A DNA stretch of 64,000 nucleotides from NCBI RefSeq assembly GCF_014284195.1, contig NZ_JACOGC010000001.1:310001-374000 (forward strand), written 5' to 3'. Every line of letters begins with the position of its first letter. The first letter of the stretch is position 1. Below the pieces are notes generated by a model, which saw only the letters and a program-made list of their open reading frames with translations, made no database searches and was not told the origin of the DNA. Source of the stretch: Cognatundibacterium griseum (GTDB taxonomy: Bacteria; Pseudomonadota; Gammaproteobacteria; Burkholderiales; Burkholderiaceae_D). A program made the position numbers and the translations under genes. Shown piece by piece: positions 1 to 64,000 of this stretch.

Positions 1-164
1 AAGCTGGACAGGTTGACGGTAAACGGTTCCAGCACCGCAGTCGGCGCGCCGGCGTTGGCACTGGCTTCTTTTCCGCCTGAATTGGCCAGTGCAGAACCCG
101 ATTGCAGCGCGGACAGCAACAAGATCGCCGTCAGCAAGGTTTTCAAAGAAGTGATGTTCAGCAT
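1..164 (-). CDS. FliL-like flagellar basal-body-associated protein (5' part only)
   Basis: The reverse complement opens an ATG at 162-164 behind a GGAG-like ribosome site and reads a protein that runs off the left edge of the window. The first ~26 residues form a signal peptide or membrane anchor (hydrophobic run then SALA). The visible part ends in LEPFTVNL, which resembles the start of the periplasmic domain of FliL proteins, the inner-membrane partners of the flagellar stator. Only 54 residues are visible, so the family call rests on this short motif. It sits downstream of ettA on the same strand, with 114 bp between. It could instead be an unrelated exported protein. Confidence 0.5.
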   Translation of the reverse strand, partial: MLNITSLKTLLTAILLLSALQSGSALANSGGKEASANAGAPTAVLEPFTVNLSS

Positions 165-278
165 GGCAGGGCACTCCGGTTATTGCCTGTTCTAGTCATA
201 AACTGGTTGCAGGGCAGGGCAGGGCGGGTGGCCTGCGTTGCACACATTGCCACTGCGCCCTCTCCCAGCATCTGATGA

Positions 279-1946
279 TTAAACGCTCAATGGTTTGTAG
301 CGGATGCGTTTTGGTTTGGCACCTTCTTCACCCAGACGTTTTTTCTTGTCGGCTTCATATTCCTGATAGTTGCCGTCAAAGAAAGTTACCTGAGAATTGC
401 CTTCAAACGCCAGAATATGCGTCGCGATACGGTCGAGGAACCAGCGGTCATGCGAGATCACCATGACGCTGCCGGCGAATTCCAGCAAGGCGTCTTCCAG
501 CGCGCGCAGGGTTTCGACGTCCAGATCATTCGATGGTTCATCCAGCAGCAGCACATTGCCGCCCTGCAGCAATGTCTTTGCCAGATGCAGACGGCCACGC
601 TCACCGCCGGACAGATTGCCGACGATCTTTTGCTGGTCGCCGCCTTTGAAGTTAAAGCGCCCCAGATACGCACGCGATGGCATTTCAAAACGGCCCACGG
701 TCAGAATATCGGCGCCATTCGCGACATCTTCAAACACGGTCTTGGTATTGCCGAGATCCTCGCGTGACTGATCGACCAGCGAGATTTTGGCGGTCTGGCC
801 GAGCACCACCTCGCCGCTGTCCGGCTGTTCCAGACCCTTGATCATTTTGAACAGTGTGGATTTACCGGCACCGTTCGGGCCGATGATGCCGACGATCGCG
901 CCGGGCGGGATGCGGAAGCTGAGGTTGTCGATCAGCAGGCGGTCGCCGAAGGCTTTCGAGACATTTTTAAATTCAATGACCTCATTCCCCAGACGCTCAG
1001 CCACGGGAATGAAGATTTCCTGTGTTTCGTTACGCTTCTGGTATTCATGCTCGCTCATTTCATTGAAGCGTGCCAGACGCGCCTTGCTCTTGGCCTGACG
1101 CGCTTTCGGATTCTGACGCGACCATTCCAGTTCTTTCTGCAGCGCTTTCTGGCGTGCCGATTCGGTCGCTTCTTCCTGCTTCAGACGTGCCTGTTTCTGA
1201 TCCAGCCAGGAGGAATAATTGCCTTTCCACGGAATGCCGGCGCCACGGTCGAGTTCCAGTATCCATTCGGCGGCATTGTCGAGGAAGTAGCGATCATGCG
1301 TGATCGCGACGACGGTGCCGGGGAAGCGCAACAGGAATTGCTCCAGCCAGTCCACCGATTCCGCGTCCAAATGGTTGGTTGGTTCATCAAGCAGCAGCAT
1401 GTCGGGTTTTGACAACAGCAGACGGCACAGGGCGACACGGCGCTTTTCACCGCCGGACAGGACGCCGATCTTGGCATCCCAGGCGGGCAGGCGCAATGCG
1501 TCGGCCGCCATTTCCAGCTGCAACTCCACGTTGTCACCGGCAGAGGTGGAAATGATGGCTTCCAGACGTGCCTGCTCCTCGGCCAGCGCATCGAAATCAG
1601 CGTTTTCATCGGCATAAGCGGCATACACTTCTTCCAGCCGTGCTTTGGCGGCAAACACTTCGCCCAGTGCCGACTCGACGGCTTCCCGCACGGTCTGCTC
1701 AGGATCGAGCTGCGGCTCCTGCGGCAAGTAGCCGATATTCAGATTCGGCATCGGGACGGCTTCACCCTGAATATCGGTGTCCAGACCTGCCATGATTTTC
1801 AGCAGCGAGGATTTACCGGAGCCATTGAGCCCAAGCACGCCGATCTTGGCGCCCGGGAAGAAGGAGAGGGAGATATCTTTCAGAATCTGGCGTTTGGGCG
1901 GCACGATTTTGCCGACGCGGTTCATGGTATAGACGTAATTAGCCAT
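279..1946 (-). CDS. ettA: Energy-dependent translational throttle protein EttA (ABC-F ATPase)
   Basis: This 555-residue protein has two ABC ATPase domains in tandem and no membrane segment, the ABC-F architecture. Domain 1 has Walker A GLNGSGKSS near residue 40 and signature LSGGEKRRV. Domain 2 has Walker A GPNGAGKST near residue 360 and signature LSGGERGRL. Both Walker B regions read LLLDEP. The N-terminus MANYVYTMNRVGK and the overall length fit EttA, which binds the ribosomal E site and gates entry into elongation according to the ATP/ADP ratio. The arm and linker regions lie between the domains (about residues 240-320). The ribosome site before the ATG is weak. It appears to be transcribed alone or with the FliL-like gene. 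Confidence 0.95.
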   Translation of the reverse strand: MANYVYTMNRVGKIVPPKRQILKDISLSFFPGAKIGVLGLNGSGKSSLLKIMAGLDTDIQGEAVPMPNLNIGYLPQEPQLDPEQTVREAVESALGEVFAAKARLEEVYAAYADENADFDALAEEQARLEAIISTSAGDNVELQLEMAADALRLPAWDAKIGVLSGGEKRRVALCRLLLSKPDMLLLDEPTNHLDAESVDWLEQFLLRFPGTVVAITHDRYFLDNAAEWILELDRGAGIPWKGNYSSWLDQKQARLKQEEATESARQKALQKELEWSRQNPKARQAKSKARLARFNEMSEHEYQKRNETQEIFIPVAERLGNEVIEFKNVSKAFGDRLLIDNLSFRIPPGAIVGIIGPNGAGKSTLFKMIKGLEQPDSGEVVLGQTAKISLVDQSREDLGNTKTVFEDVANGADILTVGRFEMPSRAYLGRFNFKGGDQQKIVGNLSGGERGRLHLAKTLLQGGNVLLLDEPSNDLDVETLRALEDALLEFAGSVMVISHDRWFLDRIATHILAFEGNSQVTFFDGNYQEYEADKKKRLGEEGAKPKRIRYKPLSV

Positions 1947-2054
1947 TTTTGCGATGTTTTAGATGGAAAACAGAATGACCGCAAGGATACCTCAAGCAAG
2001 GGCGGGGCGGCGGCTTTTACCCGATTTATCGCAGATTTGTGCTGCGCAATAATT

Positions 2055-2095
2055 TTGATATAGCTCAAATAGTAAGAGTCTGCGAAGACTACACT
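2055..2095 (+). promoter_or_regulatory. FNR/Crp-type operator and -10 box of ompW
   Basis: TTGATATAGCTCAA at 2055-2068 matches the FNR consensus TTGAT-N4-ATCAA with one mismatch. A -10-like TACACT lies at 2090-2095, which would put the transcription start near 2102. The operator centre would then be about 40 bp upstream, the spacing of class II FNR activation. No good -35 box is present, as expected for an activator-dependent promoter. OmpW is oxygen-regulated through FNR in several proteobacteria. The site is seen; its function is inferred. Confidence 0.6.
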
Positions 2096-2129
2096 TGGTT
2101 CATCAACTTAGACAACCAAGGAAAACAAA

Positions 2130-2741
2130 ATGAAAAAAATCGTTATTGCGCTCTCTTTAGCAACTATCGGCCTGACAGCGACTCAGGCAATGGCTCAGCA
2201 AAGCCCATGGATGGTGCGTGCCCGCGTTGTGAACATCAGCCCTGCGAATGGTTCTGACCCGGTTGGCGGCGTTGGCGCAGCGGATCGTATCGCGGTCAGC
2301 AACAAAACCATTCCTGAAGTGGATATTTCTTATTTCGTGACACCGAACTGGTCTGCCGAACTGGTTCTGACTTACCCGCAAAAACATGATGTGACGCTGG
2401 ATGGCGCCACGATCGGCAGCTTCAAACACCTGCCACCGACACTGACCGCACAGTATCACTTTACGCCTGATGCGGCGTTCAGCCCTTATATCGGCGCCGG
2501 TGTGAATTACACCCGCATCTCGGATGTGAATTTGCTCAAAGGTGCAGCTGATCTGGAGAAAAGCAGTGTTGGTTTTGCCGTGCAGGCTGGTGTGGATTTC
2601 AAACTGGACAAAAACTGGTCTTTGAACCTGGATGTGAAAAAAGTGCAGATCCGCAGCGATGTGACTGCCGGCGGTACCAAAATCAGCGCAGTCAAGGTTG
2701 ACCCATGGCTGGTGGGCGTTGGCGTAGGCTACCGCTTCTGA
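2130..2741 (+). CDS. ompW: OmpW family outer-membrane protein
   Basis: A 203-residue protein with a cleavable signal peptide (residues 1-22, ending AMAQQ). It has the alternating pattern of an eight-stranded beta-barrel and ends in the terminal Phe (VGVGVGYRF) typical of outer-membrane proteins. Family features include SPWMVRARVVNISP after the signal peptide and the segment LPPTLTAQYHFTPDAAFSPY near residue 95. OmpW proteins form a narrow hydrophobic channel. A good ribosome site (CAAGGAA) precedes the ATG. It is monocistronic, with an FNR-type promoter upstream and a rho-independent terminator downstream. Confidence 0.93.
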   Translation: MKKIVIALSLATIGLTATQAMAQQSPWMVRARVVNISPANGSDPVGGVGAADRIAVSNKTIPEVDISYFVTPNWSAELVLTYPQKHDVTLDGATIGSFKHLPPTLTAQYHFTPDAAFSPYIGAGVNYTRISDVNLLKGAADLEKSSVGFAVQAGVDFKLDKNWSLNLDVKKVQIRSDVTAGGTKISAVKVDPWLVGVGVGYRF

Positions 2742-2765
2742 TACGGAAAGTTGTTGGAGTGGGGG

Positions 2766-2793
2766 AAGCCGGTCTGTGACCGGCTTTTTTTTT
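2766..2793 (+). terminator. Rho-independent terminator of ompW
   Basis: A perfect 9-bp stem (AAGCCGGTC / GACCGGCTT, loop TGT) runs straight into a tract of nine T residues, 25 bp after the ompW stop. Confidence 0.92.
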
Positions 2794-2919
2794 GTACAAA
2801 ATGTCCTGACCGGGCCAGTCTGCGCAGGGTCATACGCGAAACAGTCAGCCGTCCTATAATCTGTCCCGCTGTCAGGCAATGCTGCCTGTCTGCCTAACCT
2901 GATTTGACGGAGAACCACC

Positions 2920-3429
2920 ATGACGATTTCTATGTATGCCGCCTCGGTACCGGTATTGACACAAATGCTGGATAGTCTGAGCGATGTGCTGCACAAAGCG
3001 GCGGCACATGCCGCAGCCAAAAATATTGCTCCGGAAGTATTGCTGCAGGCGAGGCTGTTTCCCGATATGTTTCCGCTGCTGCGGCAGGTACAGATTGCCG
3101 GTGATTTTGCCAAGGGCATTGCCGGGCGTCTGGCGCAGACTGAATTACCCGCTTACGAAGACAATGAGCAGACTTTTGCCGACCTGCAGGCACGGATCGC
3201 ACGCACCCGGGATTTTATCCAAAGCATCAATGCGGCTGACATGACGGACAGCGAGACACTGGAAATCGTGCTGCGTCCCGGCACGCCGAAGGAGCAGCGC
3301 CTGAGTGGTCAGAATTATCTGTTGCATTACGGGTTGCCGCAGTTTTTCTTCCACATCACCACGGCCTATGACATCCTGCGCCACTCCGGCGTGGAGCTGG
3401 GCAAAAAAGATTACATGGGACGGTATTGA
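2920..3429 (+). CDS. DUF1993 family protein
   Basis: A 169-residue soluble protein with no signal peptide, behind a GACGGAG ribosome site. It matches the DUF1993 pattern: N-terminal MTISMYAASVPVLTQMLDSL, a central helical part, and a C-terminal HYGLPQFFFHITTAYDILRHSGV followed by the KKDYMG tail. DUF1993 proteins are helical-bundle proteins similar in shape to DinB-type proteins, and their biochemical role is unknown. The gene stands alone between ompW and a low-content intergenic region. Confidence 0.85.
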   Translation: MTISMYAASVPVLTQMLDSLSDVLHKAAAHAAAKNIAPEVLLQARLFPDMFPLLRQVQIAGDFAKGIAGRLAQTELPAYEDNEQTFADLQARIARTRDFIQSINAADMTDSETLEIVLRPGTPKEQRLSGQNYLLHYGLPQFFFHITTAYDILRHSGVELGKKDYMGRY

Positions 3430-3758
3430 ACACCCGGCACCGGCTGCCTGAATACACCGCCCATTTCAGGGACGGTGGTTCTGGCTGGTGCTGTATTTGT
3501 ACGCAGCACGGTGGGCTGTAAGTCGCAATTTTGACACTTAATTGCGGTGACTTTTAACTGCCAGATAGGTGTCGAGTGGCTCAGAAAATGAAGAGAGCGG
3601 TTCTGATTTAAAAAGTTTTTTCATTAACCGTGGCATGAAGTTATGTGGGGATGTCACAGATAGTGAAAAGATTCGGAATTTGTGCCACGATTAATGAAGA
3701 TTTAGTGGAAAACCGTAAGGTTTGTCCCAATTTTTTTGAACACACTTGGAGAACATTT
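3430..3758. other. Intergenic stretch without recognised genes
   Basis: About 330 bp, more AT-rich towards its right side. It must hold the promoter of the small gene at 3759, but no convincing -35/-10 pair, repeat or terminator stands out. Confidence 0.5.
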
Positions 3759-4061
3759 ATGACCATAAATCAAAACGACGCCGCGCATAGTTACATCAGC
3801 CGTTTCGAAGAAGATTTTGCAACTTACATAGACGAGATCGCATCAATCATCGTTCAAACCGACCCTTCGGCTGGCAAACATCCTATTCAAGCCTTAGTCA
3901 ACGCCTATCACGACCTTGGCAAGACACTGGGCCCTACTGAAATACCTAATTTCAACACATTGACGATGTTAGTCCGTATTACGGGGGCGACAATGGAGCA
4001 TTCCGGGCAGAATGAAAGTTTAGCCATCCTTGAATATGCAAAATCATTGATCACTAATTGA
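3759..4061 (+). CDS. Hypothetical protein, 100 residues
   Basis: The reading frame is open further upstream, but the ATG at 3759 is preferred because a TTGGAGA ribosome site lies at 3746-3752. The product is a small, acidic, mostly helical cytoplasmic protein (begins MTINQNDAAHSYISRFEED) without signal peptide, membrane segment or known motif. No family is recognised. It is flanked by AT-richer DNA and is not obviously part of an operon, so it may be a lineage-specific or acquired gene. Confidence 0.55.
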   Translation: MTINQNDAAHSYISRFEEDFATYIDEIASIIVQTDPSAGKHPIQALVNAYHDLGKTLGPTEIPNFNTLTMLVRITGATMEHSGQNESLAILEYAKSLITN

Positions 4062-4198
4062 CGCGAATGGTGGTTCTCCCAGCTCGGCTAAGGAAAAAGT
4101 CTCGTTCTTCAAAGCACAAAAAAATTTCACTTCCTGTGCCACTACTTTTTCACTAACTTGGCACATTTCATTTTCCGTGTCATTCGACAGGAGGGTGC

Positions 4199-4666
4199 TT
4201 ATGGGCGGATATGCACAATGTCCCGCTTCATGGGCGCCAGCCTGGCGATCAGCCGGTTTTGCAGACGCGACGGGATACCAGCCTGCTCCATGGCGATCTG
4301 TAAATCTTCTGCCAGCGCGTTGAACTGGGCGGATGTGATCTGCAGACCTGCATGCGTTTCCTTCATACCGTCGCCGCTATACCGGCACGGGCCGTCGCTG
4401 AGGACGCAAAATTGTTCCTTGATCAGAGCCGCCAGACGTTTCAGATTGCTGTCCCGGAAGCTGTCTTTGATGCGCGTATCCTGCAGCGCCAGTGCCAGCA
4501 TGTGATCGACAATCTGGCTGATACCTGCGTTTTCTCCCAGTTCTGCATACAGCGTGACAGCTGCGGGAGATTCCTGTGCCAATGCTGGCTCTGGCCGGGT
4601 AAGCTGTGTCATCGTCAACAACAGGGCAAGGCCAGACAGGCAAGGTCGCAAACGGATTCGCATCAT
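4199..4666 (-). CDS. Exported group I truncated hemoglobin
   Basis: A 155-residue protein with an N-terminal signal peptide (about residues 1-30, ending ALAQE), then a 2-on-2 globin domain. Family features are LYAELGENAGISQIVDHML at the start of the fold, RIKDSF (B/C region), the segment LIKEQFCVLSDGPCRYSGDGMKETHAG, whose final His is the likely proximal haem ligand (F8), and the C-terminal LIARLAPMKRDIV. Truncated globins bind O2 or NO. An exported form suggests sensing or scavenging in the periplasm. The start overlaps the stop of the upstream DUF3034 gene (TGATG), so the two are probably translationally coupled. Confidence 0.85.
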   Translation of the reverse strand: MMRIRLRPCLSGLALLLTMTQLTRPEPALAQESPAAVTLYAELGENAGISQIVDHMLALALQDTRIKDSFRDSNLKRLAALIKEQFCVLSDGPCRYSGDGMKETHAGLQITSAQFNALAEDLQIAMEQAGIPSRLQNRLIARLAPMKRDIVHIRP

Positions 4667-5574
4667 CAGTTCCCCATTTGTACGGAAAGATACCAGCCAC
4701 GCTGATTGACCGGATTGAATACCGTGATATCGCCCAGTCTTGCATAAGCCAGGGTCACCGAGAGATTTTTATTCGGAAACCATGCCAGAAACGCATCGTA
4801 GTAGGCTTTTTCATGATCGACGGAGAGATTTTGCGGCTTGCGGCGATATTCCACACCCACTGCCAGTTTGCGGTTCAGCAGATAGGCTGCGGACAGCTCC
4901 GGCATCAGCTGATAGTGATTATTCAGATCGCCGCCAAAACCCAGTAAGCCCATCTGGTTGGCTTTGGTTGCGCGCAGTGTGCCATTCAGCAACAGGCTTT
5001 GCGCCAGGAATAATTTGCTGGCTGCCACGTAATAATCGATACCATGATCGTCTTTGGCACCCAGCTGTCTGACGCTGGTGATGCCCAACCCTTCCAGTCC
5101 CTGTACCGGCTGGCTGCGTTTATACATGGCGCCAATGGCAAGCTGCGGTTTCCAGTTGTCCTGATCGGCAATCAGGTCGCCGCTGATTCGCAGTTTGATT
5201 CCGGCGATGTCCTGCCGGAGCGACAACTGATTCAGCGGTGCTTTGCTGCCGCTGAATTCCTGGCTAGCAAGTGACAGCTCCAGTTTGTCGCAAATGCCGG
5301 CGGCAACGCCATACGCCTTGAGCCTGTAATCCTGCGTGGGCAGCACCGTCAGATGCGCATTGACGCCATAACTGTCCTCGGTGCCGTAACTGGTGATCAG
5401 CGCCCACGGCACAATACCCCCGCCGCCTGCTCCCTCCACCTGTTTCACGCCGCCAGTCGCCAGTAATTTTCCGCTGTCGGGTGCGGCAGGCAACAACTCT
5501 GCCTGTGCCTGTGCCAGCGGCAGCAGCATCCACGCGAGGAAAAACGGAAGCAGATCACTAGTCTGTAGGCGCAT
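4666..5574 (-). CDS. DUF3034 family outer-membrane-like protein
   Basis: The likely start is the ATG at 5572-5574 (GGAA ribosome site), giving 302 residues; an upstream in-frame start would add nine. A signal peptide ends near QAQAE. The mature protein opens with LLATGGVKQVEGAGGGGIVPW, a hallmark of DUF3034. It continues with alternating, aromatic-rich strands (for example YYVAASKLFLAQSLLLNGTL) and ends WYLSVQMGN, consistent with a beta-barrel. No function is established for the family. It is coupled to the downstream truncated globin gene and forms part of the cluster reaching to 10764. Confidence 0.82.
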   Translation of the reverse strand: MRLQTSDLLPFFLAWMLLPLAQAQAELLPAAPDSGKLLATGGVKQVEGAGGGGIVPWALITSYGTEDSYGVNAHLTVLPTQDYRLKAYGVAAGICDKLELSLASQEFSGSKAPLNQLSLRQDIAGIKLRISGDLIADQDNWKPQLAIGAMYKRSQPVQGLEGLGITSVRQLGAKDDHGIDYYVAASKLFLAQSLLLNGTLRATKANQMGLLGFGGDLNNHYQLMPELSAAYLLNRKLAVGVEYRRKPQNLSVDHEKAYYDAFLAWFPNKNLSVTLAYARLGDITVFNPVNQRGWYLSVQMGN

Positions 5575-5997
5575 AGAGATTCCATTCAAAAGAGTGAGCA
5601 CAGGTGTTGCTAGGCAGATGCAGTGAACATCGTATTTTCTCTATTGTATGCACTTTTATACCGGAGTAAATATAAAGAATCATAAGATGAGCGGGGATGA
5701 AACTGCTGGCTGATGCCAATAAATAAAGTTGTTGCAAAGAATTGAGTGGCCGGGAGTGTTCATTTTTGGAACACCCGGATCGATATTTGCTGAATAGATA
5801 CCGAGCGCTACTTCTACTGAACAGGATTACGGAGATGAAACGCCGTATTATGCTTACCAATCTCTTTGAAATCGTCGTACATACTGGTAAGCTCGGTAGC
5901 ATGGCGGCGAATAAATCCGGCTTTTTCAGAATGATTGCCCGGTAGCCGTAAAGGCGTGGTATTCCGTCAGCTTTTTCGTAGATTAGTTTTCGCTAAT
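5575..5997. other. Intergenic region between divergent DUF3034 and GGDEF genes
   Basis: About 420 bp of AT-richer DNA separating two divergent genes, so it should carry both promoters. A small plus-strand frame (5742-5945) has no ribosome site or recognisable motif and is not called. No operator could be assigned. Confidence 0.4.
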
Positions 5998-7716
5998 ATG
6001 AGTCGTTCTTCTTTGCGTCGTGAGCTGGTCATCCCGATTACCATTCTGGTCGTCGGTGTTTCCGCAGCCATTGGCTGGGTATCGATGAAAGCGAGTACCG
6101 ACGCAGTACAGACACTCACACAGCGCGTGCTGATGGATATGGTGAACCGTATCAACAGCGCCACGGAAAAGCACCTCGACGGTGCCCTGATTGCGCTCGA
6201 TGCGGTGGCACCTGCCGCTAACCGTGTGCCGCGCGAGCATCCGTTCGTGACCGATATGTATGCGCTGGAAGACAAATTCTGGAGCGCCAGCGGATTGTTC
6301 ATGGATGTGAACAATTATGTTTATTTCGGTGGCAAGGATGGCCGCTTTGTCGGTGTGTACCGGATCTCCAAAAATGAAGTCCAGCTATTCTGGCGCACGC
6401 CGGAGGCCGATCACCGCGATGTCTACCGTGTGACTTCAATCGGTGACCGCTCCAACCTGATCCGCAAGGACGAATTCGATCCGCGCAAGCGCCCCTGGTA
6501 TCAGGCGGCGATGAATTCGGAAACGCCGGTCTGGTCAAAAATTTACAACAATTTCTCGTTTCATTATCCGACCATCACATTGGCGAAAGCGGTTTTTCAA
6601 AAAAACCATGAGTTCGCCGGTGTGGTTGCGACGGATGTGACGCTGAAGGAACTGTCGAATTTTTTACGCAAGCTGGAAATCAGTAAAAACAGCGTTGCTT
6701 ATATTGTTGACGCCGATGGTTACATTGTGGCGACCTCCGGTAAGGAATTGCCGGAGCGCACCATGAACGGTTTGCCGGAACGCATGCGTGCCGTTGATAT
6801 GAAAACTGCGCTGATCAGTGAGACATTTTCCCATATTTCGAACACGGTGCTGAACCAGGCAGAGAACGGCACCCGCGAAATGGAACTTAGCATCGGCACC
6901 GTCGATGTGGCGATTTCCCCGCTGGGCAATGCACAGGGCCTGAACTGGCAGACTATCGTCGCTGTGCCGCGCGCCGATTTTATGAGCAGTATCAATCAGG
7001 GATTCATGCAAAGTATCGTGATCGCCATTGCCTGCATCATTTTTGCACTGACCATCGGGCTGACGATTGTTGAACGTGTGATCCGCGATATCCGCAAGCT
7101 GACAGCAGCGGCAAACCTGTTCGGTAATGGCGAACCCATGCCCAAACTGGATATCCGCCGCTCGGATGAAATCGGTATTCTGGCGCAGACCTTCACTGAA
7201 ATGGAAAGCAAGCTGCGTTTCGATAAACTCACTCAGGTGGCGAACCGCGAATCCTTGTTTGCGCAGATCACCCATTTGCAAAAGGAGGCGCGCCGGAATC
7301 CGGGCAGCTCAGTCGGCTTTACTTTGCTCTTCGTCGATCTCGACCGCTTTAAAATGGTGAATGATACTTATGGTCATGATGCGGGCGACAAGGTGCTGAT
7401 TATCACTGCGGCGAGATTGCGCTCAGTGATCCGTGATACTGATGAGGTGGCGCGTTATGGCGGTGATGAGTTTGTGCTGCTGCTGAAAGAAACCAAAAAT
7501 TCGATTGATATCCATCAGATGGTGGACAAGATTTCTGCGCTGGTCGAACAGCCCATTTCGCTGGAGCATGCGGTAGTCGACATCGGCGCTTCAATCGGCT
7601 GGGCCAGTTTCCCGGAAGACGGCAATGATTACATGCGACTCATCAAAATTGCCGACAGCCGCATGTATAACCGGAAAAGAGACCGCAAATCCGGTCAGAT
7701 CATTCAGATCGTCTGA
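5998..7716 (+). CDS. Membrane-bound diguanylate cyclase (dCache-HAMP-GGDEF)
   Basis: A 572-residue protein from the ATG at 5998 (the frame stays open to a TTG at 5935). Order: TM1 (about residues 12-32), a large periplasmic double-Cache sensor domain (about 40-325; DPRKRPWYQAA is typical of dCache_1), TM2 (about 335-360), a HAMP linker, then a GGDEF domain. The active-site motif RYGGDEF is intact. It should make c-di-GMP in response to an extracytoplasmic ligand. It lies divergently from DUF3034 and converges on the GGDEF-EAL gene, whose 3' end it overlaps by 13 bp. Confidence 0.9.
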   Translation: MSRSSLRRELVIPITILVVGVSAAIGWVSMKASTDAVQTLTQRVLMDMVNRINSATEKHLDGALIALDAVAPAANRVPREHPFVTDMYALEDKFWSASGLFMDVNNYVYFGGKDGRFVGVYRISKNEVQLFWRTPEADHRDVYRVTSIGDRSNLIRKDEFDPRKRPWYQAAMNSETPVWSKIYNNFSFHYPTITLAKAVFQKNHEFAGVVATDVTLKELSNFLRKLEISKNSVAYIVDADGYIVATSGKELPERTMNGLPERMRAVDMKTALISETFSHISNTVLNQAENGTREMELSIGTVDVAISPLGNAQGLNWQTIVAVPRADFMSSINQGFMQSIVIAIACIIFALTIGLTIVERVIRDIRKLTAAANLFGNGEPMPKLDIRRSDEIGILAQTFTEMESKLRFDKLTQVANRESLFAQITHLQKEARRNPGSSVGFTLLFVDLDRFKMVNDTYGHDAGDKVLIITAARLRSVIRDTDEVARYGGDEFVLLLKETKNSIDIHQMVDKISALVEQPISLEHAVVDIGASIGWASFPEDGNDYMRLIKIADSRMYNRKRDRKSGQIIQIV

Positions 7717-10061
7717 TTCTGAATCCATTCGTTCAGCCAGGCTGGCAGATCACTGGCTGGCATGGGTTTGGCAATGTGATAACCCTGTGCCTGATCGCAG
7801 CCCAGTTCAGTCAGCAGGCTGATGACTTCCGCATTTTCAACACCCTCCGCCACCACCCGCAGTCCCATGTTGTGACCGAGGTCGATGGTCGATTTGACGA
7901 TCTTGGTGTCGTCGGCATTTTTTTCCATTTTCAGCACGAAGGATTTATCGATTTTCAATTCATCGACCGGTAACCGTTTCAGGTAAGCCAGAGAAGAATA
8001 GCCGGTGCCAAAATCGTCGATCGATAATTCCATTCCCATGGCGTGCAGGCGGTCGAGTGTCTGATGCGCCCGCACCGGATCGTCCATGATGGCGCTTTCG
8101 GTAATTTCCAGACAAAACGAAGAAGTCGTTACCTGATGCTGTTGCAGGATGCGGGCAAATTTCGCCGGCAATTCCTGATCCAGCAAATCGCGGGTGGAAA
8201 TATTCACGGACAGCTTGATGTCCAGCCCTGCCTGTTGCCAGTCGCGGCAGGCGGCGGCAGCGGCATTCATGACCCAGTGCGTCAGCTGGCGGATGAAACC
8301 GGTCTGTTCGGCAAAGGGAATAAACTGGTCCGGAAAAATGAAGTTGCGTTCCGGATGTATCCAGCGCACCAATGCTTCGGCTGCAACGATCTGACCGGTG
8401 TGCAGCGAGAGCTTGGGTTGCACATACAGACGGAATTGCTGACGTTCCAGCGCTGCCCGCATATCGCTGAGCAGGGAAAGGCTTTGCTGGCTGGATTTGT
8501 CAATGTCGGGTGAATAGATGACGGCGCCATTCTTGAGCTGCTTGGCGACATACATGGCTACTTCGGTGCGACTCAGCAGACTGGCTGTATCGCCGGCGTG
8601 TTCCGGATATCCGGCGATACCGATGCCTGCACCGATATCGACGGTCTGCTCTTCAATGGTGATCGGCTTTTCCAGTGCCAGCAGGATTTTTCCGGCTACC
8701 TGCATGGCCTCATCCTGACTGACGCCGGGCAGCATCACTGCGAATTCATCGCCTCCCAGGCGGGCAGGTTTGATGTTGCCTGCTCCCAGTTCGCTGTGGA
8801 GAAGTACCGCCACCTGCTGCAGCAGCAGATCACCGAAGCGGTGTCCCATCACATCGTTGACATGCTTAAAGCGGTCCAGGTCCATCATCAGCACATAGCA
8901 GGTGCTGGCGCGCGTGCTGGCCTGACGGATGGCATCGTCCAGCATGTTGGTAAACAGTGTGCGGTTTGGCAGATTGGTCAGCGTATCCCAGTACGCCAGA
9001 CGGCTGATTTCTTTTTCGCGCTGTGCAATCGCATCCCGCATCTGGGAGAAACTGGTGGCCAGGTCGCCAATTTCATCTTTGCGCTGAATATTGATCGGAG
9101 TCTGGTAATCACCGGCACCCAGCCGGCGCGCCCGGTCTGCCAGCTGCCTGACCGGGCCGGTAATCCGCCCGGCAGTGACTGCGCTGATGACGGTGGCCAG
9201 AATGCCGCCCAGAACAGTCAGGATCAGCAGATTTCTCTGCAACTGTTTGTAAGGCGCAACCGCCTCGCTGATGGAAATTTGCAGCACAGCGATGGTTTTA
9301 CTTTTTTCATTCTGTACCAGCGGTAATATGCTGGCGCTGTAATAGCTGTCACCCAGTTCAAAATCACGCAGGATTTCGGTGCGCCAGCTGTTGGCAGGCA
9401 GCATTTGTGCCAGTGCATTGGCATCGCCTTGGCGGAGGGTGGAAATGTGCGAAGTCCAGGCCTGGCCATTGACAGACGTCAGCAGACTGATCTGCAGCTG
9501 GCTCAATTCACGCATGTCGTGAATCAGTTTACTATCAACGGGAATCGCCATCGCGACCCAGCTGATCGTGACCGGCGCCAGGATCGGCACCATCACCATC
9601 TGATAGGGTTTGCCGTCCACCATGTCGATGCTGGAGGCATTTCCTTGCTTTCCTGCCTGTTGTATCAGTGCCGACACCGATTTTTGCAAGCCATGTGCCA
9701 GCGTATCGCTGCTGGCAGCGGTGATTTTTCCTTCCAGATCGACCAGCATGGTCAGGTCGGCTCCCAGGCGCTGACCGTGATTCAGCAGGGTCGATACGAT
9801 GGTTTCGGTGTCATGTGTACCGATCGCTTCCCGGAATGCATAGTCCTTGGAAAGCAGGGTAGCGCCCTGAATCAGCTTTTGTGCGTTTTGCTCCAGCAGG
9901 CGGGTAAAGACTTTTCCACTCAGCCGCAGTTCTTGGCGGATCGCGTTGCGCGCATTGCTGTCGATGGCATTGCCAATCGCAAAATAACTGACCAGCTGCA
10001 AGGCCAGCAATAAACTGATGAACAGAAAGACAATCCTGTTTTTCAGGCTATGAAAACGCAT
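7704..10061 (-). CDS. Bifunctional GGDEF-EAL c-di-GMP enzyme with periplasmic sensor
   Basis: From the ATG at 10061 (AAAGG nine bases upstream) the product has 785 residues; an in-frame ATG at 10085 is an alternative. Order: TM1 (about 8-28), a periplasmic sensor region (about 30-270), TM2, HAMP (TGRITGPVRQLADRARRLG), GGDEF and EAL domains. RLGGDEF is intact and the phosphodiesterase motif reads AEALVRW; DDFGTGYSS and the EGVE motif of active EAL domains are also present. Both activities are therefore possible. It follows the cupredoxin-like gene on the same strand, and its 3' end overlaps the convergent GGDEF gene. Confidence 0.9.
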   Translation of the reverse strand: MRFHSLKNRIVFLFISLLLALQLVSYFAIGNAIDSNARNAIRQELRLSGKVFTRLLEQNAQKLIQGATLLSKDYAFREAIGTHDTETIVSTLLNHGQRLGADLTMLVDLEGKITAASSDTLAHGLQKSVSALIQQAGKQGNASSIDMVDGKPYQMVMVPILAPVTISWVAMAIPVDSKLIHDMRELSQLQISLLTSVNGQAWTSHISTLRQGDANALAQMLPANSWRTEILRDFELGDSYYSASILPLVQNEKSKTIAVLQISISEAVAPYKQLQRNLLILTVLGGILATVISAVTAGRITGPVRQLADRARRLGAGDYQTPINIQRKDEIGDLATSFSQMRDAIAQREKEISRLAYWDTLTNLPNRTLFTNMLDDAIRQASTRASTCYVLMMDLDRFKHVNDVMGHRFGDLLLQQVAVLLHSELGAGNIKPARLGGDEFAVMLPGVSQDEAMQVAGKILLALEKPITIEEQTVDIGAGIGIAGYPEHAGDTASLLSRTEVAMYVAKQLKNGAVIYSPDIDKSSQQSLSLLSDMRAALERQQFRLYVQPKLSLHTGQIVAAEALVRWIHPERNFIFPDQFIPFAEQTGFIRQLTHWVMNAAAAACRDWQQAGLDIKLSVNISTRDLLDQELPAKFARILQQHQVTTSSFCLEITESAIMDDPVRAHQTLDRLHAMGMELSIDDFGTGYSSLAYLKRLPVDELKIDKSFVLKMEKNADDTKIVKSTIDLGHNMGLRVVAEGVENAEVISLLTELGCDQAQGYHIAKPMPASDLPAWLNEWIQNQTI

Positions 10062-10140
10062 GTGAACGAGCCTTTCATGTTTCATTCCCCGCAGGGAAAC
10101 AAGAATGTGAATGACAGTGACAAACTCTGTTCCGTTTGGC

Positions 10141-10764
10141 TCAGAGTGGCAGTTTAATCAGCAGTGGCGCGGTGTCCGTACCGGCCTGCCACGCTCGTTC
10201 ATGCACCGGACTGCCGGCGGCCTGCTGGTAATGCCAGACTTTGAGCGTGTATTTTCCCGCCGGCATGGCAGGTAACTGCGCTATGCCTCTGGCGTCTGTT
10301 TTGGCGAAGTAAGGCGTATTCACAATCTGGATATAGGCAACCATCTGATCATGGATATTGCAGCCGACCACCACTGTGCCGGGCTGGTCAAACACGATCG
10401 GGGCGGAAGGCTTGCCGGAGTACAGTTTCAGCTCAAACGGTTTTGGCGCGGAAAAGGAATAAGCATGATGCTTGACAGTGTCATTGTTTGGAAACGATAC
10501 CGAAGTGCCGGTTTGTATGACGGACACCAGCGGCAGGAATTTCCGGTCTTTTTGCTGGATTTCGGCATTGCCGGGTTTCGGCAGAACCGTGCCTGCAGCA
10601 GGCTCGGCGTACACGACCGCATTTTCCAGATCACCTCCCTGCGCATTCACCACATGCACAGCTGGCCGGTCCGGCGCGGCGTGGGTTGCCGGGCTGGCAG
10701 CCAGTAAGCCTGACAGTAAAACGGGCAGAAAAAACGAATACACAGTGAACCGCAGGGCGCGCAT
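10141..10764 (-). CDS. Cupredoxin-like periplasmic protein (annotated in the family as methylamine utilization protein)
   Basis: A 207-residue protein with a signal peptide (about 1-29, ending THAAP). The fold resembles plastocyanin-like cupredoxins: SVSFPNNDTVKHHAYSFS contains a candidate copper-binding His, and VVVGCNIHDQMVAYIQI supplies a Cys and a His of the type used as type I copper ligands. The C-terminal third (GIAQLPAMPAGKYTLKVWH) looks like a carboxypeptidase-regulatory-like strand pair. It lies 79 bp upstream of the GGDEF-EAL gene on the same strand, so a role as a periplasmic copper or redox partner of that sensor is possible. Nothing else of a methylamine pathway is present, so the family name should not be taken literally. 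Confidence 0.75.
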   Translation of the reverse strand: MRALRFTVYSFFLPVLLSGLLAASPATHAAPDRPAVHVVNAQGGDLENAVVYAEPAAGTVLPKPGNAEIQQKDRKFLPLVSVIQTGTSVSFPNNDTVKHHAYSFSAPKPFELKLYSGKPSAPIVFDQPGTVVVGCNIHDQMVAYIQIVNTPYFAKTDARGIAQLPAMPAGKYTLKVWHYQQAAGSPVHERAWQAGTDTAPLLIKLPL

Positions 10765-10910
10765 AGAGAACCTCGTGAGCTGAATGCAGGAGATTCATCT
10801 TACTCTGTTTCCCCGTGCTGTTGCAGATATCCGGTGCACCGGGGAGTGCTGATCCGGCGGCTTTTCTCGGCGATGTTCCTGCCAGTGCAGCAACCCGCCG
10901 GAGCGGCACT

Positions 10911-11789
10911 TCAGCTGGAGCGCTGAACCCGGCGCGTTGTGGTCAGCACCACCACGCTGCCCAGGATGATGGCCATCGCCAGCATCGCCTTGGCGGATAA
11001 ATGCTCACCGCCGAATACCACACCCAGCGTCACGGCAATCACCGGATTGACATAAGCGTAACTTGCCGCCAGCCCGGTATGCACTTTGGACAGTAAATAC
11101 ATATATGCCGTGAATGCCAGTAAGGATCCGGCGATCACCAGGTAAGCCCAGGCAGCGAATGCGGGCATGGTCAGCGGGCCATTCATGTGCTCGCCGCGCA
11201 ACAGACTCAGAATGACCAGAAACAGGCCGCCGACCAGCATTTCACTGGCAAAACCCATGCCGCCTGTTGCCATCCTGAGTCTTTTCTGCGACAGGATGGA
11301 GCCGACATCCCAGCTCAGAATCGCACCCAGCAACAGGATAACTCCCATCGGCTGCGCTGCAAAGCCGTGATCGGATGCCAGCAGCATGGCACCGGCAAAA
11401 CCGGAGACGATGCCTATCCATTCGCGCCGTTTCGGCCAGTCGCCGAACAGACCTGATAATCCCGATAAAATCATCGGCGAGCAGGCGATGAATACCGCTG
11501 TCAGACCGGACGACACATATTGCTGCGCGCACGCCGTCAGGCCGGTGCCGCCGCCCAGCATCAGAATGCCGATGATGCCGCCGTCACGCCATTCGCGCAG
11601 TGTTGGATTGGGCGCGCTGTGCCACTTTTGCCACAGATACAAAATCGCTCCTGCCACCAGAAAACGGGTGCCGATCATCAGTAAAGGCGGAAACGCCGTC
11701 AGCGCGACCTGTATCGCAAAATAGGTGGAGCCCCAGACGATGTACACCGTCAACAGGGCAGTCAGTACGGATTTCGGTAAATGGCGCAT
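10911..11789 (-). CDS. EamA/DMT-family transporter, YedA-like
   Basis: A 292-residue integral membrane protein with about ten hydrophobic helices in two EamA repeats (around residues 10-140 and 150-285). The signature VYIVWGSTYFAIQVAL in helix 1 and the second-repeat AYVNPVIAVTLGVVFGGE are characteristic of the drug/metabolite transporter superfamily, and the length fits. Members export amino acids or other metabolites. It is divergent from an Lrp-type regulator 121 bp away, a common pairing for amino-acid exporters, which suggests an amino-acid or related substrate. Confidence 0.88.
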   Translation of the reverse strand: MRHLPKSVLTALLTVYIVWGSTYFAIQVALTAFPPLLMIGTRFLVAGAILYLWQKWHSAPNPTLREWRDGGIIGILMLGGGTGLTACAQQYVSSGLTAVFIACSPMILSGLSGLFGDWPKRREWIGIVSGFAGAMLLASDHGFAAQPMGVILLLGAILSWDVGSILSQKRLRMATGGMGFASEMLVGGLFLVILSLLRGEHMNGPLTMPAFAAWAYLVIAGSLLAFTAYMYLLSKVHTGLAASYAYVNPVIAVTLGVVFGGEHLSAKAMLAMAIILGSVVVLTTTRRVQRSS

Positions 11790-11910
11790 GGCGGTTTTTT
11801 CTGTTTGGATCAGATCACAGTGTAAGCCAGCGAAACCCGATGATGAATGGATGATTGAAGGTAAATCAGTTATATTCCTTTTGAATTAAACGAAAAAGGC
11901 AGGTTTTTCC

Positions 11911-12357
11911 ATGAAACCAGAATTAGATCTGATGGATGCCCGAATCCTCGATATCTTGCAGTCAGACGCCCGCGTGACGCTGGCTGAAATCGGCCGCCGC
12001 ATCCATCTGAGTCAGCCCGCTGTGGCGGAGAGAGTGAAACGCATGGAAGCGGCGAACGTCATCACCGGCTACCATGCGCATGTGAATCCGGAAGCCCTGG
12101 GTTATGGCATCACCGCGTTTGTGCGTATTGCCAGCCGTTCCAGCGATATTCCCGTGGTCAAGATTGCCGAGCAGGTGCCGGAAGTGATTGAATGTCATGC
12201 GATTACCGGCGAAGACTGCGTGATCGTCAAAGTAGTGGCGCCGTCGGTCAGAGAGCTGGAGCGGGTGATTGCCAGCCTGGCGCGCTGTGGCGTGACCTCG
12301 ACCTCGCTGATTCTGTCGTCGTCGATAGAGCGGCGCTCAATACAACCGGTGGGCTGA
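11911..12357 (+). CDS. Lrp/AsnC family transcriptional regulator
   Basis: A 148-residue protein with an N-terminal AsnC-type winged helix (LDARILDILQSDARVTLAEIGRRIHLS, residues 7-33; recognition helix SQPAVAERVKRME) and a C-terminal RAM ligand-binding domain (about 65-140; ITGEDCVIVKV). It is divergent from the EamA transporter, which it probably regulates. Its stop is 3 bp from the start of the LysR gene, so the two regulators are co-transcribed. Confidence 0.92.
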   Translation: MKPELDLMDARILDILQSDARVTLAEIGRRIHLSQPAVAERVKRMEAANVITGYHAHVNPEALGYGITAFVRIASRSSDIPVVKIAEQVPEVIECHAITGEDCVIVKVVAPSVRELERVIASLARCGVTSTSLILSSSIERRSIQPVG

Positions 12358-12360
12358 GTC

Positions 12361-13302
12361 ATGGAACTGCGCCAGCTCCGCTATTTTGTGGCCATCGTCG
12401 ATCATGGCTCCCTGTCCCGCGCAGCGCGTGTCCTGCACATCGTGCAGCCTGCACTGAGCCAGCAGATCCAGCAGCTGGAAGACGAGCTGGGCGCAACCCT
12501 GCTGCACCGTTCGGCGCAGGGCATGCAGGCGACCGATGCCGGCAAACTGTTTTATGAACATGCACAGGCGATTCTCAAGCAGGTCAGCGATGCCCGAACC
12601 ACCGTTTTACAGTCGACCGGTAAGCCACGCGGTACGGTGGCACTGGGGATACCGCAAAGTGCCTCTGGCGCACTGGCTTTTCCATTACTCAAAGCGGTGC
12701 GTGAAACCTATCCCGATATTCATTTTCAACTGACCGAAGAATTGACCGGAAACCTGACCGAACAGTTACGCTCAGGGCGCCTGAATTTGGCGATTCTGTT
12801 CGATGATGGTCAGCTTAATGGTTTTCATTGTCGTCCTCTGGTTCATGAGGAAATGATGTACATCACCCGCAGCGGTTCGCAATTTGCCTCTCGTCGTAAG
12901 AGTATGAAACTCGACCAGGTATTACAGGTGCCGTTGATTTTGCCCAGCCTGCAGCATGGGGTGCGGCCGTTGATTGAGCAGGTAGTGCGCGATCATGGCC
13001 GGCAGATCAGTGAGGTGATCGACATCACCTCGATTGCGATCCTGAAGTCGGCGCTGATGGCGGATATGGGGGCAACCATTTTGCCGGTATCACCCATGTT
13101 GTCGGAAATTCAGCGCGGTGAAATGCTGGCTTTGCCGATCAGCGATGTCCGCTTGTCGCGCACGGTCAGTCTGTGCGCATCCAAAAATATCCCGCTCACC
13201 AATGCAGCGCTGGCGGTCGAAAAATTGGTGATCGAGGTGAGTCGCGAACTATGCCAGAGCGGAGTCTGGATCGGAACCCGTCTGACGGATGAACCGCACT
13301 GA
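12361..13302 (+). CDS. LysR family transcriptional regulator, Nac/Cbl-like
   Basis: A 313-residue LysR regulator: N-terminal winged helix (MELRQLRYFVAIVDHGSLSR, then AARVLHIVQPALSQQIQQLE) and a periplasmic-binding-like effector domain from about residue 92. The HTH with HIVQPALSQQ is typical of the nitrogen-assimilation Nac subgroup. It follows the Lrp gene directly and may control the adjacent transporter or metabolism elsewhere; no target is visible. The C-terminal tail (about residues 290-313) diverges from the usual length. Confidence 0.88.
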   Translation: MELRQLRYFVAIVDHGSLSRAARVLHIVQPALSQQIQQLEDELGATLLHRSAQGMQATDAGKLFYEHAQAILKQVSDARTTVLQSTGKPRGTVALGIPQSASGALAFPLLKAVRETYPDIHFQLTEELTGNLTEQLRSGRLNLAILFDDGQLNGFHCRPLVHEEMMYITRSGSQFASRRKSMKLDQVLQVPLILPSLQHGVRPLIEQVVRDHGRQISEVIDITSIAILKSALMADMGATILPVSPMLSEIQRGEMLALPISDVRLSRTVSLCASKNIPLTNAALAVEKLVIEVSRELCQSGVWIGTRLTDEPH

Positions 13303-13359
13303 ACCGGATGATTGCAAGCGCAATACTGTACAAGAGGGTGTCGGCTCCTGAACAATAAG

Positions 13360-14358
13360 TCACTCGGATGGCTGCTGCCGGTGTAAGGCAGACAGCCCGA
13401 TCAGGGCGGGATAGGCTTCGGTGATCACATACACAGGAATCGCCGCCAGATAATTACGGAAACGCCCTTTTTCTTCAAAGCGCGCACGGAAGCCGGATTG
13501 CAGCAAATAGTCGCCCAGGCGCGGCACAATACCACCACCGATATAGATGCCGGCGCGTGCGCCCAGGGTGATTGCCAGATTGGCGGCCATGGTGCCTAGC
13601 ATTTCACAGAAGCAGGCCAGCACCTCAACGCAGATGGCGCATTGCTGATGCAATCCGCGTTGCAGGATATCGGGGGCTTCCAGCGGTGGTACCGCGGTCT
13701 GATGCAGTTCAGCCAGCGCCCGGTAAATCAGCACCAGCCCGGGCCCGGATAACAGGCGTTCGGCGGATACATGCGGGAATTCACGCCAGGCGAATTCCAG
13801 AATCGCGACTTCTTTTGTATTTGCCGGGGTAAAGCTGGCATGTCCTCCTTCGCTGTGTAGCGGCAGCCATTTGCCGCCGGCCGGAATCAGACCGGATACG
13901 CCGAGTCCGGTGCCCGCACCAAGCAGTCCGATCGCGCTGCCAGCTAAGGGTTGCTTGCCACCGACCTGGAAATACTGGTGCGCTTGCAGATGCGGCAAAG
14001 ACAGTGCCAGTGCGGTGAAATCATTCACCACATTCAGGCGTTCAAAGCCGAATTGACTGCGGGTTGCGCTAATGGAGAATTCCCAGTGATGGTTGGTCAT
14101 GCGAACCTGATCACCATGCACCGGATTGGCAATCGCGATACCGGCATGGCGCACCCGGCCGGCACCGGCTGCCATACTTGCGCTGTCCTGCAGATAGCTG
14201 TGCAGTGCGGCTTCCAGGCTCGGATAGGCGGCGCAAGGCAGCACTTTGACTGCCTGCAGTTCAGTGTGAGCGGTCTCGATGGCAAAGCGTGCATTGGTGC
14301 CGCCGATATCTGCCAGCAGCAAGGGATAAGATGAAGAATTCACAGGGGACGATAGCAT
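13360..14358 (-). CDS. glk: Glucokinase
   Basis: A 332-residue ROK-unrelated bacterial glucokinase (Glk family). The ATG at 14356-14358 is favoured by CGGAG five bases upstream; a GTG two codons earlier is possible. N-terminal phosphate loop LLADIGGTNARFA, substrate region NDFTALALSLPHL, LGAGTGLGVSGL, the catalytic-region SEGGHASF and GIYIGGGIVPRLGD are all Glk features. It phosphorylates cytoplasmic glucose to glucose-6-phosphate. As the last gene of the lamB-gtsABCD-glk operon, it commits the imported sugar to metabolism. Confidence 0.95.
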   Translation of the reverse strand: MLSSPVNSSSYPLLLADIGGTNARFAIETAHTELQAVKVLPCAAYPSLEAALHSYLQDSASMAAGAGRVRHAGIAIANPVHGDQVRMTNHHWEFSISATRSQFGFERLNVVNDFTALALSLPHLQAHQYFQVGGKQPLAGSAIGLLGAGTGLGVSGLIPAGGKWLPLHSEGGHASFTPANTKEVAILEFAWREFPHVSAERLLSGPGLVLIYRALAELHQTAVPPLEAPDILQRGLHQQCAICVEVLACFCEMLGTMAANLAITLGARAGIYIGGGIVPRLGDYLLQSGFRARFEEKGRFRNYLAAIPVYVITEAYPALIGLSALHRQQPSE

Positions 14359-14371
14359 TAACACACTCCGT

Positions 14372-15520
14372 TTATTTCAGGCTTTGTTCCGATACCGGAT
14401 CGAAGAACACGGCCTTGGACAAATCGAACGCCAGACGCATAGGCTGACCCGGCATCGCGGCTGCACGCGGATGGGTGCGGCAGGTCAGACGGGTGGCATT
14501 GAAGCTGGAAAATACCAGCGTGTCCGGCCCGGTTGGTTCGGTCAGTTCGACGATGCAGTCGACTTCGGTAGGATGATGCGCATCGCTGTATGTTTCGCTG
14601 TGTTCGGCCCGTCTGGCGCTGGCGGCATCGGTCACATGTTCAGGCCGGATACCGAGTACGATCTCGCCATTGGCCGGTGCCAAACGCTGTATCGCGGCAG
14701 CCTGCTCTGCCGGTATCGGCAGCAGCGTGGAGCGACCCTGATGTTCCAGCACAAAATGCAGTTGCTGCTGTTCCTGCAGCACTTTGCCACGCATGAAATT
14801 CATCGAAGGTGAGCCAATAAACCCGGCCACAAACATATTCGCAGGCCGGTCGTAAATATCCTGCGGGCTGCCAAACTGCTGGACTACGCCATCGCGCATG
14901 ACCGCAATTTTGTCACCCAGCGTCATGGCTTCGACCTGATCATGCGTGACATACACGGTGGTGGTTTTCAGGCGCTGATGCATGAGTTTGATTTCAGCCC
15001 GCATTTCCACCCGCAACTTGGCATCCAGATTGGATAAGGGCTCGTCAAACAGGAACAGCGAAGGATTGCGGGCAATCGCGCGTCCCATTGCAACGCGCTG
15101 GCGCTGACCGCCGGATAAATGCGCCGGTTTGCGATCCAGCAAATGTGTGATCTGCAAAGTCTCAGCCACCCTGTCCACGATTTTCTTTTGTTCGGCAACC
15201 GGTACCCGGCGTATGCCCAGACCGAAAGAGATATTTTCACGTACCGTCATGGTCGGATACAAGGCATAGGACTGAAAAACCATTGCGATATCGCGCGACT
15301 TGGGCGGCACATCATTGACGCAGCGATCGCCGATATAAATGCCGCCTTCGGACACCGTTTCCAGACCGGCGATCATATTCAGTAATGTGGATTTGCCGCA
15401 GCCGGAACCACCGACCAGAATCAGGAACTGACCATCTTCGATATCGAGATTAATTCCTTTCAAAATCTCCGCACCATTCGGGTACACCTTGCGCACATCG
15501 CGGATAGATAAGCTTGCCAT
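14372..15520 (-). CDS. gtsD: Glucose ABC transporter ATP-binding protein (GtsD/UgpC/MalK type)
   Basis: A 382-residue CUT1-family ATPase. Walker A GGSGCGKST, Q-loop VFQSYALYP, signature LSGGQRQRVAMGRAI, Walker B LFLFDEPLSNLDAKLR and the switch His in VTHDQVEAMTLGDKI are intact. A C-terminal TOBE/OB regulatory domain follows (about residues 240-380, IRPEHV). It powers the permeases encoded upstream. Its start is 69 bp after gtsC, and glk starts 13 bp beyond its stop. Confidence 0.92.
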   Translation of the reverse strand: MASLSIRDVRKVYPNGAEILKGINLDIEDGQFLILVGGSGCGKSTLLNMIAGLETVSEGGIYIGDRCVNDVPPKSRDIAMVFQSYALYPTMTVRENISFGLGIRRVPVAEQKKIVDRVAETLQITHLLDRKPAHLSGGQRQRVAMGRAIARNPSLFLFDEPLSNLDAKLRVEMRAEIKLMHQRLKTTTVYVTHDQVEAMTLGDKIAVMRDGVVQQFGSPQDIYDRPANMFVAGFIGSPSMNFMRGKVLQEQQQLHFVLEHQGRSTLLPIPAEQAAAIQRLAPANGEIVLGIRPEHVTDAASARRAEHSETYSDAHHPTEVDCIVELTEPTGPDTLVFSSFNATRLTCRTHPRAAAMPGQPMRLAFDLSKAVFFDPVSEQSLK

Positions 15521-15589
15521 AAATTCAGTCTCCTTCAGATCTTGCTTTGTTTATTCAGTCTGCATCACATTGCGTGGTAGCTCTGCAGT

Positions 15590-16453
15590 TCAGCCTTTGA
15601 CTGCACCGGCAGTCAGGCCGCGTACAAAATATTTTCCAGCCAGCAGATACAGCCCCAGTGTGGGCAGTGCTGCAATGATGGCGGCCGCCATATTCACGTT
15701 GTATTCAGTGACACCGGTCGAGGTATTGACCAGGTTATTCAGCGCCACGGTGACGGGTTGGGCATCGGTGCCGCCAAACACCACGCCGAACAGGAAGTCA
15801 TTCCAGATCTGGGTGAATTGCCAGATAAAGCAGACCATGAAAATCGGCAGCGACAAAGGCAGGATCACACTGCGGTAAATCCGGAAAAAACCTGCACCAT
15901 CGATGCGTGCCGCTTTCACCAGTTCATCCGGCACGCTCACGTAATAATTACGAAAGAACAGCGTGGTGAACGCGATGCCGTAGACGATATGAACGAACAT
16001 CAGTCCTGCCGTGGTATTCGATAGACCGGCCAGTCCGAGCAGACGTGCCATCGGCAGAATCACCACCTGAAATGGGATGAAGCAGCCGACCATCAGCGCC
16101 GTAAACACGATTTCCGAACCACGGAATTTCCAGTGCGCCAGCACATAGCCATTGACGGAACCGATCAGGGTGGAGATCAGCACTGCCGGCACGGCCATTT
16201 TTACCGAGTTCCAGAAGTAAGGCGCCAGTCCTTCGCAACGCACACCGGTACAGGCGCCATTCCAGGCTTTTTGCCAGGCATTCAGATTGATCCGGGCGGG
16301 AAAATCGAGCAGATTGCCGGCCCGGATCTCGTCCAGAGTTTTGACCGAGGTGGTCAGCATCACATACAGCGGCGCCAGGTAATACAGCGCACACAGGATC
16401 AGCAACATGTAGATCAACAGGCGGCCAATGCGGCCTTGGGATTCAGCGTGCAC
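15590..16453 (-). CDS. gtsC: Glucose ABC transporter permease GtsC (MalG type)
   Basis: A 287-residue inner-membrane protein with six predicted helices. The cytoplasmic EAA loop reads ELVKAARIDGAGFFRIYRSV (about residues 190-210), the site that docks the ATPase. The start appears to be GTG. It overlaps the end of gtsB by 11 bp, so the two permease subunits are translationally coupled. A periplasmic insert with paired Cys (TGVRCEGLAP region) is typical of GtsC-like MalG homologues. Confidence 0.92.
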   Translation of the reverse strand: MHAESQGRIGRLLIYMLLILCALYYLAPLYVMLTTSVKTLDEIRAGNLLDFPARINLNAWQKAWNGACTGVRCEGLAPYFWNSVKMAVPAVLISTLIGSVNGYVLAHWKFRGSEIVFTALMVGCFIPFQVVILPMARLLGLAGLSNTTAGLMFVHIVYGIAFTTLFFRNYYVSVPDELVKAARIDGAGFFRIYRSVILPLSLPIFMVCFIWQFTQIWNDFLFGVVFGGTDAQPVTVALNNLVNTSTGVTEYNVNMAAAIIAALPTLGLYLLAGKYFVRGLTAGAVKG

Positions 16454-17390
16454 GGCCAGCCTCCTTGGTTTCCAGATAAATCAGCGGCACCAGTACCGCC
16501 AGTACCGTCATCAGCATCATCATGGCCGATGCCGCGCCCAGACCCAGTTGTCCGCGTGTGAAAGAAAACTGATACATAAAAATCGCCGGTACATCCGAGG
16601 AAGTGCCAGGGCCGCCCGCAGTCAGCGCCATGACCAGATCGAAACTCTTGATCGCGATATGACTAAGTACCAGCAAGACACTGAAAAACACCGGACGCAG
16701 CGCCGGAATCACGATCTTCCGGTAGATCGTCGGCAGGCTGGCGCCGTCGACCATGGCGGCTTTGATGATGCTGTCATCCACACCGCGCAGTCCTGCCAGA
16801 AACAATGCCATCACAAATCCTGAGGATTGCCACACACCGGCAATCACCACGGTGTAGATCGCCATATCGGAATCCACCAGCCAGTCCATCGAAAACTGGG
16901 TATAGCCCCAGTCATGCACCATTTTTTCCAGACCGAGGCCGGGATTGAGTATCCATTTCCAGGCGGCGCCGGTCACGATGAAAGACAGTGCCATCGGATA
17001 CAGATAGATGGCGCGCAGCGCACCTTCCAGACGGATTTTCTGGTCCAGAAAGACCGCCAGCAACAAGCCGGTGATCAGGCAGATCAGAATGAATAAACCG
17101 CCGAAAATACCCAGATTGGCGGCGGATACCCACCAGCGGTCAAGATCGAATAAGTTGCTGTATTGCTCCAGACCGGCGAAGCTGTAATCGGGCATCAGAC
17201 GCGATTCGGTCAGCGACAGATAGGCAGTGAATGCAATAAAGCCATACACAAACAACAGGGAAGCAAACACCGTAGGGGATAACACCAGCCTGGGTAGCCA
17301 GCGATCCCCCAGATGTGCCAGACGCCGTGTCAGCGGTACGCTGGCTGTGGGTAAAACAGGGGAAGACGGGTGGTTGACCGACATACTCAA
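16443..17390 (-). CDS. gtsB: Glucose ABC transporter permease GtsB (MalF type)
   Basis: A 315-residue permease with six to seven hydrophobic helices. Segments such as DRWWVSAANLGIFGGLFI, IYLYPMALSFIVTGAAWKWI and the EAA loop SIIKAAMVDGASLPTIYRKI closely match the glucose-transport permease GtsB known from Pseudomonas. With GtsC it forms the membrane channel of the importer. It lies 124 bp downstream of gtsA, after an intercistronic hairpin. Confidence 0.92.
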   Translation of the reverse strand: MSMSVNHPSSPVLPTASVPLTRRLAHLGDRWLPRLVLSPTVFASLLFVYGFIAFTAYLSLTESRLMPDYSFAGLEQYSNLFDLDRWWVSAANLGIFGGLFILICLITGLLLAVFLDQKIRLEGALRAIYLYPMALSFIVTGAAWKWILNPGLGLEKMVHDWGYTQFSMDWLVDSDMAIYTVVIAGVWQSSGFVMALFLAGLRGVDDSIIKAAMVDGASLPTIYRKIVIPALRPVFFSVLLVLSHIAIKSFDLVMALTAGGPGTSSDVPAIFMYQFSFTRGQLGLGAASAMMMLMTVLAVLVPLIYLETKEAGRAR

Positions 17391-17479
17391 ATTCTCCGGG
17401 ACTGTAGCGGCACATCAGCTCTGCGAGTCTGTAACTGACAGTATACTGAGGCGATGCGCGGATACATCAACTGATGATT

Positions 17480-17505
17480 GCTGCTGCCGCACGGGCGACA
17501 GCAGC
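17480..17505 (-). promoter_or_regulatory. Intercistronic stem-loop between gtsA and gtsB
   Basis: Arms GCTGCTGCCGC (17480-17490) and GCGACAGCAGC (17495-17505) can pair fully in the minus-strand RNA, with one G-U pair and a 4-base loop. No U-tract follows. Such hairpins after a binding-protein gene commonly protect its mRNA and make it more abundant than the permease mRNA; that role is inferred. Confidence 0.55.
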
Positions 17506-17514
17506 GGGACCTGC

Positions 17515-18768
17515 TTATTTGGCTTTTGCGGCTTTGACCAGGGCCAGAGCTGCTGCCTGTGATGTCATCGTGGAGTTCATGAAGCGGGCCACCACGTCCT
17601 GAATTGCACCGGCTTTGGCTGAGTCGATCGCCATACCATGCGCGAAACTCGGTACCAGTCCGCCAGACTTGCTGGTCGCATCCATGTCATCCATGGATTT
17701 CAGTGCGCAGCTGTCAAACTTGGCGCGTGATACACCGGCACGCGCCGGGATAGAGCCTTTGTTCAGGTTGAATACTTCCTGAAATTCCGGACTCATCACG
17801 GTGTTGGCCAGCGTCAGCTGGGCTTTTTGCTGATCTGCGCCTTTGACAGTGAACATCGCCAGCGAATCGATATTAAAGGTAAAGGCTTTGTCTGTGCCAG
17901 GTGCAGGCAGACACAGGTAATCCTTGCCCGGCTGTTTGCCGGCTGCGCTGAATTCACCCTTAGCCCAGTCGCCCATGAACTGCATACCGGCTTTGCCATT
18001 GATGATCATGGCCGTTGCCAGATTCCAGTCGCGTCCGGCTGCATCTTTATCGATATAGGTTTTGATTTTTGCCAGTGTATCGAAGGCCTTGATCATGGTC
18101 GGGCTGTTCAGGCTGGCAGGGTCGAGTTGTACCAGTGCTTTCTGATAAAACGCGGCGCCGCCCACACCCAATACCACGGATTCAAACACGGTGGCGTCCT
18201 GCCATGGCTGGCCGCCATGCGCGACCGCGATCAGACCGGCTTTTTTGATCTTGTCGGCAGCGACAAAGAATTCATCGAAATTGGTCGGTGCAGTAGCACC
18301 GGCTTTTTTCAGCACTTCCGGATTCACCCACAGCCAGTTGACGCGATGAACATTGACCGGCACCGCCACATAATGGCCTTTGTACTTCATGACGTTCGAC
18401 ACCACTTTAGGCAGGCTGGCATCCCATTTGCCTTCTGTCGCAGCGACATCGATATTGGCCAGTACGCCTTCCTTGCCCCATTCCTGTATCGATGGGCCTT
18501 TGATCTGCGCTGCGGTCGGTGCGCTGCCTGCGATCACGCGCGCCTTGAGCGCGGTCATGGCATTTTCACCGCCACCACCGGCCACGGCGAAGTCTTTCCA
18601 GCTCACGCCTTTGGCTTCCATGAGTTTTTTCAATTCAGCGGCGGATTTGGCTTCGCCGCCGGAAGTCCAGTAATGCAGCACTTCGACTTCTGCTGCTATG
18701 CCGGACAGCGGGAAGGCCAGCAGACTGCCGGCTGCGAGCGTGGCTTGTACGATTTGTTTGAGTTTCAT
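17515..18768 (-). CDS. gtsA: Glucose ABC transporter substrate-binding protein GtsA
   Basis: The ATG at 18766-18768 has GGAG nine bases upstream, giving 417 residues with a signal peptide ending near GIAAE. The mature sequence begins VEVLHYWTSGGEAKSAAELK and contains DFAVAGGGGENAMTALKARV, YVAVPVNVHRVNWLWVNPEV and MQFMGDWAKGEF, all very close to the Pseudomonas glucose-binding protein GtsA. It is a periplasmic type 1 binding protein that delivers glucose (possibly also mannose) to GtsBC. It is the second gene of the lamB-gtsABCD-glk operon. Confidence 0.93.
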   Translation of the reverse strand: MKLKQIVQATLAAGSLLAFPLSGIAAEVEVLHYWTSGGEAKSAAELKKLMEAKGVSWKDFAVAGGGGENAMTALKARVIAGSAPTAAQIKGPSIQEWGKEGVLANIDVAATEGKWDASLPKVVSNVMKYKGHYVAVPVNVHRVNWLWVNPEVLKKAGATAPTNFDEFFVAADKIKKAGLIAVAHGGQPWQDATVFESVVLGVGGAAFYQKALVQLDPASLNSPTMIKAFDTLAKIKTYIDKDAAGRDWNLATAMIINGKAGMQFMGDWAKGEFSAAGKQPGKDYLCLPAPGTDKAFTFNIDSLAMFTVKGADQQKAQLTLANTVMSPEFQEVFNLNKGSIPARAGVSRAKFDSCALKSMDDMDATSKSGGLVPSFAHGMAIDSAKAGAIQDVVARFMNSTMTSQAAALALVKAAKAK

Positions 18769-18881
18769 GGAACGGTCTCCAAGTGTGGGCATCCTGGGTG
18801 GATGCGCCTTTGTAGTGTAAGGGGCGCCGGATGAATGGCGCCAGAGTCAGATGCTTAATTGTGGCTTTGTGGGTCTTTATC

Positions 18882-20138
18882 TCAGAACCAGGTTTCCAGC
18901 TGGATGCCGACCGAGGTGCCGCTGGTATTGTTGCCATATACCGGACCGGAGTTATTGCTGGCGTTGACGGCGGCGGTCGCTGCATTATTCCATTTTCCGT
19001 AAGTAACAAAGGCACGTAGTTCAGGACGTGACCAGTAGCTTTCGCCCATTGCGATAGTCGGCGCGATGGTGAGTTTGGTCAGTTGCAGTGCTTCGCCGCC
19101 ATTGGCCTGGGTGACGCGGCTGGTACCGAGTTCTGCCTGTAGTTTCAGATTTTGCGTGAACGCATAGACTGGACGTGCGCCTAAGGTGGTCCAGGTGGAA
19201 GAACCACCGGCATTGGATTTATCACGCTGCATCAGTGCCACGAATTCCATGCTGAACTGACGGGTAGGCTGGATCACCAGATCATTAAAAATGCGCAGAC
19301 GGGTGACATCCGAACCGAGCAGGGTACTGCCTGAGCTGCCGATACGGTCGCAGCAAGGGCCGCCGACGCCGGTACCCGGACCCACGCCATATTGAATGCC
19401 GAAGGTATTGCTGCCGCCGAAAACCTTGTCCTGTTTATGAAAGACCGACAATTGCCAGCCATTGTGGCGGTCGCTGCCCTGTGCACTGATCAGTGACAGC
19501 GCCATGTCTATCGTGCCGTCCTGATTGACTGGTAAGCCTTCATAGGTCAGATTCTGACGCAGTGCGGCATCGCTGCTCAGCTGCTTGCCGGTTTTTGCAT
19601 CGAATACATTGCTGTCATTGTCTTTGAAAATCGCATAGCTGAATTTTCCCGGGCCCAGACCGATTTTGTCGAAACCGCCGCCGGTACCGTTCAGATTGAT
19701 GTATTGCAGGTCCAGCATATGAATATCCGGACGGAAGTAGTAACGCTTACCGACCCAGGCCACACCGCCATTCAGGAAATCCAGCCCCTTGGCTTCGACA
19801 TAGGCTTTGGCGATTTCAGGTTTGGCATTGCCGAAGTCCGAACCGTTTTTATACGCATCCAGCCACAGTGTGCCAACGAAGCTCACGCCATTGGCGGACT
19901 TCGCCAGTTCCTTGGTATAGCCGCCTTCGAAATAGCTGTCGCATTCATTGCCGAGGCGGTATTTCATGGTATTGCCGCCGAGGTCGAAGCAGCTTTGCGG
20001 ACCTTTTTCTGAACTGCTGCCGACACCGGCGCGCAGGTAGCCGTGGAATTCACCTTCTGCTTCGCTGGCCTGTGCCATGCCTGCGCTCAGGGCGAGCGCG
20101 ACCAACGCGGACATACCGCGCAGTTTGCTGTATTTCAT
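18882..20138 (-). CDS. LamB-type carbohydrate porin (maltoporin family)
   Basis: From the ATG at 20136-20138 (GGAG upstream) the protein has 418 residues; a longer start 14 codons upstream lacks support. The signal peptide ends near GMAQA. The mature N-terminus EFHGYLRAGVGSSSEK, followed by CFDLGGNTMKYRLGNECDSYFE, is the classic LamB opening, and the protein ends in Phe (VGIQLETWF). It forms an 18-stranded trimeric sugar pore. As first gene of the glucose uptake operon, it probably admits glucose or glucosides rather than maltodextrins specifically. Confidence 0.9.
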   Translation of the reverse strand: MKYSKLRGMSALVALALSAGMAQASEAEGEFHGYLRAGVGSSSEKGPQSCFDLGGNTMKYRLGNECDSYFEGGYTKELAKSANGVSFVGTLWLDAYKNGSDFGNAKPEIAKAYVEAKGLDFLNGGVAWVGKRYYFRPDIHMLDLQYINLNGTGGGFDKIGLGPGKFSYAIFKDNDSNVFDAKTGKQLSSDAALRQNLTYEGLPVNQDGTIDMALSLISAQGSDRHNGWQLSVFHKQDKVFGGSNTFGIQYGVGPGTGVGGPCCDRIGSSGSTLLGSDVTRLRIFNDLVIQPTRQFSMEFVALMQRDKSNAGGSSTWTTLGARPVYAFTQNLKLQAELGTSRVTQANGGEALQLTKLTIAPTIAMGESYWSRPELRAFVTYGKWNNAATAAVNASNNSGPVYGNNTSGTSVGIQLETWF

Positions 20139-20553
20139 GTTGTCTCCGTCTTTTTTATCTATGTGTTTTGGGTATGCCACAACATGCGGAACGTAGGAAT
20201 AGAGAAGACCGCATGCTGATTTTGTTGTGGCAGGCAGACATTAACAGCGTGATCAATGTGATACCAGCTGGCCGTTGTGTAATCTGGTGATTAAGGTTAA
20301 GTGTATGATTTTTAAGGAAAAATAAAAAATATAACAAATTATCTGCTTACATAACTTTACAAAGCGCTGGCTGTTTAGCTGGTGGTTTAATGAAGGAATT
20401 GACTGTGCGACACAGGGGGAAATGGTATTTGCTGCGGCTGAAATGCTTCGCAAGCTATGCTCACACTTCTTTACAAAGACCTATGCTTTTTTACCTCGGT
20501 AAGCAGACGGAGTTGCGCTATAGTTTGTGCCGAGACAAAGAAGGATCCGAACG
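20139..20553. promoter_or_regulatory. Divergent control region between lamB-gts and the sensor operon
   Basis: This 415-bp AT-rich region separates two divergent operons of one sugar-uptake system. The near-palindrome CTTTACAAAG occurs twice, at 20355-20364 and 20469-20478, and could be an operator for the adjacent OmpR-type regulator. No -35/-10 pair was assigned with confidence. Confidence 0.45.
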
Positions 20554-21897
20554 GTGCAAACAGAACAACAAGATTTCTTGCCCGCGGAGGACGATATATG
20601 CGTACAGAAGCTCAGGCCCGGCAGCTGGAGCCATCTGTTCATATCATGTCTGCTGGCAGTCAGCTGCACGGCAGTACAGGCGCAGTCAGTGCAGGTTCTG
20701 CACTGGTGGAAATCCCTCAGCGAGCAACAGGCAGTCAATCTCCTGACCATGAAGCTGGCGCAGGATAATCTGCAATGGCGCGATGGACTGGTTCCCAGTG
20801 GCTCCGGCGTCGGTGCCAGTATTGTGCTCAAGAGTCGCATACTGGCTGGCAATGCGCCAGAAGCGGCACAACTCAATGGCGTGCTGATATCCGAATGGGC
20901 CGATTTGGGTTTGTTGCTGGATATCGATAGTGTGGCGCAGTCTGGAAAATGGGAAAAAAATCTGTTTCCCAAAGTCTGGAATCTGATCCAGGTGAAAAAT
21001 CATGTGGTGGCGGCCCCGCTGGGGATTCATCGTATTAACACCCTGTTTTATAACAAAAAAATCTTCAGCAAGCTGGAACTGGAGCCACCTTCGGACTGGG
21101 AAGAATTCGACCAGATTGTGCGCAAACTGCAGCAGGCCGGGATCACGCCACTCGCGCAAAGTAGCGAGATCTGGCAGGTCGCCACGCTGTTTGAATCGGT
21201 ATTGCTCTCCGTTTCCAGCCCCGCCTTTTATCAGGATATATTCGTCCGCAAACAAGCATCAGCCTTTATGGATGCGCGCTTTGCCAATGCCTTGAAGCGA
21301 CTGCGTCTGCTGAAAAAAGCGATGCCGAATCCGGTTCCAGATAAGCTGTGGATGGATCTGAGCCGTCAGTTGGCAGATGGACAGGTGGCGATGCTGATCA
21401 TGGGCGATTGGGTCAAGGGTGAACTGAATATACTGGGGCAGAGCACCGATGTGGGTTTTTCCTGTGTGGCCGTACCAGGTACTGCGGCCTACCATATTTA
21501 TGATGTGGATACCCTGGTCATGCTGGCCAAAGACAGCAGCAAACGCGGTGCGCAGGAAAAGCTGGCGCAGTGGGTGGTCTCACCGGCTTTGCAACAGGAA
21601 TACAATCAGGTGAAAGGTTCGATTCCGGCACTGAAAAATCCTGATCTGGGCAAAATGGATAGCTGTGCCAGATCAGCCTGGAAAGTGTTTTCCAGCAGCA
21701 CCAGTGCACAGGTACCCAGCTTTGCACACCGGATGGCGACCGATGAGATTTCCAGAGATGCGATGATGGATGAGATACATCGTTTCTTTATGGATGATCA
21801 GATGACAGTGGGGGAGGCACAGAAGCGCATGGCGACCATGATGCGTTCACTCCCGAAAAATAGAGCAGGAAATGATGCGCAAGATATTAATCGTTGA
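20554..21897 (+). CDS. GtsA-like periplasmic binding protein linked to a two-component system
   Basis: The GTG at 20554 is preferred because AAGGA lies at 20541-20545; a GTG at 20527 is also in frame. The 447-residue product has a long charged leader and a hydrophobic signal segment ending near VQAQS. It then aligns by eye along its whole length with GtsA encoded nearby (VQVLHWWKSLSEQQAVNLL, ILAGNAPEAAQLNGVLISEW, MLIMGDWVKGEL). It has no partner permease. Its 3' end overlaps the response-regulator gene by about 23 bp. The likely role is to present bound sugar to the sensor kinase; this is inferred. Confidence 0.82.
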   Translation: MQTEQQDFLPAEDDICVQKLRPGSWSHLFISCLLAVSCTAVQAQSVQVLHWWKSLSEQQAVNLLTMKLAQDNLQWRDGLVPSGSGVGASIVLKSRILAGNAPEAAQLNGVLISEWADLGLLLDIDSVAQSGKWEKNLFPKVWNLIQVKNHVVAAPLGIHRINTLFYNKKIFSKLELEPPSDWEEFDQIVRKLQQAGITPLAQSSEIWQVATLFESVLLSVSSPAFYQDIFVRKQASAFMDARFANALKRLRLLKKAMPNPVPDKLWMDLSRQLADGQVAMLIMGDWVKGELNILGQSTDVGFSCVAVPGTAAYHIYDVDTLVMLAKDSSKRGAQEKLAQWVVSPALQQEYNQVKGSIPALKNPDLGKMDSCARSAWKVFSSSTSAQVPSFAHRMATDEISRDAMMDEIHRFFMDDQMTVGEAQKRMATMMRSLPKNRAGNDAQDINR

Positions 21898-22588
21898 TGA
21901 TGACCAGAAGACCCGCAGTTTATTGAAAACCTATCTGGAAAAAAATCAGTATGAAGTCAAACTCGCCCATAACGGCGAGTCGTTTTTGACCGAATTTCAG
22001 CGTTACAGCGAAGAGTTATCACTGGTGATCCTGGATGTGATGCTGCCGGATACTGATGGCTTCGCGTTGTGTAAAACCGTGCGGCAAAAATCGAATCTTC
22101 CAATCATTATGCTGACTGCCAGCTCGGACGATACTGACCGTATCGTTGGCTTGGAACTGGGGGCGGATGACTATATCGCCAAACCATATAACCCACGTGA
22201 ATTACTGGCGAGGATCAAGGCAATACATCGCCGGGTCGGCTCTGAGACTGCCGGTGCACCGCGCCTCTACCGGTTTGCCGGGTTCACCATGGATACGGTG
22301 GAACGTTCGGTGGTTGATGCCGACGGTGAACTTATTGCCCTGACCGGTATGGACTTTCAGTTGCTCAAATACTTTGTTGAGCATCCGGGCGATATCCTCG
22401 ATCGCAATATACTCAGCGAAGAAACCCGGGGCCGCGATGCCGGGCCGCTGGATCGTTCCCTTGATGTGCAGATCAGCCGTTTGCGCCTGCGTCTGCATGA
22501 TGACGGCAAACAACCGCAACTGATCAAGACGGTGCGCGGTGCGGGCTATGTATTTTCTGCCGATGTCACGGCCGGTAGCGTAGCGTGA
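21875..22588 (+). CDS. OmpR-family response regulator
   Basis: A 237-residue regulator (an ATG one codon earlier is equally in frame). The receiver domain has the acidic pocket DDD, the phosphoacceptor Asp in VILDVMLPDTDG and the Lys in YIAKPYNPREL. The C-terminal winged helix spans about residues 130-232 (LTGMDFQLLKYFVEHPGDIL and the recognition part DVQISRLRLRLHDDGKQPQL). It probably controls the divergent lamB-gtsABCD-glk operon, by analogy with GltR in Pseudomonas. It overlaps both neighbours, with GTGA at its 3' end. Confidence 0.93.
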   Translation: MRKILIVDDDQKTRSLLKTYLEKNQYEVKLAHNGESFLTEFQRYSEELSLVILDVMLPDTDGFALCKTVRQKSNLPIIMLTASSDDTDRIVGLELGADDYIAKPYNPRELLARIKAIHRRVGSETAGAPRLYRFAGFTMDTVERSVVDADGELIALTGMDFQLLKYFVEHPGDILDRNILSEETRGRDAGPLDRSLDVQISRLRLRLHDDGKQPQLIKTVRGAGYVFSADVTAGSVA

Positions 22589-24096
22589 GCCGTCCGGGTA
22601 GTTTCAGTATGCGATTACAACAAAGACTGCTGAGCTGGATTCCGCAATCGCTGTTGGGGCGACTGAGTCTGGTCATGCTGGCTGGCGTGATGCTGGTGCA
22701 GTTTGCCGGGAATGCGATCTGGGCTGCGCAGATGCGCAGAGAGGCGCGTACCGAAGTGCGTACTGCAGCCGAACATCTAGGACACAGTGCCGCCAGCAGT
22801 CTGCGTTACTTCCTCAGTTTACCGGTGAATTATCGCAGTCTGGTGATACAGCAATTCCGTGAAATGGGCGGCACCCGTTTCTTTGTCAATCTGACCGATG
22901 GACCGGTACAGATGACGCCATTTGCTGAGGAAGAATTATCGACGCTGGCGGTGCAGCAGGTGCACAAAGTGATACAGCAGGAAATGCCGGCGATCCGGCA
23001 ATTACAGGTCAGCTTCGCATGGCCGCAGGATGTGCGTTTTTCGCAGGATGGCAGCGGTATCAGCGACGTACCGGATAAATGGGTTGAACATATTTTAGTC
23101 ACCCGGCCTAAGCCCGCGCCCATCATGGTGATTCAGGCTGAACTGGAAAGCGGGAGCTGGCTGTATCTGGCAACGCTGATGCCGAATCCTTACTTCCTGA
23201 ATGACGGCGATCCGTTTTCCGGCGACCGCGTGTTATTACAGCTGCTGACTTTGCTCGCGGTGTTTGTGTTGTCGTTGCTGGTGGTGCGCTGGATCACCCG
23301 CCCGCTTGCCGCTTTGTCGTCAGCGGCAGATGCGTTTGGTCAGGGCGGCAGCATACCTGCCTTACCGGATACCGGCAGTAAGGAATTTCTGAATACGGCC
23401 CGCGCCTTCGCCCTGATGCGTGAACGTATACAACGCTATATCGAAGACCGCGAACGTTTGTTTGTCTCGATTTCACATGACTTGCGCACACCCATTATGC
23501 GTTTGAAATTGCGTGCCGAATTGCTCGATGATGATGTGACGCGCAGTGAATTCCATGATGACCTGGATGAACTCGATATGATGGTCAAGGGCGCGTTGCA
23601 ATGCGTGAAAGACAGTGATATTCATGAAAACCCGACCGCCATCCGGCTTGATGTGCTGATCGGACGCATGGTCAGGGATGTGAAACTGAGTGGTCACGCC
23701 ATCGCTTTTGAACCATCCGGCATCGAGGTGATCGCCAAGCCACTCGCCCTGAAACGGGCAATCAGTAATCTGCTCAATAACGCACTGCATTATGGCTGTC
23801 AGGTCAGCATCAGCGTGATTCAGACTAAACAATATGTGGAAATTGCGATTCGCGATCATGGGCCCGGTGTTCCGGAACAGGCCCTGGCAACCCTGTTTGA
23901 TCCCTATGTCAGACTGGAACATGGCCGCCAGAGTAATCAGTCCGGTATGGGGCTGGGGCTGGGCATTGCACGCGACATCGTGCAGGCACATCAGGGTGAA
24001 CTGATCCTGCAGAATGCGCCGGGAGGCGGTTTTCTGGCTTGCATACGATTACCGGTGCAGGTACTGCCGGATAACGTGCTGCACGATTTTTCTTAA
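22585..24096 (+). CDS. Sensor histidine kinase of the sugar-responsive two-component system
   Basis: A 503-residue kinase starting at GTG 22585 (GTGA overlap with the regulator). Order: TM1 (about residues 28-46), a periplasmic domain (about 50-210), TM2 (about 215-238), HAMP, dimerisation/phosphoacceptor helix SISHDLRTPIMRLKLRAELL with the H-box His, and HATPase_c with N-box NLLNNALHYG and G-boxes DHGPGVP and GMGLGLGIA. All catalytic motifs are intact. The periplasmic domain is not a known sugar-binding fold, consistent with sensing through the binding protein encoded two genes upstream. Confidence 0.92.
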   Translation: MSRPGSFSMRLQQRLLSWIPQSLLGRLSLVMLAGVMLVQFAGNAIWAAQMRREARTEVRTAAEHLGHSAASSLRYFLSLPVNYRSLVIQQFREMGGTRFFVNLTDGPVQMTPFAEEELSTLAVQQVHKVIQQEMPAIRQLQVSFAWPQDVRFSQDGSGISDVPDKWVEHILVTRPKPAPIMVIQAELESGSWLYLATLMPNPYFLNDGDPFSGDRVLLQLLTLLAVFVLSLLVVRWITRPLAALSSAADAFGQGGSIPALPDTGSKEFLNTARAFALMRERIQRYIEDRERLFVSISHDLRTPIMRLKLRAELLDDDVTRSEFHDDLDELDMMVKGALQCVKDSDIHENPTAIRLDVLIGRMVRDVKLSGHAIAFEPSGIEVIAKPLALKRAISNLLNNALHYGCQVSISVIQTKQYVEIAIRDHGPGVPEQALATLFDPYVRLEHGRQSNQSGMGLGLGIARDIVQAHQGELILQNAPGGGFLACIRLPVQVLPDNVLHDFS

Positions 24097-24592
24097 GTTC
24101 AAGACATATGCGCAACGCCCCCGCTGCCTCGTTGCAATTATTTCCGGGTAATTGCCCATCGAGAGCGTTTGTCTATTTTCTCAATGAGAATATTAGGGTA
24201 TCAGAAAAAATGATATCCCTATTCAAATTCCGTATTTTCGCCAATTGCCCCGCTCGTCTACACTGTAGTCACAGCAGATTTCAAAGGAAGTCGGGAAAGC
24301 GCTGCAGCGAATATTTCGAAAGCTTTCTTTGATATCTCTTTGATCTGGCCTTCAATCAATTCAGTGGCGGATTTCAGATGTCGGTGTTGAGACGTGTTTG
24401 ATGCCATTCATCGCAGACTGATGATGTCTTGCTATCGAATTTTGGGCCGGATTCGAATAAAATGGCTGCTATCACAGCCAACGCAACGATAACCTGTACC
24501 CGATACCTCGCTACAGGAAACGAACAGACTTGTGTCTTACCGGATGCAACGCATGTTCTTTGCGATCAAAAATCACAAATTTTGGAGCCACT
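24097..24592. other. Long intergenic leader before the indolepyruvate oxidoreductase gene
   Basis: Nearly 500 bp without a supported gene. An imperfect inverted repeat, AGGGTATCA (24195-24203) and TGATATCCCT (24211-24220), separated by an A-rich loop, could be an operator or a weak hairpin; no T-tract follows. The region should hold the promoter of the gene at 24593. Confidence 0.4.
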
Positions 24593-27500
24593 ATGTCAAC
24601 CGACACCACGATGGAGTCTGCTGGACTCTCGTCCGCGCCTGCCGCGCAACACAGCACAACAACATCCCCTTCCCCTGCTTTGCATGATGTCAGCCTCGAC
24701 GATAAATATACGTCGAACAGCGGAACGATTTTCCTTTCCGGCATCCAGGCCTTAGTCCGTCTGCCGATGATACAGCGCCAGCGCGATCTGGCTGCGGGTC
24801 TGAATACAGCAGGTTTTATCTCCGGGTATCGCGGTTCCCCGCTAGGTGGTCTCGATGAGACATTGTGGAAAACCAAAAAATTATTAGAACAAAATCATGT
24901 CCGGTTTGTGCCGGGCGTGAATGAAGACCTTGCCGCAACTGCCGTCTGGGGCACCCAGACCGTCGATCTGATCGGCCCGGCCAAGTACGATGGCGTGTTT
25001 TCGATGTGGTATGGCAAAGGCCCGGGTGTGGACCGCTGCGGCGATGTGTTCAAGCACATGAACCATGCAGGAACCGCCAAGCACGGCGGCGTGTTGCTGG
25101 TGGCTGGTGACGACCACGGCGCTTATTCATCGACCCTGCCGCATCAGTCTGACCATATTTTTTCTGCCTGCATGATCCCGATGCTGTATCCCTGCAATGT
25201 GCAGGAATACCTGGATCTCGGCCTGCATGCCTGGGCCATGTCGCGGTTTTCAGGCTGTGCGGTTGGCTTCAAGGCGCTCGCAGATACGGTGGAGTCTACC
25301 GCTTCGGTCGATGCCGATCCTTTCCGTCTGAAAATCGTGTATCCGGAAGATTTCGTGATGCCGGAAGGCGGTCTCAACACCCGCCTGTCGCTCGATACGC
25401 TGGGCATACAGGCGCGTAAGCAGGAAGCGCTGATGCAGGATTACAAAATCTATGCCGCTCTGGCTTATGCGCGTGCCAACAAACTCAATCACACCACCAT
25501 CGACAGCCCGAATGCCAAACTGGGTATCGTCGCCTCCGGCAAATCGTATCTGGACGTGCTGGAAGCGATGGAAGAACTCGGCATCGACGAAAAATTCGCC
25601 GCCGACATCGGCATCCGTCTGTATAAAGTAGCGATGCCCTGGCCGCTGGAGCCGGATGGCATCCGTGAATTTGCGCAAGGTCTGGATGAAATTCTGGTGG
25701 TGGAAGAAAAACGCCAGATGGTGGAATACCAGCTCAAAGAACAGCTGTATAACTGGCGCGATGATGTGCGTCCGCGCGTGATTGGTAAGTTCGATGAAAA
25801 AGGCGAATGGGTACATCCGCGTGGTGAATGGCTGCTGACTTCTAAGGCAGATTTTTCTGTGGCGCAGATTGCGCGTGTGATTTCTTCGCGGATTGCGCGC
25901 TTCCACACCAGCGACCTGATCAAGGCGCGCCTGGCCTTTCTGGAAGCGAAAGACGTGGTGCTGACCAAGCAGGTCAATACCCCGGCGCGTCCGGCTTACT
26001 ATTGCTCGGGCTGTCCGCACAATACCTCGACCAAGGTACCGGAAGGCAGTCTGGCGCTGGCCGGTATCGGTTGCCACGTGATGGCAACAGCGATTTATCC
26101 TGAGCATAATAAGCTCACGACCCACATGGGTGGCGAAGGGGCACCGTGGATAGGTCAGGCGGCGTTTTCGGCGCTGCCGCACGTGTTCCAGAATCTGGGT
26201 GACGGTACCTATTTTCACTCCGGCTATCTGGCGATCCGCGCTGCTGTTGCAGCGAAGGTGAATATCACCTACAAAATTCTGTACAACGATGCAGTCGCGA
26301 TGACCGGTGGCCAGCCTGTGGACGGTACGATCACCGTGCCGATGATGGCGCAGCAGATGGCGGCCGAAGGCATCCAGCGCATTGCGCTGGTAACCGAAGA
26401 TTTGTCGCGCTATGCCGATCGCTCGGCGCTGCCGTCCATCGTCACGCTGCACGACCGTAAAGACATGGATGCGGTGCAGCGCGAATTGCGTGAAGTATCC
26501 GGTTGCAGCGTGCTGATTTACGACCAGACCTGTGCCGCCGAAAAACGCCGCCGCCGTAAAAAAGGCGAATTCCCCGACCCGGATCAGCGCATGTTCATCA
26601 ACGATGCCGTATGCGAAGGCTGCGGTGACTGCGGCGTGCAATCCAACTGTACGTCCATCATGCCGCTGGAGACAGAATTCGGCCGTAAACGCGTGATCGA
26701 TCAGTCGTCCTGCAATAAAGATTATTCCTGCGTCAAAGGCTTTTGCCCCAGCTTTGTCACGGTCGAAGGCGGCAAGCTGCGCAAGTCGAAAACCGGCACT
26801 GCAAAGAATGATGATTTCGGTGCTTTGCCGGAACCGCAACTGCCGGCCTGTGACAGCGCTTACAACATCCTGCTCAACGGTATCGGCGGCACCGGTGTGA
26901 TCACCGTCGGCGCCTTGCTCGGTATGGCGGCGCATCTGGAAGGCAAGGGTGCATCGGTGCTCGATATGACGGGCATGTCGCAGAAAAACGGCTCGGTGAC
27001 TTCGCACATCCGTATCGTGCAACAGGGCAGCAAGCTGCGCGCGCAGCGCATCGCGACCGGTGAGGCTGACCTGATTCTGGGTTGCGACATCCTGACCGCT
27101 GGTGCCCATGATGCAATTTCCAAAATGCGCGCCGGTCGTACCCGTGCGGTGGTGAATACGCATGAACAGCCTACCGGTGCGTTTGCCAAAAATGCAGACT
27201 GGCAGTTCCCGCTGGAATCGACCGAACATCTGATCAGCGAATCGGTGGGCGGCAAGGTCGATTTCATCAACGCCACCCGTCTGGCGACAGCGCTGATGGG
27301 CGACTCGATTGCGACCAATCTGTTCATGCTGGGTTTCGCCTATCAGAAAGGTGCGATCCCGGTATCGGAAGCAGCGCTGATGCGTGCGATTGAACTCAAT
27401 GGCGTGGCGATTGAGTCCAACAAAAAAGCCTTTCTCTGGGGCCGTCGCGCTGCGGTCGATCTGGCGCGTGTGGAAGCGATCGCCATGCCGGCGCAGAAGA

Positions 27501-28174
27501 TGGTGCTGCAGATGCCACAAAGTCTGGACAGTCTGATCAAACGCCGCGTGGATTATCTGACCGCTTATCAGAACACCGCCTACGCCGCGCAGTACAGCGA
27601 TCTGGTCAGCCGTGTGCGCAGCGCAGAAAACGGCTTGGAGCAGGGCAACCGCCTGAGTACGGCGGTGGCGAAATACTATTTCAAACTGATGGCGTACAAA
27701 GACGAGTACGAAGTCGCGCGTCTGTACACCAATGGCGAATTCACCGACAAACTCAAACAACAGTTTGAAGGCGATTTCAGTCTGCAATTCCATCTGGCGC
27801 CGCCGCTGCTCGCCAAAAAAGACGGGCAAGGCCACTTGCTGAAAGCGCAATACGGCTCCTGGGTCTGGCAGGCATTCAAATTGCTGGCGAAATGCAAAGG
27901 CGTGCGCGGTACGGCACTGGATATTTTCGGTTATACCGCAGAACGTCGTTCCGAACGCGCCCTGATTACCGATTACCGCGATCTGATCCTGAACCTGATT
28001 GCGCGTCTGAACAAAGACAATCTGGAACAGGCTGTCGCACTGGCCAGTCTGCCGGAGCACATCCGTGGTTTCGGGCATGTGAAGGAAAAATCAGTGCAAA
28101 CGTACTATGCTGACAAAGCCGCGCTGCTCGATCAGCGGAAAGCGACAGTGACCGACATTTCCCGCGTCGCCTGA
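24593..28174 (+). CDS. Fused indolepyruvate ferredoxin oxidoreductase (IorA-IorB type)
   Basis: A 1193-residue single-chain 2-oxoacid:ferredoxin oxidoreductase; the ATG at 24593 follows GGAG at 24584-24587. The N-terminal half carries the pyrimidine-binding and TPP domains (GLDETLWK region, NLGDGTYFHSGYLAIRAA, NITYKILYNDAVAMTGGQPV). A Cys-rich segment CEGCGDCGVQSNC (residues 674-686) with a later CVKGFCPSF suggests Fe-S clusters. A gamma domain follows (NGIGGTGVITVGALLGMAAH, GMSQKNGSVTSHIRI), then a ~250-residue C-terminal extension. It oxidatively decarboxylates arylpyruvates or branched 2-oxoacids to acyl-CoA. With icmF downstream, a role in amino-acid catabolism is likely. Confidence 0.92.
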   Translation: MSTDTTMESAGLSSAPAAQHSTTTSPSPALHDVSLDDKYTSNSGTIFLSGIQALVRLPMIQRQRDLAAGLNTAGFISGYRGSPLGGLDETLWKTKKLLEQNHVRFVPGVNEDLAATAVWGTQTVDLIGPAKYDGVFSMWYGKGPGVDRCGDVFKHMNHAGTAKHGGVLLVAGDDHGAYSSTLPHQSDHIFSACMIPMLYPCNVQEYLDLGLHAWAMSRFSGCAVGFKALADTVESTASVDADPFRLKIVYPEDFVMPEGGLNTRLSLDTLGIQARKQEALMQDYKIYAALAYARANKLNHTTIDSPNAKLGIVASGKSYLDVLEAMEELGIDEKFAADIGIRLYKVAMPWPLEPDGIREFAQGLDEILVVEEKRQMVEYQLKEQLYNWRDDVRPRVIGKFDEKGEWVHPRGEWLLTSKADFSVAQIARVISSRIARFHTSDLIKARLAFLEAKDVVLTKQVNTPARPAYYCSGCPHNTSTKVPEGSLALAGIGCHVMATAIYPEHNKLTTHMGGEGAPWIGQAAFSALPHVFQNLGDGTYFHSGYLAIRAAVAAKVNITYKILYNDAVAMTGGQPVDGTITVPMMAQQMAAEGIQRIALVTEDLSRYADRSALPSIVTLHDRKDMDAVQRELREVSGCSVLIYDQTCAAEKRRRRKKGEFPDPDQRMFINDAVCEGCGDCGVQSNCTSIMPLETEFGRKRVIDQSSCNKDYSCVKGFCPSFVTVEGGKLRKSKTGTAKNDDFGALPEPQLPACDSAYNILLNGIGGTGVITVGALLGMAAHLEGKGASVLDMTGMSQKNGSVTSHIRIVQQGSKLRAQRIATGEADLILGCDILTAGAHDAISKMRAGRTRAVVNTHEQPTGAFAKNADWQFPLESTEHLISESVGGKVDFINATRLATALMGDSIATNLFMLGFAYQKGAIPVSEAALMRAIELNGVAIESNKKAFLWGRRAAVDLARVEAIAMPAQKMVLQMPQSLDSLIKRRVDYLTAYQNTAYAAQYSDLVSRVRSAENGLEQGNRLSTAVAKYYFKLMAYKDEYEVARLYTNGEFTDKLKQQFEGDFSLQFHLAPPLLAKKDGQGHLLKAQYGSWVWQAFKLLAKCKGVRGTALDIFGYTAERRSERALITDYRDLILNLIARLNKDNLEQAVALASLPEHIRGFGHVKEKSVQTYYADKAALLDQRKATVTDISRVA

Positions 28175-28189
28175 AGCTGGCAGCCGCAG

Positions 28190-28219
28190 CAAACCACTCC
28201 CGCTGGAGGGCGTGGTTTG
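28190..28219 (+). terminator. Stem-loop after the indolepyruvate oxidoreductase gene
   Basis: The arms CAAACCAC and GTGGTTTG pair around a 14-base GC-rich loop that can extend the stem. No T-run follows, so this may be a weak or factor-dependent terminator or an mRNA-stabilising hairpin. Confidence 0.4.
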
Positions 28220-28355
28220 TTGTGCAAAGGAAATGAATGGGGCTAGGGTGAATATTTTTCAGGCACTGAGTCTGTATCAGCTTCCTGCCTCATTTCCGGC
28301 CCGTAAGCCGCGCCAGTATTGGATGTGCCATTTAACACATGCTGACATATACTCA

Positions 28356-28384
28356 TTGACGTTTACGTTAACGTCATATAACTT
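28356..28384 (+). promoter_or_regulatory. Palindromic operator and promoter of icmF
   Basis: TGACGTTTACGTTAACGTCA at 28357-28376 is a 20-bp palindrome with 18 of 20 symmetric positions. It begins inside a -35-like TTGACG (28356-28361) and ends at a -10-like TATAAC (28377-28382); TAACTT at 28379-28384 gives a 17-bp spacer. As recalled from published comparisons, the ACGTTTACGT core resembles sites of LiuR-type MerR regulators of branched-chain acyl-CoA degradation. No such regulator gene is in the window. Confidence 0.55.
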
Positions 28385-28458
28385 AGCTGCATAATTCATC
28401 AGCAAAGGAAAACCCGCGCCCAGAGCGCAAGCCTTTGCCATACCTTGTTGAGGAAGAC

Positions 28459-31400
28459 ATGACTGACCTGTCCGTAGCCCAGAACCTGACTGAATACAAA
28501 CCTGCACACAAAGTCCGTTTCGTCACAGCCGCTTCGCTGTTCGACGGCCATGATGCCTCGATCAACATCATGCGCCGCATCCTGATGGCGAATGGCGCCG
28601 AGGTGATTCACCTGGGGCACAACCGCTCAGTCGAAGAAATCGTCACCGCTGCCTTGCAGGAAGATGCGCAAGGGATTGCGATTTCTAGTTATCAGGGCGG
28701 GCATGTCGAGTATTTCAAATACATGATCGACCTGCTGAAACAGCGTGGTGGTGCGCATATCAAGGTGTTCGGCGGCGGCGGCGGGGTGATCGTGCCGGAG
28801 GAAATCGCCGATCTGCATGCCTACGGTGTGACGCGCATTTTCAGCCCGGAAGACGGCCAGCGTATGGGTCTGGTTGGCATGATTCTGTCGATGATACAGG
28901 CCTGCGATGTGGACTTGTCCGGCTATGCACCGACCTCGCTCGATGTGCTGACGGAAGGCGATATCACGACCAAGCACCGTCCGCTGGCGCAACTGATTAC
29001 CGCGCTGGAAAACGACAGCGTCAAACCGGAATTGCGCGCCGAATTATTGAAAGCGGCACAGCAAACCACCGTGCCAGCGTTCGGCATTACCGGTACGGGC
29101 GGCGCAGGTAAATCCTCGCTGACCGACGAGCTGATCCGCCGTATCCGCCTCGATCAGGACGATCAACTGAATATCGCACTGATCTCTATCGACCCTTCAC
29201 GTCGTAAATCCGGCGGTGCCTTGCTGGGCGACCGCATCCGCATGAATGCGATCAACCCGTGGGCGGGGCAGGTGCGCGTGTTCATGCGCTCGCTCGCCAC
29301 ACGCGAAGCCGGTTCGGAAATTTCCCAAGCCTTACCGGATGTGATTGCCGCTTGCAAAGTGGCAGGTTTTGATCTGGTGATTGTCGAAACATCGGGCATC
29401 GGTCAGGGCGATGCGGCCATCGTGCCGCATGTCGATGTATCGATGTATGTGATGACGCCGGAATTCGGTGCCGCTTCCCAGTTGGAAAAAATCGACATGC
29501 TGGATTTTGCCGATTTTGTGGCGATCAATAAATTTGACCGTAAAGGTGCGCAGGATGCACTGCGTGATGTCGCCAAGCAATACCAGCGCAATCGCGAACT
29601 GTGGAGCAAAAAGCCGGACGAGATGCCAGTCTATGGCACGCAGGCATCGCGCTTTAACGACGATGGCGTGACGGCGCTGTATCAGGGCTTGTTGCCAGCG
29701 CTGACCGCGCGTGGTCTGAAAACTATCCCCGGTAAACTGGCGCCAGTGACGGTGAAATTTTCCAGCGCCAAAAACGTTATCGTGCCGCCAGCCCGTAGCC
29801 GTTATCTGGCTGAAATTGCCGACACCGTGCGCGGCTACCACAAACATACCGGCAAGCAGGTGGTGCTCGCACGTGAACGTCAGCAGCTGCACGAATCGGC
29901 ACGCATGCTGCATGAGCATCTGCATGCAAGCGGCCGCGCTCCGGTGCTCGTTCGTTCACAGGCAGAGCAGGCCGGGTCAGGAGAATTGCAATCCCGCCTG
30001 CGTGAGAACGATATTTTGTTTGAACTGAATCAGCTTGCCAGCGACAAAGACGCGCAGCTCGATGCCGAATCCAAAAAACTGATCAGCATGTGGCCCGACA
30101 TGCAGCAGGCGTATTCCGGTGATGAGTATGTCGTTAAAATCCGCGACAAAGAAATCCGTACCCGCCTGACTTACAAATCCTTGTCTGGCACGACGATACG
30201 CAAAGTGTCCTTGCCGCGCTTTGCCGATCACGGTGAAATCCTGCGCTGGCTGATGCTGGAAAATGTCCCCGGCTCTTTCCCCTACACCGCCGGTGTGTTT
30301 GCGTTCAAACGCGAAGGCGAAGACCCGACCCGTATGTTCGCTGGTGAAGGCGACCCTTACCGCACCAATCGCCGCTTTAAACTGGTGTCACAAGGCATGG
30401 ATGCCAAACGTCTGTCGACCGCGTTTGACTCGGTCACGCTGTATGGTGCCGACCCAGCGATTCGCCCTGATATCTACGGCAAAATCGGTAACTCCGGCGT
30501 TTCCGTTGCCACGCTCGATGATATGAAAGTGCTGTACGACGGTTTCGATCTGTGCGATCCGGCGACTTCGGTTTCGATGACGATCAATGGCCCCGCACCG
30601 ACGATACTCGCCTTCTTCATGAACACCGCGATTGATCAGCAAATGGATAAATTCCGCGCTGATAACAAGCGCGAACCGACTGCTGACGAAGCCGCCAAAA
30701 TCCGTACCTGGGTCTTGATGAATGTGCGTGGCACGGTACAGGCCGATATTCTGAAAGAAGATCAGGGTCAGAACACCTGTATCTTCTCGACCGAATTTTC
30801 ACTCAAGGTCATGGGCGATATTCAGGAATACTTCGTCCACCATCAAGTACGTAATTTCTACTCGGTGTCGATCTCTGGTTACCACATCGCCGAAGCCGGT
30901 GCGAATCCGATTTCGCAGCTCGCATTCACGCTGTCGAACGGTTTCACTTTTGTTGAAGCCTACCTCGCACGCGGCATGCACATTGATGATTTCGCAGCGA
31001 ATCTGTCCTTCTTCTTCAGCAATGGCATGGACCCGGAATACACCGTGCTGGGCCGCGTGGCGCGTCGTATCTGGGCAGTGGCGATGCGCGACAAATACGC
31101 CGCCAATGATCGTAGCCAGAAGCTGAAATACCATATCCAGACATCGGGTCGCAGTCTGCATGCACAGGAAATCGACTTCAACGATATCCGCACCACGCTG
31201 CAGGCGCTGATCGCGATTTACGACAACTGCAACAGCCTGCATACCAATGCTTACGATGAAGCGATCACCACACCGACCGATGAATCCGTGCGTCGCGCGC
31301 TGGCGATACAACTGATCATTAACCGTGAATGGGGTCTGGCGAAAAACGAAAACCCGATACAGGGCAGCTTCATCATCGAAGAACTGACCGATCTGGTCGA

Positions 31401-31827
31401 AGAAGCCGTGTTACAGGAATTCGAGCGCATCGCCGAACGCGGCGGTGTCCTGGGTGCGATGGAAACCGGCTATCAGCGCGGTAAGATACAGGAAGAGTCC
31501 ATGCATTATGAACACCTGAAACACGACGGCACCCTGCCTATCATCGGCGTGAACACCTTCCGCAATCCGAAGGCAAACGATACGCCGCAAAAGATAGAAC
31601 TGGCACGTTCGACCGATGAAGAAAAGCAGTCGCAGTTAAACCGTCTCGCTGATTTCCATCAACGCCACGCCGACGTCGCACCACAAGCGCTGGCAGCGTT
31701 GCAGCAAGCTGCGATCAACAATGAAAACGTGTTTGCCAAACTGATGGATGCCGCACGGGTCTGTTCACTCGGCCAGATCACCACAGCCTTGTTTGAAGTG
31801 GGCGGGCAGTATCGACGGAATATGTGA
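28459..31827 (+). CDS. icmF: Fused isobutyryl-CoA mutase IcmF
   Basis: A 1122-residue fusion starting at ATG 28459 behind GAGGAAG. Order: N-terminal cobalamin-binding domain (residues ~15-150; DGHDAS with His31 as the expected cobalt ligand and [12 protein letters not shown]), a MeaB-like G-protein chaperone (about 205-410; P-loop GTGGAGKSS, residues 211-219), and a C-terminal mutase barrel. This order is diagnostic of IcmF. The active-site stretch [12 protein letters not shown] has Phe where methylmalonyl-CoA mutases have Tyr, favouring isobutyryl-/n-butyryl-CoA or pivalyl-type substrates. It is preceded by a palindromic operator and followed by a strong terminator. Confidence 0.95.
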
Positions 31828-31854
31828 GTCCAATGGCGGACTTTGCACACCGAT

Positions 31855-31887
31855 AAAAAATCCCGGACTGGCTCCGGGATTTTTTTT
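31855..31887 (+). terminator. Rho-independent terminator of icmF
   Basis: The stem TCCCGGA (31861-31867) / TCCGGGA (31873-31879) is flanked by an A-run before and eight T after, so it can act in both directions. Confidence 0.92.
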
Positions 31888-31907
31888 ATTGAAGCAAACG
31901 GTTCAAG

Positions 31908-32103
31908 CTAGCGCCTGGCTACCAGCATAGTCAAAAACGCTTTCACTTCAGGTGCGGCCAAGTCTCTGGGATGGCGCAATCCAGGATCAGCGTATGGAAA
32001 ATCAGATCCAATAGAGATACAGTTTTTCAGTCGATAAGCTGTCATGCTGATAACGCCAACGTTCACGCACCTGATCCGGCAAACGCGGTTTTTGAGGGAT
32101 GAT
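31908..32103 (-). pseudogene. Remnant of an integron integrase (IntI-type tyrosine recombinase), N-terminal fragment
   Basis: Read on the minus strand from about 32100, one frame gives PRLPDQVRERWRYQHD followed by SLSTEKLYLYWI, then a TGA. After a frame change it gives LRHPRDLAAPEVKAFLTML and stops at 31908. These are consecutive pieces of the SAM-like N-terminal DNA-binding domain of integron integrases (families usually read DQVRERIRYKHYSLRTE and RHPRDMGAAEVEAFL). The catalytic domain with its R-H-R-Y residues is absent. The remnant points away from the cassettes, the normal intI orientation. It cannot be functional. Confidence 0.8.
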
Positions 32104-32242
32104 GTTTTTATTTTATTTTTTATACTGCATGAATTATCAGTTTCAAAAATGTAGTCAATGTTCATGCGGTTTTCAAGGGGCTTTGAGCATGTTGACTGTT
32201 TGATCATTGATGGTTAATGTTGCAAAATGAAAATTAAAACAC

Positions 32243-32249
32243 GTTAGGC
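32243..32249 (+). repeat. attI-like integron recombination core site GTTAGGC
   Basis: GTTAGGC matches the integron core consensus GTTRRRY. It lies between the divergent integrase remnant and the first cassette gene, about 140 bp from the remnant's 5' end, where attI is expected. The first cassette gene starts 8 bp further on. Confidence 0.65.
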
Positions 32250-32257
32250 CTCAAAAA

Positions 32258-32761
32258 ATGCCATTTCCTACCGCCATAGTAGCTCGGCTCATATCGACTT
32301 ACGAAGAACTCATGTGGCTAGCCAATCGGCCTCATGTCACTCCTCAACAAGCACGTGCTTGGTATTCGCAGGTGATCGCGATTCCATTAGCACCGAAGGT
32401 CCGACGATTCACTGGAATGGTTTCGCGCAAAGCAATTGAAAACATTCACGAAAGGCTAGTCCTGGAGCATTACAACAGGCTCTCGCATTCACTCTCTCGG
32501 CTGATCGAGACGCACGTTGAGCAACAAATCAACGATCCGACGCCATTCCTCGCGCTGATTGAGCAGTGTGAGCAGGTCAACATCACAACCGATGAAGAGA
32601 ATCATCGGGTTCAGGAGGCAGCCGGTGACTACAACGCGGCCAATATCCAGCTGGTCGAATGGGAGAGTTTGTCGACCCAAGATAGAGCATTCCTCTGGCA
32701 AAAAAAGCTCAGAGGGAAGGTCAGTAATGCTTCCGACTATGCTCCGCGACCTGAGGCCTAA
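32258..32761 (+). CDS. Integron cassette 1 protein, unknown function
   Basis: A 167-residue cytoplasmic protein, largely helical and charged, with no signal peptide or membrane segment (begins MPFPTAIVARLISTYEELMW). No family is recognised. It fills the first cassette: the start is only 8 bp after the attI-like core, with no clear ribosome site (typical of cassette genes), and its stop lies inside the attC site. Expression would have relied on an integron promoter upstream, which is hard to identify in the decayed region. Confidence 0.7.
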   Translation: MPFPTAIVARLISTYEELMWLANRPHVTPQQARAWYSQVIAIPLAPKVRRFTGMVSRKAIENIHERLVLEHYNRLSHSLSRLIETHVEQQINDPTPFLALIEQCEQVNITTDEENHRVQEAAGDYNAANIQLVEWESLSTQDRAFLWQKKLRGKVSNASDYAPRPEA

Positions 32762-32824
32762 TCAGTCGCTCGAGTCGACTCACGTCGGCAAGCTGCCGCT
32801 CGCGGCTCAGCTTCAACGTTAAGC
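32756..32824 (+). repeat. attC site of cassette 1
   Basis: The site is 69 bp, bounded by GCCTAAT (R'', 32756-32762) and GTTAAGC (R', 32818-32824, matching GTTRRRY). Inner boxes GCTCGAG (L'', 32768-32774) and CTCAGC (L', 32806-32811) pair with one extra base in L'', the extrahelical base that integrases use for strand choice. The structure is complete enough to have been active. Confidence 0.78.
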
Positions 32825-32834
32825 CCCGACACCC

Positions 32835-33527
32835 ATGGAAAGCTCAGCCGATCAAATCAAGCAGAACAACATCGCTCTAATGGGGGGCGATCTTGGCGCA
32901 ATCTACAGCGAGCTATGGCAAGAAGTTGGCCGCATGTACAGCAACTGGCAAGAATACGTATCTCTGTACGGGACAAATCCCGGACGTATAGCTCTGCTCA
33001 ACAATACCGCAGGACACTTCTTTCGCACCGTTCAAGATGGCCTATGGGAAAGGACACTACTTCACCTTTCTAGAATAACTGATCCGGCACAACAAGGGAA
33101 AAAGAGAAATTTGTCAATACATAGCCTTACTGATGCGATATCTGACATAGAACTTAAATCGAAAGTCACCGCTAGTATTGCGCGCGCGTCGGAAAAGTGT
33201 GCATTCGCACGGGACTGGCGCAACAGATTCATTGCCCATGCTGACTTTGACCTCGCCTTAGATGACTCAGCAAAGCCGTTGGCAACTGCATCTCGCCTGC
33301 AAGTACGCGAGGCGCTAGAAGCAATAGAAGAGGTGCTGAACACCGTATCCATGGCGTTTCATAATTCAGCGACGCGATTCAGCGACATGGCAATATTGAA
33401 CTCGGGCGAAGATTTGATATACCTCCTCGAATTTGCCCTCCGCAAGAAAGAAGAGCAAGAAGGACGCATAACGTCTGGTCAATACACGGAGGAAGACCTT
33501 GCAGATCTTCACCCACGCTCCATCTAA
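32835..33527 (+). CDS. Integron cassette 2: AbiU2-like HEPN-domain protein (putative phage defence)
   Basis: A 230-residue soluble protein. The pattern LWQEVGRMYSNWQEYVSLYG, then HFFRTVQDGLWERTLLHLSR, ITDP, and FARDWRNRFIAHADFDLAL closely follows the HEPN/AbiU2-like family linked to abortive infection. Arg129 and His135 (R-N-R-F-I-A-H) form the R-x(4-6)-H motif of HEPN ribonucleases. The likely role is RNA cleavage during phage infection; this is inferred from the family. It sits between two attC sites as a mobile cassette, 10 bp after the first. Confidence 0.75.
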   Translation: MESSADQIKQNNIALMGGDLGAIYSELWQEVGRMYSNWQEYVSLYGTNPGRIALLNNTAGHFFRTVQDGLWERTLLHLSRITDPAQQGKKRNLSIHSLTDAISDIELKSKVTASIARASEKCAFARDWRNRFIAHADFDLALDDSAKPLATASRLQVREALEAIEEVLNTVSMAFHNSATRFSDMAILNSGEDLIYLLEFALRKKEEQEGRITSGQYTEEDLADLHPRSI

Positions 33528-33538
33528 TTTCAAAAATG

Positions 33539-33657
33539 ACCTAACTGGTTGATCAAGCGGACGCCAACACAGGCCATGCTTTCGGCATTTTCATGACCTG
33601 TGTTGGTGCCCTACGCACCTTCGGTGCTCCGGCGCCGCTTACCTTGCGGCGTAAGGC
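33539..33657 (+). repeat. attC site of cassette 2 (degenerate 3' core)
   Basis: A 119-bp site starting with ACCTAAC (R'', 33539-33545). AAGCGGACGCC (33555-33565) pairs with GGCGCCGCTT (33631-33640) with one extrahelical A, the expected L''/L' stem. The central part forms two more hairpins: CCAACACAGG (33564-33573) with CCTGTGTTGG (33597-33606), and GCACC/GGTGC. The terminal core reads GTAAGGC (33651-33657) instead of GTTRRRY, so recombination may be impaired. Confidence 0.75.
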
Positions 33658-33662
33658 CACGC

Positions 33663-33836
33663 GTGTCATTCAGTGTTACAGCTGAAACAATAGTCGAAGC
33701 AGTAATGCAGTTGATCTGTTCTGGAACCGCATGGCTGATTATCCCCATCTTTACTCCCGGAGGATTTTATGTTGAGCCATCGCCGCTGCGGGCGTTTGTA
33801 AAGTCCGGTCTTTATTCGTCCATTTTCATGGCCTGA
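33663..33836 (+). CDS. Possible small cassette-like reading frame (57 residues)
   Basis: This frame begins at GTG 33663, just beyond the second attC site, and ends in TGA before GAACTGTTAGCG. The product has one hydrophobic stretch (LICSGTAWLIIPIF). There is no ribosome site, family or third attC. It may be the remains of a further cassette, or chance. Confidence 0.2.
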   Translation: MSFSVTAETIVEAVMQLICSGTAWLIIPIFTPGGFYVEPSPLRAFVKSGLYSSIFMA

Positions 33837-34062
33837 ACTGTTAGCGAGCTTCACGTCTAGCCTCAGTCGGTGCGGCATACACACGTCCACGCCGTGTGCG
33901 CCATTGGAAAAAGGCGAATAACTCAAAAGTAGAATTACCTGAAAATATGGCGCGCGTCGCTTATCCTGCATTGCTTGATCCCATTGATAAAAGATGGCAT
34001 TGTGGCAAACTTCGGAAGGAAATCATGCCGGCATTAGCTGTCTCTTTAACAGGATAAAAATA
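33837..34062. other. Stretch between the integron relic and the next gene
   Basis: Together with 33658-33836 this is about 400 bp without a supported gene. No further attC, repeat or terminator was identified; the promoter of the gene at 34063 should lie here. Confidence 0.35.
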
Positions 34063-34635
34063 ATGGAAAAACAATCTGCATCCCGCGCTGGCGCTGCTGT
34101 CGGCGCCATGATTTTTTCGGTCTTCGGCTCAGGCTGGTTGTTGTTCTGGGCTGCCAGAAGTTTTACACAGGCTGCTGTGCAGTGGGCGTTGATTGGCGGC
34201 TTGGGGCTGGCTTTGTTTATCACGGCTTTCCGGCAGTACCGGCGCAATCGCGAGGCGCATGCGGCTGTTGTTGAGACGCCTGAAAGTAAAAAAGGGAAGC
34301 GCATTTTTAACATCGTTAATATTGGTCAGGGGCTCGCCATTTTTTTGGCCTTGAATATTGTGAATAATATCGGGCACCCTGAATGGTTTGTTCCTGTCTT
34401 TATTTTTATCGTCGGTGCGCATTTCATCCCGCTGGCGAAAGTGTTTCACAACAAACGACATACGGTGACCGGTGTCGCGATGATGGTTTTGGCATTGACA
34501 TATCCTCGGCTTGCGCAGGGTGGTGCTGCTGATCCGGTCGGCTGTCTCGGCGCGGGTCTGATTCTTTGGGCAAGCGCTCTTTCTGCGCTGTTATTCCATA
34601 CTTCTGCGCAGGCTGACGCAGCCGCTGTACGGTAA
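34063..34635 (+). CDS. Integral membrane protein of unknown function, 190 residues
   Basis: The ATG at 34063 follows AGGA at 34051-34054. The protein has about six hydrophobic helices (for example AVGAMIFSVFGSGWLLFWAA, WALIGGLGLALFIT, FVPVFIFIVGAHFIPLA). Between helices 2 and 3 lies a short basic, charged loop. Its layout resembles small DUF7010-like membrane proteins, but the family is not assigned with confidence. It is the first of several small genes on the plus strand. Confidence 0.7.
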   Translation: MEKQSASRAGAAVGAMIFSVFGSGWLLFWAARSFTQAAVQWALIGGLGLALFITAFRQYRRNREAHAAVVETPESKKGKRIFNIVNIGQGLAIFLALNIVNNIGHPEWFVPVFIFIVGAHFIPLAKVFHNKRHTVTGVAMMVLALTYPRLAQGGAADPVGCLGAGLILWASALSALLFHTSAQADAAAVR

Positions 34636-34667
34636 TGTGTGGATGTCAGACTTGCTGCAGGCAGATT

Positions 34668-34829
34668 GTGAGCGAGGTATTTCTGTTTTTTTTGATCGGT
34701 GCTGCATTGCTGACCCTGTTGTATTTTCTGGGGTACGACGATGCGCAGACTTACTTACAGAAAAAATGTGGACGGCGGCCACGCTGCTCATCAGGCTGCG
34801 CATCAGCTTTCACAAGGAGCAAGGAATGA
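34668..34829 (+). CDS. Possible 53-residue membrane peptide
   Basis: A frame from GTG 34668 encodes one hydrophobic helix (VFLFFLIGAALLTLLYFLG) followed by a polar, Cys- and Arg-rich tail. Its stop overlaps the start of the YCII gene in an ATGA, which suggests coupling. There is no clear ribosome site, and the tail looks non-conserved, so it may be spurious. Confidence 0.3.
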   Translation: MSEVFLFFLIGAALLTLLYFLGYDDAQTYLQKKCGRRPRCSSGCASAFTRSKE

Positions 34830-35182
34830 AAAATTTTCTCGTGGTATTTACCGGTTCGCGTGAGGCGACTGAGCGTTCCGGCTGGAATGCACTGACAGAA
34901 CAGGAACAGCAGGAGCGGACGCAGGCTGGTATGCAGGCGTGGTATGCCTGGATGCAGGATCATGCAGAGCGTGTTGTTGTGCCGGGTGGCCCGGTTGGCG
35001 TCGCAAAGCGGATATCTGGTGCGGGTATTGAAGACTGGCACAATAATATCTGTGGTTATCTGGTTGTGGCCGCAGAGTCGCAGGAGGCTGCGGCAAAGTT
35101 GTTCCAGGGGCACCCGCATTTTGCGATTTTCCCGGGGGAAGCTGTGGAGCTCATGGAATGTCTGCCGGTTCCTGGTGCATGA
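34826..35182 (+). CDS. YCII-related domain protein
   Basis: The start at ATG 34826 is set by AAGGAG and AAGGA just upstream. The 118-residue product (begins MKNFLVVFTGSREATERSGW) has the YCII/DGPF-type ferredoxin-like layout: beta-strand, then QAGMQAWYAWMQDH, VVVPGGPVG and GYLVVAAESQEAAAKLFQGH followed by the strand with EAVELMECLPV. YCII proteins are small cytoplasmic enzymes or ligand-binding proteins, mostly uncharacterised. It stands in a run of small accessory genes with no obvious pathway. Confidence 0.8.
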   Translation: MKNFLVVFTGSREATERSGWNALTEQEQQERTQAGMQAWYAWMQDHAERVVVPGGPVGVAKRISGAGIEDWHNNICGYLVVAAESQEAAAKLFQGHPHFAIFPGEAVELMECLPVPGA

Positions 35183-35244
35183 ATTGCCTGTGCGGGCTGT
35201 CTGGTTGCCGGGTTCTGTTGTGCTGATGCATGAGGAAGATTTTG

Positions 35245-35724
35245 ATGACGAATAAAGCGATGCCTGCTGCTGTGCTGGCGAATGCCGTGCCCGAAGCACT
35301 GGTCCAGACCAGATACCCTGAACCGTTTGCATCCATGGTGCGCGGAAGGGTGAAGCGGCGCTTGGGCGATTTTTTTGATCTGCAGGGTTTTGGTGTGAAT
35401 CTGGTGCGGATCGCACCGGGTGCGGCATCGTCCGTTCCACATCATCATTCCGCAGAGGATGAATTCATCTATGTGTTGTCGGGCACGCTGATATTAATGA
35501 CTGACAATACGGAAACAGTCCTGCAGGAAGGAATGTGTGCCGGTTTCAAGGCAGGCAACGGGATTGCGCATCAGATCAGGAATCAGTCGGATGCGGAAGC
35601 CGTTTTTCTGGAGGTCGGTTCACGGCTTGAGTCCGATACCGTGGAATATCCCTTTGACGATCTGGCGCTGCAACAGACAGAAGACAGCTGGGTATTTACG
35701 CACAAGGACGGTTCCCCTTACTGA
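35245..35724 (+). CDS. Cupin domain protein
   Basis: From ATG 35245 (GAGGAAG six bases upstream; an ATG at 35230 is in frame) the product has 159 residues with one double-stranded beta-helix. Cupin motif 1 is PHHHSAEDEFIYVLSGTLIL (His ligands and Glu), and motif 2 is GMCAGFKAGNGIAHQIRNQS with its His. A metal-binding cupin is therefore likely. No catalytic role is evident; family members include isomerases and small-molecule-binding proteins. It lies 62 bp after the YCII gene. Confidence 0.85.
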   Translation: MTNKAMPAAVLANAVPEALVQTRYPEPFASMVRGRVKRRLGDFFDLQGFGVNLVRIAPGAASSVPHHHSAEDEFIYVLSGTLILMTDNTETVLQEGMCAGFKAGNGIAHQIRNQSDAEAVFLEVGSRLESDTVEYPFDDLALQQTEDSWVFTHKDGSPY

Positions 35725-35772
35725 GCTGGCTTCACCGCTCCTCAGGAGCAGCGCGGGGATGTGGCTTTTGGT

Positions 35773-36375
35773 TCAGGCGCTGGTGCTGAACAGGCTGCCG
35801 ACGGTGCTGCTGCCCTGAATATTGGTCGCCACCAGTTGCAGGAAAGATTGCAGGCTGGTCTGATCGGGATTGCCGCCGCTGTTTTGGATCAGGTTATTAA
35901 ATGACTGCTGCAGGTTACCGAAGTCGGTTTCCGTGTTACTGCCGTTACTGCTGTCCAGATTCGAGATCAGTTGCTGAATGCTGGTTTGCAGTTTGATGGT
36001 GGCGCTGTTCTGATCGAGTTGCACCGCAGCGGGTGCGCTGCCGCCATTCAGCAGGCCGGACAAGGCATTGCTGTTCTGGCTGGAGCCGGATAAGCCCGGC
36101 AGGGCAGAATACAGATTACTCAGGAAATCGGAAGACGATTGCTGGCCCGTGGCTGACAATAAACTGGACAGGTCCAGATTGGCATTGTACTGCGCCAGGC
36201 TTTGTGTAATGGCTGACGACAGGCTGCTGTTGTTTGAGTTGCCCGTGACGGCGGTACTGGTGCTGTCAGCGGTCGTGGTATCGCCTGAGTTGCTGGTCAC
36301 AGCGCTGCTGGCGGCAGGGAACAACAGACCACCCACGGTCTGATAACTGCTGGTGCTGATCGGAGAAACCGACAT
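35773..36375 (-). CDS. Ser/Asn/Gln-rich low-complexity protein, 200 residues
   Basis: The ATG at 36373-36375 follows AGGAG. The product (MSVSPISTSSYQTVGGLLFP...) is rich in Ser, Asn, Gln, Leu and Thr, almost without Cys or aromatic residues. It has no classical signal peptide or membrane helix. Helical stretches with Leu (SSAITQSLAQYNANLDLSSL, LQSFLQLVATNIQGSS) recur. The composition resembles surface-associated or type I-secreted proteins and some Burkholderiales hypothetical proteins. No function can be assigned. Confidence 0.65.
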   Translation of the reverse strand: MSVSPISTSSYQTVGGLLFPAASSAVTSNSGDTTTADSTSTAVTGNSNNSSLSSAITQSLAQYNANLDLSSLLSATGQQSSSDFLSNLYSALPGLSGSSQNSNALSGLLNGGSAPAAVQLDQNSATIKLQTSIQQLISNLDSSNGSNTETDFGNLQQSFNNLIQNSGGNPDQTSLQSFLQLVATNIQGSSTVGSLFSTSA

Positions 36376-36806
36376 GATGTGCTCCTGATATCTTCCGCAC
36401 TGCAACGAGTGCCGTTTGCGGATGCGTCGTGAATGTCATGATTGTCGGCGGCTGCATCCGGAATTGAAATGACAGTTTGTTTATTTTTACAAATCTATAC
36501 AAATCATTGATGGAGGATTTTTATATACTCCTCCCCAGTATATTTTTACGTCCTTTATATTCAAGGATGTTGTGACGTAAATATCAGATACTCCCCTTGA
36601 TGATGATTTTTTTAATCGGCTAAGCAATTTTTTCGTACAACACGAATCAGCGGCACGGTCATGTGTAATCTGCGACAGACAGTCCAACATTGCCGCCAGT
36701 GGGGGAGGTTCATGCTAGTATGAAATATCGCGGTGCGGGTGGCAGCGTTGGGTAAAAGGCAGCGTCTGACCAGTGTCGTATTTATTTCATGGGGCAAAGG
36801 TTTGCT
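36376..36806. other. AT-rich intergenic region with inverted repeat
   Basis: About 430 bp without a supported gene. The inverted repeat TTACGTC (36546-36552) / GACGTAA (36574-36580) extends into AT-rich flanks, and the sequence ATACTCC(TC)CCC occurs on either side. It lies between the Ser-rich gene (minus) and the DUF4062 gene (plus), so these may be promoter elements. Confidence 0.4.
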
Positions 36807-37646
36807 ATGGCTCAGTCAGTGTTCATCAGTTCCACGCCATTTGATCTGGCGCTGCATCGTAAAACAATCATGGATATGCTGTCGCAGCCGCAATCCGGCC
36901 TGCCGCCGCTGAGCGTGACCATGGCTCTGCCGGAAACGGCGCTGGATGAACGTCTGCGGCTGGTGCGCAATGCGATGGTGTATGTCGTCGTGCTGGGCAT
37001 GGTGCGCGGCAACACCGAAACCGCCGGCACCCGCTCGCTGGTGCAGCTGGAGTTTGAGGAAGCCCAGCAGTACAGCGTACCGACCCTGATCTATCTGATG
37101 GATGAAGACGAGCATCTGGTCTTGCCCAAGCACGTTGATACCGGTGCTGCCGCACAGCAGCTGGCCGACTGGAAAGCGGCTCTGAGCCAGAAGCAGCATG
37201 TCCGCTTTTTTCATTCCGCTGCTGATCTGGCGGCGCGTCTGCAGAATGATCTGCACCTGTTGCTGAAACCGGTGCTGACCGAAACCGCTCCTGCGCCATC
37301 TGCCACACCTGCCGCTCCGGCCAGCCAGGCTGCAACATCTGCTGCACCCGCACCCGCTGCATCTGCCCCGGCGTCGGGCATGAAGGCCCGGCGCTATACC
37401 CTGACGCCGCCGCGTTTTGCCTTTTTCAAGGAAAAAGTCAGCCCATTGCTGGAGCAGAAAGAAACACCGGTCAGTGACACCGTATTGCAGGAAGCACTGG
37501 AATTTATTTTGGCAGGAAACAGTATGGCTGCCGCATCCGGGCTGAACCGCGGCAGCACGCTTGGTCTGGAAGATGCAATTGAGCTGGTGCGCAAGATGGA
37601 GCTGGTCATTATCGATACAGTTCAGCGGCATCAGGTGAAAAAATAA
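36807..37646 (+). CDS. DUF4062-like domain protein
   Basis: The start at ATG 36807 is preferred (AAAGG upstream); an ATG at 36789 is in frame. The 279-residue product opens with QSVFISSTPFDLALHRKTIM, the DUF4062 signature (VFISST..DL..ER). It continues with a TIR/SLOG-like alpha/beta domain to about residue 150 (YVVVLGMVRG, QLEFEEAQQYSVPTLIYLMD). Then comes an Ala/Pro-rich linker (about 155-190) and an ~85-residue helical C-terminal part. DUF4062 often precedes NTPase or effector domains in signalling and defence proteins; here none is fused. Its role is unknown. Confidence 0.72.
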   Translation: MAQSVFISSTPFDLALHRKTIMDMLSQPQSGLPPLSVTMALPETALDERLRLVRNAMVYVVVLGMVRGNTETAGTRSLVQLEFEEAQQYSVPTLIYLMDEDEHLVLPKHVDTGAAAQQLADWKAALSQKQHVRFFHSAADLAARLQNDLHLLLKPVLTETAPAPSATPAAPASQAATSAAPAPAASAPASGMKARRYTLTPPRFAFFKEKVSPLLEQKETPVSDTVLQEALEFILAGNSMAAASGLNRGSTLGLEDAIELVRKMELVIIDTVQRHQVKK

Positions 37647-37740
37647 ACATCGGTCCGGCGCAGATTGCAGTTTCTTGCGCAGTCAGACCGGACAGCATGC
37701 AGCATCGCAACAGTTCTTAAAGACGCAACAGACAGACGAT

Positions 37741-38013
37741 ATGGGTATACAAATCAGTGAACCGGCACGCAAAGAAGCCGTGACTTCGGTACAGCGCTAT
37801 TTTCGTGAACATTTTCCTGAACCGCTGGGCAATCTGGAAGCCGATGCGCTGCTGGCTTTTTTCCTGCAGGAGATCGGGCCGGTGGTCTATAACCAGGCCG
37901 TTGCCGATGTGCAGGAACGTCTGCAGGCCCGGGTGATGGAAGTCGATATCGAAGTGCACGAAGCTGAATTCACCTATTGGCGGCAACATGACAGCAAACG
38001 TAAAAAAGCCTGA
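37741..38013 (+). CDS. DUF2164 family protein
   Basis: A 90-residue cytoplasmic protein matching DUF2164: QISEPARKEAVTSVQRYFRE, then GNLEADALLAFFLQEIGPVV, YNQAVADVQERLQARV and the terminal EFTYWR. The family is small and helical with no known function. Its 3' end overlaps the next gene by 26 bp, so the two are probably co-expressed. Confidence 0.87.
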   Translation: MGIQISEPARKEAVTSVQRYFREHFPEPLGNLEADALLAFFLQEIGPVVYNQAVADVQERLQARVMEVDIEVHEAEFTYWRQHDSKRKKA

Positions 38014-38959
38014 CACCGGAAGGCGTACCGGGCTGGCGGCCTCACTGCGACTGATGTTGCTGGCGCTGCCGGTATGGATGACGTCGCCCTTGCCGGTGCA
38101 GGCGGCGGGCAATGGCGCGCAGGTACCGTCGATCGCTGATCTTTTTGACGAAGACGGCGTGCAGATGATGTATCCCTCGGCGGCAGGGTCGCAGTTCCGG
38201 CTCGGCGCACGTGATCCGGCGCAGACGGCCGGATTTGAAATCGAACGCCACACCGCGGTGCGCGCAGGGAAAGAAGGCGGTCTGCCATTCTGGAATCTGC
38301 CGTCGTTTGCGCTGAACTATGCCAGCGGCGGTGCCGGTCTCAGCAGCCGCCTGCATGTGTATGCTTCGGCAGCCAGACAGCGTTATAGCTGGAAAACGCA
38401 GCACGGTTTTCTGGCCAGCCCGGCAGATTTCACCAATCAGGAAATGACGATTTACCTGCGGGTGCATCAGATCAGCGATCCTGCCAGAGCGCAGATTTCC
38501 CTCAAAATCCGCGGCGGCAGACACAGCGACAAAACGCCGGATGCCGCTTCCTGCGTGATGCTGACCCTGTCGCCGTCCGCACATGGCAGCGTGGCGCGCT
38601 TCGGCAAGGAATTGCAGCATCCGCTGTATGACTATGTGAAGCTGCGAGCGCTGAGTCAGGCAACGCTGCGGGAAAATGTCTGGATTGGCCTCAAGCTGGT
38701 CAGCTGGAACGATCTGCACGATGCCACGCGCGTGCTGCACCGGCTGTATCTCGACACCGACCCGTTTCAGGCCGATAGCGGCGTGCCGAACAATAACTGG
38801 CAGCTCTACAGCGAATACACCGATATCGCCGGCGTCAGCACCGGCCGTTACCGGACGCTGGTGAACTGGGGCGGTAATGTCGCCACGTTCCGCATGGACG
38901 GTTTTCACGACGTCGATTTTGCCTACCCGTCGGTACGCGAGATTGTGGTGCCGCAATAA
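37988..38959 (+). CDS. Exported protein of unknown function, 323 residues
   Basis: The start overlaps the DUF2164 gene. A long basic n-region is followed by a hydrophobic signal segment ending near PVQAAG (residue ~40). The mature part looks beta-rich, with segments like FEIERHTAVRAGKEGGLPFW, QEMTIYLRVHQISDPARAQI, VWIGLKLVSWND and a C-terminal YRTLVNWGGNVATFRMDGFH. This suggests a jelly-roll or concanavalin-like lectin/polysaccharide-binding fold. No catalytic motif is identified. It is likely periplasmic or extracellular. Confidence 0.62.
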   Translation: MTANVKKPDTGRRTGLAASLRLMLLALPVWMTSPLPVQAAGNGAQVPSIADLFDEDGVQMMYPSAAGSQFRLGARDPAQTAGFEIERHTAVRAGKEGGLPFWNLPSFALNYASGGAGLSSRLHVYASAARQRYSWKTQHGFLASPADFTNQEMTIYLRVHQISDPARAQISLKIRGGRHSDKTPDAASCVMLTLSPSAHGSVARFGKELQHPLYDYVKLRALSQATLRENVWIGLKLVSWNDLHDATRVLHRLYLDTDPFQADSGVPNNNWQLYSEYTDIAGVSTGRYRTLVNWGGNVATFRMDGFHDVDFAYPSVREIVVPQ

Positions 38960-39016
38960 GAGACCGCGGCAGGGCGGGTATACTGCCGGGTTTATGTCTG
39001 CTGAAAGTATTGAGTC

Positions 39017-39358
39017 ATGTCTAAGATTCCCGCCTGCCCGCAATGCGGCATGGAAAACACCTATCCTGATGGCAGCCAGTTTGTGTGCGCCGATTGCGGC
39101 CACGAATGGTCTGCGCTGGCTGCTGCCAGCAGTGAGGACAATGCAGCGCGCATTGTCCGTGATGCCAATGGCAATCTGCTGTCCGATGGTGATGCCGTGG
39201 TGCTGGTCAAAGACCTGAAGGTCAAAGGTTCCTCCACCACCCTGAAACAGGGCACCAAGATCAAGAGCATCCGTATTGTCGATGGCGACCATGAGGTTGA
39301 TTGCAAAATGGATGGCGGCAGCTTCATGCTGAAAGCCTGTTATCTGAAAAAAGCCTGA
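39017..39358 (+). CDS. yjdM: Zinc-ribbon protein YjdM (PhnA family)
   Basis: A 113-residue protein with an N-terminal zinc ribbon (CPQCGMENTY and CADCGHEW, residues ~7-31) and a C-terminal beta-barrel (DGDAVVLVKDLKVKGSSTTL, then GTKIKSIRI). It matches YjdM/PhnA throughout. Despite the name PhnA, the family is not the phosphonoacetate hydrolase, and its role is unclear. The last codons (YLKKA and stop) are part of a 19-bp unit repeated after the gene. Confidence 0.93.
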   Translation: MSKIPACPQCGMENTYPDGSQFVCADCGHEWSALAAASSEDNAARIVRDANGNLLSDGDAVVLVKDLKVKGSSTTLKQGTKIKSIRIVDGDHEVDCKMDGGSFMLKACYLKKA

Positions 39359-39403
39359 ATATCTGAAAAAGGCCTGAATATCTGAAAAAGGCCTGAATAT
39401 CTG
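39342..39403 (+). repeat. Three tandem copies of a 19-bp unit at the 3' end of yjdM
   Basis: ATCTGAAAAAGGCCTGAAT occurs at 39342-39360 (one mismatch), 39361-39379 and 39380-39398, with a partial fourth copy to about 39403. The first copy encodes the final residues and stop codon of yjdM; the others follow the stop. This is a recent slipped-strand or duplication event. Confidence 0.9.
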
Positions 39404-39471
39404 GGTAGCGCCGGTTTCGGAAAACTTTGCCGTGTAAGCTTGTTCCGCAACAGTTTCCGGTATCGGAATGG

Positions 39472-40914
39472 TCAGGTTGCCGCATGGCCGGCAGCACGGG
39501 TCTGCGGCGCTCTGCGATGAAGAAATTCCTGCAGCGCCTGTTGCACTTCCCGGATCACACCGGCCCAGTCACCATCCTGCCGTTGCCGGAAAATGCGGAC
39601 CGTGGGATACCAAGGCGATTCCTGCCCGCTGGCCAGCCAGCGCCAGTCCTGCCGGTAATAAGGCAGCAACAGAAAGGCGGGTTTGCCCAGTGCGCCTGCC
39701 AGATGCAATACCGCGCTGTCGATGCTGATGACCAGATCGAGCTGGCTGATCAGGGCGGCGGTATCGGCAAAATCATGCAATTCCTGATCTGCACAGAACA
39801 GCGGTGTGGCCTGCCAGTCGCGGGCCTGCTGCGCGGCAGGGCCTTTTTGCAGACTGACCCATTGCACGCCGGATTGCTGCAACAGGCTGTGCAGGGAACT
39901 GAGTCCGGGCAATGACCGGTCCTGATCGGTTTCAAATTGCGGGTTACCCTGCCATGCGATTCCGATGCGGCATGGCTGCTGGCCGAGCCGGACATGCCAG
40001 TGGGCAGCGGCTTGCGGCGTGGCCGACAAATAGGGAACCTGCGCCGGAATCGTGGCGCGCCGGGTGCCGCAGAGATGCGGCAGACTGAAGATGGGCACCC
40101 AGACATCCCAAAGCTCGTCCGGCAGGGTTTCATCATAGCCATAGACGGCATCCGCATCCGGTAAGGTCTGCAGCAGGCGCTTCAGCGGCGGATGACACAG
40201 CAGGCCAGTCTGCGCCACGCCGAGTTGCTTCAGCTGCCGGGCGTAGCGGCAGAATTGCAGCATGTCGCCGAAACCGCATTCAAACACGATCAAAATCCGC
40301 TTGCCGTGCAGAGACTCGCCCTGCCAGCGCGCAAAGGGCAGGGTTTTGGCCAGCGCGTCCTGCGAAGTGCGTGCTTCAAGCCGTTGCCAGCCTTCCTGCC
40401 AGCGTTCCTGACGCAGCAGCAGGTAGCTCAGGTTAAAGCTGGCGGTGCGGTAATCGGGCATCAGGCTGAGCGCTGTGCGGTAGGCGTCTTCAGCTTCTGT
40501 TTCGCGCCGCAGTCCCGCCAGCAGTACACCCAGATTCGACCAGCCGGCCGCGCTGCCCGGCACCTGTTGCAGCAAATCGCGGTAGATGTTTTCTGCCGCC
40601 GCAAATGCCTTGCACCGGGTCAGCAGTGCGCCGGCATTGATGTAAATCTGTTGTTGGCTGGGATGAGCCTGTGGGTCGGCGTGTTGCAGCGCCTGATGGT
40701 AATACTGGCTGGCGGCAGAAAAATCCTGTTGCTGTTCTTTCGCATACGCCAGATTGGCCAGTACTTCGGGGCAGACCGGGTCATACGCGAGTGCCTGCTG
40801 ATAGCACTGGGCCGCAGCGGCATAATCCTGCGCGGCGAGATGTTGGTTGCCGAGGGTGAATAAGGCGTCAGGCGTTGGAGCAGCAGTGGCTGGCATGATG
40901 TCGGGCGGTCTCAT
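39472..40914 (-). CDS. TPR protein with glycosyltransferase-like C-terminal domain
   Basis: A 480-residue protein without a signal peptide. Residues ~12-190 contain about four TPR units (ALFTLGNQHLAAQDYAAAAQ, CYQQALAYDPVCPEVLANLA and so on). The C-terminal ~280 residues (KRILIVFECGFGDMLQFCRY, RIGIAWQGNPQFETDQDRSL, LDLVISIDSAVLHLAGALGK) resemble GT-B-fold, heptosyltransferase/GT9- or GT41-like domains. Such TPR-GT proteins are common in Burkholderiales and may glycosylate proteins or surface polymers. The start is uncertain (ATG 40914 or 40896), as neither has a strong ribosome site. It is not clearly linked to its neighbours. Confidence 0.8.
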   Translation of the reverse strand: MRPPDIMPATAAPTPDALFTLGNQHLAAQDYAAAAQCYQQALAYDPVCPEVLANLAYAKEQQQDFSAASQYYHQALQHADPQAHPSQQQIYINAGALLTRCKAFAAAENIYRDLLQQVPGSAAGWSNLGVLLAGLRRETEAEDAYRTALSLMPDYRTASFNLSYLLLRQERWQEGWQRLEARTSQDALAKTLPFARWQGESLHGKRILIVFECGFGDMLQFCRYARQLKQLGVAQTGLLCHPPLKRLLQTLPDADAVYGYDETLPDELWDVWVPIFSLPHLCGTRRATIPAQVPYLSATPQAAAHWHVRLGQQPCRIGIAWQGNPQFETDQDRSLPGLSSLHSLLQQSGVQWVSLQKGPAAQQARDWQATPLFCADQELHDFADTAALISQLDLVISIDSAVLHLAGALGKPAFLLLPYYRQDWRWLASGQESPWYPTVRIFRQRQDGDWAGVIREVQQALQEFLHRRAPQTRAAGHAAT

Positions 40915-41025
40915 GGGGAGCGGGAAATTGTACCGCCGTAACGCCTGCTGTGTCTTGTCCCTGTGATGTGCAACCGCGCAGGATGCCGTGCCGGCGCACC
41001 GCTTTGCTGTTCTGCTTGATTCTGC

Positions 41026-42516
41026 TTAATACACATCACGCCGGTAACGGCCCGTCTGCATCAGGGTGTCGAGCAGCGTTTCGCCCAGTATCGAGAGCAA
41101 TGCCGCATGGACGCCGGCAGCCATGCCGTGCAGACTGCCGCACACCAGAATGGTCGCGCCCCGTTCCGCCCAGCGTTTTACTTCCGCAGCTTGCTCCTGC
41201 AGGGCGTGCTGCACATAACGCCGCTGTGCCTGATCGCGGGAAAAACACAAATCCAGGCGACTCAGCGTACCCTGCCGCAGCCACTCTTCCACTTCCATCT
41301 GAAAAAAATAATCGTGCGCACGCTGGCGCTCACCAAAGACCAGCCAGTGATCCGCCAGCCCTGCCGCAGCGCGCGCTTTCAGGTGTGCCCGCAGTCCGGC
41401 AATGCCGGTGCCGTTGCCGATCATCAGCAACGGGCCGGGTGACAGTGGCGTATGAAACGAGGGATTGCTGCGCACCCGCAAGGCAACGGCCTGCCCCGGC
41501 TGCACCTGTTCGGTCAGCCAGCCTGAGCCTGTGCCCAGACGACCATCCGGGCGCCGCATCTGGCGTACCACCAGTTCCAGCCCGCCGTCAGACGGCAGGG
41601 AAGCGATCGAATATTCGCGGCTGGGTAAATCCTGCGCAGTGCTGGTGACGCCTGAGCCAGGCAGTTCGCCAGGGCCGATTTCTGCAATGTCTCCGGCCTG
41701 CCAGCTGCTGCCCGCTGGTGGCATCAGACACAGATGAAACACAGGCTGGCCCAGACTGCCGGGGTTGAGCAGATGTCTGTCATGCAGTATCCATGCGCCG
41801 TAGGCTGGCGTGCTCCAGTCCGCCAGCCCGCTGTAGCCGCTGATGTGGCCCAGATGATGCTGCCAGTGCCGCAGTGCGGCTTCGTCGCCGTTATCGACCT
41901 GGACCAGATCAAACAGCGCTTGCGCCTGCTGATGCGCCAGCCAGTGCCGGAGCTGGTGTCCGAAAGCGCAGTAGCGGGTGTAATGACGGTCGCCCAGCGC
42001 CAGCACTGCATAGTGCAGATGGGATAAATCCCGGTGCTGCGGCAGTATGCGGCGGCAGAACAGGCTGGCCTGATCGGGGGCATCGCCTTCACCGGTGGTG
42101 CTGACCACAAACAGGATTTTGCCGTATTGCGTCAGGGTTTCCGCGGACAGCTGATTCAGCGTGCACAGTGCTACCGCTAATCCGGCCTGCTGCAGACTGG
42201 CGGCGGTCTGGTGCGCCAGCTGCTGCGCATAGCCGGTCTGGCTGGCGTAGGCGATCAGCACAGTGTCTGCTGCAGGCTGCCCAGTTGTGATGCTGGTCGC
42301 TTGCAGCAGACGCTGCTTTTCCTGATGCCGCTGCCAGTAACTGAGGCAGAAGATCAGATATGTCGCGCCGATCAGCAGGCAGCACAGCCAGGCCGGACAG
42401 GCGCCGGGGCCGGAACCCAGCCGGGTCAGGCTGACAATGCTGGCAATGGCGCCTGCGGCGCTCAGCAGGCGCAGACGGTGGGCGGTGAGGGCGGCATGCA
42501 GTGGTGAAGTCATCAA
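41026..42516 (-). CDS. Membrane-anchored flavodoxin/FAD-NADPH reductase (sulfite reductase flavoprotein-like)
   Basis: A 496-residue diflavin reductase. Two hydrophobic segments (about residues 10-60) anchor it. A flavodoxin domain follows (VLIAYASQTGYAQQLAHQTA, VVSTTGEGDAPDQA), then an FAD-binding ferredoxin-reductase domain (REYSIASLPSDGGLELVVRQ) and an NAD(P)-binding domain (PLLMIGNGTGIAGLRAHLKA). It ends in an aromatic residue, as NADPH reductases do (RYRRDVY). It should pass electrons from NADPH to a membrane or periplasmic acceptor. It is the last gene of the Fur-box operon with ApbE. Confidence 0.88.
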   Translation of the reverse strand: MMTSPLHAALTAHRLRLLSAAGAIASIVSLTRLGSGPGACPAWLCCLLIGATYLIFCLSYWQRHQEKQRLLQATSITTGQPAADTVLIAYASQTGYAQQLAHQTAASLQQAGLAVALCTLNQLSAETLTQYGKILFVVSTTGEGDAPDQASLFCRRILPQHRDLSHLHYAVLALGDRHYTRYCAFGHQLRHWLAHQQAQALFDLVQVDNGDEAALRHWQHHLGHISGYSGLADWSTPAYGAWILHDRHLLNPGSLGQPVFHLCLMPPAGSSWQAGDIAEIGPGELPGSGVTSTAQDLPSREYSIASLPSDGGLELVVRQMRRPDGRLGTGSGWLTEQVQPGQAVALRVRSNPSFHTPLSPGPLLMIGNGTGIAGLRAHLKARAAAGLADHWLVFGERQRAHDYFFQMEVEEWLRQGTLSRLDLCFSRDQAQRRYVQHALQEQAAEVKRWAERGATILVCGSLHGMAAGVHAALLSILGETLLDTLMQTGRYRRDVY

Positions 42517-42574
42517 AGTCTTGGGAATAACGGTAGTCAGGCAATCGTCTGTGGCAGGTGCATTCCGGATGCGC

Positions 42575-43609
42575 CTATTCGAGCATGGCGGCCAGCGCCG
42601 CGCTCATGCTTTCCCGAAACAGGTCCGCAGCGTTGTCGCTTGCGCCGGCGACGGGGCAGCGTTCGGTAAATAAGGCTGCAATCCGGTGTGCATCGGCATA
42701 GTCTCTGGCTGCCTCGATCCCCATGACGGTGAATGCGGTGGCCAGCGCATCGGCCGTCATGCAGTCGGGATGGATCACGGAGACTGCCGCCAGCGTGTTC
42801 TGTACCGGATAACCGGTGCGCGGGTCGATGGTATGGGAATAGCGCCGGCCATCCTGTTCAAAATACTGGCGGTAATCGCCGGAGGTGGCCACCGACAGGC
42901 CGTGCAGCGCCAGCAGATGACTGCGTTTGTTGCCGGATGCGGCTGATTCCGCGGGCGATTCCAGCCTTACCCACCACGGAGAAAAATCCGGTTTCATGCC
43001 TTTACCGCGCAGCTCGCCGCCGACTTCGACGAGATAACTCGGCACACCTTGCTGATCCAGATAGCGTGCCAGCAGATCGACCGCATAGCCCTTGGCGATG
43101 GCGCACAGGTCGAGCCGGATGCCGCCAGCCTGCCATGCTTCGCGGCTGGCGCGGCGCAGCGTCAGATCACGCCAGCCGTGACCGGTCATCGTGTTTCCGA
43201 TGGCTGCCGCATCCGGCACGCTGTCCCTGCGCGGCGCGGGGCCGAAACCCCATAAATCCACCAGCCTGCCCGCTGCCGGGTCAAAGCTGCCGCGGCTTTG
43301 CCGGGCGATATACAGTGCATAATCCAGCACTTCAAACAATGCGTCAGGCAGACGTTGCCAGCTTCCTGCTGCTGCCCGGTTGAACCGGCACAGATCCGAC
43401 TCCGGCTCCCAGGTGCTCATCTGCATCACGACCTGATCCAGTAATGCCTGCAGGCCGGCCTGCCAGGCAGCCAGCTGTTCCGGATCACTTGCATACAGCT
43501 GCACCTGCCAGGTCGTGCCCATGCTGTGACCGGCACAACGCAACAGCCGTGCCGCTGCCGGCAGTTGCGCTGGCGGCGCGGCCTGCAGCGGGATGAACAC
43601 ATGCGGCAT
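42575..43609 (-). CDS. apbE: FAD:protein FMN transferase (ApbE)
   Basis: A 344-residue ApbE-family protein. Motifs include GTTWQVQLYASDP, the central LDLCAIAKGYAVDLLARYLD, YLVEVGGELRGKG, YSHTIDPRTGYPV and the Asp/Thr metal-site region CMTADALATAFTVMG. It covalently attaches FMN to Thr in [S/T]GA[T/S] motifs of periplasmic proteins. The DUF2271 gene of this operon carries such a motif. No strong signal peptide is seen, though a short N-terminal hydrophobic stretch may serve. GGAG lies six bases before the ATG. Confidence 0.93.
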   Translation of the reverse strand: MPHVFIPLQAAPPAQLPAAARLLRCAGHSMGTTWQVQLYASDPEQLAAWQAGLQALLDQVVMQMSTWEPESDLCRFNRAAAGSWQRLPDALFEVLDYALYIARQSRGSFDPAAGRLVDLWGFGPAPRRDSVPDAAAIGNTMTGHGWRDLTLRRASREAWQAGGIRLDLCAIAKGYAVDLLARYLDQQGVPSYLVEVGGELRGKGMKPDFSPWWVRLESPAESAASGNKRSHLLALHGLSVATSGDYRQYFEQDGRRYSHTIDPRTGYPVQNTLAAVSVIHPDCMTADALATAFTVMGIEAARDYADAHRIAALFTERCPVAGASDNAADLFRESMSAALAAMLE

Positions 43610-43624
43610 CGACAGCTCCGGCGC

Positions 43625-44449
43625 TTATTGCGGCAGCACTTCCAGCGTCAGCGCCAGGCTGGCGATGCGGCTGCTGGCTGGCGGCGTCACGCCTTGCTCC
43701 GTTTTCACTTCTGCTTCCAGCCAGTACAGGCCGGGTTGCGCCCAGGTCACGCTGAACAGGCCTTCTGCGTTGCTGACGACGGTCTGCTCATTGAGCGTCT
43801 GACGATAGCGGATGCCGCCCTGAATGATGTGTACCGTCACATTCGCCGCTGGCCTGCCGTCGATCAGCAGATGAAAGCTGGCCGGTTCACCGGCCACGAG
43901 GTCATTCGGATGGGTGACAGGGCTGAGCTCCAGTCCTTTGCCGCTGATCTTCAGCGCCTGGCCGCCCGGTTTGCCATTCGTGACAAAGGTTTCGATCCGG
44001 CTGCTTCTCTCCGCGACCTGCAGTTCGGTGGCATGGGCCGGTATTTCCTTGCTCAGGCTGGCCGCATTGCCGCGCCAGCGTTTCAGCGTGCCATTGTCCT
44101 TGTAACTGGCTGACAGGCCTTCGTTGAGGATTTCAATTTTGTAGCTGCCGGCCTGCTTCAGCGGCAGGTCAAACACGCTGCGGAAACGGCCGGTGCCGGC
44201 ATTTTCGGGCGCCACCCGGCTGCCGTCAGGGGCGGTGACCTGCAGATTGTCGAGTTTCAGCGGCATGTGATCGAATTCAAACACATTGCTGGCGGCGGCT
44301 GCATCCAGCGTGACCCATGGCGCATTGCCGGACAGGACGGTGGATGAGGGTACCAGGAAAGTACGGTGCGCTTCAGCACTGAAACTGATGCCGGCCAGCA
44401 GGCTCAGCGCGGCCAGACGGCGCAGTGCAGGGCGGGAAAAACGGTGCAT
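43625..44449 (-). CDS. DUF4198 domain periplasmic protein
   Basis: From the ATG at 44447-44449 (AAAGGAA upstream) the product has 274 residues with a signal peptide ending near SAEAH. The mature start HRTFLVPSSTVLSGNAPWVT and the later THPNDLVAGEPASFHLLIDG and YRQTLNEQTVVSNAEGLFSV fit DUF4198, an Ig-like family formerly grouped with nickel/cobalt-uptake proteins. It probably sits in the periplasm as a metal- or partner-binding component. It is 15 bp upstream of apbE and 11 bp downstream of the DUF2271 gene. Confidence 0.88.
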   Translation of the reverse strand: MHRFSRPALRRLAALSLLAGISFSAEAHRTFLVPSSTVLSGNAPWVTLDAAAASNVFEFDHMPLKLDNLQVTAPDGSRVAPENAGTGRFRSVFDLPLKQAGSYKIEILNEGLSASYKDNGTLKRWRGNAASLSKEIPAHATELQVAERSSRIETFVTNGKPGGQALKISGKGLELSPVTHPNDLVAGEPASFHLLIDGRPAANVTVHIIQGGIRYRQTLNEQTVVSNAEGLFSVTWAQPGLYWLEAEVKTEQGVTPPASSRIASLALTLEVLPQ

Positions 44450-44460
44450 ATCGATTCCTT

Positions 44461-44979
44461 TCACTTGACGGTCACGGTGATCTGACCCAGTTCGGTGTTG
44501 CCCTGTGCCTTGGCATTGATCTCATTTTTGGCCTGCCACTGGAACGGCACTTTGACGACTTCCCGTCCGCCGCCTTCACGGGCAGCTTCCACCAGCAACT
44601 GGTAGTCGCCGGCCGGTAGTTTTGCCAGCACGCCTTTGTCGCCGCTGAAGACCAGACTGTGTTCGCCGGTGGTGCGGGTCGCACCGCTGATGCCATCGAC
44701 CGGCATCTGCAATTCGCGACCGCTGCGGCGCCACCACTGGCGCAGGTCTTTCAGCCATTTGCTGCCTTCGTTATCGCGTTTTTTCAGGTCGTACCAGACC
44801 GCCAGATTGCCGGCAAAAGTCTGGTCCGGCTTTTCAATCCAGATGGCGACATAGGGTTTGTGATATTCCGCCACATTCAGGCGCGGCACTTCCACCCGGA
44901 CAGTGAGATCGGCCGCCAGCGTGTTCATTGCCGCTGTGCCAAGCAGGCCGGAGATGGCAAACGGGAGCAGGTTGCGCAT
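44461..44979 (-). CDS. DUF2271 protein with FMN-attachment motif
   Basis: The ATG at 44977-44979 (GAGG upstream) gives 172 residues with a signal peptide ending near LAADL. The mature protein has DUF2271 features (YVAIWIEKPDQTFAGNLAVW, KWLKDLRQWWRRSG). Residues 95-101, DGISGAT, match the ApbE flavinylation motif, with Thr101 the expected FMN acceptor. ApbE is encoded two genes downstream. The protein is therefore likely a periplasmic flavin electron carrier. It lies between the PepSY and DUF4198 genes in a Fur-type operon. Confidence 0.88.
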   Translation of the reverse strand: MRNLLPFAISGLLGTAAMNTLAADLTVRVEVPRLNVAEYHKPYVAIWIEKPDQTFAGNLAVWYDLKKRDNEGSKWLKDLRQWWRRSGRELQMPVDGISGATRTTGEHSLVFSGDKGVLAKLPAGDYQLLVEAAREGGGREVVKVPFQWQAKNEINAKAQGNTELGQITVTVK

Positions 44980-45076
44980 AATGTAAAACCTCGTGATAAA
45001 TAAAAATGAACAGATAAAACCGGAAAAAAGATCCATGCCCGGCGGCAGACAGCCGCGCCGTCCAGCCGCCGCATCA

Positions 45077-45718
45077 TCAGTGCATGAAGATCACGATCAG
45101 CAATACCGGCAGCACCACGCCGTAGCCCAACAGCGGCCAGGTGGCAGACCGGCTGGCTGCATGCATTTTCAGTAGTAGCAAGCCAGTGACGCAGAAAATC
45201 AGGCAACCGGCGGCAAACGCATCGATAAACCAGTTCCATACGCTGCCGGTATTGCGGCCTTTGTGCAGGTCGTTCAGATAAGCAATCCAGCCGCGGTCGG
45301 TCAGTTCATATTCCAGCGCGCCGCTGTCGAGTTCAATTCTGAGCCAGGCATCGCCACCAGGGCGGGGCAGCGCCAGATAGGCTTCTTCCGGCGACCATTC
45401 CGGCGCCTGTTTTGTGGTGTCGATACCGAGCTCCTGAATCAGCCAGTCGCGCACCGTGTCGGGCAGCACCGCCGCATCGTCATTGCGTGCAACGATCACC
45501 TGATCCAGCAATGCTGACGGCAGCTTGCCGGTCTTGCTGCTGATTGCCGGATGCGCCTCAATCTGGGCAGCATGGTTCAGCGTGATACCGGTTGCGGCAA
45601 ACAGCATCATCGCCACCAGACACATGGCAGCGCTGATCCAGTGCCACTGGTGCAGATGGCGCAGCCAGAATGCGCGCCGCTGCTGGCTGGCATGGGAGAG
45701 CTGTTGCGGTGCATTCAT
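45077..45718 (-). CDS. PepSY-associated membrane protein
   Basis: A 213-residue protein of the PepSY_TM-associated type: helix 1 (about residues 28-50) preceded by LRHLHQWHWISAAMCL with paired His, a periplasmic PepSY-like domain (about 55-155), then helices around 160-210. It starts the operon just downstream of a Fur box. PepSY membrane proteins are linked to siderophore-iron reduction and transmembrane electron transfer; the His residues near helix 1 could bind haem. The start has no strong ribosome site. Confidence 0.88.
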   Translation of the reverse strand: MNAPQQLSHASQQRRAFWLRHLHQWHWISAAMCLVAMMLFAATGITLNHAAQIEAHPAISSKTGKLPSALLDQVIVARNDDAAVLPDTVRDWLIQELGIDTTKQAPEWSPEEAYLALPRPGGDAWLRIELDSGALEYELTDRGWIAYLNDLHKGRNTGSVWNWFIDAFAAGCLIFCVTGLLLLKMHAASRSATWPLLGYGVVLPVLLIVIFMH

Positions 45719-45734
45719 AATGAATGTTTTAAAT

Positions 45735-45753
45735 GATAATGATTCTCAATTAT
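45735..45753 (-). promoter_or_regulatory. Fur box
   Basis: The 19-bp GATAATGATTCTCAATTAT matches the Fur consensus (GATAATGATTATCATTATC) at 13 of 19 positions, with an uninterrupted first half. It lies 17 bp upstream of the PepSY gene start and should repress the operon when iron is plentiful. Confidence 0.75.
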
Positions 45754-45886
45754 ATACGATGGGGTCGCGGTGAAAAGAATTTTTCTGCCGGTTTTCCGTG
45801 GTAACGCCCGGTTTCCGGTTAGGATTTGCGCTGGCGCAGCATGGCTCACTGCCCTGTGCATGTTAAGATTTTAAGTATTCTTTCCT

Positions 45887-45990
45887 TAGGACTTACGCAA
45901 AACCGCCCCAGCGGCGTTATGGCTCCTAGCCGTACTATTCGTACTGTCTTCGTCGCCATGCCTTGCCGGAGCAACTTTGCGTAAGTCCTA
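45887..45990. mobile_element. MITE-like element, 104 bp
   Basis: Perfect 15-bp terminal inverted repeats, TAGGACTTACGCAAA (45887-45901) and TTTGCGTAAGTCCTA (45976-45990), enclose a 74-bp GC-rich core without coding capacity. The tetranucleotide TCCT flanks both ends directly (45883-45886 and 45991-45994), as a target duplication would. It lies between the Fur-regulated operon and glmU. The parent transposase is not in the window. Confidence 0.75.
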
Positions 45991-46021
45991 TCCTATTTTT
46001 ATTTAAAAAAAAACGGATATT

Positions 46022-47380
46022 ATGAATGTTGTGATTCTCGCTGCCGGCATGGGCAAACGCATGCAATCTTCGCTGCCGAAAGTATTGCACCCGCTTGCCG
46101 GAAAAGCATTGCTGCAGCATGTGATCGATACTGCGCGCAGCCTGCAGGCGCATTCGATTTGCGTGATTTACGGTCATGGCGGCGATCAGGTGTTGTCGGC
46201 AGTGGCTGCGGAAGACCTGAAATTTGCGCGTCAGGAGCCGCAGCTCGGTACAGGCCATGCGGTGGCGCAGGCGATTCCGGTTCTGGATGATGCGGTGCCG
46301 ACGCTGGTGCTGTACGGCGATGTGCCGCTGACCACAACGGCCAGCCTGCAACGCCTGATGGATGCGGCAGGCCGGGACAAGCTGGCGATCCTGACGGCAG
46401 TCATGGATGACCCGACCGGGCTGGGCCGCATCGTGCGTGACAACGGCCAGATCGTCCGGATTGTGGAACAGAAAGATGCCAGCGAGGCAGAGCGGGAGAT
46501 CCGCGAAATCAATACCGGCATCATGATCGTGCCGACCCCGCAGCTTAAGCAGTGGCTGGGGCAATTATCGAACAACAATGCGCAGGGCGAATATTATCTG
46601 ACCGATATCGTCGCCAGTGCCGTCGCAGCCGGCGTGCCGGTGGTGTCGGCGCAGCCCGGTGCGATCTGGGAAACGCTGGGTGTGAACAGCAAAGTCCAGC
46701 TGGCGGAACTGGAGCGCATTCATCAGGGTAATATTGCACGCCAGTTGCTGGAGCAGGGTGTGACGCTGATGGACCCGGCGCGTATCGATGTGCGCGGCAA
46801 GCTGGTATGCGGACGGGATGTGACGATTGATGTCGGCTGCGTGTTTGAAGGCACTGTCACGCTGGCAGACGGCGTCAGCATCGGCGCGCACAGCGTGCTG
46901 CGCAATGCGCATATTGACGCCGGTGCCAGCATTAAGCCATTTTGCCACATTGAAGATGCCACCGTCGGCGCGCAGGCCCAGATCGGCCCATACGCAAGAC
47001 TGCGCCCCGGCACCACACTGGCCGAAGACGTGCATATCGGGAATTTCGTCGAAGTCAAAAACAGCCAGATTGCCGCCCATAGCAAGGCCAATCATCTGGC
47101 GTATATTGGCGACGCCACGGTCGGCAGCCGCGTTAATATCGGTGCCGGCACCATCACCTGTAATTACGATGGCGCCAATAAATTCCGTACCGTGATTGAA
47201 GACGATGCGTTTATCGGCAGCGACACCCAGCTGGTGGCGCCGGTACGGGTCGGCAAGGGTGCGACGCTGGGCGCGGGCACCACGCTGACGAAGGACGCGC
47301 CGGAAGGCAAACTGACGGTCTCCCGTGCGCGGCAGGTCACGATCGACAACTGGCAACGCCCGGTCAAACTCAAAAAATAA
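46022..47380 (+). CDS. glmU: Bifunctional GlmU (GlcNAc-1-P uridyltransferase / GlcN-1-P acetyltransferase)
   Basis: A 452-residue two-domain enzyme. The N-terminal uridyltransferase has [20 protein letters not shown] and the QLGTGHAV and LYGDVPL motifs. The C-terminal left-handed beta-helix acetyltransferase has hexapeptide repeats (about residues 250-440), including [20 protein letters not shown] and [12 protein letters not shown], ending in a terminal basic tail. It makes UDP-GlcNAc for peptidoglycan and LPS. The length matches the family, and a terminator follows. Confidence 0.97.
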
Positions 47381-47433
47381 TGAATAATACGCGGCGGCCG
47401 TACGCCCGGTACGCCGGGCATTGTTCCGCAAAT

Positions 47434-47468
47434 CGGCCTGTACATTCTGTTGTGCAGGCCGGTTTTTT
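47434..47468 (+). terminator. Rho-independent terminator of glmU
   Basis: An 11-bp stem (CGGCCTGTACA / TGTGCAGGCCG with one G-U pair) is followed by a T-rich run at 47462-47468. It lies 54 bp after the glmU stop. Confidence 0.85.
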
Positions 47469-47666
47469 ATTTTACGGGATGTCGCTGCCTGCGGCGTTTA
47501 TCCATTGCAGGTCCTCCGCACTGTTTTGCCAGACACAATTCAAAATGCAGCGTTTTCCTGTTGACGTTATGACTATTGCTGTGGGCGTCTGCGCAAACTA
47601 ATTTCACCATTCCGTCAGCACGGAAAACGGATGCGCCCATGTATACTCGGCGGCAAAGGAGTCTGT

Positions 47667-48422
47667 ATGAAATCTGGAACCGTTTTATCTTCCCGCCAGC
47701 AAAAAACCGGGATGTTGCTGCGCGGCGCGCGTGACACGCTGCCGATGCTGGTCGGCGCTGCGCCGTTCGGCATGATCTTTGGCGCGCTGGTCGCGACCAG
47801 TCCGATGCTGCCGTGGCACGGGCAACTGATGTCGCTGACGGTATATGCCGGCTCCAGCCAGTTTATTGCCGCCGGTCTGGTCGCCAGCCATACCGGTATG
47901 CTGGTGATCTGGCTCACCACGCTGATCGTGAATCTGCGCCATATGCTGTATGCCGCCACCCTGCTGCCGCATGTAGCGCACCTGTCAGCGCGCTGGCGCT
48001 GGCTGCTCGGATTTTTACTGACCGATGAAACCTTTGCGGTCGTCGCCGGTTACCATCAGCGCGCCTTGTCAGCGGATGAACAACGCTATGCGCACTGGTA
48101 TTTTCTGGGTTCGGGGCTGGCGATGTACGGTAACTGGCAGATCTGGACGCTGGTGGGCCTGCTGTTCGGCACCTTATTTCCGCAATTGCAGAATATGGGT
48201 CTGGACTACGCGATGGTGGCGACTTTTCTTGCCATTGTCGTGCCGCAACTGTCGCGCATACCGCAACTGGCAGCGGCGCTGGCAGCGGGCAGTTTTGCCT
48301 ATCTGTTGCAGGGCATGCCTTACAAGCTGGGCTTGATGGCGGCGGTGCTGATCGGCGTCCTGACCGGCATGGCCTTGTCGAAGCGCGGCGCGCAAGACGA
48401 CCAAGAGGAGCGCGCAGCATGA
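47667..48422 (+). CDS. azlC: AzlC-family branched-chain amino acid exporter, large subunit
   Basis: The ATG at 47667 follows AAAGGAG. The 251-residue product has about eight hydrophobic segments and the AzlC signature (LPMLVGAAPFGMIFGALVAT, YAGSSQFIAAGLVASHTG, LLTDETFAVVAG). With AzlD it exports branched-chain amino acids. The azlD start overlaps its stop (ATGA), so the pair is coupled. Confidence 0.93.
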   Translation: MKSGTVLSSRQQKTGMLLRGARDTLPMLVGAAPFGMIFGALVATSPMLPWHGQLMSLTVYAGSSQFIAAGLVASHTGMLVIWLTTLIVNLRHMLYAATLLPHVAHLSARWRWLLGFLLTDETFAVVAGYHQRALSADEQRYAHWYFLGSGLAMYGNWQIWTLVGLLFGTLFPQLQNMGLDYAMVATFLAIVVPQLSRIPQLAAALAAGSFAYLLQGMPYKLGLMAAVLIGVLTGMALSKRGAQDDQEERAA

Positions 48423-48742
48423 ATTACGCACTGATGATTGGCGGCATGGCAGTGGTGACTGTGCTGGTGAAGGCGCTCTTTTTTATTCTCGGGGACCGGA
48501 TTGTGTTTCCGCGCTGGCTCAGTCTGGCGCTGAGTTTCGTGCCGGTCACGGTGCTGACGGCAATCATCACGCCGATGATCCTGGCGCCGCATGACAAGGG
48601 CCTGGAACTCAATACCCATAATCCGCAGTTACTGGCATCGCTGGTGACGATCGTGGTCTGTGTGCTGAGCCGCCGCCAGATGCTGACGATTGTGGCAGGT
48701 CTGCTGAGTTTTTTCTTTTTCCAGTGGCAGCTGGCGCACTGA
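48419..48742 (+). CDS. azlD: AzlD-family transporter subunit
   Basis: A 107-residue protein with three to four hydrophobic helices (MIGGMAVVTVLVKALFFILG, LALSFVPVTVLTAIITPMIL, LASLVTIVVCVLSRRQMLTI). It matches AzlD, the small partner of AzlC in branched-chain amino acid export. It overlaps azlC by 4 bp and ends before a hairpin separating it from the convergent SDR gene. Confidence 0.92.
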   Translation: MNYALMIGGMAVVTVLVKALFFILGDRIVFPRWLSLALSFVPVTVLTAIITPMILAPHDKGLELNTHNPQLLASLVTIVVCVLSRRQMLTIVAGLLSFFFFQWQLAH

Positions 48743-48785
48743 CAAACTGAAGTATTTAAAATATTGAAACGTATCCAAAGATTTT

Positions 48786-48816
48786 CCGGTGCGGCTGTAT
48801 GCAACAGCCACACCGG
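48786..48816. terminator. Stem-loop between convergent azlD and SDR genes
   Basis: CCGGTGCGGCTGT and ACAGCCACACCGG form a 13-bp stem with a 5-base loop and one mismatch (a G-U pair in the minus-strand RNA). T-tracts are poor on both sides, so it may be a bidirectional terminator of limited strength. Confidence 0.5.
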
Positions 48817-48864
48817 ATGCCGGATGAATGCAACCCGGTTCATCCGGCTGCCGGCTTAACTCCG

Positions 48865-49683
48865 TTAATGCGGCCTGACTTCTTTTTTCAGTGCCGCCAT
48901 CGCCATTTTGTCGACCAGTGCCGGCGCCAGAAGTTTCAGCCAGCGCCCCAGTTTTCCTTTGCCGGTCATCACCACATCGCGCTGCCGCTGTTCCATGCCA
49001 TGCAGGATCAGCCGCGCGCATTCTTCCACCGGCATGGCATCGTCTTCTTTCAGACCGCTGCTGCCCGCGGCTTCACCGGCAGCGTTGTAGCCGTGATAGC
49101 GAATGCGCGTGGCGACCACGCCGGGATAAGCAAGCGTGACGCTGACGCCGGCTTCAGCAAGCTCGGTACGCAGGCTTTCAAAAAAACCGTTCATGGCAAA
49201 TTTGCTGGCGCTGTACGCCGTGCGGCCCGGAACCCCGATCAGCCCTGCCAGGGATGACACGGCGACGATGCTGCCGCGCGACTGCTTCAGATACGGCAGC
49301 GCCGCGTGGGTACACCACAGGCTGCCCCAGAAATTAATCCGCATCAGTTCTTCGTACCAGCTGAGGTTTTCCACGTCGCTGAATAAGGCCTGCGCCGATT
49401 TACCGGCATTATTGATCAGCGCATCAATCCGGCCGTAGCTGGCGACGGCAGTCTGTATCAGGTGGCGGCAATCGGCTTCGATGCCGACATCCGTTTTCAC
49501 GACCAGACAGCTGGCGCCTGACTGGCGGCATGCGCTGGCAACCTGCTGCAAGGCTTCGGCGTTGCGCGCCGCCAGCACCAGCGCCACGCTGCTGCCATGT
49601 CGCTGCGCCAGCTGGCGCGCCATTTCAGCGCCGATACCGTCTGAGCTGCCGGTAAGAATGACAACCTGCTGTGACTGGCTCAT
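48865..49683 (-). CDS. Short-chain dehydrogenase/reductase
   Basis: A 272-residue classical SDR. The nucleotide loop TGSSDGIGAEMARQLA (residues ~11-26), NNAG, the catalytic Ser region AVSSLAGLIGVPGRTA and the YSASKFA (Tyr-x3-Lys) motif are intact. The substrate is unknown. It overlaps the aldolase gene stop by 4 bp and belongs to a three-gene minus-strand unit with that gene and the HD gene. Confidence 0.9.
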   Translation of the reverse strand: MSQSQQVVILTGSSDGIGAEMARQLAQRHGSSVALVLAARNAEALQQVASACRQSGASCLVVKTDVGIEADCRHLIQTAVASYGRIDALINNAGKSAQALFSDVENLSWYEELMRINFWGSLWCTHAALPYLKQSRGSIVAVSSLAGLIGVPGRTAYSASKFAMNGFFESLRTELAEAGVSVTLAYPGVVATRIRYHGYNAAGEAAGSSGLKEDDAMPVEECARLILHGMEQRQRDVVMTGKGKLGRWLKLLAPALVDKMAMAALKKEVRPH

Positions 49684-50435
49684 GATTTGTAGCTTTCATC
49701 CATGCGATCGAGCTTGCGGATCAGCGATGGCCAGACAAACGCGCCGCCGAGGCCGCCGGTCTGTACCCGCATCGATTCCGCCACCCCTGACACGATCGCC
49801 GGATTCACATGCACCAGCTCACCGCCGGCCTGCGCCGCCAGCTGGATCTGGCAGGTGGCTTCAAAGGTGTACATCGAGAGGAATGCATCCGCAATGCTCT
49901 TGCCGACAGTCAGCAAGCCGTGGTTGCGCAGCATGAGGAAATTGGCATGCCCCATATCGGCCTGCAGACGTGGCTTTTCTTCATCGCGGAAGGCGACACC
50001 TTCGTAATCGTGATAAGCGAGCGAGGCCAGCACAAACGTTGATTGCTGGGACAGCGGCAGCACCCCGCAACGCTGGGCGCTGACGGCAACACCGGCCCGG
50101 GTGTGGGTATGCAGCACGCACTGCACGTCTTCCCGCGCTGCATGTACGGCGCTGTGAATCACAAAGCCCGCCGGATTCACGGGAAAAGGTGAATCAATCA
50201 CCTTGTTGCACTGCTGATCGACTTTCACCAGCGACGATGCGGTGATCTCATCAAACATCAGACCGTAGGGATTAATCAGGAAATGGTGTTCCGGTCCCGG
50301 CAGGCGGGCGCTGATATGGGTGAAAACCAGATCGCTCCAGCCATAGGCGGCAACCAGCCGGTAGCAGGCGGCCAGATCAACCCGTAATTGCCATTCTTCG
50401 GGGCTGACCTGATCTTTGAGGGAAGGGATATGCAT
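49680..50435 (-). CDS. Class II aldolase/adducin family protein
   Basis: A 251-residue protein with the class II aldolase fold: DLAACYRLVAAYGWSDLVFT, HISARLPGPEHHFLINPYGL, and the metal-binding HTHTRAGVAVSAQ with later ALRNHGLLTVG-like MLRNHGLLTVGKSIADAFLS. The zinc His residues are present. The substrate is not evident; family members include fuculose-phosphate aldolases and adducin-like decarboxylases. GGAG precedes the start, and the SDR gene overlaps its end. Confidence 0.9.
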   Translation of the reverse strand: MHIPSLKDQVSPEEWQLRVDLAACYRLVAAYGWSDLVFTHISARLPGPEHHFLINPYGLMFDEITASSLVKVDQQCNKVIDSPFPVNPAGFVIHSAVHAAREDVQCVLHTHTRAGVAVSAQRCGVLPLSQQSTFVLASLAYHDYEGVAFRDEEKPRLQADMGHANFLMLRNHGLLTVGKSIADAFLSMYTFEATCQIQLAAQAGGELVHVNPAIVSGVAESMRVQTGGLGGAFVWPSLIRKLDRMDESYKS

Positions 50436-50489
50436 GATGTCTCCGTTGGTTTGAATAGATGAAATTCTTGCTGGAAATCTGGCCGGAAA

Positions 50490-51074
50490 TCAGGCCTGAT
50501 CTTTCATCGCCGCCTTGTAAATCGTATTGCGCGGCTGTGCAAACAGGCGCCGCAGCATCGGCTCGAATTCAATCATGGGGAAAGTTTCGGCATGGGCGTC
50601 GAAGGCCGGATTGTCATACAGCGCGCAGAATTCGGCAGTACGCTCAAAATGCGGATGCCCGCGGAATTGCTCGCGCATATCGCGGTTCATGCCGATGTGA
50701 TGGAAAAAATAATATCCCTGAAAAATACCGTGGTTCTGCACCATCCACAGGTTTTCCTCGCTGACAAAAGGTTTCAGGATAGCGGCAGCAATATCGGGAT
50801 GATTGAAGCTGCCCAGCGTGTCGCCAATATCGTGTAGCAGTGCGCAGCACACATATTCCTCGTCCCGGCCGTCGCGCAGGGCCCGTGTCGCGGTCTGCAG
50901 CGAATGGGTGTAGCGATCGACCGGAAAGCCGCCGTAATCTCCTTCCAGTAATTGCAGGTGACGGATCACCCGGTCTGGCAAGCCCTGGGCAAACTGCCGG
51001 AATTCCGTACCGATGATCTGCCAGTCCTGAGGGGTGCTGTCTTCCATACGGGTGAAATGCGCGCGCTGATGCAT
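50490..51074 (-). CDS. HD-domain protein, possible PhnZ/MIOX-like diiron oxygenase
   Basis: The ATG at 51072-51074 (AGGAG upstream) gives 194 residues. HD ligands are seen in order: His of RYTHSLQTATRA, the HD pair in LLHDIGD, His in NHPD, His in QNHGIF, and a later Asp near YDNPAFD. A His-HD-His-His-Asp set of this kind is used by diiron oxygenases of the PhnZ/inositol-oxygenase group as well as by phosphohydrolases. It lies upstream of the aldolase gene and divergent from a Crp/Fnr gene. Which chemistry it performs cannot be decided by eye. Confidence 0.8.
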   Translation of the reverse strand: MHQRAHFTRMEDSTPQDWQIIGTEFRQFAQGLPDRVIRHLQLLEGDYGGFPVDRYTHSLQTATRALRDGRDEEYVCCALLHDIGDTLGSFNHPDIAAAILKPFVSEENLWMVQNHGIFQGYYFFHHIGMNRDMREQFRGHPHFERTAEFCALYDNPAFDAHAETFPMIEFEPMLRRLFAQPRNTIYKAAMKDQA

Positions 51075-51207
51075 GCTGGTCTCCTGTGTTTTTATAAAAA
51101 TTGACTGGGGTTTTGCTGAAACAGCCGGATGGCACCACCTTAACGCGCTGACCAGCGACAAACTGTCAAATATTTTACAATTGAGCAGATTCTTCACGGA
51201 GCCCCGC

Positions 51208-51897
51208 ATGCCGCCAGCCTTCAGCCTGCCTGTCCTGTTGCACAACCCGTGGTTTGCCGCGCTGTCAGCCGGATTGCGGCGTGACATGCTGGCGGCGACC
51301 GAACGCCGGCATTTGCAGCCGGGCGAGATGCTGTTCCGGCAAGGACATGCGCCGGACGGTTTTTATGCTCTGCTGCAGGGCAAACTCAAGATGTCGACCC
51401 TGAACCAGGACGGGCGCGAGGCGATCCTGACCATGCTCGATATCGGCACCTGGTTTGGCGAAATTTCCCTGATCGATGGCCAGCCGCGCACCCACGATGC
51501 CACGGCAGTCGGCCATGCAGAGATTCTGGTCATGCCGCCAGCGGTGTTCGGGCAGCTCATGGAGCAGGCCGAATTTGCCGGTGCTGTGGCGCGGATGCTG
51601 GCAGCACGCATCCGGCTGCTGTATGGGCTGGTGGAGGACGCCAGCCTGCGTTCGGTCCGGCACCGGGTGGCGCGGCGGCTGGTGCTGCTGGCCAACAGTC
51701 ATGCGCCGGTGCCGCACGATAGTCCTGCAGCGATCCCGGTCACGCAGGAGTCGCTGGCAATGATGCTGGGAATCAGTCGCCAGAGCTTGTCGAAAGAGCT
51801 GAAATTTTTTGAACAGCACGGCGTGCTGACGCTGGGTTACGGTCAGATCAGCCTGCTGTCTGTCGCATTATTGACACGTCTCAGCGAGGCAGACTGA
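51208..51897 (+). CDS. Crp/Fnr family transcriptional regulator
   Basis: The ATG at 51208 follows GGAG. The 229-residue product has a cyclic-nucleotide-binding-like domain (RRHLQPGEMLFRQGHAPDGF, GTWFGEISLIDGQPRTHDAT) and a C-terminal Crp-type HTH (VTQESLAMMLGISRQSLSKE, residues ~180-200). There is no N-terminal Cys cluster, so it is not an oxygen-sensing FNR. It is divergent from the HD-aldolase-SDR unit, which it may control. Confidence 0.9.
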   Translation: MPPAFSLPVLLHNPWFAALSAGLRRDMLAATERRHLQPGEMLFRQGHAPDGFYALLQGKLKMSTLNQDGREAILTMLDIGTWFGEISLIDGQPRTHDATAVGHAEILVMPPAVFGQLMEQAEFAGAVARMLAARIRLLYGLVEDASLRSVRHRVARRLVLLANSHAPVPHDSPAAIPVTQESLAMMLGISRQSLSKELKFFEQHGVLTLGYGQISLLSVALLTRLSEAD

Positions 51898-52049
51898 TCG
51901 TTTGCCTGACAAGACATTCCCGGTCGCACAAGGTTTTGTTAAAGATTGCAAATACATTGTTTCTTACAGGTATTTTTTGCAAATTCCAGCTATGTTGCAA
52001 TTCATGGGAGATCAATGCACGATGATAATATCTGCTGTGTGTACATAAG

Positions 52050-52892
52050 ATGTGTGTACGTAACCGATTCATAATCGATATGTGGAATGTCTGGCGTGAT
52101 TGCTTGCTGAGTCTGGCCCTGACCCTGAGCGCATCGACTGCCGGGGCATATTGTTCGCGTCCGATTACTGTGCCGGTTGCACCGACAGGCTTTAGCGTGA
52201 TCATCAGCGGCGATATTATTTCCGGTATTTATCCAGAACTGCTCGCTTCCTTGAGCAGCAAAGAAAAATGTGAATTTGTTGTCACGACGGTGCCGCGCGC
52301 ACGGCTGGAAATGATGTTTGACAACGGTCAGGCGGATATCCTGATTCCCGCTGCACGGACACCGAGGCGCGATCAGTCCGGTATTTTCATCCCCCTGATT
52401 TATTACCGCGCCATGCTGATTACTGCCCAGCCGCAGCATAATCCGCCCAGGAATTTTAAAGAACTGCTGGAACAGACGTCGGTTCGCCTGAGTGTCGTGC
52501 GGGGATTTGATTATGGAGAAGGCTACCAGAGCCTGATCAGTGAACTGCAAAAACAGGGGCGTCTGAGAATAGAAGCAGATCCGGTATCGGTGGCGCGTGT
52601 ATTGAAATCCGGTGTTGCTGATTATGCATTGATGACACCATCGATACTTGCCGGTGCGGTGCTGTCAGACCCGCGCGTGGAAGATCTGATGCTCAAGCTG
52701 GAATACATGCCTCTGGCCGATCTGCCGTGGGGTGATTCCGGTGTTTATCTGTCACGCAAATCACTGGGAGCGGAAGATATGGCAGCGTTGACCGATATGT
52801 TTGAGCGCGTGGCAAATTCCGGTCTGGTCTGGAAAAGTTTTCAGCGTTATTACAAAAAAGAAGTGCTGAAAGAAAGCATCCGGCCGCGCTGA
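52050..52892 (+). CDS. Periplasmic substrate-binding protein (SBP_bac_3-like)
   Basis: A 280-residue protein with a signal peptide ending near TAGAY; an ATG ten codons in (52080) is an alternative start. After the signal peptide it reads CSRPITVPVAPTGFSVIISG and continues with the bilobed amino-acid-binding-protein pattern (PRARLEMMFDNGQADILIPA, SVARVLKSGVADYALMTPSI). It lacks permease or ATPase neighbours, so it may act as an orphan binding protein or sensor component. Confidence 0.78.
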   Translation: MCVRNRFIIDMWNVWRDCLLSLALTLSASTAGAYCSRPITVPVAPTGFSVIISGDIISGIYPELLASLSSKEKCEFVVTTVPRARLEMMFDNGQADILIPAARTPRRDQSGIFIPLIYYRAMLITAQPQHNPPRNFKELLEQTSVRLSVVRGFDYGEGYQSLISELQKQGRLRIEADPVSVARVLKSGVADYALMTPSILAGAVLSDPRVEDLMLKLEYMPLADLPWGDSGVYLSRKSLGAEDMAALTDMFERVANSGLVWKSFQRYYKKEVLKESIRPR

Positions 52893-52959
52893 ATGCGGAT
52901 ACGGCATCGCTGCAGCATGAGCCGGGATACAGACGTCCGGGCACTGGCGCATTAGTAGA

Positions 52960-53424
52960 TCAGCTCAGGCCGATCCGGGTTTCAAATTTGCTGCGCAATA
53001 CCGAGAAAAAACTGCGCACATTGCGGATATTGTGCTGCGTGGCAAACAGCCGGTGTGCCAGCGCGTGATAGGCATTCATATCTGCCACCTGAATGACCAG
53101 CACAAAATCCGGCCCCGGCGAGACCCGGTAGCACTGCTGTACTGCAGTCTCTCCGGCCACGGTCTGCTCAAACTCAATCAGTTTCTCCGTTGCCTGCTGA
53201 TCCAGCGTGATTTCCACAATCGCCGTCAGCCCGGCACCGACCTTGTCTGGCGCCAGAATCGCCACCTGCCGGGCGATCACACCCTCATCCATCAGACGCC
53301 GCACCCGCCGCAGGCAGGTCGGCGCGGAGGCATGCACCCGTTCCGCCAGTGCATGATTGGTCAGCGTCGCATCGAGTTGCAGTTGCTGCAAAATCCGTTT
53401 GTCCAGCTCATCGAGAAGAATCAT
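52960..53424 (-). CDS. Lrp/AsnC family transcriptional regulator
   Basis: A 154-residue regulator with an N-terminal HTH (LDELDKRILQQLQLDATLTN, then HALAERVHASAPTCLRRVRR) and a C-terminal RAM domain (VSPGPDFVLVIQVADMNAYH). It is divergent from glmS across an AT-rich region with repeated TTTCAAAATAA-like half-sites, which may be its own operator. Confidence 0.9.
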   Translation of the reverse strand: MILLDELDKRILQQLQLDATLTNHALAERVHASAPTCLRRVRRLMDEGVIARQVAILAPDKVGAGLTAIVEITLDQQATEKLIEFEQTVAGETAVQQCYRVSPGPDFVLVIQVADMNAYHALAHRLFATQHNIRNVRSFFSVLRSKFETRIGLS

Positions 53425-53446
53425 AAAAGGATAGAGTGAAATAATA

Positions 53447-53530
53447 TTTCAAAATAAAATTATAAATGGAATTTATAGACATAACAAAAAATAGTGTTCG
53501 TTAAATTTCAAAAATAACTTTATTTTGAAA
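53447..53530. promoter_or_regulatory. AT-rich divergent operator region between lrp-type gene and glmS
   Basis: The half-site TTTCAAAATAA occurs at 53447-53457. A 25-bp imperfect palindrome built from related halves, TTTCAAAAATA (53506-53516) and TATTTTGAAA (53521-53530), lies nearer glmS. The pattern suits an Lrp-family regulator acting on both genes; this is an inference. Confidence 0.5.
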
Positions 53531-53593
53531 GAAAGTGTCGCGATAACTGTTTTAGCATCATCACATTCCTGATTCACCTGATAAGAGGTCATT

Positions 53594-55411
53594 ATGTGCG
53601 GTATCGTCGGCGCAGTTGCACAACGTAATATCACCCCAGTATTGCTGGAAGGCTTAAAACGTCTTGAATACCGCGGCTATGATTCCTGCGGCGTCGCCCT
53701 GCATGTGGACGGCAGACTGCAGCGCTCGCGCAGCACCTCCCGCGTGGCAGAGCTGCAGGCGCAGGTGGAGCAAAGCGGTCTCGCAGGTTTTACCGGCATC
53801 GCCCACACCCGCTGGGCCACGCATGGCGTGCCATCCTCCGCCAATGCGCACCCGCATTTTTCCCGCGAACGGATTGCGCTGGTGCATAACGGCATCATTG
53901 AAAACCACGAAGAACTGCGTGCCGAGCTGACGGCCGCCGGCTATGTGTTTGAAAGTCAGACCGATACCGAAGTAATCGCACATCTGGTCGATCATCTGTA
54001 TCAGGGCGATCTGTTTGAATGTGTGCAGCAGGCTGTCAAACGTCTGACAGGGGCTTACGCGATTGCTGTTTTTTGCCGTGATGAGCCGCACCGCGTAATC
54101 GGTGCGCGCCAGGGCTCGCCGCTGATCGTCGGCATCGGCCAGGGAGAAAATTTCCTCGCTTCCGACGCGATGGCGCTGGCAGGCACCACCGACCAGATCA
54201 TTTATCTGGAAGAAGGCGACGTGGTTGACCTGCAATTGCAGCGTTGCTGGATCGTCGATGCTGGTGGCAAAGCCGTCCAGCGCGAAGTGCGCACCGTCCA
54301 TGCGCACAGCGGCGCTGCCGAGCTCGGCCCTTACCGGCACTACATGCAGAAAGAAATTTTCGAGCAGCCGCGTGCCATCAGCGACACCCTGGAAGGTGTG
54401 AGCAGCATCATGCCGGAACTATTCGGTGATCAGGCATACGGCATTTTCAAACAGATCGACTCCGTATTGATTCTTGCCTGCGGCACCAGCTACTACGCAG
54501 GCCTGACCGCCAAATACTGGCTCGAATCCATCGCCAAAATTCCGGTCAATGTGGAAATCGCCAGCGAATACCGTTACCGCGAGAGCGTACCCAATCCGGC
54601 GACCCTGGTAGTCACCATTTCCCAGAGCGGCGAAACCGCCGATACGCTGGCCGCCCTGAAACACGCGCGCAGCCGCGGTATGCAACACACACTGACAATC
54701 TGTAATGTCGCCACCAGCGCCATGGTGCGCGAATGCGTGCTGTCCTACATCACCCACGCCGGTGTCGAAGTCGGGGTGGCGTCCACCAAGGCATTCACCA
54801 CCCAGCTCGCCGCTTTATTCCTGCTGACGCTGACGCTGGCGCAAAGCAAAGGCCGCCTGAGTGATGCCGATGAAGCCAACCATATCAAAGCCCTGCGCCA
54901 CCTGCCGCTTGCCATCAGCGCCGTGCTGGCGCTGGAACCGCAGATCATCGCCTGGGCAGAAGAATTTGCCGACAAGGAAAACGCCTTGTTTCTCGGTCGC
55001 GGTCTGCATTACCCGATCGCACTGGAAGGCGCGCTGAAGCTCAAAGAAATTTCCTACATCCACGCAGAAGCCTATCCCGCCGGCGAACTCAAGCACGGCC
55101 CGCTGGCGCTCGTGACCAAGGAAATGCCTGTTGTGACCGTGGCACCGAACGATGCCCTGATCGAAAAACTCAAATCCAACATGCAGGAAGTGCGCGCGCG
55201 CGGCGGCGAACTCTATGTCTTTGCTGACGCCGATTCACGCATCAGCTCAAGCGAAGGCGTCCACGTCATCCGCATGCCAGAACACTACGGCCAGCTCTCC
55301 GCCATCCTGCACGTGATCCCGCTGCAACTGCTCGCCTACCACACCGCCCTGGCCCGCGGCACCGACGTCGATAAGCCCCGTAATCTGGCCAAATCGGTAA
55401 CGGTGGAGTAA
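53594..55411 (+). CDS. glmS: Glutamine-fructose-6-phosphate aminotransferase (isomerizing)
   Basis: A 605-residue enzyme. The N-terminal Ntn-hydrolase glutaminase domain has catalytic Cys2 ([12 protein letters not shown]) and [16 protein letters not shown]. Two SIS isomerase domains follow ([38 protein letters not shown]), ending in [11 protein letters not shown], the conserved terminus that is also the TnsD target in Tn7. It makes GlcN-6-P, the first step of UDP-GlcNAc synthesis. An AAGAGG ribosome site precedes it. Confidence 0.97.
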
Positions 55412-55432
55412 TACCGCTAGGTGGAGGGTGAC

Positions 55433-55458
55433 TGTCCCGACAATTAAAGTCATAAACT
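55433..55458 (+). mobile_element. Tn7-like transposon end (right-end type) downstream of glmS
   Basis: TGTCCC opens at 55433, followed by GACAATTAAAGTCATAAACT (55439-55458), which differs by only a few bases from the TnsB-binding repeat at the right end of Tn7. It starts 21 bp after the glmS stop, where Tn7 elements insert. GTGAC at 55428-55432 is the presumed 5-bp target duplication. Only one end is clear, so the element is a relic. Confidence 0.75.
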
Positions 55459-55473
55459 AAAATCTTCAAGAAA

Positions 55474-55509
55474 ATGCCCAAACCTGGAATATCAGGCTTG
55501 GGTATTTTG
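55474..55509 (+). terminator. Rho-independent terminator after glmS
   Basis: A 13-bp imperfect stem (ATGCCCAAACCTG / CAGGCTTGGGTAT, loop 6) is followed by TTTTG. It lies 62 bp past glmS, within the Tn7-like end, and may insulate the element from glmS transcription. Confidence 0.7.
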
Positions 55510-55646
55510 TATTTGAATCCAGTCAAAATTGAGCCCTTGATTTATCGTAACCTCGCTGTAGCGTATTTTGGTGTGATGCCAATATCAACGATGACATGGT
55601 GGAGATCCATAGAAAGTTGAATTATTTAACGTGTTAGGGAGTAGCC

Positions 55647-56033
55647 ATGCCATTCTTCAACTCAGAACTGACACCGCTACTGACTCCGCTCCCGAATGAA
55701 ACCTTATTCAGTATTTCGACCCGCCACCACGCATTTTGGGGACATTCTCTCGCCAGAAAAACGAGTTTGCTGCTGTATGGAAAGGCGCAAGGGGGCTATC
55801 ACCACGATCTGCCAAATTGTCTTCATGCGTTTTGTGAATGTACAGAAAATCGCTATGGAAATATTACGGAAATTTGCTTAGAACGGACGCTACTACGGTT
55901 CTACCGCCGATTTATTTCTGCCAGCGAGACAGCAAATGCGATTACAGTCATGTCTGGGACGAACGTTCGCCATCTCAAACTCAGATTAGGTATCTTACAG
56001 ACCAAGTATTCCCTGCCGCTAGGAGAATGTTGA
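55647..56033 (+). pseudogene. Truncated TniQ/TnsD-like transposition protein
   Basis: A 128-residue reading frame behind a GGGAG ribosome site. It shows the N-terminal TniQ/TnsD pattern: TPLPNETLFSISTRHHAFWG, HHDLPNCLHAFCECTENRYG, LERTLLRFYRRFISASE and NVRHLKLRLGILQTKYSLPL. TnsD/TniQ proteins are normally 300-500 residues with zinc fingers and a DNA-binding part; here the frame stops just before the first CPxC-like region. TnsD targets glmS, so its place 235 bp after glmS fits a decayed Tn7-like element. It overlaps the next gene (TGATG). Confidence 0.7.
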
Positions 56034-56458
56034 TGAATAACTTTCAAAGAATGACAAATCCCTTTATAGCATTTTTAATGTTTGGAGCGGTTTTAGTTTT
56101 GATGTCAATTTCTGAAATTTATGGGCGTGCAAGCATTGAAATTGATGGGGTGGTAATAAATCAAGAAGTAGTTTGTCAGCAACCTAGTAACAATCGCTGC
56201 GTTACCAACTATCTTATCAAAAAAAACTCAGTAGAGAGCCAAATCATTTATTCGGCTGGGCCTACGGATCAATCCTTGCCCCGAAATCTGCCTGTTGGAG
56301 CCGAATTGAAAAAGGAGAAATGGAAACTCAAATTTGAACTGAACGGAAAGATTATCAATGATTTTCCAATTGATTTTTATATAGGTTTATTTGTGATCGG
56401 TATGAGCGGAATTGTGACTTGGTTTGTAAAAACAAATAATGATAATAAGAAAATATAA
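56033..56458 (+). CDS. Small membrane protein of unknown function, AT-rich cargo
   Basis: The start at ATG 56033 follows AGGAGA; the frame is open upstream but overlaps the TniQ-like fragment. The 141-residue product has a helix near residues 10-28, a soluble middle part with paired Cys (VVCQQPSNNRC) and beta-rich segments, and a second helix near residues 117-135. The gene is clearly more AT-rich than its surroundings, suggesting horizontal transfer with the Tn7-like element. The layout recalls DUF3592-type proteins, but no family is assigned. Confidence 0.6.
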   Translation: MNNFQRMTNPFIAFLMFGAVLVLMSISEIYGRASIEIDGVVINQEVVCQQPSNNRCVTNYLIKKNSVESQIIYSAGPTDQSLPRNLPVGAELKKEKWKLKFELNGKIINDFPIDFYIGLFVIGMSGIVTWFVKTNNDNKKI

Positions 56459-56564
56459 GGTTTTTTAGATAAATTGTAATTATGAGTGTTGATTTGCATT
56501 AAAACTGCCCCATCCACAAACCGTATTTACACCGAATTTTGAACTACGGGCAGGTTTATGACCG

Positions 56565-56795
56565 ATGTCAGTAGCAGCGTTTGCACTGGAGCTACTGGCC
56601 TATCTTGACCAAGCCAGCAAGATCGCTACCCGGGCGTATATCTACGAGCTGGCGGGCAATGTAGCGCTGAAGATGAACGACAAGCCGCAAGCGATCTCGG
56701 CATTTCAGTCTGCATTGAAAGTGACCCCGGGCCTCGCGCCCAAAGAAAGGCAGGCACTGGAGAAAAAGCTCCTTACGCTGAAGGCCATTAAATAA
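56565..56795 (+). pseudogene. TPR-containing gene fragment
   Basis: A 76-residue frame with a single TPR-like unit (AYIYELAGNVALKMNDKPQA followed by ISAFQSALKVTPG). An in-frame stop lies just upstream and there is no ribosome site, so it is probably the 3' remainder of a longer TPR gene cut at the distal border of the Tn7-like relic. Composition returns to that of the chromosome here. Confidence 0.4.
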
Positions 56796-57005
56796 CCCTG
56801 AAAAACAAAAGGAGAAAATATACGAAGTTTAACGGCTCTATCGTGCTGCTTCATGCCCTGCGCCCTTTATGCTGGACGGTGCGTCAGCTGTTGCTGCAGA
56901 GCGCTCCCCGACGGAAGCTTTTTCGGTGAAGTCGGATCGTAGACAGTGCAGAAAATTCATCACCAGCAAACTGCGAGAGGATTTGCCGCGTGCCGGTTTG
57001 CACAG

Positions 57006-58394
57006 TCAACGCGGGATGTTCAGTTTAAGAATTTCATCCGCAGCACGTAAGCCGGACTGATATGCGCCGTGTACAGTCTGATAATATTTTTTATCGGTTG
57101 CTTCACCGGCAAAAAACACTTTACCTGCAATACTTCTGGCCAGATCATCACGCTGCCCCGGCGTCGATCCGACTGCATTGAAAGAATAAGAGCCACGGGC
57201 GTATGGGTCAGATTTCCAGCGTGTGATCACCGCATCCACCGGCATCGGAATTGGTCTGCCGAACATCGTGCTCAGTATTGATACAGCGCTCTGGATGGCT
57301 TTTTCATCACTCCAGGCTTCGATTTTACTGCCAAATTCAGCAGCATTAAAACCCATCAGTATGGGTTTGCCGGTAGAGCGTGCAAAACTGACCCACTCTG
57401 CCCACTCACCGGCATGGCCGGTACGCGGTAAATGATTCAGCCAGTCCAGATTCGCATTCCAGAAAGTTTCCGGAAACAGCAGGCAATATTTATTCAGTAC
57501 ACCAAAACCCAGCTGACTGATTGCCGCCTGCTTTTGCGATGGCAAAGTTGGCGTAAATCTGATATTGCTGGCTTTCAAAACGCCCAGTGGAAGAGTGACT
57601 ATTGCCATACCTGCGTTGAAAACACCCTGTGAGGTTTCCACCGTCACACCGTCTTTATCACCATAATGCACAGCACTGACTTCGTGGCGCAAGCGAATAT
57701 CCAGACCGGCCGCCAGCGCATTGGTAATGACTTGATAGCCATCCAGAAAAATCGCTTCATCACCCGCATACGAACTGCCGTCATCAAACCACAAACGAGA
57801 TAACTGATCCGCAGAACCACTGTATTCATGCTCAAAATTTGAATTCAGCGTGAAATCGATGATGCGCTGCTCCAGCGGCGGGCGGGTGTCGTAATCGGTT
57901 TCAGCGTAGACCAGTTTGCGCAGCGACGAGTCCGGCCCGCGACGACTTTGTTCAGCGATTACTTCGCTGATTTCTTTGCGTATGCTGTCGATTTTCTTTT
58001 CATCGCGAACACTCAGCATCGTGCTGTCACCATTATACAGTTCGGCCTTTTCAGCATCAGTGGTCACGGTTCGGGCACCGATTTTACGCGCCAGTCTTGC
58101 AACCGGATTCGACAGCCCGGCACCATGTATCCAGGACGCACCGATATCGACAGCAGGGCCGCGCCAGTTTGCATAGGTATGAATTCGCCCGCCGGTACGG
58201 TCACGGGCTTCCAGCACAATCACATCCAAGCCGATATCGTGCAATTTCCGGGTAGCTGCCAGACCAGCAATACCGGCACCAATCACTAACACCTGTGCTG
58301 TATTTTTTTGCGCACTTTGGCCAGCGGCAAGACTGCCCAGGGGTAATAATGGTGACCAGCCTAAACCAGCTTTTAAGATGGTTCTGCGTTTCAT
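57006..58394 (-). CDS. Flavin monoamine oxidase family protein, Tat-exported
   Basis: A 462-residue FAD enzyme with a strong AGGAGG ribosome site. The N-terminus KRRTILKAGLGWSPLLPLGS looks like a twin-arginine signal. The Rossmann motif VIGAGIAGLAATRKLHDIGL, the GG motif DRTGGRIHTY and the C-terminal FAD region VFFAGEATDKKYYQTVHGAY are those of monoamine/polyamine oxidases. It probably oxidises amines in the periplasm with H2O2 release. A remnant of a second copy lies directly upstream. Confidence 0.9.
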   Translation of the reverse strand: MKRRTILKAGLGWSPLLPLGSLAAGQSAQKNTAQVLVIGAGIAGLAATRKLHDIGLDVIVLEARDRTGGRIHTYANWRGPAVDIGASWIHGAGLSNPVARLARKIGARTVTTDAEKAELYNGDSTMLSVRDEKKIDSIRKEISEVIAEQSRRGPDSSLRKLVYAETDYDTRPPLEQRIIDFTLNSNFEHEYSGSADQLSRLWFDDGSSYAGDEAIFLDGYQVITNALAAGLDIRLRHEVSAVHYGDKDGVTVETSQGVFNAGMAIVTLPLGVLKASNIRFTPTLPSQKQAAISQLGFGVLNKYCLLFPETFWNANLDWLNHLPRTGHAGEWAEWVSFARSTGKPILMGFNAAEFGSKIEAWSDEKAIQSAVSILSTMFGRPIPMPVDAVITRWKSDPYARGSYSFNAVGSTPGQRDDLARSIAGKVFFAGEATDKKYYQTVHGAYQSGLRAADEILKLNIPR

Positions 58395-58407
58395 GCTGCC
58401 CTCCTGT

Positions 58408-58560
58408 TCAGGTTGTATATTGCTGACTCAACTCTTCATTCGCTGCACGAAATTTCGACAAATATACGCTGTGTACCGACTGAAAATATTTTATATCCGT
58501 TACCTCACCGGAAAAATACATGCGGCAGCCCAGCGGCGCTGCCCGTACGACCACAACCTG
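58408..58560 (-). pseudogene. C-terminal remnant of a second amine oxidase
   Basis: On the minus strand a frame ending at 58408 reads RMYFSGEVTDIKYFQSVHSV followed by YLSKFRAANEEL. It parallels the end of the intact neighbour (VFFAGEATDKKYYQTVHGAY then QSGLRAADEIL) with many substitutions. An in-frame stop lies about 45 codons upstream, and no larger frame remains. This is the tail of a paralogue whose body has been lost, most likely after tandem duplication. Confidence 0.75.
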
Positions 58561-58795
58561 CCGGCACTAAGCTGCCTGTCATCGAAAAAAATCACGTCTG
58601 TTTATGCCCTGCTACTCTCAATCTGGTTACATTCACTCCGTACAACTTCAACGGATCTCATTTCAAACGCTGGATCTTGCGCGATACGTTTTGAGAAAAA
58701 AAAGAGAAAATCTGGAGATTTGATGGAAATATATCGAAAATGTATCCAACGTAAGAAAAAAACAAAGCAACCAATCCCAACCAGTGGAGAGTCTC

Positions 58796-59152
58796 ATGAG
58801 TCTTAACCGTCTTGTGCCTATGCAGCCTGTCAAGAGTCTATCGGTCAGTGTGGCGTTTTACGAGAAGCTTGGTTTCCGGGTTGAAAGTCGGAATGATGAG
58901 TGGGGGTGGTCGATGTTGTCCTGTGGAAATTGTCAGATCATGCTCGATCAGTCTATTAATCTGCATCCGGACATTCCCCGCATTTCCGTTCTCTATCTTT
59001 ATCCTGACGATCTCGTGGATTTTCGCCGTTGTGCGCAAGAAAATGGGCTCTGCCTTCCTGAGATCGGTGACACATTTTACGGAATGGCCGAATTTCGCAT
59101 AGAAGACCCGGACGGTAATCGCCTCTGGATTGGTCAAGTCAGGGAGCAATAA
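58796..59152 (+). CDS. VOC (glyoxalase/bleomycin resistance) family protein
   Basis: From ATG 58796 (GTGGAG upstream) the product has 118 residues with the VOC betaalphabetabetabeta layout: FYEKLGFRVESRNDEWGWSM, LSCGNCQIML, ISVLYLYPDDLVDFRRCAQE, FRIEDPDGNRLWIGQ. The final ExxxPDGN-type strand is typical. It may be a small metal enzyme or a bleomycin-binding protein; the substrate is unknown. No operon partner is evident. Confidence 0.88.
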   Translation: MSLNRLVPMQPVKSLSVSVAFYEKLGFRVESRNDEWGWSMLSCGNCQIMLDQSINLHPDIPRISVLYLYPDDLVDFRRCAQENGLCLPEIGDTFYGMAEFRIEDPDGNRLWIGQVREQ

Positions 59153-59245
59153 TCCATACTGTTGCAGCATCTGCCTTCTAGCCTGCTTATCTTGCCGGCG
59201 GCATGCGCTGAATGCGATGCATCCGGTGAAACACGCGATTGATCG

Positions 59246-59275
59246 ACAGCAGAAAATATTTTGAAAATATGCTGT
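59246..59275. promoter_or_regulatory. Imperfect inverted repeat upstream of bufA1
   Basis: ACAGC (59246-59250) and GCTGT (59271-59275) flank an AT-rich core containing AAAATATTTT. It lies about 125 bp before the bufferin gene and could bind a regulator; the ends are short and the call is weak. Confidence 0.25.
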
Positions 59276-59400
59276 AAGAAATCCTCATGCAGCGACGACT
59301 ACATCATCAATAGATCGGGCATGCTCTGCGAGACAGGGGCGTGCCGGGGTTTATTGTGAGTCATTTCAGAAATTTATTTCCACTGTAAAGGATCAACATC

Positions 59401-59721
59401 ATGAGCAATTTCACTGCAACACAAAAAAATACCGCCGCCGCTCTCGCGATCGCATTGACAGCAGCCCTGACAACGATGTCGGCACCGGCATCGGCTGCCG
59501 ACAAGATGGGCGGCGATACAGAAAAATGTTTTGGCGTGGCCCTGAAGGGTAAAAACGATTGCAAGGCTGGCGCCGGCACGACCTGCGCCGGCACTTCCAA
59601 GATCGACTATCAGGGCAATGCCTGGTCGACGGTACCTGCCGGAACCTGTGTAAAAACCGTGTCCAAGACTTCACCGACCGGTTTTGGACAGATGGAAGCT
59701 TTCAAGGAAAAGAAAGCCTGA
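59401..59721 (+). CDS. bufA1: Bufferin precursor peptide (BufA1/DUF2282 family)
   Basis: A 106-residue protein with an AAAGGA ribosome site. It has a signal peptide (about residues 1-33, ending ASAAD) and four Cys in the mature part (43, 54, 62, 83) in the pattern [24 protein letters not shown]. This is the DUF2282/BufA1 pattern, the precursor of bufferins, whose Cys are converted to thiooxazoles by the MNIO enzyme BufB to make periplasmic copper-binding peptides. The bufB, bufC and DoxX genes follow directly. Confidence 0.92.
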
Positions 59722-59749
59722 TGCGCTATTGAACATCACGGAGCGCTCT

Positions 59750-60658
59750 ATGCTGAAACAATTCTCTGCATCGTTGCCGCATGGCGGCGCTCCGGCTGGC
59801 GCGACCATGCCTTGCCTGCCGGTACGCGCAGGCATAGGCCTGAAACCGGAGCATTTTCATGCGGTGCTGGAAATGCAGCCCGATGTCGGTTTCTTTGAAA
59901 TCCACGCTGAAAATTACATGGTCGATGGCGGCCCATTACATCATTATCTGACCAGAATCCGCGAACAATATCCGCTCTCTTTGCATGGTGTCGGTTTGTC
60001 GATTGGCGGAGAGTCCGCACTGGATACCCGGCATCTGGATAAACTAGCCGCGTTAATCCGGCGCTATGCACCGCAATCATTTTCCGAACACCTGGCCTGG
60101 TCCAGTCACGGTGATGTATTTCTCAACGACTTGCTGCCGGTATCTTATGACGCGACCAGCTTGCAGCGCGTCTGCGACCATATCGATCAGGTGCAGTCGC
60201 ACCTGCAATGCCGGATGCTGCTCGAAAATCCGGCAAGCTATGTGGAATTTTCTTCGTCAAACATGACGGAAGCGGAATTTATCCGCGAGGTGGTGCAACG
60301 CACCGGCTGCGGCCTGTTGCTGGATGTGAACAATGTTTATATCTCCAGCGTCAATCACCAGCGCGACGCCTGCGCCATGATCCGCGCCCTGAGCCTGTTA
60401 CCGGTGGGGGAAGTACATCTGGCTGGATTTGCGCAGGAGACAGATGCTACCGGAGCGCCATTACTGATTGACAGCCACGGTGCCGCCGTTGCGCAGGAAG
60501 TCTGGGGACTATATCAGTACGCGCTGGAACGGTTGGGGCCGGTTGCCACGCTGATCGAGTGGGATAACGATGTTCCGGCGCTGGAGGTCTTATGCCAGGA
60601 GGCGATGCAGGCAGATTGCCTGTTGCAGGATGTTTCCGTATGGGAGCGCATCGCATGA
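59750..60658 (+). CDS. bufB: MNIO-family peptide-modifying oxidase BufB (DUF692)
   Basis: From ATG 59750 (GGAG upstream) the product has 302 residues. The DUF692 TIM-barrel features are seen: [62 protein letters not shown] and VHLAGF. The His, Glu and Asp residues in these motifs are the expected ligands of the multinuclear iron centre. It oxidises Cys of the precursor peptide. It overlaps bufC by ATGA. Confidence 0.93.
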
Positions 60659-61431
60659 GCCAGCAGCAGTTTGCCGATGCCCTGCTGAATCCGGCACTGC
60701 CCGCGCCGTCTGGGCTGAGCACATGGAATGGCTCTGATCCGGCAGCGCGTTTCGCGGTGTACCGCAACAATGTGACGGTGTCGCTGATCGATGCGCTGGC
60801 GGATACCTTCCCCGTCACGCAGCAATTGGTTGGAGAAGATTTTTTCCGTGCCGCTGCCCGGCTGTTTGTGGCGGGTGAGCCGCCGCGGTCGAAAGTCCTG
60901 GCCTTTTACGGTGCGGCATTTCCGGATTTTCTGGCGAATTTTCCACCGGCGGCAACGGTGCCTTATCTGGCAGACGTGGCCCGGCTGGAAATGCTGCGCG
61001 TGCATGCCTGCCATGCGGCAGATTATCCGCAGCCAGCGCCGGAAACGTTGATACACATTCTGGACAAGCCTGATTTGTTGCCTCACTGTCGCCTGCACCT
61101 GCATCCGTCGGTGCGGATTTTCCGGTCGGAATATGCGGCGGTATCGCTCTGGGCGGCGCATCATGGCCTGGGCGACATCGCCAACATAGACCCGGATATC
61201 CCTGAGTCGGCATATATCGTGCGGCCTGCGCTGGAGGTGGAGGTCATTCCGGTATCCGTTGCCGCCGCCGGTTTTCTTGCGCATCTGCTGGCAGGAGCCA
61301 GCTTGGGCGAAGCCGCGGAACTGAGCAGCAGCGCAGGCATGCAAGCAGAACTCGCAGACATTTTTCATCTGCTCATCAGGACCGGATCGGTCACCGGGAT
61401 CAGCCATCTATCAGGAGAACAGCATGAATGA
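60655..61431 (+). CDS. bufC: BufC partner protein (DUF2063 family)
   Basis: A 258-residue protein with the N-terminal DUF2063 domain ([60 protein letters not shown]) and a less conserved C-terminal domain. BufC/HvfC proteins recruit the precursor peptide for the MNIO enzyme. The start overlaps the bufB stop, and the DoxX gene overlaps its end by 8 bp, so the operon is tightly coupled. Confidence 0.9.
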
Positions 61432-61945
61432 ACACCACCACATCAGCCATATCCGCCGCAGTCAGCCATTGATTGCCCTGATTCAGCGGCTGATCACCTT
61501 ATTCGGGCATATTCCGGATTCGCTGATCGCTGCCGTCGGGCGGTTTTCGATTGCGGCCGTATTCTGGAAATCGGGGCAGACAAAAATTCAGGGGCTGGCG
61601 ATTGATCTGATCAGCGGTGAATTCACCCTCGGCTGGCCGCATTTGTCAGATAGCGCGACCGAATTGTTCCGCAGCGAATACCATCTGCCTTGGATCGCGC
61701 CGGAGCTGGCCGCACCGATGGCGGCAATGGCAGAGCATGTTTTTCCTGTGCTGCTCCTGCTGGGGCTGGCAACCCGCTTTTCTGCGCTGGCATTGTTCGG
61801 CATGACCATGGTGATCGAAATTTTCGTGTATCCGGATGCGTATCCCGTGCATGGAACCTGGGCGGCCATACTGCTGTATCTGATGGCCAAAGGACCGGGA
61901 AAAATTTCTGTCGATCACTGGATTGCGCGTTGTGTGCAGCGTTAG
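61424..61945 (+). CDS. DoxX family membrane protein of the bufferin operon
   Basis: A 173-residue protein with four hydrophobic helices and DoxX features (GRFSIAAVFWKSGQTKIQGL, EHVFPVLLLLGLATRFSALA, YPVHGTWAAILLYLMAKGPG). DoxX genes commonly close bufferin and HvfA-type operons. The role is unknown; a redox function in the membrane is one proposal. It overlaps bufC by 8 bp. Confidence 0.9.
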   Translation: MNEHHHISHIRRSQPLIALIQRLITLFGHIPDSLIAAVGRFSIAAVFWKSGQTKIQGLAIDLISGEFTLGWPHLSDSATELFRSEYHLPWIAPELAAPMAAMAEHVFPVLLLLGLATRFSALALFGMTMVIEIFVYPDAYPVHGTWAAILLYLMAKGPGKISVDHWIARCVQR

Positions 61946-62249
61946 AGCAGATACGCCGTGTCCTGATCACATACGCTGACAAACGATTGTTCTGTGTTTC
62001 CGCCATTGCGCGCATCTTCACATATGCCTTCTCGTCAAAATCAACATGACGAATCAACCTGTCGCGGGGGGACATGATTCTTAGCCGATCAGGCCTGTGC
62101 TACACTCAGCCATCGTGCAAGATGCGCAGAAGTTGCCCTGGAAAACTGATGTTATCCGGTCTTCGGCTCTTCACCGATACCCTCCCGGCGACATATCCGG
62201 GCTAGGCTTCGCACAAGTTCTCCTACATTTTACTGAACAGGTCGCCTTC
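61946..62249. other. Intergenic stretch before the DUF1800 gene
   Basis: About 300 bp with no supported gene. A -10-like TACACT lies at about 62101. No terminator or repeat was recognised. Confidence 0.35.
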
Positions 62250-63908
62250 ATGAAGTCTGCAAAAAATACATGGGTCTGGCGCGGCGCCAGCGGCTTGCTG
62301 ATGTTTTTCCTGCTGACTTCCTGCGGTGGCGGCGGAAGCGGCTCCAGTCCGCCGGGGGCAGTCAATCCGCCGCCTCCAGTGGCGCAGATCACTGCCAGCC
62401 AGGCAGCACGCTTTCTGACCCAGGCCACGTTTGGTGCGCGCCAGACCGACATCGATCAACTCGTCTCCAGCAACAGTTACGATAACTGGATCAGCAGCCA
62501 GCAGAGCATGCCGGCCACTTTGCAGCTGCCGCAAATTCCTGCCAGCGGCACATCCACGGCGCTGCGCAATGCGCGTATAGAGGCATGGTGGAATACCGCA
62601 ATCAATGCTCAGGATCAGTTACGGCAACGCGTGGCGTTCGCCCTGAGTGAAATTTTCGTGGTATCCGATCGTAGCGACGCGTTGTCCGAAGAAGTACGTG
62701 CCGTCGCCTATTACCACGACTTGCTGGCTAAAGATGCTTTCGGCAGCTTTCGCACGCTGCTGGAAGATGTAACTCTCAGTCCGGCGATGGGGCTGTATCT
62801 GAACATGCTCGGCAATCAAAAGCCGGACCCTGCCAATAATATTCATGCCGATGAAAACTATGCCCGCGAAGTGATGCAGTTATTCACGATTGGGTTAGTA
62901 CAACTCAATGCCGATGGCACGGTAAAAACCAGTGGCAGCAATCCGATTCCCACTTACGGCCAGCCGGAAGTCAGCGGCCTTGCACGCGTGCTGACGGGGT
63001 GGAGCTGGAACAGTACCGATTTCTTCAACGGTCCGGCCAATAACCTTGCACAGATGGTTCCTTTTGCCAGCTTTCACGACACCACTGGCAAAACCATCGT
63101 CGGCGGCGTTGCCATCACCGGCAGCGACGCACGCACGGAACTGAAATCCGCACTCGATGCGTTGGCCAATCATCCCAATGTCGGCCCTTTCGTCTGCCGC
63201 CAACTCATTCAGCGGCTCGTCACCAGCAATCCGTCCCCGGCGTATGTGGCACGTATCGCGCAAGTATTTGCCGACAACGGTCGGGGCGTGCGTGGCGACC
63301 TGAGTGCCGTGGTGCGCGCTATGCTGCTGGATGCAGAAGCACGCAGTGACAGCAATATCAGCGGTGCGGCATACGGCAAACTGCGCGAGCCGCTGTTGAT
63401 GGCAACCCATTTGTGGCGGGCTTTTGGCGCCAGCGCAGCCAATGGAAAATATCAGGAATGGAACCCCGAAGACAGTCTCGGCCAGGCACCGTTCAGCGCA
63501 CCTTCCGTATTCAATTTCTTCAACCCGCGCTTCGCGCCGGCAGGGCCGATTCAACAGGCAGGGCTGGTTGCACCGGAATTCCAGCGCGTCAATGCGGCTT
63601 CGGTAGCATTGATCAACAACTTCCTGGCTGGCCACATCTTCGGTCACGATCAGGGCAACACCAGTGCGCAAGCCGGCGACATCCTGTTGAACCTCGATCC
63701 GCTGCGCTCACTGGTGACCGGCAGTGACAGCGGTCCGCTGGTGGACAAGCTGAATCTGTTGCTGATGAGCGGCCAGATGAATGCAGGCATGCGGCAATTA
63801 CTGGTAACACGTTTGAACGGCATGGACGCCAGCGACCGCGGCACCGCCCGCATTCTGGAAGCCATTTTCCTGACGATGGGTTCGCCAGCCTATCAAGTAC
63901 AGAAATGA
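62250..63908 (+). CDS. DUF1800 domain lipoprotein
   Basis: The ATG at 62250 is favoured because it opens a lipoprotein signal (LMFFLLTSCGGGGSG with the lipobox Cys at about residue 28); a longer frame upstream is open. The 552-residue product has the DUF1800 pattern: QAARFLTQATFGARQTDIDQ, LRQRVAFALSEIFVVSDRSD, ENYAREVMQLFTIGLVQLNA and PFVCRQLIQRLV. The family function is unknown. It pairs with a DUF1501 gene 8 bp downstream, an association seen widely in bacteria. Confidence 0.92.
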   Translation: MKSAKNTWVWRGASGLLMFFLLTSCGGGGSGSSPPGAVNPPPPVAQITASQAARFLTQATFGARQTDIDQLVSSNSYDNWISSQQSMPATLQLPQIPASGTSTALRNARIEAWWNTAINAQDQLRQRVAFALSEIFVVSDRSDALSEEVRAVAYYHDLLAKDAFGSFRTLLEDVTLSPAMGLYLNMLGNQKPDPANNIHADENYAREVMQLFTIGLVQLNADGTVKTSGSNPIPTYGQPEVSGLARVLTGWSWNSTDFFNGPANNLAQMVPFASFHDTTGKTIVGGVAITGSDARTELKSALDALANHPNVGPFVCRQLIQRLVTSNPSPAYVARIAQVFADNGRGVRGDLSAVVRAMLLDAEARSDSNISGAAYGKLREPLLMATHLWRAFGASAANGKYQEWNPEDSLGQAPFSAPSVFNFFNPRFAPAGPIQQAGLVAPEFQRVNAASVALINNFLAGHIFGHDQGNTSAQAGDILLNLDPLRSLVTGSDSGPLVDKLNLLLMSGQMNAGMRQLLVTRLNGMDASDRGTARILEAIFLTMGSPAYQVQK

Positions 63909-63916
63909 GGACGTCG

Positions 63917-64000
63917 ATGAAACAGACTTTACCCATCGCCCTGATGAACCGGCGCACCTTGCTCAAATGGGGCTGTGGCGCAGCCTTGGGCAGCTCTTCC
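63917..64000 (+). CDS. DUF1501 family protein (5' end only)
   Basis: An ATG at 63917, 8 bp after the DUF1800 stop, opens a frame that runs off the window. The visible 28 residues contain NRRTLLKWGCGAALGSSS, a twin-arginine signal as found on DUF1501 proteins. The family call depends largely on the DUF1800 partner. Confidence 0.75.
   Translation, partial: MKQTLPIALMNRRTLLKWGCGAALGSSS

Follow-up and report, generated by a model that had tools for sequence, protein, structure and literature searches.

In the usual description, an integron comprises a single integrase, a single attI site and a single cassette array. The locus studied here raises the question of whether a platform that has lost its integrase gene (intI) can still change its cassettes. 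It occupies positions 31908-33657 of the window, by which we mean the whole 64,000-nucleotide stretch of DNA that was analysed (on contig C10 of a 3.6-Mb Undibacterium genome, G000), and consists of an intI remnant, an attI and two cassettes with attC sites, downstream of icmF and its terminator. A sequence-only reading had described a decayed chromosomal integron with two cassettes and an integrase remnant, in the order intI fragment, attI, cassettes, and had called it a frozen relic. The remnant, the attI and both attC sites were all found, in that order; the freezing was not borne out. It is an integrase-amputated chromosomal integron platform, and we consider it fairly probable that its cassettes were exchanged once the local intI had been truncated, the likely agent being an integron integrase supplied in trans.

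Composition of the platform downstream of icmF

The features of the platform, with what each rests on, are the following.

31908..32112, minus strand: IntI N-terminal remnant, residues 2-68, one frameshift, without the catalytic part (tblastn, shuffle control)
32192..32220, plus strand: candidate cassette promoter, TTGACT / 17 bp / TAATGT (read from the sequence and its copies)
32187..32252, plus strand: attI, core GTTAGGC at 32243-32249 (model match E 1.2e-17, the window being among the training rows; same site in L035)
32258..32761, plus strand: cassette 1 gene, 167 aa, without known family (family searches; 29 relatives)
32756..32824, plus strand: attC of cassette 1 (relatives behind other genes; fold z -1.0)
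32835..33527, plus strand: cassette 2 gene, 230 aa, HEPN_AbiU2 family (PF18734 E 2.8e-28; 54 relatives)
33539..33657, plus strand: attC of cassette 2, its last core GTAAGGC being the right border common to G016 (fold, relatives, comparison with G016)

Family libraries were blind to the intI stub: a Pfam search assigned no family to its 99-aa ORF, NCBIfam gave a single weak match to an unrelated entry, and the TIGR02249 profile reached only E 0.287 here, with no match above the family cut-off in the window's genome. IntI proteins of the genus were needed as tblastn queries, and with these residues 2-53 aligned to 32112-31957 and residues 45-68 to 31982-31911, in two minus frames (E 1.7e-17). 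The remnant scored 63.9 bits, whereas 200 dinucleotide shuffles reached 28.1 at most. The proposed frameshifted N-terminal IntI fragment on the minus strand is thereby confirmed; the comparison with IntI in the minus frames that had been suggested as a check succeeded with the genus proteins and failed with the profile. In eight aligned genus IntIs (reference length 329 aa), the invariant R145, H276/R279, H302 and Y311, which we take to be the catalytic residues, all fall beyond residue 68, so that the catalytic half of the integrase is indeed gone. Where an integron has a functional intI beside its attI, the window holds residues 2-68 only, frameshifted.

The attI core lies approximately 140 bp from the intI start, the spacing also seen in the intact integrons of the genus, and its flanking sequence matches the attI adjoining an intact intI in the same genus (L035). 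The attI-like GTTAGGC core of the earlier reading thus stands, and together with the model match this match makes the site an attI by its sequence. A TTGAC-17-TAAT arrangement is conserved among the copies and marks a candidate promoter, Pc, that may read into the cassettes; a consensus promoter scan nonetheless reports nothing at Pc.

Both cassettes end in an attC with relatives behind other genes. The cassette 1 gene starts 8 bp past the attI core and ends within its attC, which folds weakly (33 of 200 shuffles were as good). Copies of this attC nevertheless stand behind a 162-aa ORF in a Roseateles integron contig (94% identical) and behind a 126-aa ORF in a Methyloversatilis integron contig (82%), and because of these homologues we accept the site as real despite the unconvincing generic fold; pairing its L boxes by hand leaves one extrahelical base, as had been described. 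The second attC, which follows the HEPN_AbiU2 gene, is borne out by its fold as well (33540-33657, z -3.7) and has relatives behind other genes in Hydrogenophaga (90.5%) and U. baiyunense (88.5%); its last core reads GTAAGGC, not GTT. An Rfam search gave no match at gathering scores. Searched against plasmids, either cassette protein has relatives below 60% identity only. Separately, the cassette 1 protein belongs to an identical cluster from 49 contigs, the longest of 26,618 bp, and its relatives lie mostly on short contigs.

The icmF locus and other shared platforms in related species

A platform stands behind icmF in four Undibacterium genomes, namely G000 (the window), G012, G016 and G002, whereas the stretch downstream of icmF in 20 further genomes of the genus gave an intI match or any of three attI types in none. 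G000, G012 and G016 share one joint where the icmF terminator meets the intI stub, as seen with the loci L029 and L031; at the icmF locus of G002 the stub is reduced to a 32-bp leader match, and tblastn found no IntI. Behind the attI, the cassettes differ in all six pairs among the four genomes: the 1200 bp that follow do not match, and none of eight proteins taken from the four platforms matches a protein of another platform. G012 has the attI followed by a 189-aa gene, an attC, a second 189-aa gene and an attC, and G016 has genes of 300 and 318 aa with an attC after each, as judged by eye. The window and G016 become homologous again exactly at CGTAAGGC, the last attC core. The Hydrogenophaga gene that precedes the relative of the window's second attC is itself related, at 61%, to cassette 2 of the platform in G016. 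The window and L029 have the same attI type with different cassettes, and in L031 and L106 the attI leader differs along with the cassettes.

Since the truncation predates the split of the three species, the simple reading is that the cassettes changed after it, and such a change calls for an integrase from elsewhere. The course of events may then have been a local cut of intI, inheritance of the truncation joint by three species, and an integron integrase acting in trans, one that has since been lost here or that resides in other strains or on mobile DNA, with the attI remaining in use and the cassettes changing after intI loss. Both the trans-acting integrase and the continued use of attI are what we infer from these comparisons. 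At E<=1e-40, TIGR02249 matches nothing in any of the four genomes; across the genus, 12 of 43 genomes have a match above the IntI cut-off, including G035.

Conservation within the platform points in a similar direction. Across six copies from the clade of the window, variation is absent from 17 of the 19 attI columns past the candidate -10 but from just 74 of 143 upstream (p 0.0012); mean pairwise identity drops from 0.935 in the 3' part of attI to 0.833 in the intI stub and to 0.761 in the leader. Columns 32244-32250 are invariant at just three of seven positions; the cassette supplies whatever follows the crossover G, and variation is therefore to be expected there. A promoter or 5' leader under selection could show a similar constraint.

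Other loci repeat the pattern. The sister species G016 and G002 share three further platforms with flanks 89-93% identical and different inserts; at one of them the two sequences become alike again no more than 8 bp from the last attC core, and the G002 copies (L251, L252, L253) have no intI match. An attI lies between a dehydrogenase gene and an SMR-type gene in G000, G012 and G002, and G036 and G030 have the dehydrogenase flank in common with other first genes. We counted two attI sites as an orthologous pair when they came from different genomes and their left flanks agreed at 85% identity or more across 1 kb or more; the resulting 19 pairs overlap and are not independent. Three of them (L046/L105, L238/L242, L240/L243) keep the first cassette and 16 do not, a later piece being common in four of the 16.

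Explanations that dispense with an integrase acting after the truncation have to be weighed against this record. Under the frozen relic of the earlier reading, the integron decayed once and its cassettes were inherited unchanged, or related species sorted different remains of one old array. The truncated and frameshifted intI, the mutated last attC core and the three platform pairs in other genomes that keep the same cassette all suit that account, as does the usual identity of arrays among Xanthomonas strains with the same intI deletion, according to the available part of PMC12444791. However, three species in which intI is cut at one and the same joint differ in their cassettes at this locus, and conservation is higher in the attI than in the dead intI adjoining it; moreover, the window's attI-cassette junction is exact at the core, whereas random deletion, had it sorted the array, should have left scars. 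A lone relic is also contradicted by the many attI sites in the genus, a recurrence in related genomes that the earlier reading had missed. We hold a frozen relic to be distinctly improbable.

Only a little less doubtful is an exchange of blocks by homologous recombination, in which attI leader and cassette pieces would be swapped, among platforms or strains, through homology of the intI stub and flanks with no need of a local integrase. Recombination between attI and attC does not by itself explain the leader differences in L031 and L106, a point against our preferred reading, and L251 likewise has a different leader; in L031 and L251 the attI type changes along with the cassettes. The joint change of leader and cassettes in L031, L106 and L251 favours exchange of larger blocks in some cases. 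A direct repeat of about 110 bp around some platforms and the cassettes of the three conserved pairs, 98-100% alike within flanks 94-96% alike, speak for the same process. Against it, the likeness of the window and G016 resumes exactly at the attC core, the window and L029 keep their attI type and yet differ in cassettes, the repeat is without a match in the window, and the differing cassettes still had to be assembled by an integrase somewhere. Exchange in trans after the truncation remains our preferred reading. Further points against it are the three pairs that keep their first cassette, the bare 32-bp leader match of the G002 stub, the possible promoter or leader origin of the attI constraint and the negative promoter scan at Pc.

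Scattered attI sites in Undibacterium and beyond

We built an attI sequence model (R1) from 31 sites and applied it at E<=1e-4; the counts that follow include the training sites. It found 80 attI sites in 23 of the 43 Undibacterium genomes, with at least two in 18. Full-length IntI is absent from 12 of these 18. One of the 12, G035, has its copy interrupted, and two others, G024 and G027, have assemblies 70-73% complete from which intI may be missing. An intI match lies within 1300 bp at 14 of 64 attI sites, three of them full-length, and is absent at the other 50; at 51 of the 64, an ORF of at least 60 aa starts within 60 bp (a count made without a control set). An in-house attC scan at a score of at least 13 gave 32 matches in 242,533 bases downstream of the 64 attIs and 11 in 232,698 control bases; the scan has moderate specificity and misses both window attCs at score 13, and its single calls were not used. 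Three genomes (G018, G029, G036) have a full IntI with a window-type attI in cis plus at least two such attIs elsewhere. A second attI type occurs at 11 places in G002 and two in the window's genome.

The scattered sites have no one fixed left edge, a candidate that we rejected: the five other sites of G036 begin at -92 to -231, and those of G018 at -68 (four of six) or -149 (two of six). The repeat of about 110 bp has partly palindromic ends and lies in direct orientation around several platforms (L032 6930-7060, L030, L040, L107, L253, L254, L260); it could help platforms to move by homologous recombination. Three tandem attIs with different genes between them were seen in L039 (5618, 6996, 9005) and in L235 (5043, 7426, 10300), and by eye a RAYT-like transposase gene lies between two of those in L039.

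The scatter extends beyond the genus. In the wider family, at E<=1e-3, 16 of 155 genomes have an attI match, and eight of the 16 are Undibacterium. Two genomes of other genera of the family have many window-type attIs (10 sites in G078, seven in G165), and at the seven places in G078 and one in G165 that were read there is no IntI match, except one of 29% identity in L283. In Methyloversatilis universalis EHg5, which had been chosen to serve as a control, an intact IntI stands with its attI. The genome has three more attI-like copies, with an ORF 23-37 bp further on in every case and no intI match in the 8-kb stretch read. We therefore rejected the idea that the pattern is peculiar to Undibacterium: EHg5, with its four attI-like places, failed as a control, and the pattern is wider than the genus. 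The extra EHg5 copies lie at L273 3586-3743, L274 3781-3938 and L275 3903-3959.

How the scattered sites arose is a separate question. They may be the remains of several complete integrons, each of which lost its intI, rather than a self-spreading attI, a proposal that we put just short of even. It accords with intI remnants of varied length beside several copies, with a site at a wecG-like gene that is complete in G036 and truncated in G032, and with an intI survey in which, as far as the available part of PMC2426708 goes, about a third were pseudogenes and some were intragenomic duplicates. It fits less well with the 50 of 64 sites lacking an intI match within 1300 bp, with three attIs in tandem in L039 and L235, and with the tendency of attI subtypes to group by genome. 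Whatever their origin, we tentatively propose, as a possibility and not as our expectation, a distributed integron in Undibacterium and some other Betaproteobacteria: one integrase, whether resident, lost or visiting, would serve many scattered promoter-attI docking sites, captured genes would enter many expressed first positions rather than a single array, and sites would outlive their own intI.

Relation to known integron systems and to cassette cargo

The following comparisons draw on those parts of the cited sources that were available. In Xanthomonas, intI lies downstream of ilvD in nearly all genomes and is often truncated (PMC12444791). Such a sedentary chromosomal integron resembles the platform in its intI, its attI, its attC cassettes and the truncation of intI; there, the same intI defect usually goes with identical arrays, whereas here one joint in three species goes with different cassettes, and attI stands at many loci. 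According to PMC12444791, a functional IntI may mobilise CALINs, attC clusters that have no integrase, in trans, and with two attC sites and no neighbouring integrase the window has the at least two attCs that define one; it differs in keeping an attI and an intI stub at its head. The delta-attI-type cassettes of class 1 and 2 integrons also have attI outside its usual place and attI-gene-attI arrangements (PMC12901181). In those, however, a partial attI replaces the downstream attC, whereas the attIs described here are whole and precede genes at many places in the chromosome, and in the window both genes end in an attC with the attI upstream. Inactive intI, sometimes arising through intragenomic duplication, is likewise known from pseudogenes and duplicated pseudo-integrons; PMC2426708, in the part available, treats integrase genes, and dispersed attI sites with cassettes are the feature seen here. 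Among open-licence papers searched by title and the start of the abstract, no description of dispersed attI platforms was found, which is weak evidence of novelty.

If an integrase does serve these sites in trans, genes could be captured and expressed at many chromosomal loci, and loss of the local integrase would not freeze a platform. Searches that rely on intI or on attC clusters would then miss many such sites. The arrangement lends itself to a direct test: whether IntI acts on a remote attI no less readily than on the one beside it.

Phage-defence genes are among the cargo that integron cassettes can carry. Cargo families named for defence or immunity comprise HEPN_AbiU2 in the window and an AAA_21/AbiEii-type ATPase, SUKH and FRG elsewhere, and several expressed entry points could be useful for such cargo. 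The window's genome has a weak 53-bp attI-like match at C14:331977-332029 (L276) and, at C10:71473-71642 (L040), an attI-like site that has an intI stub and whose cargo is an AAA ATPase gene (AAA_21).
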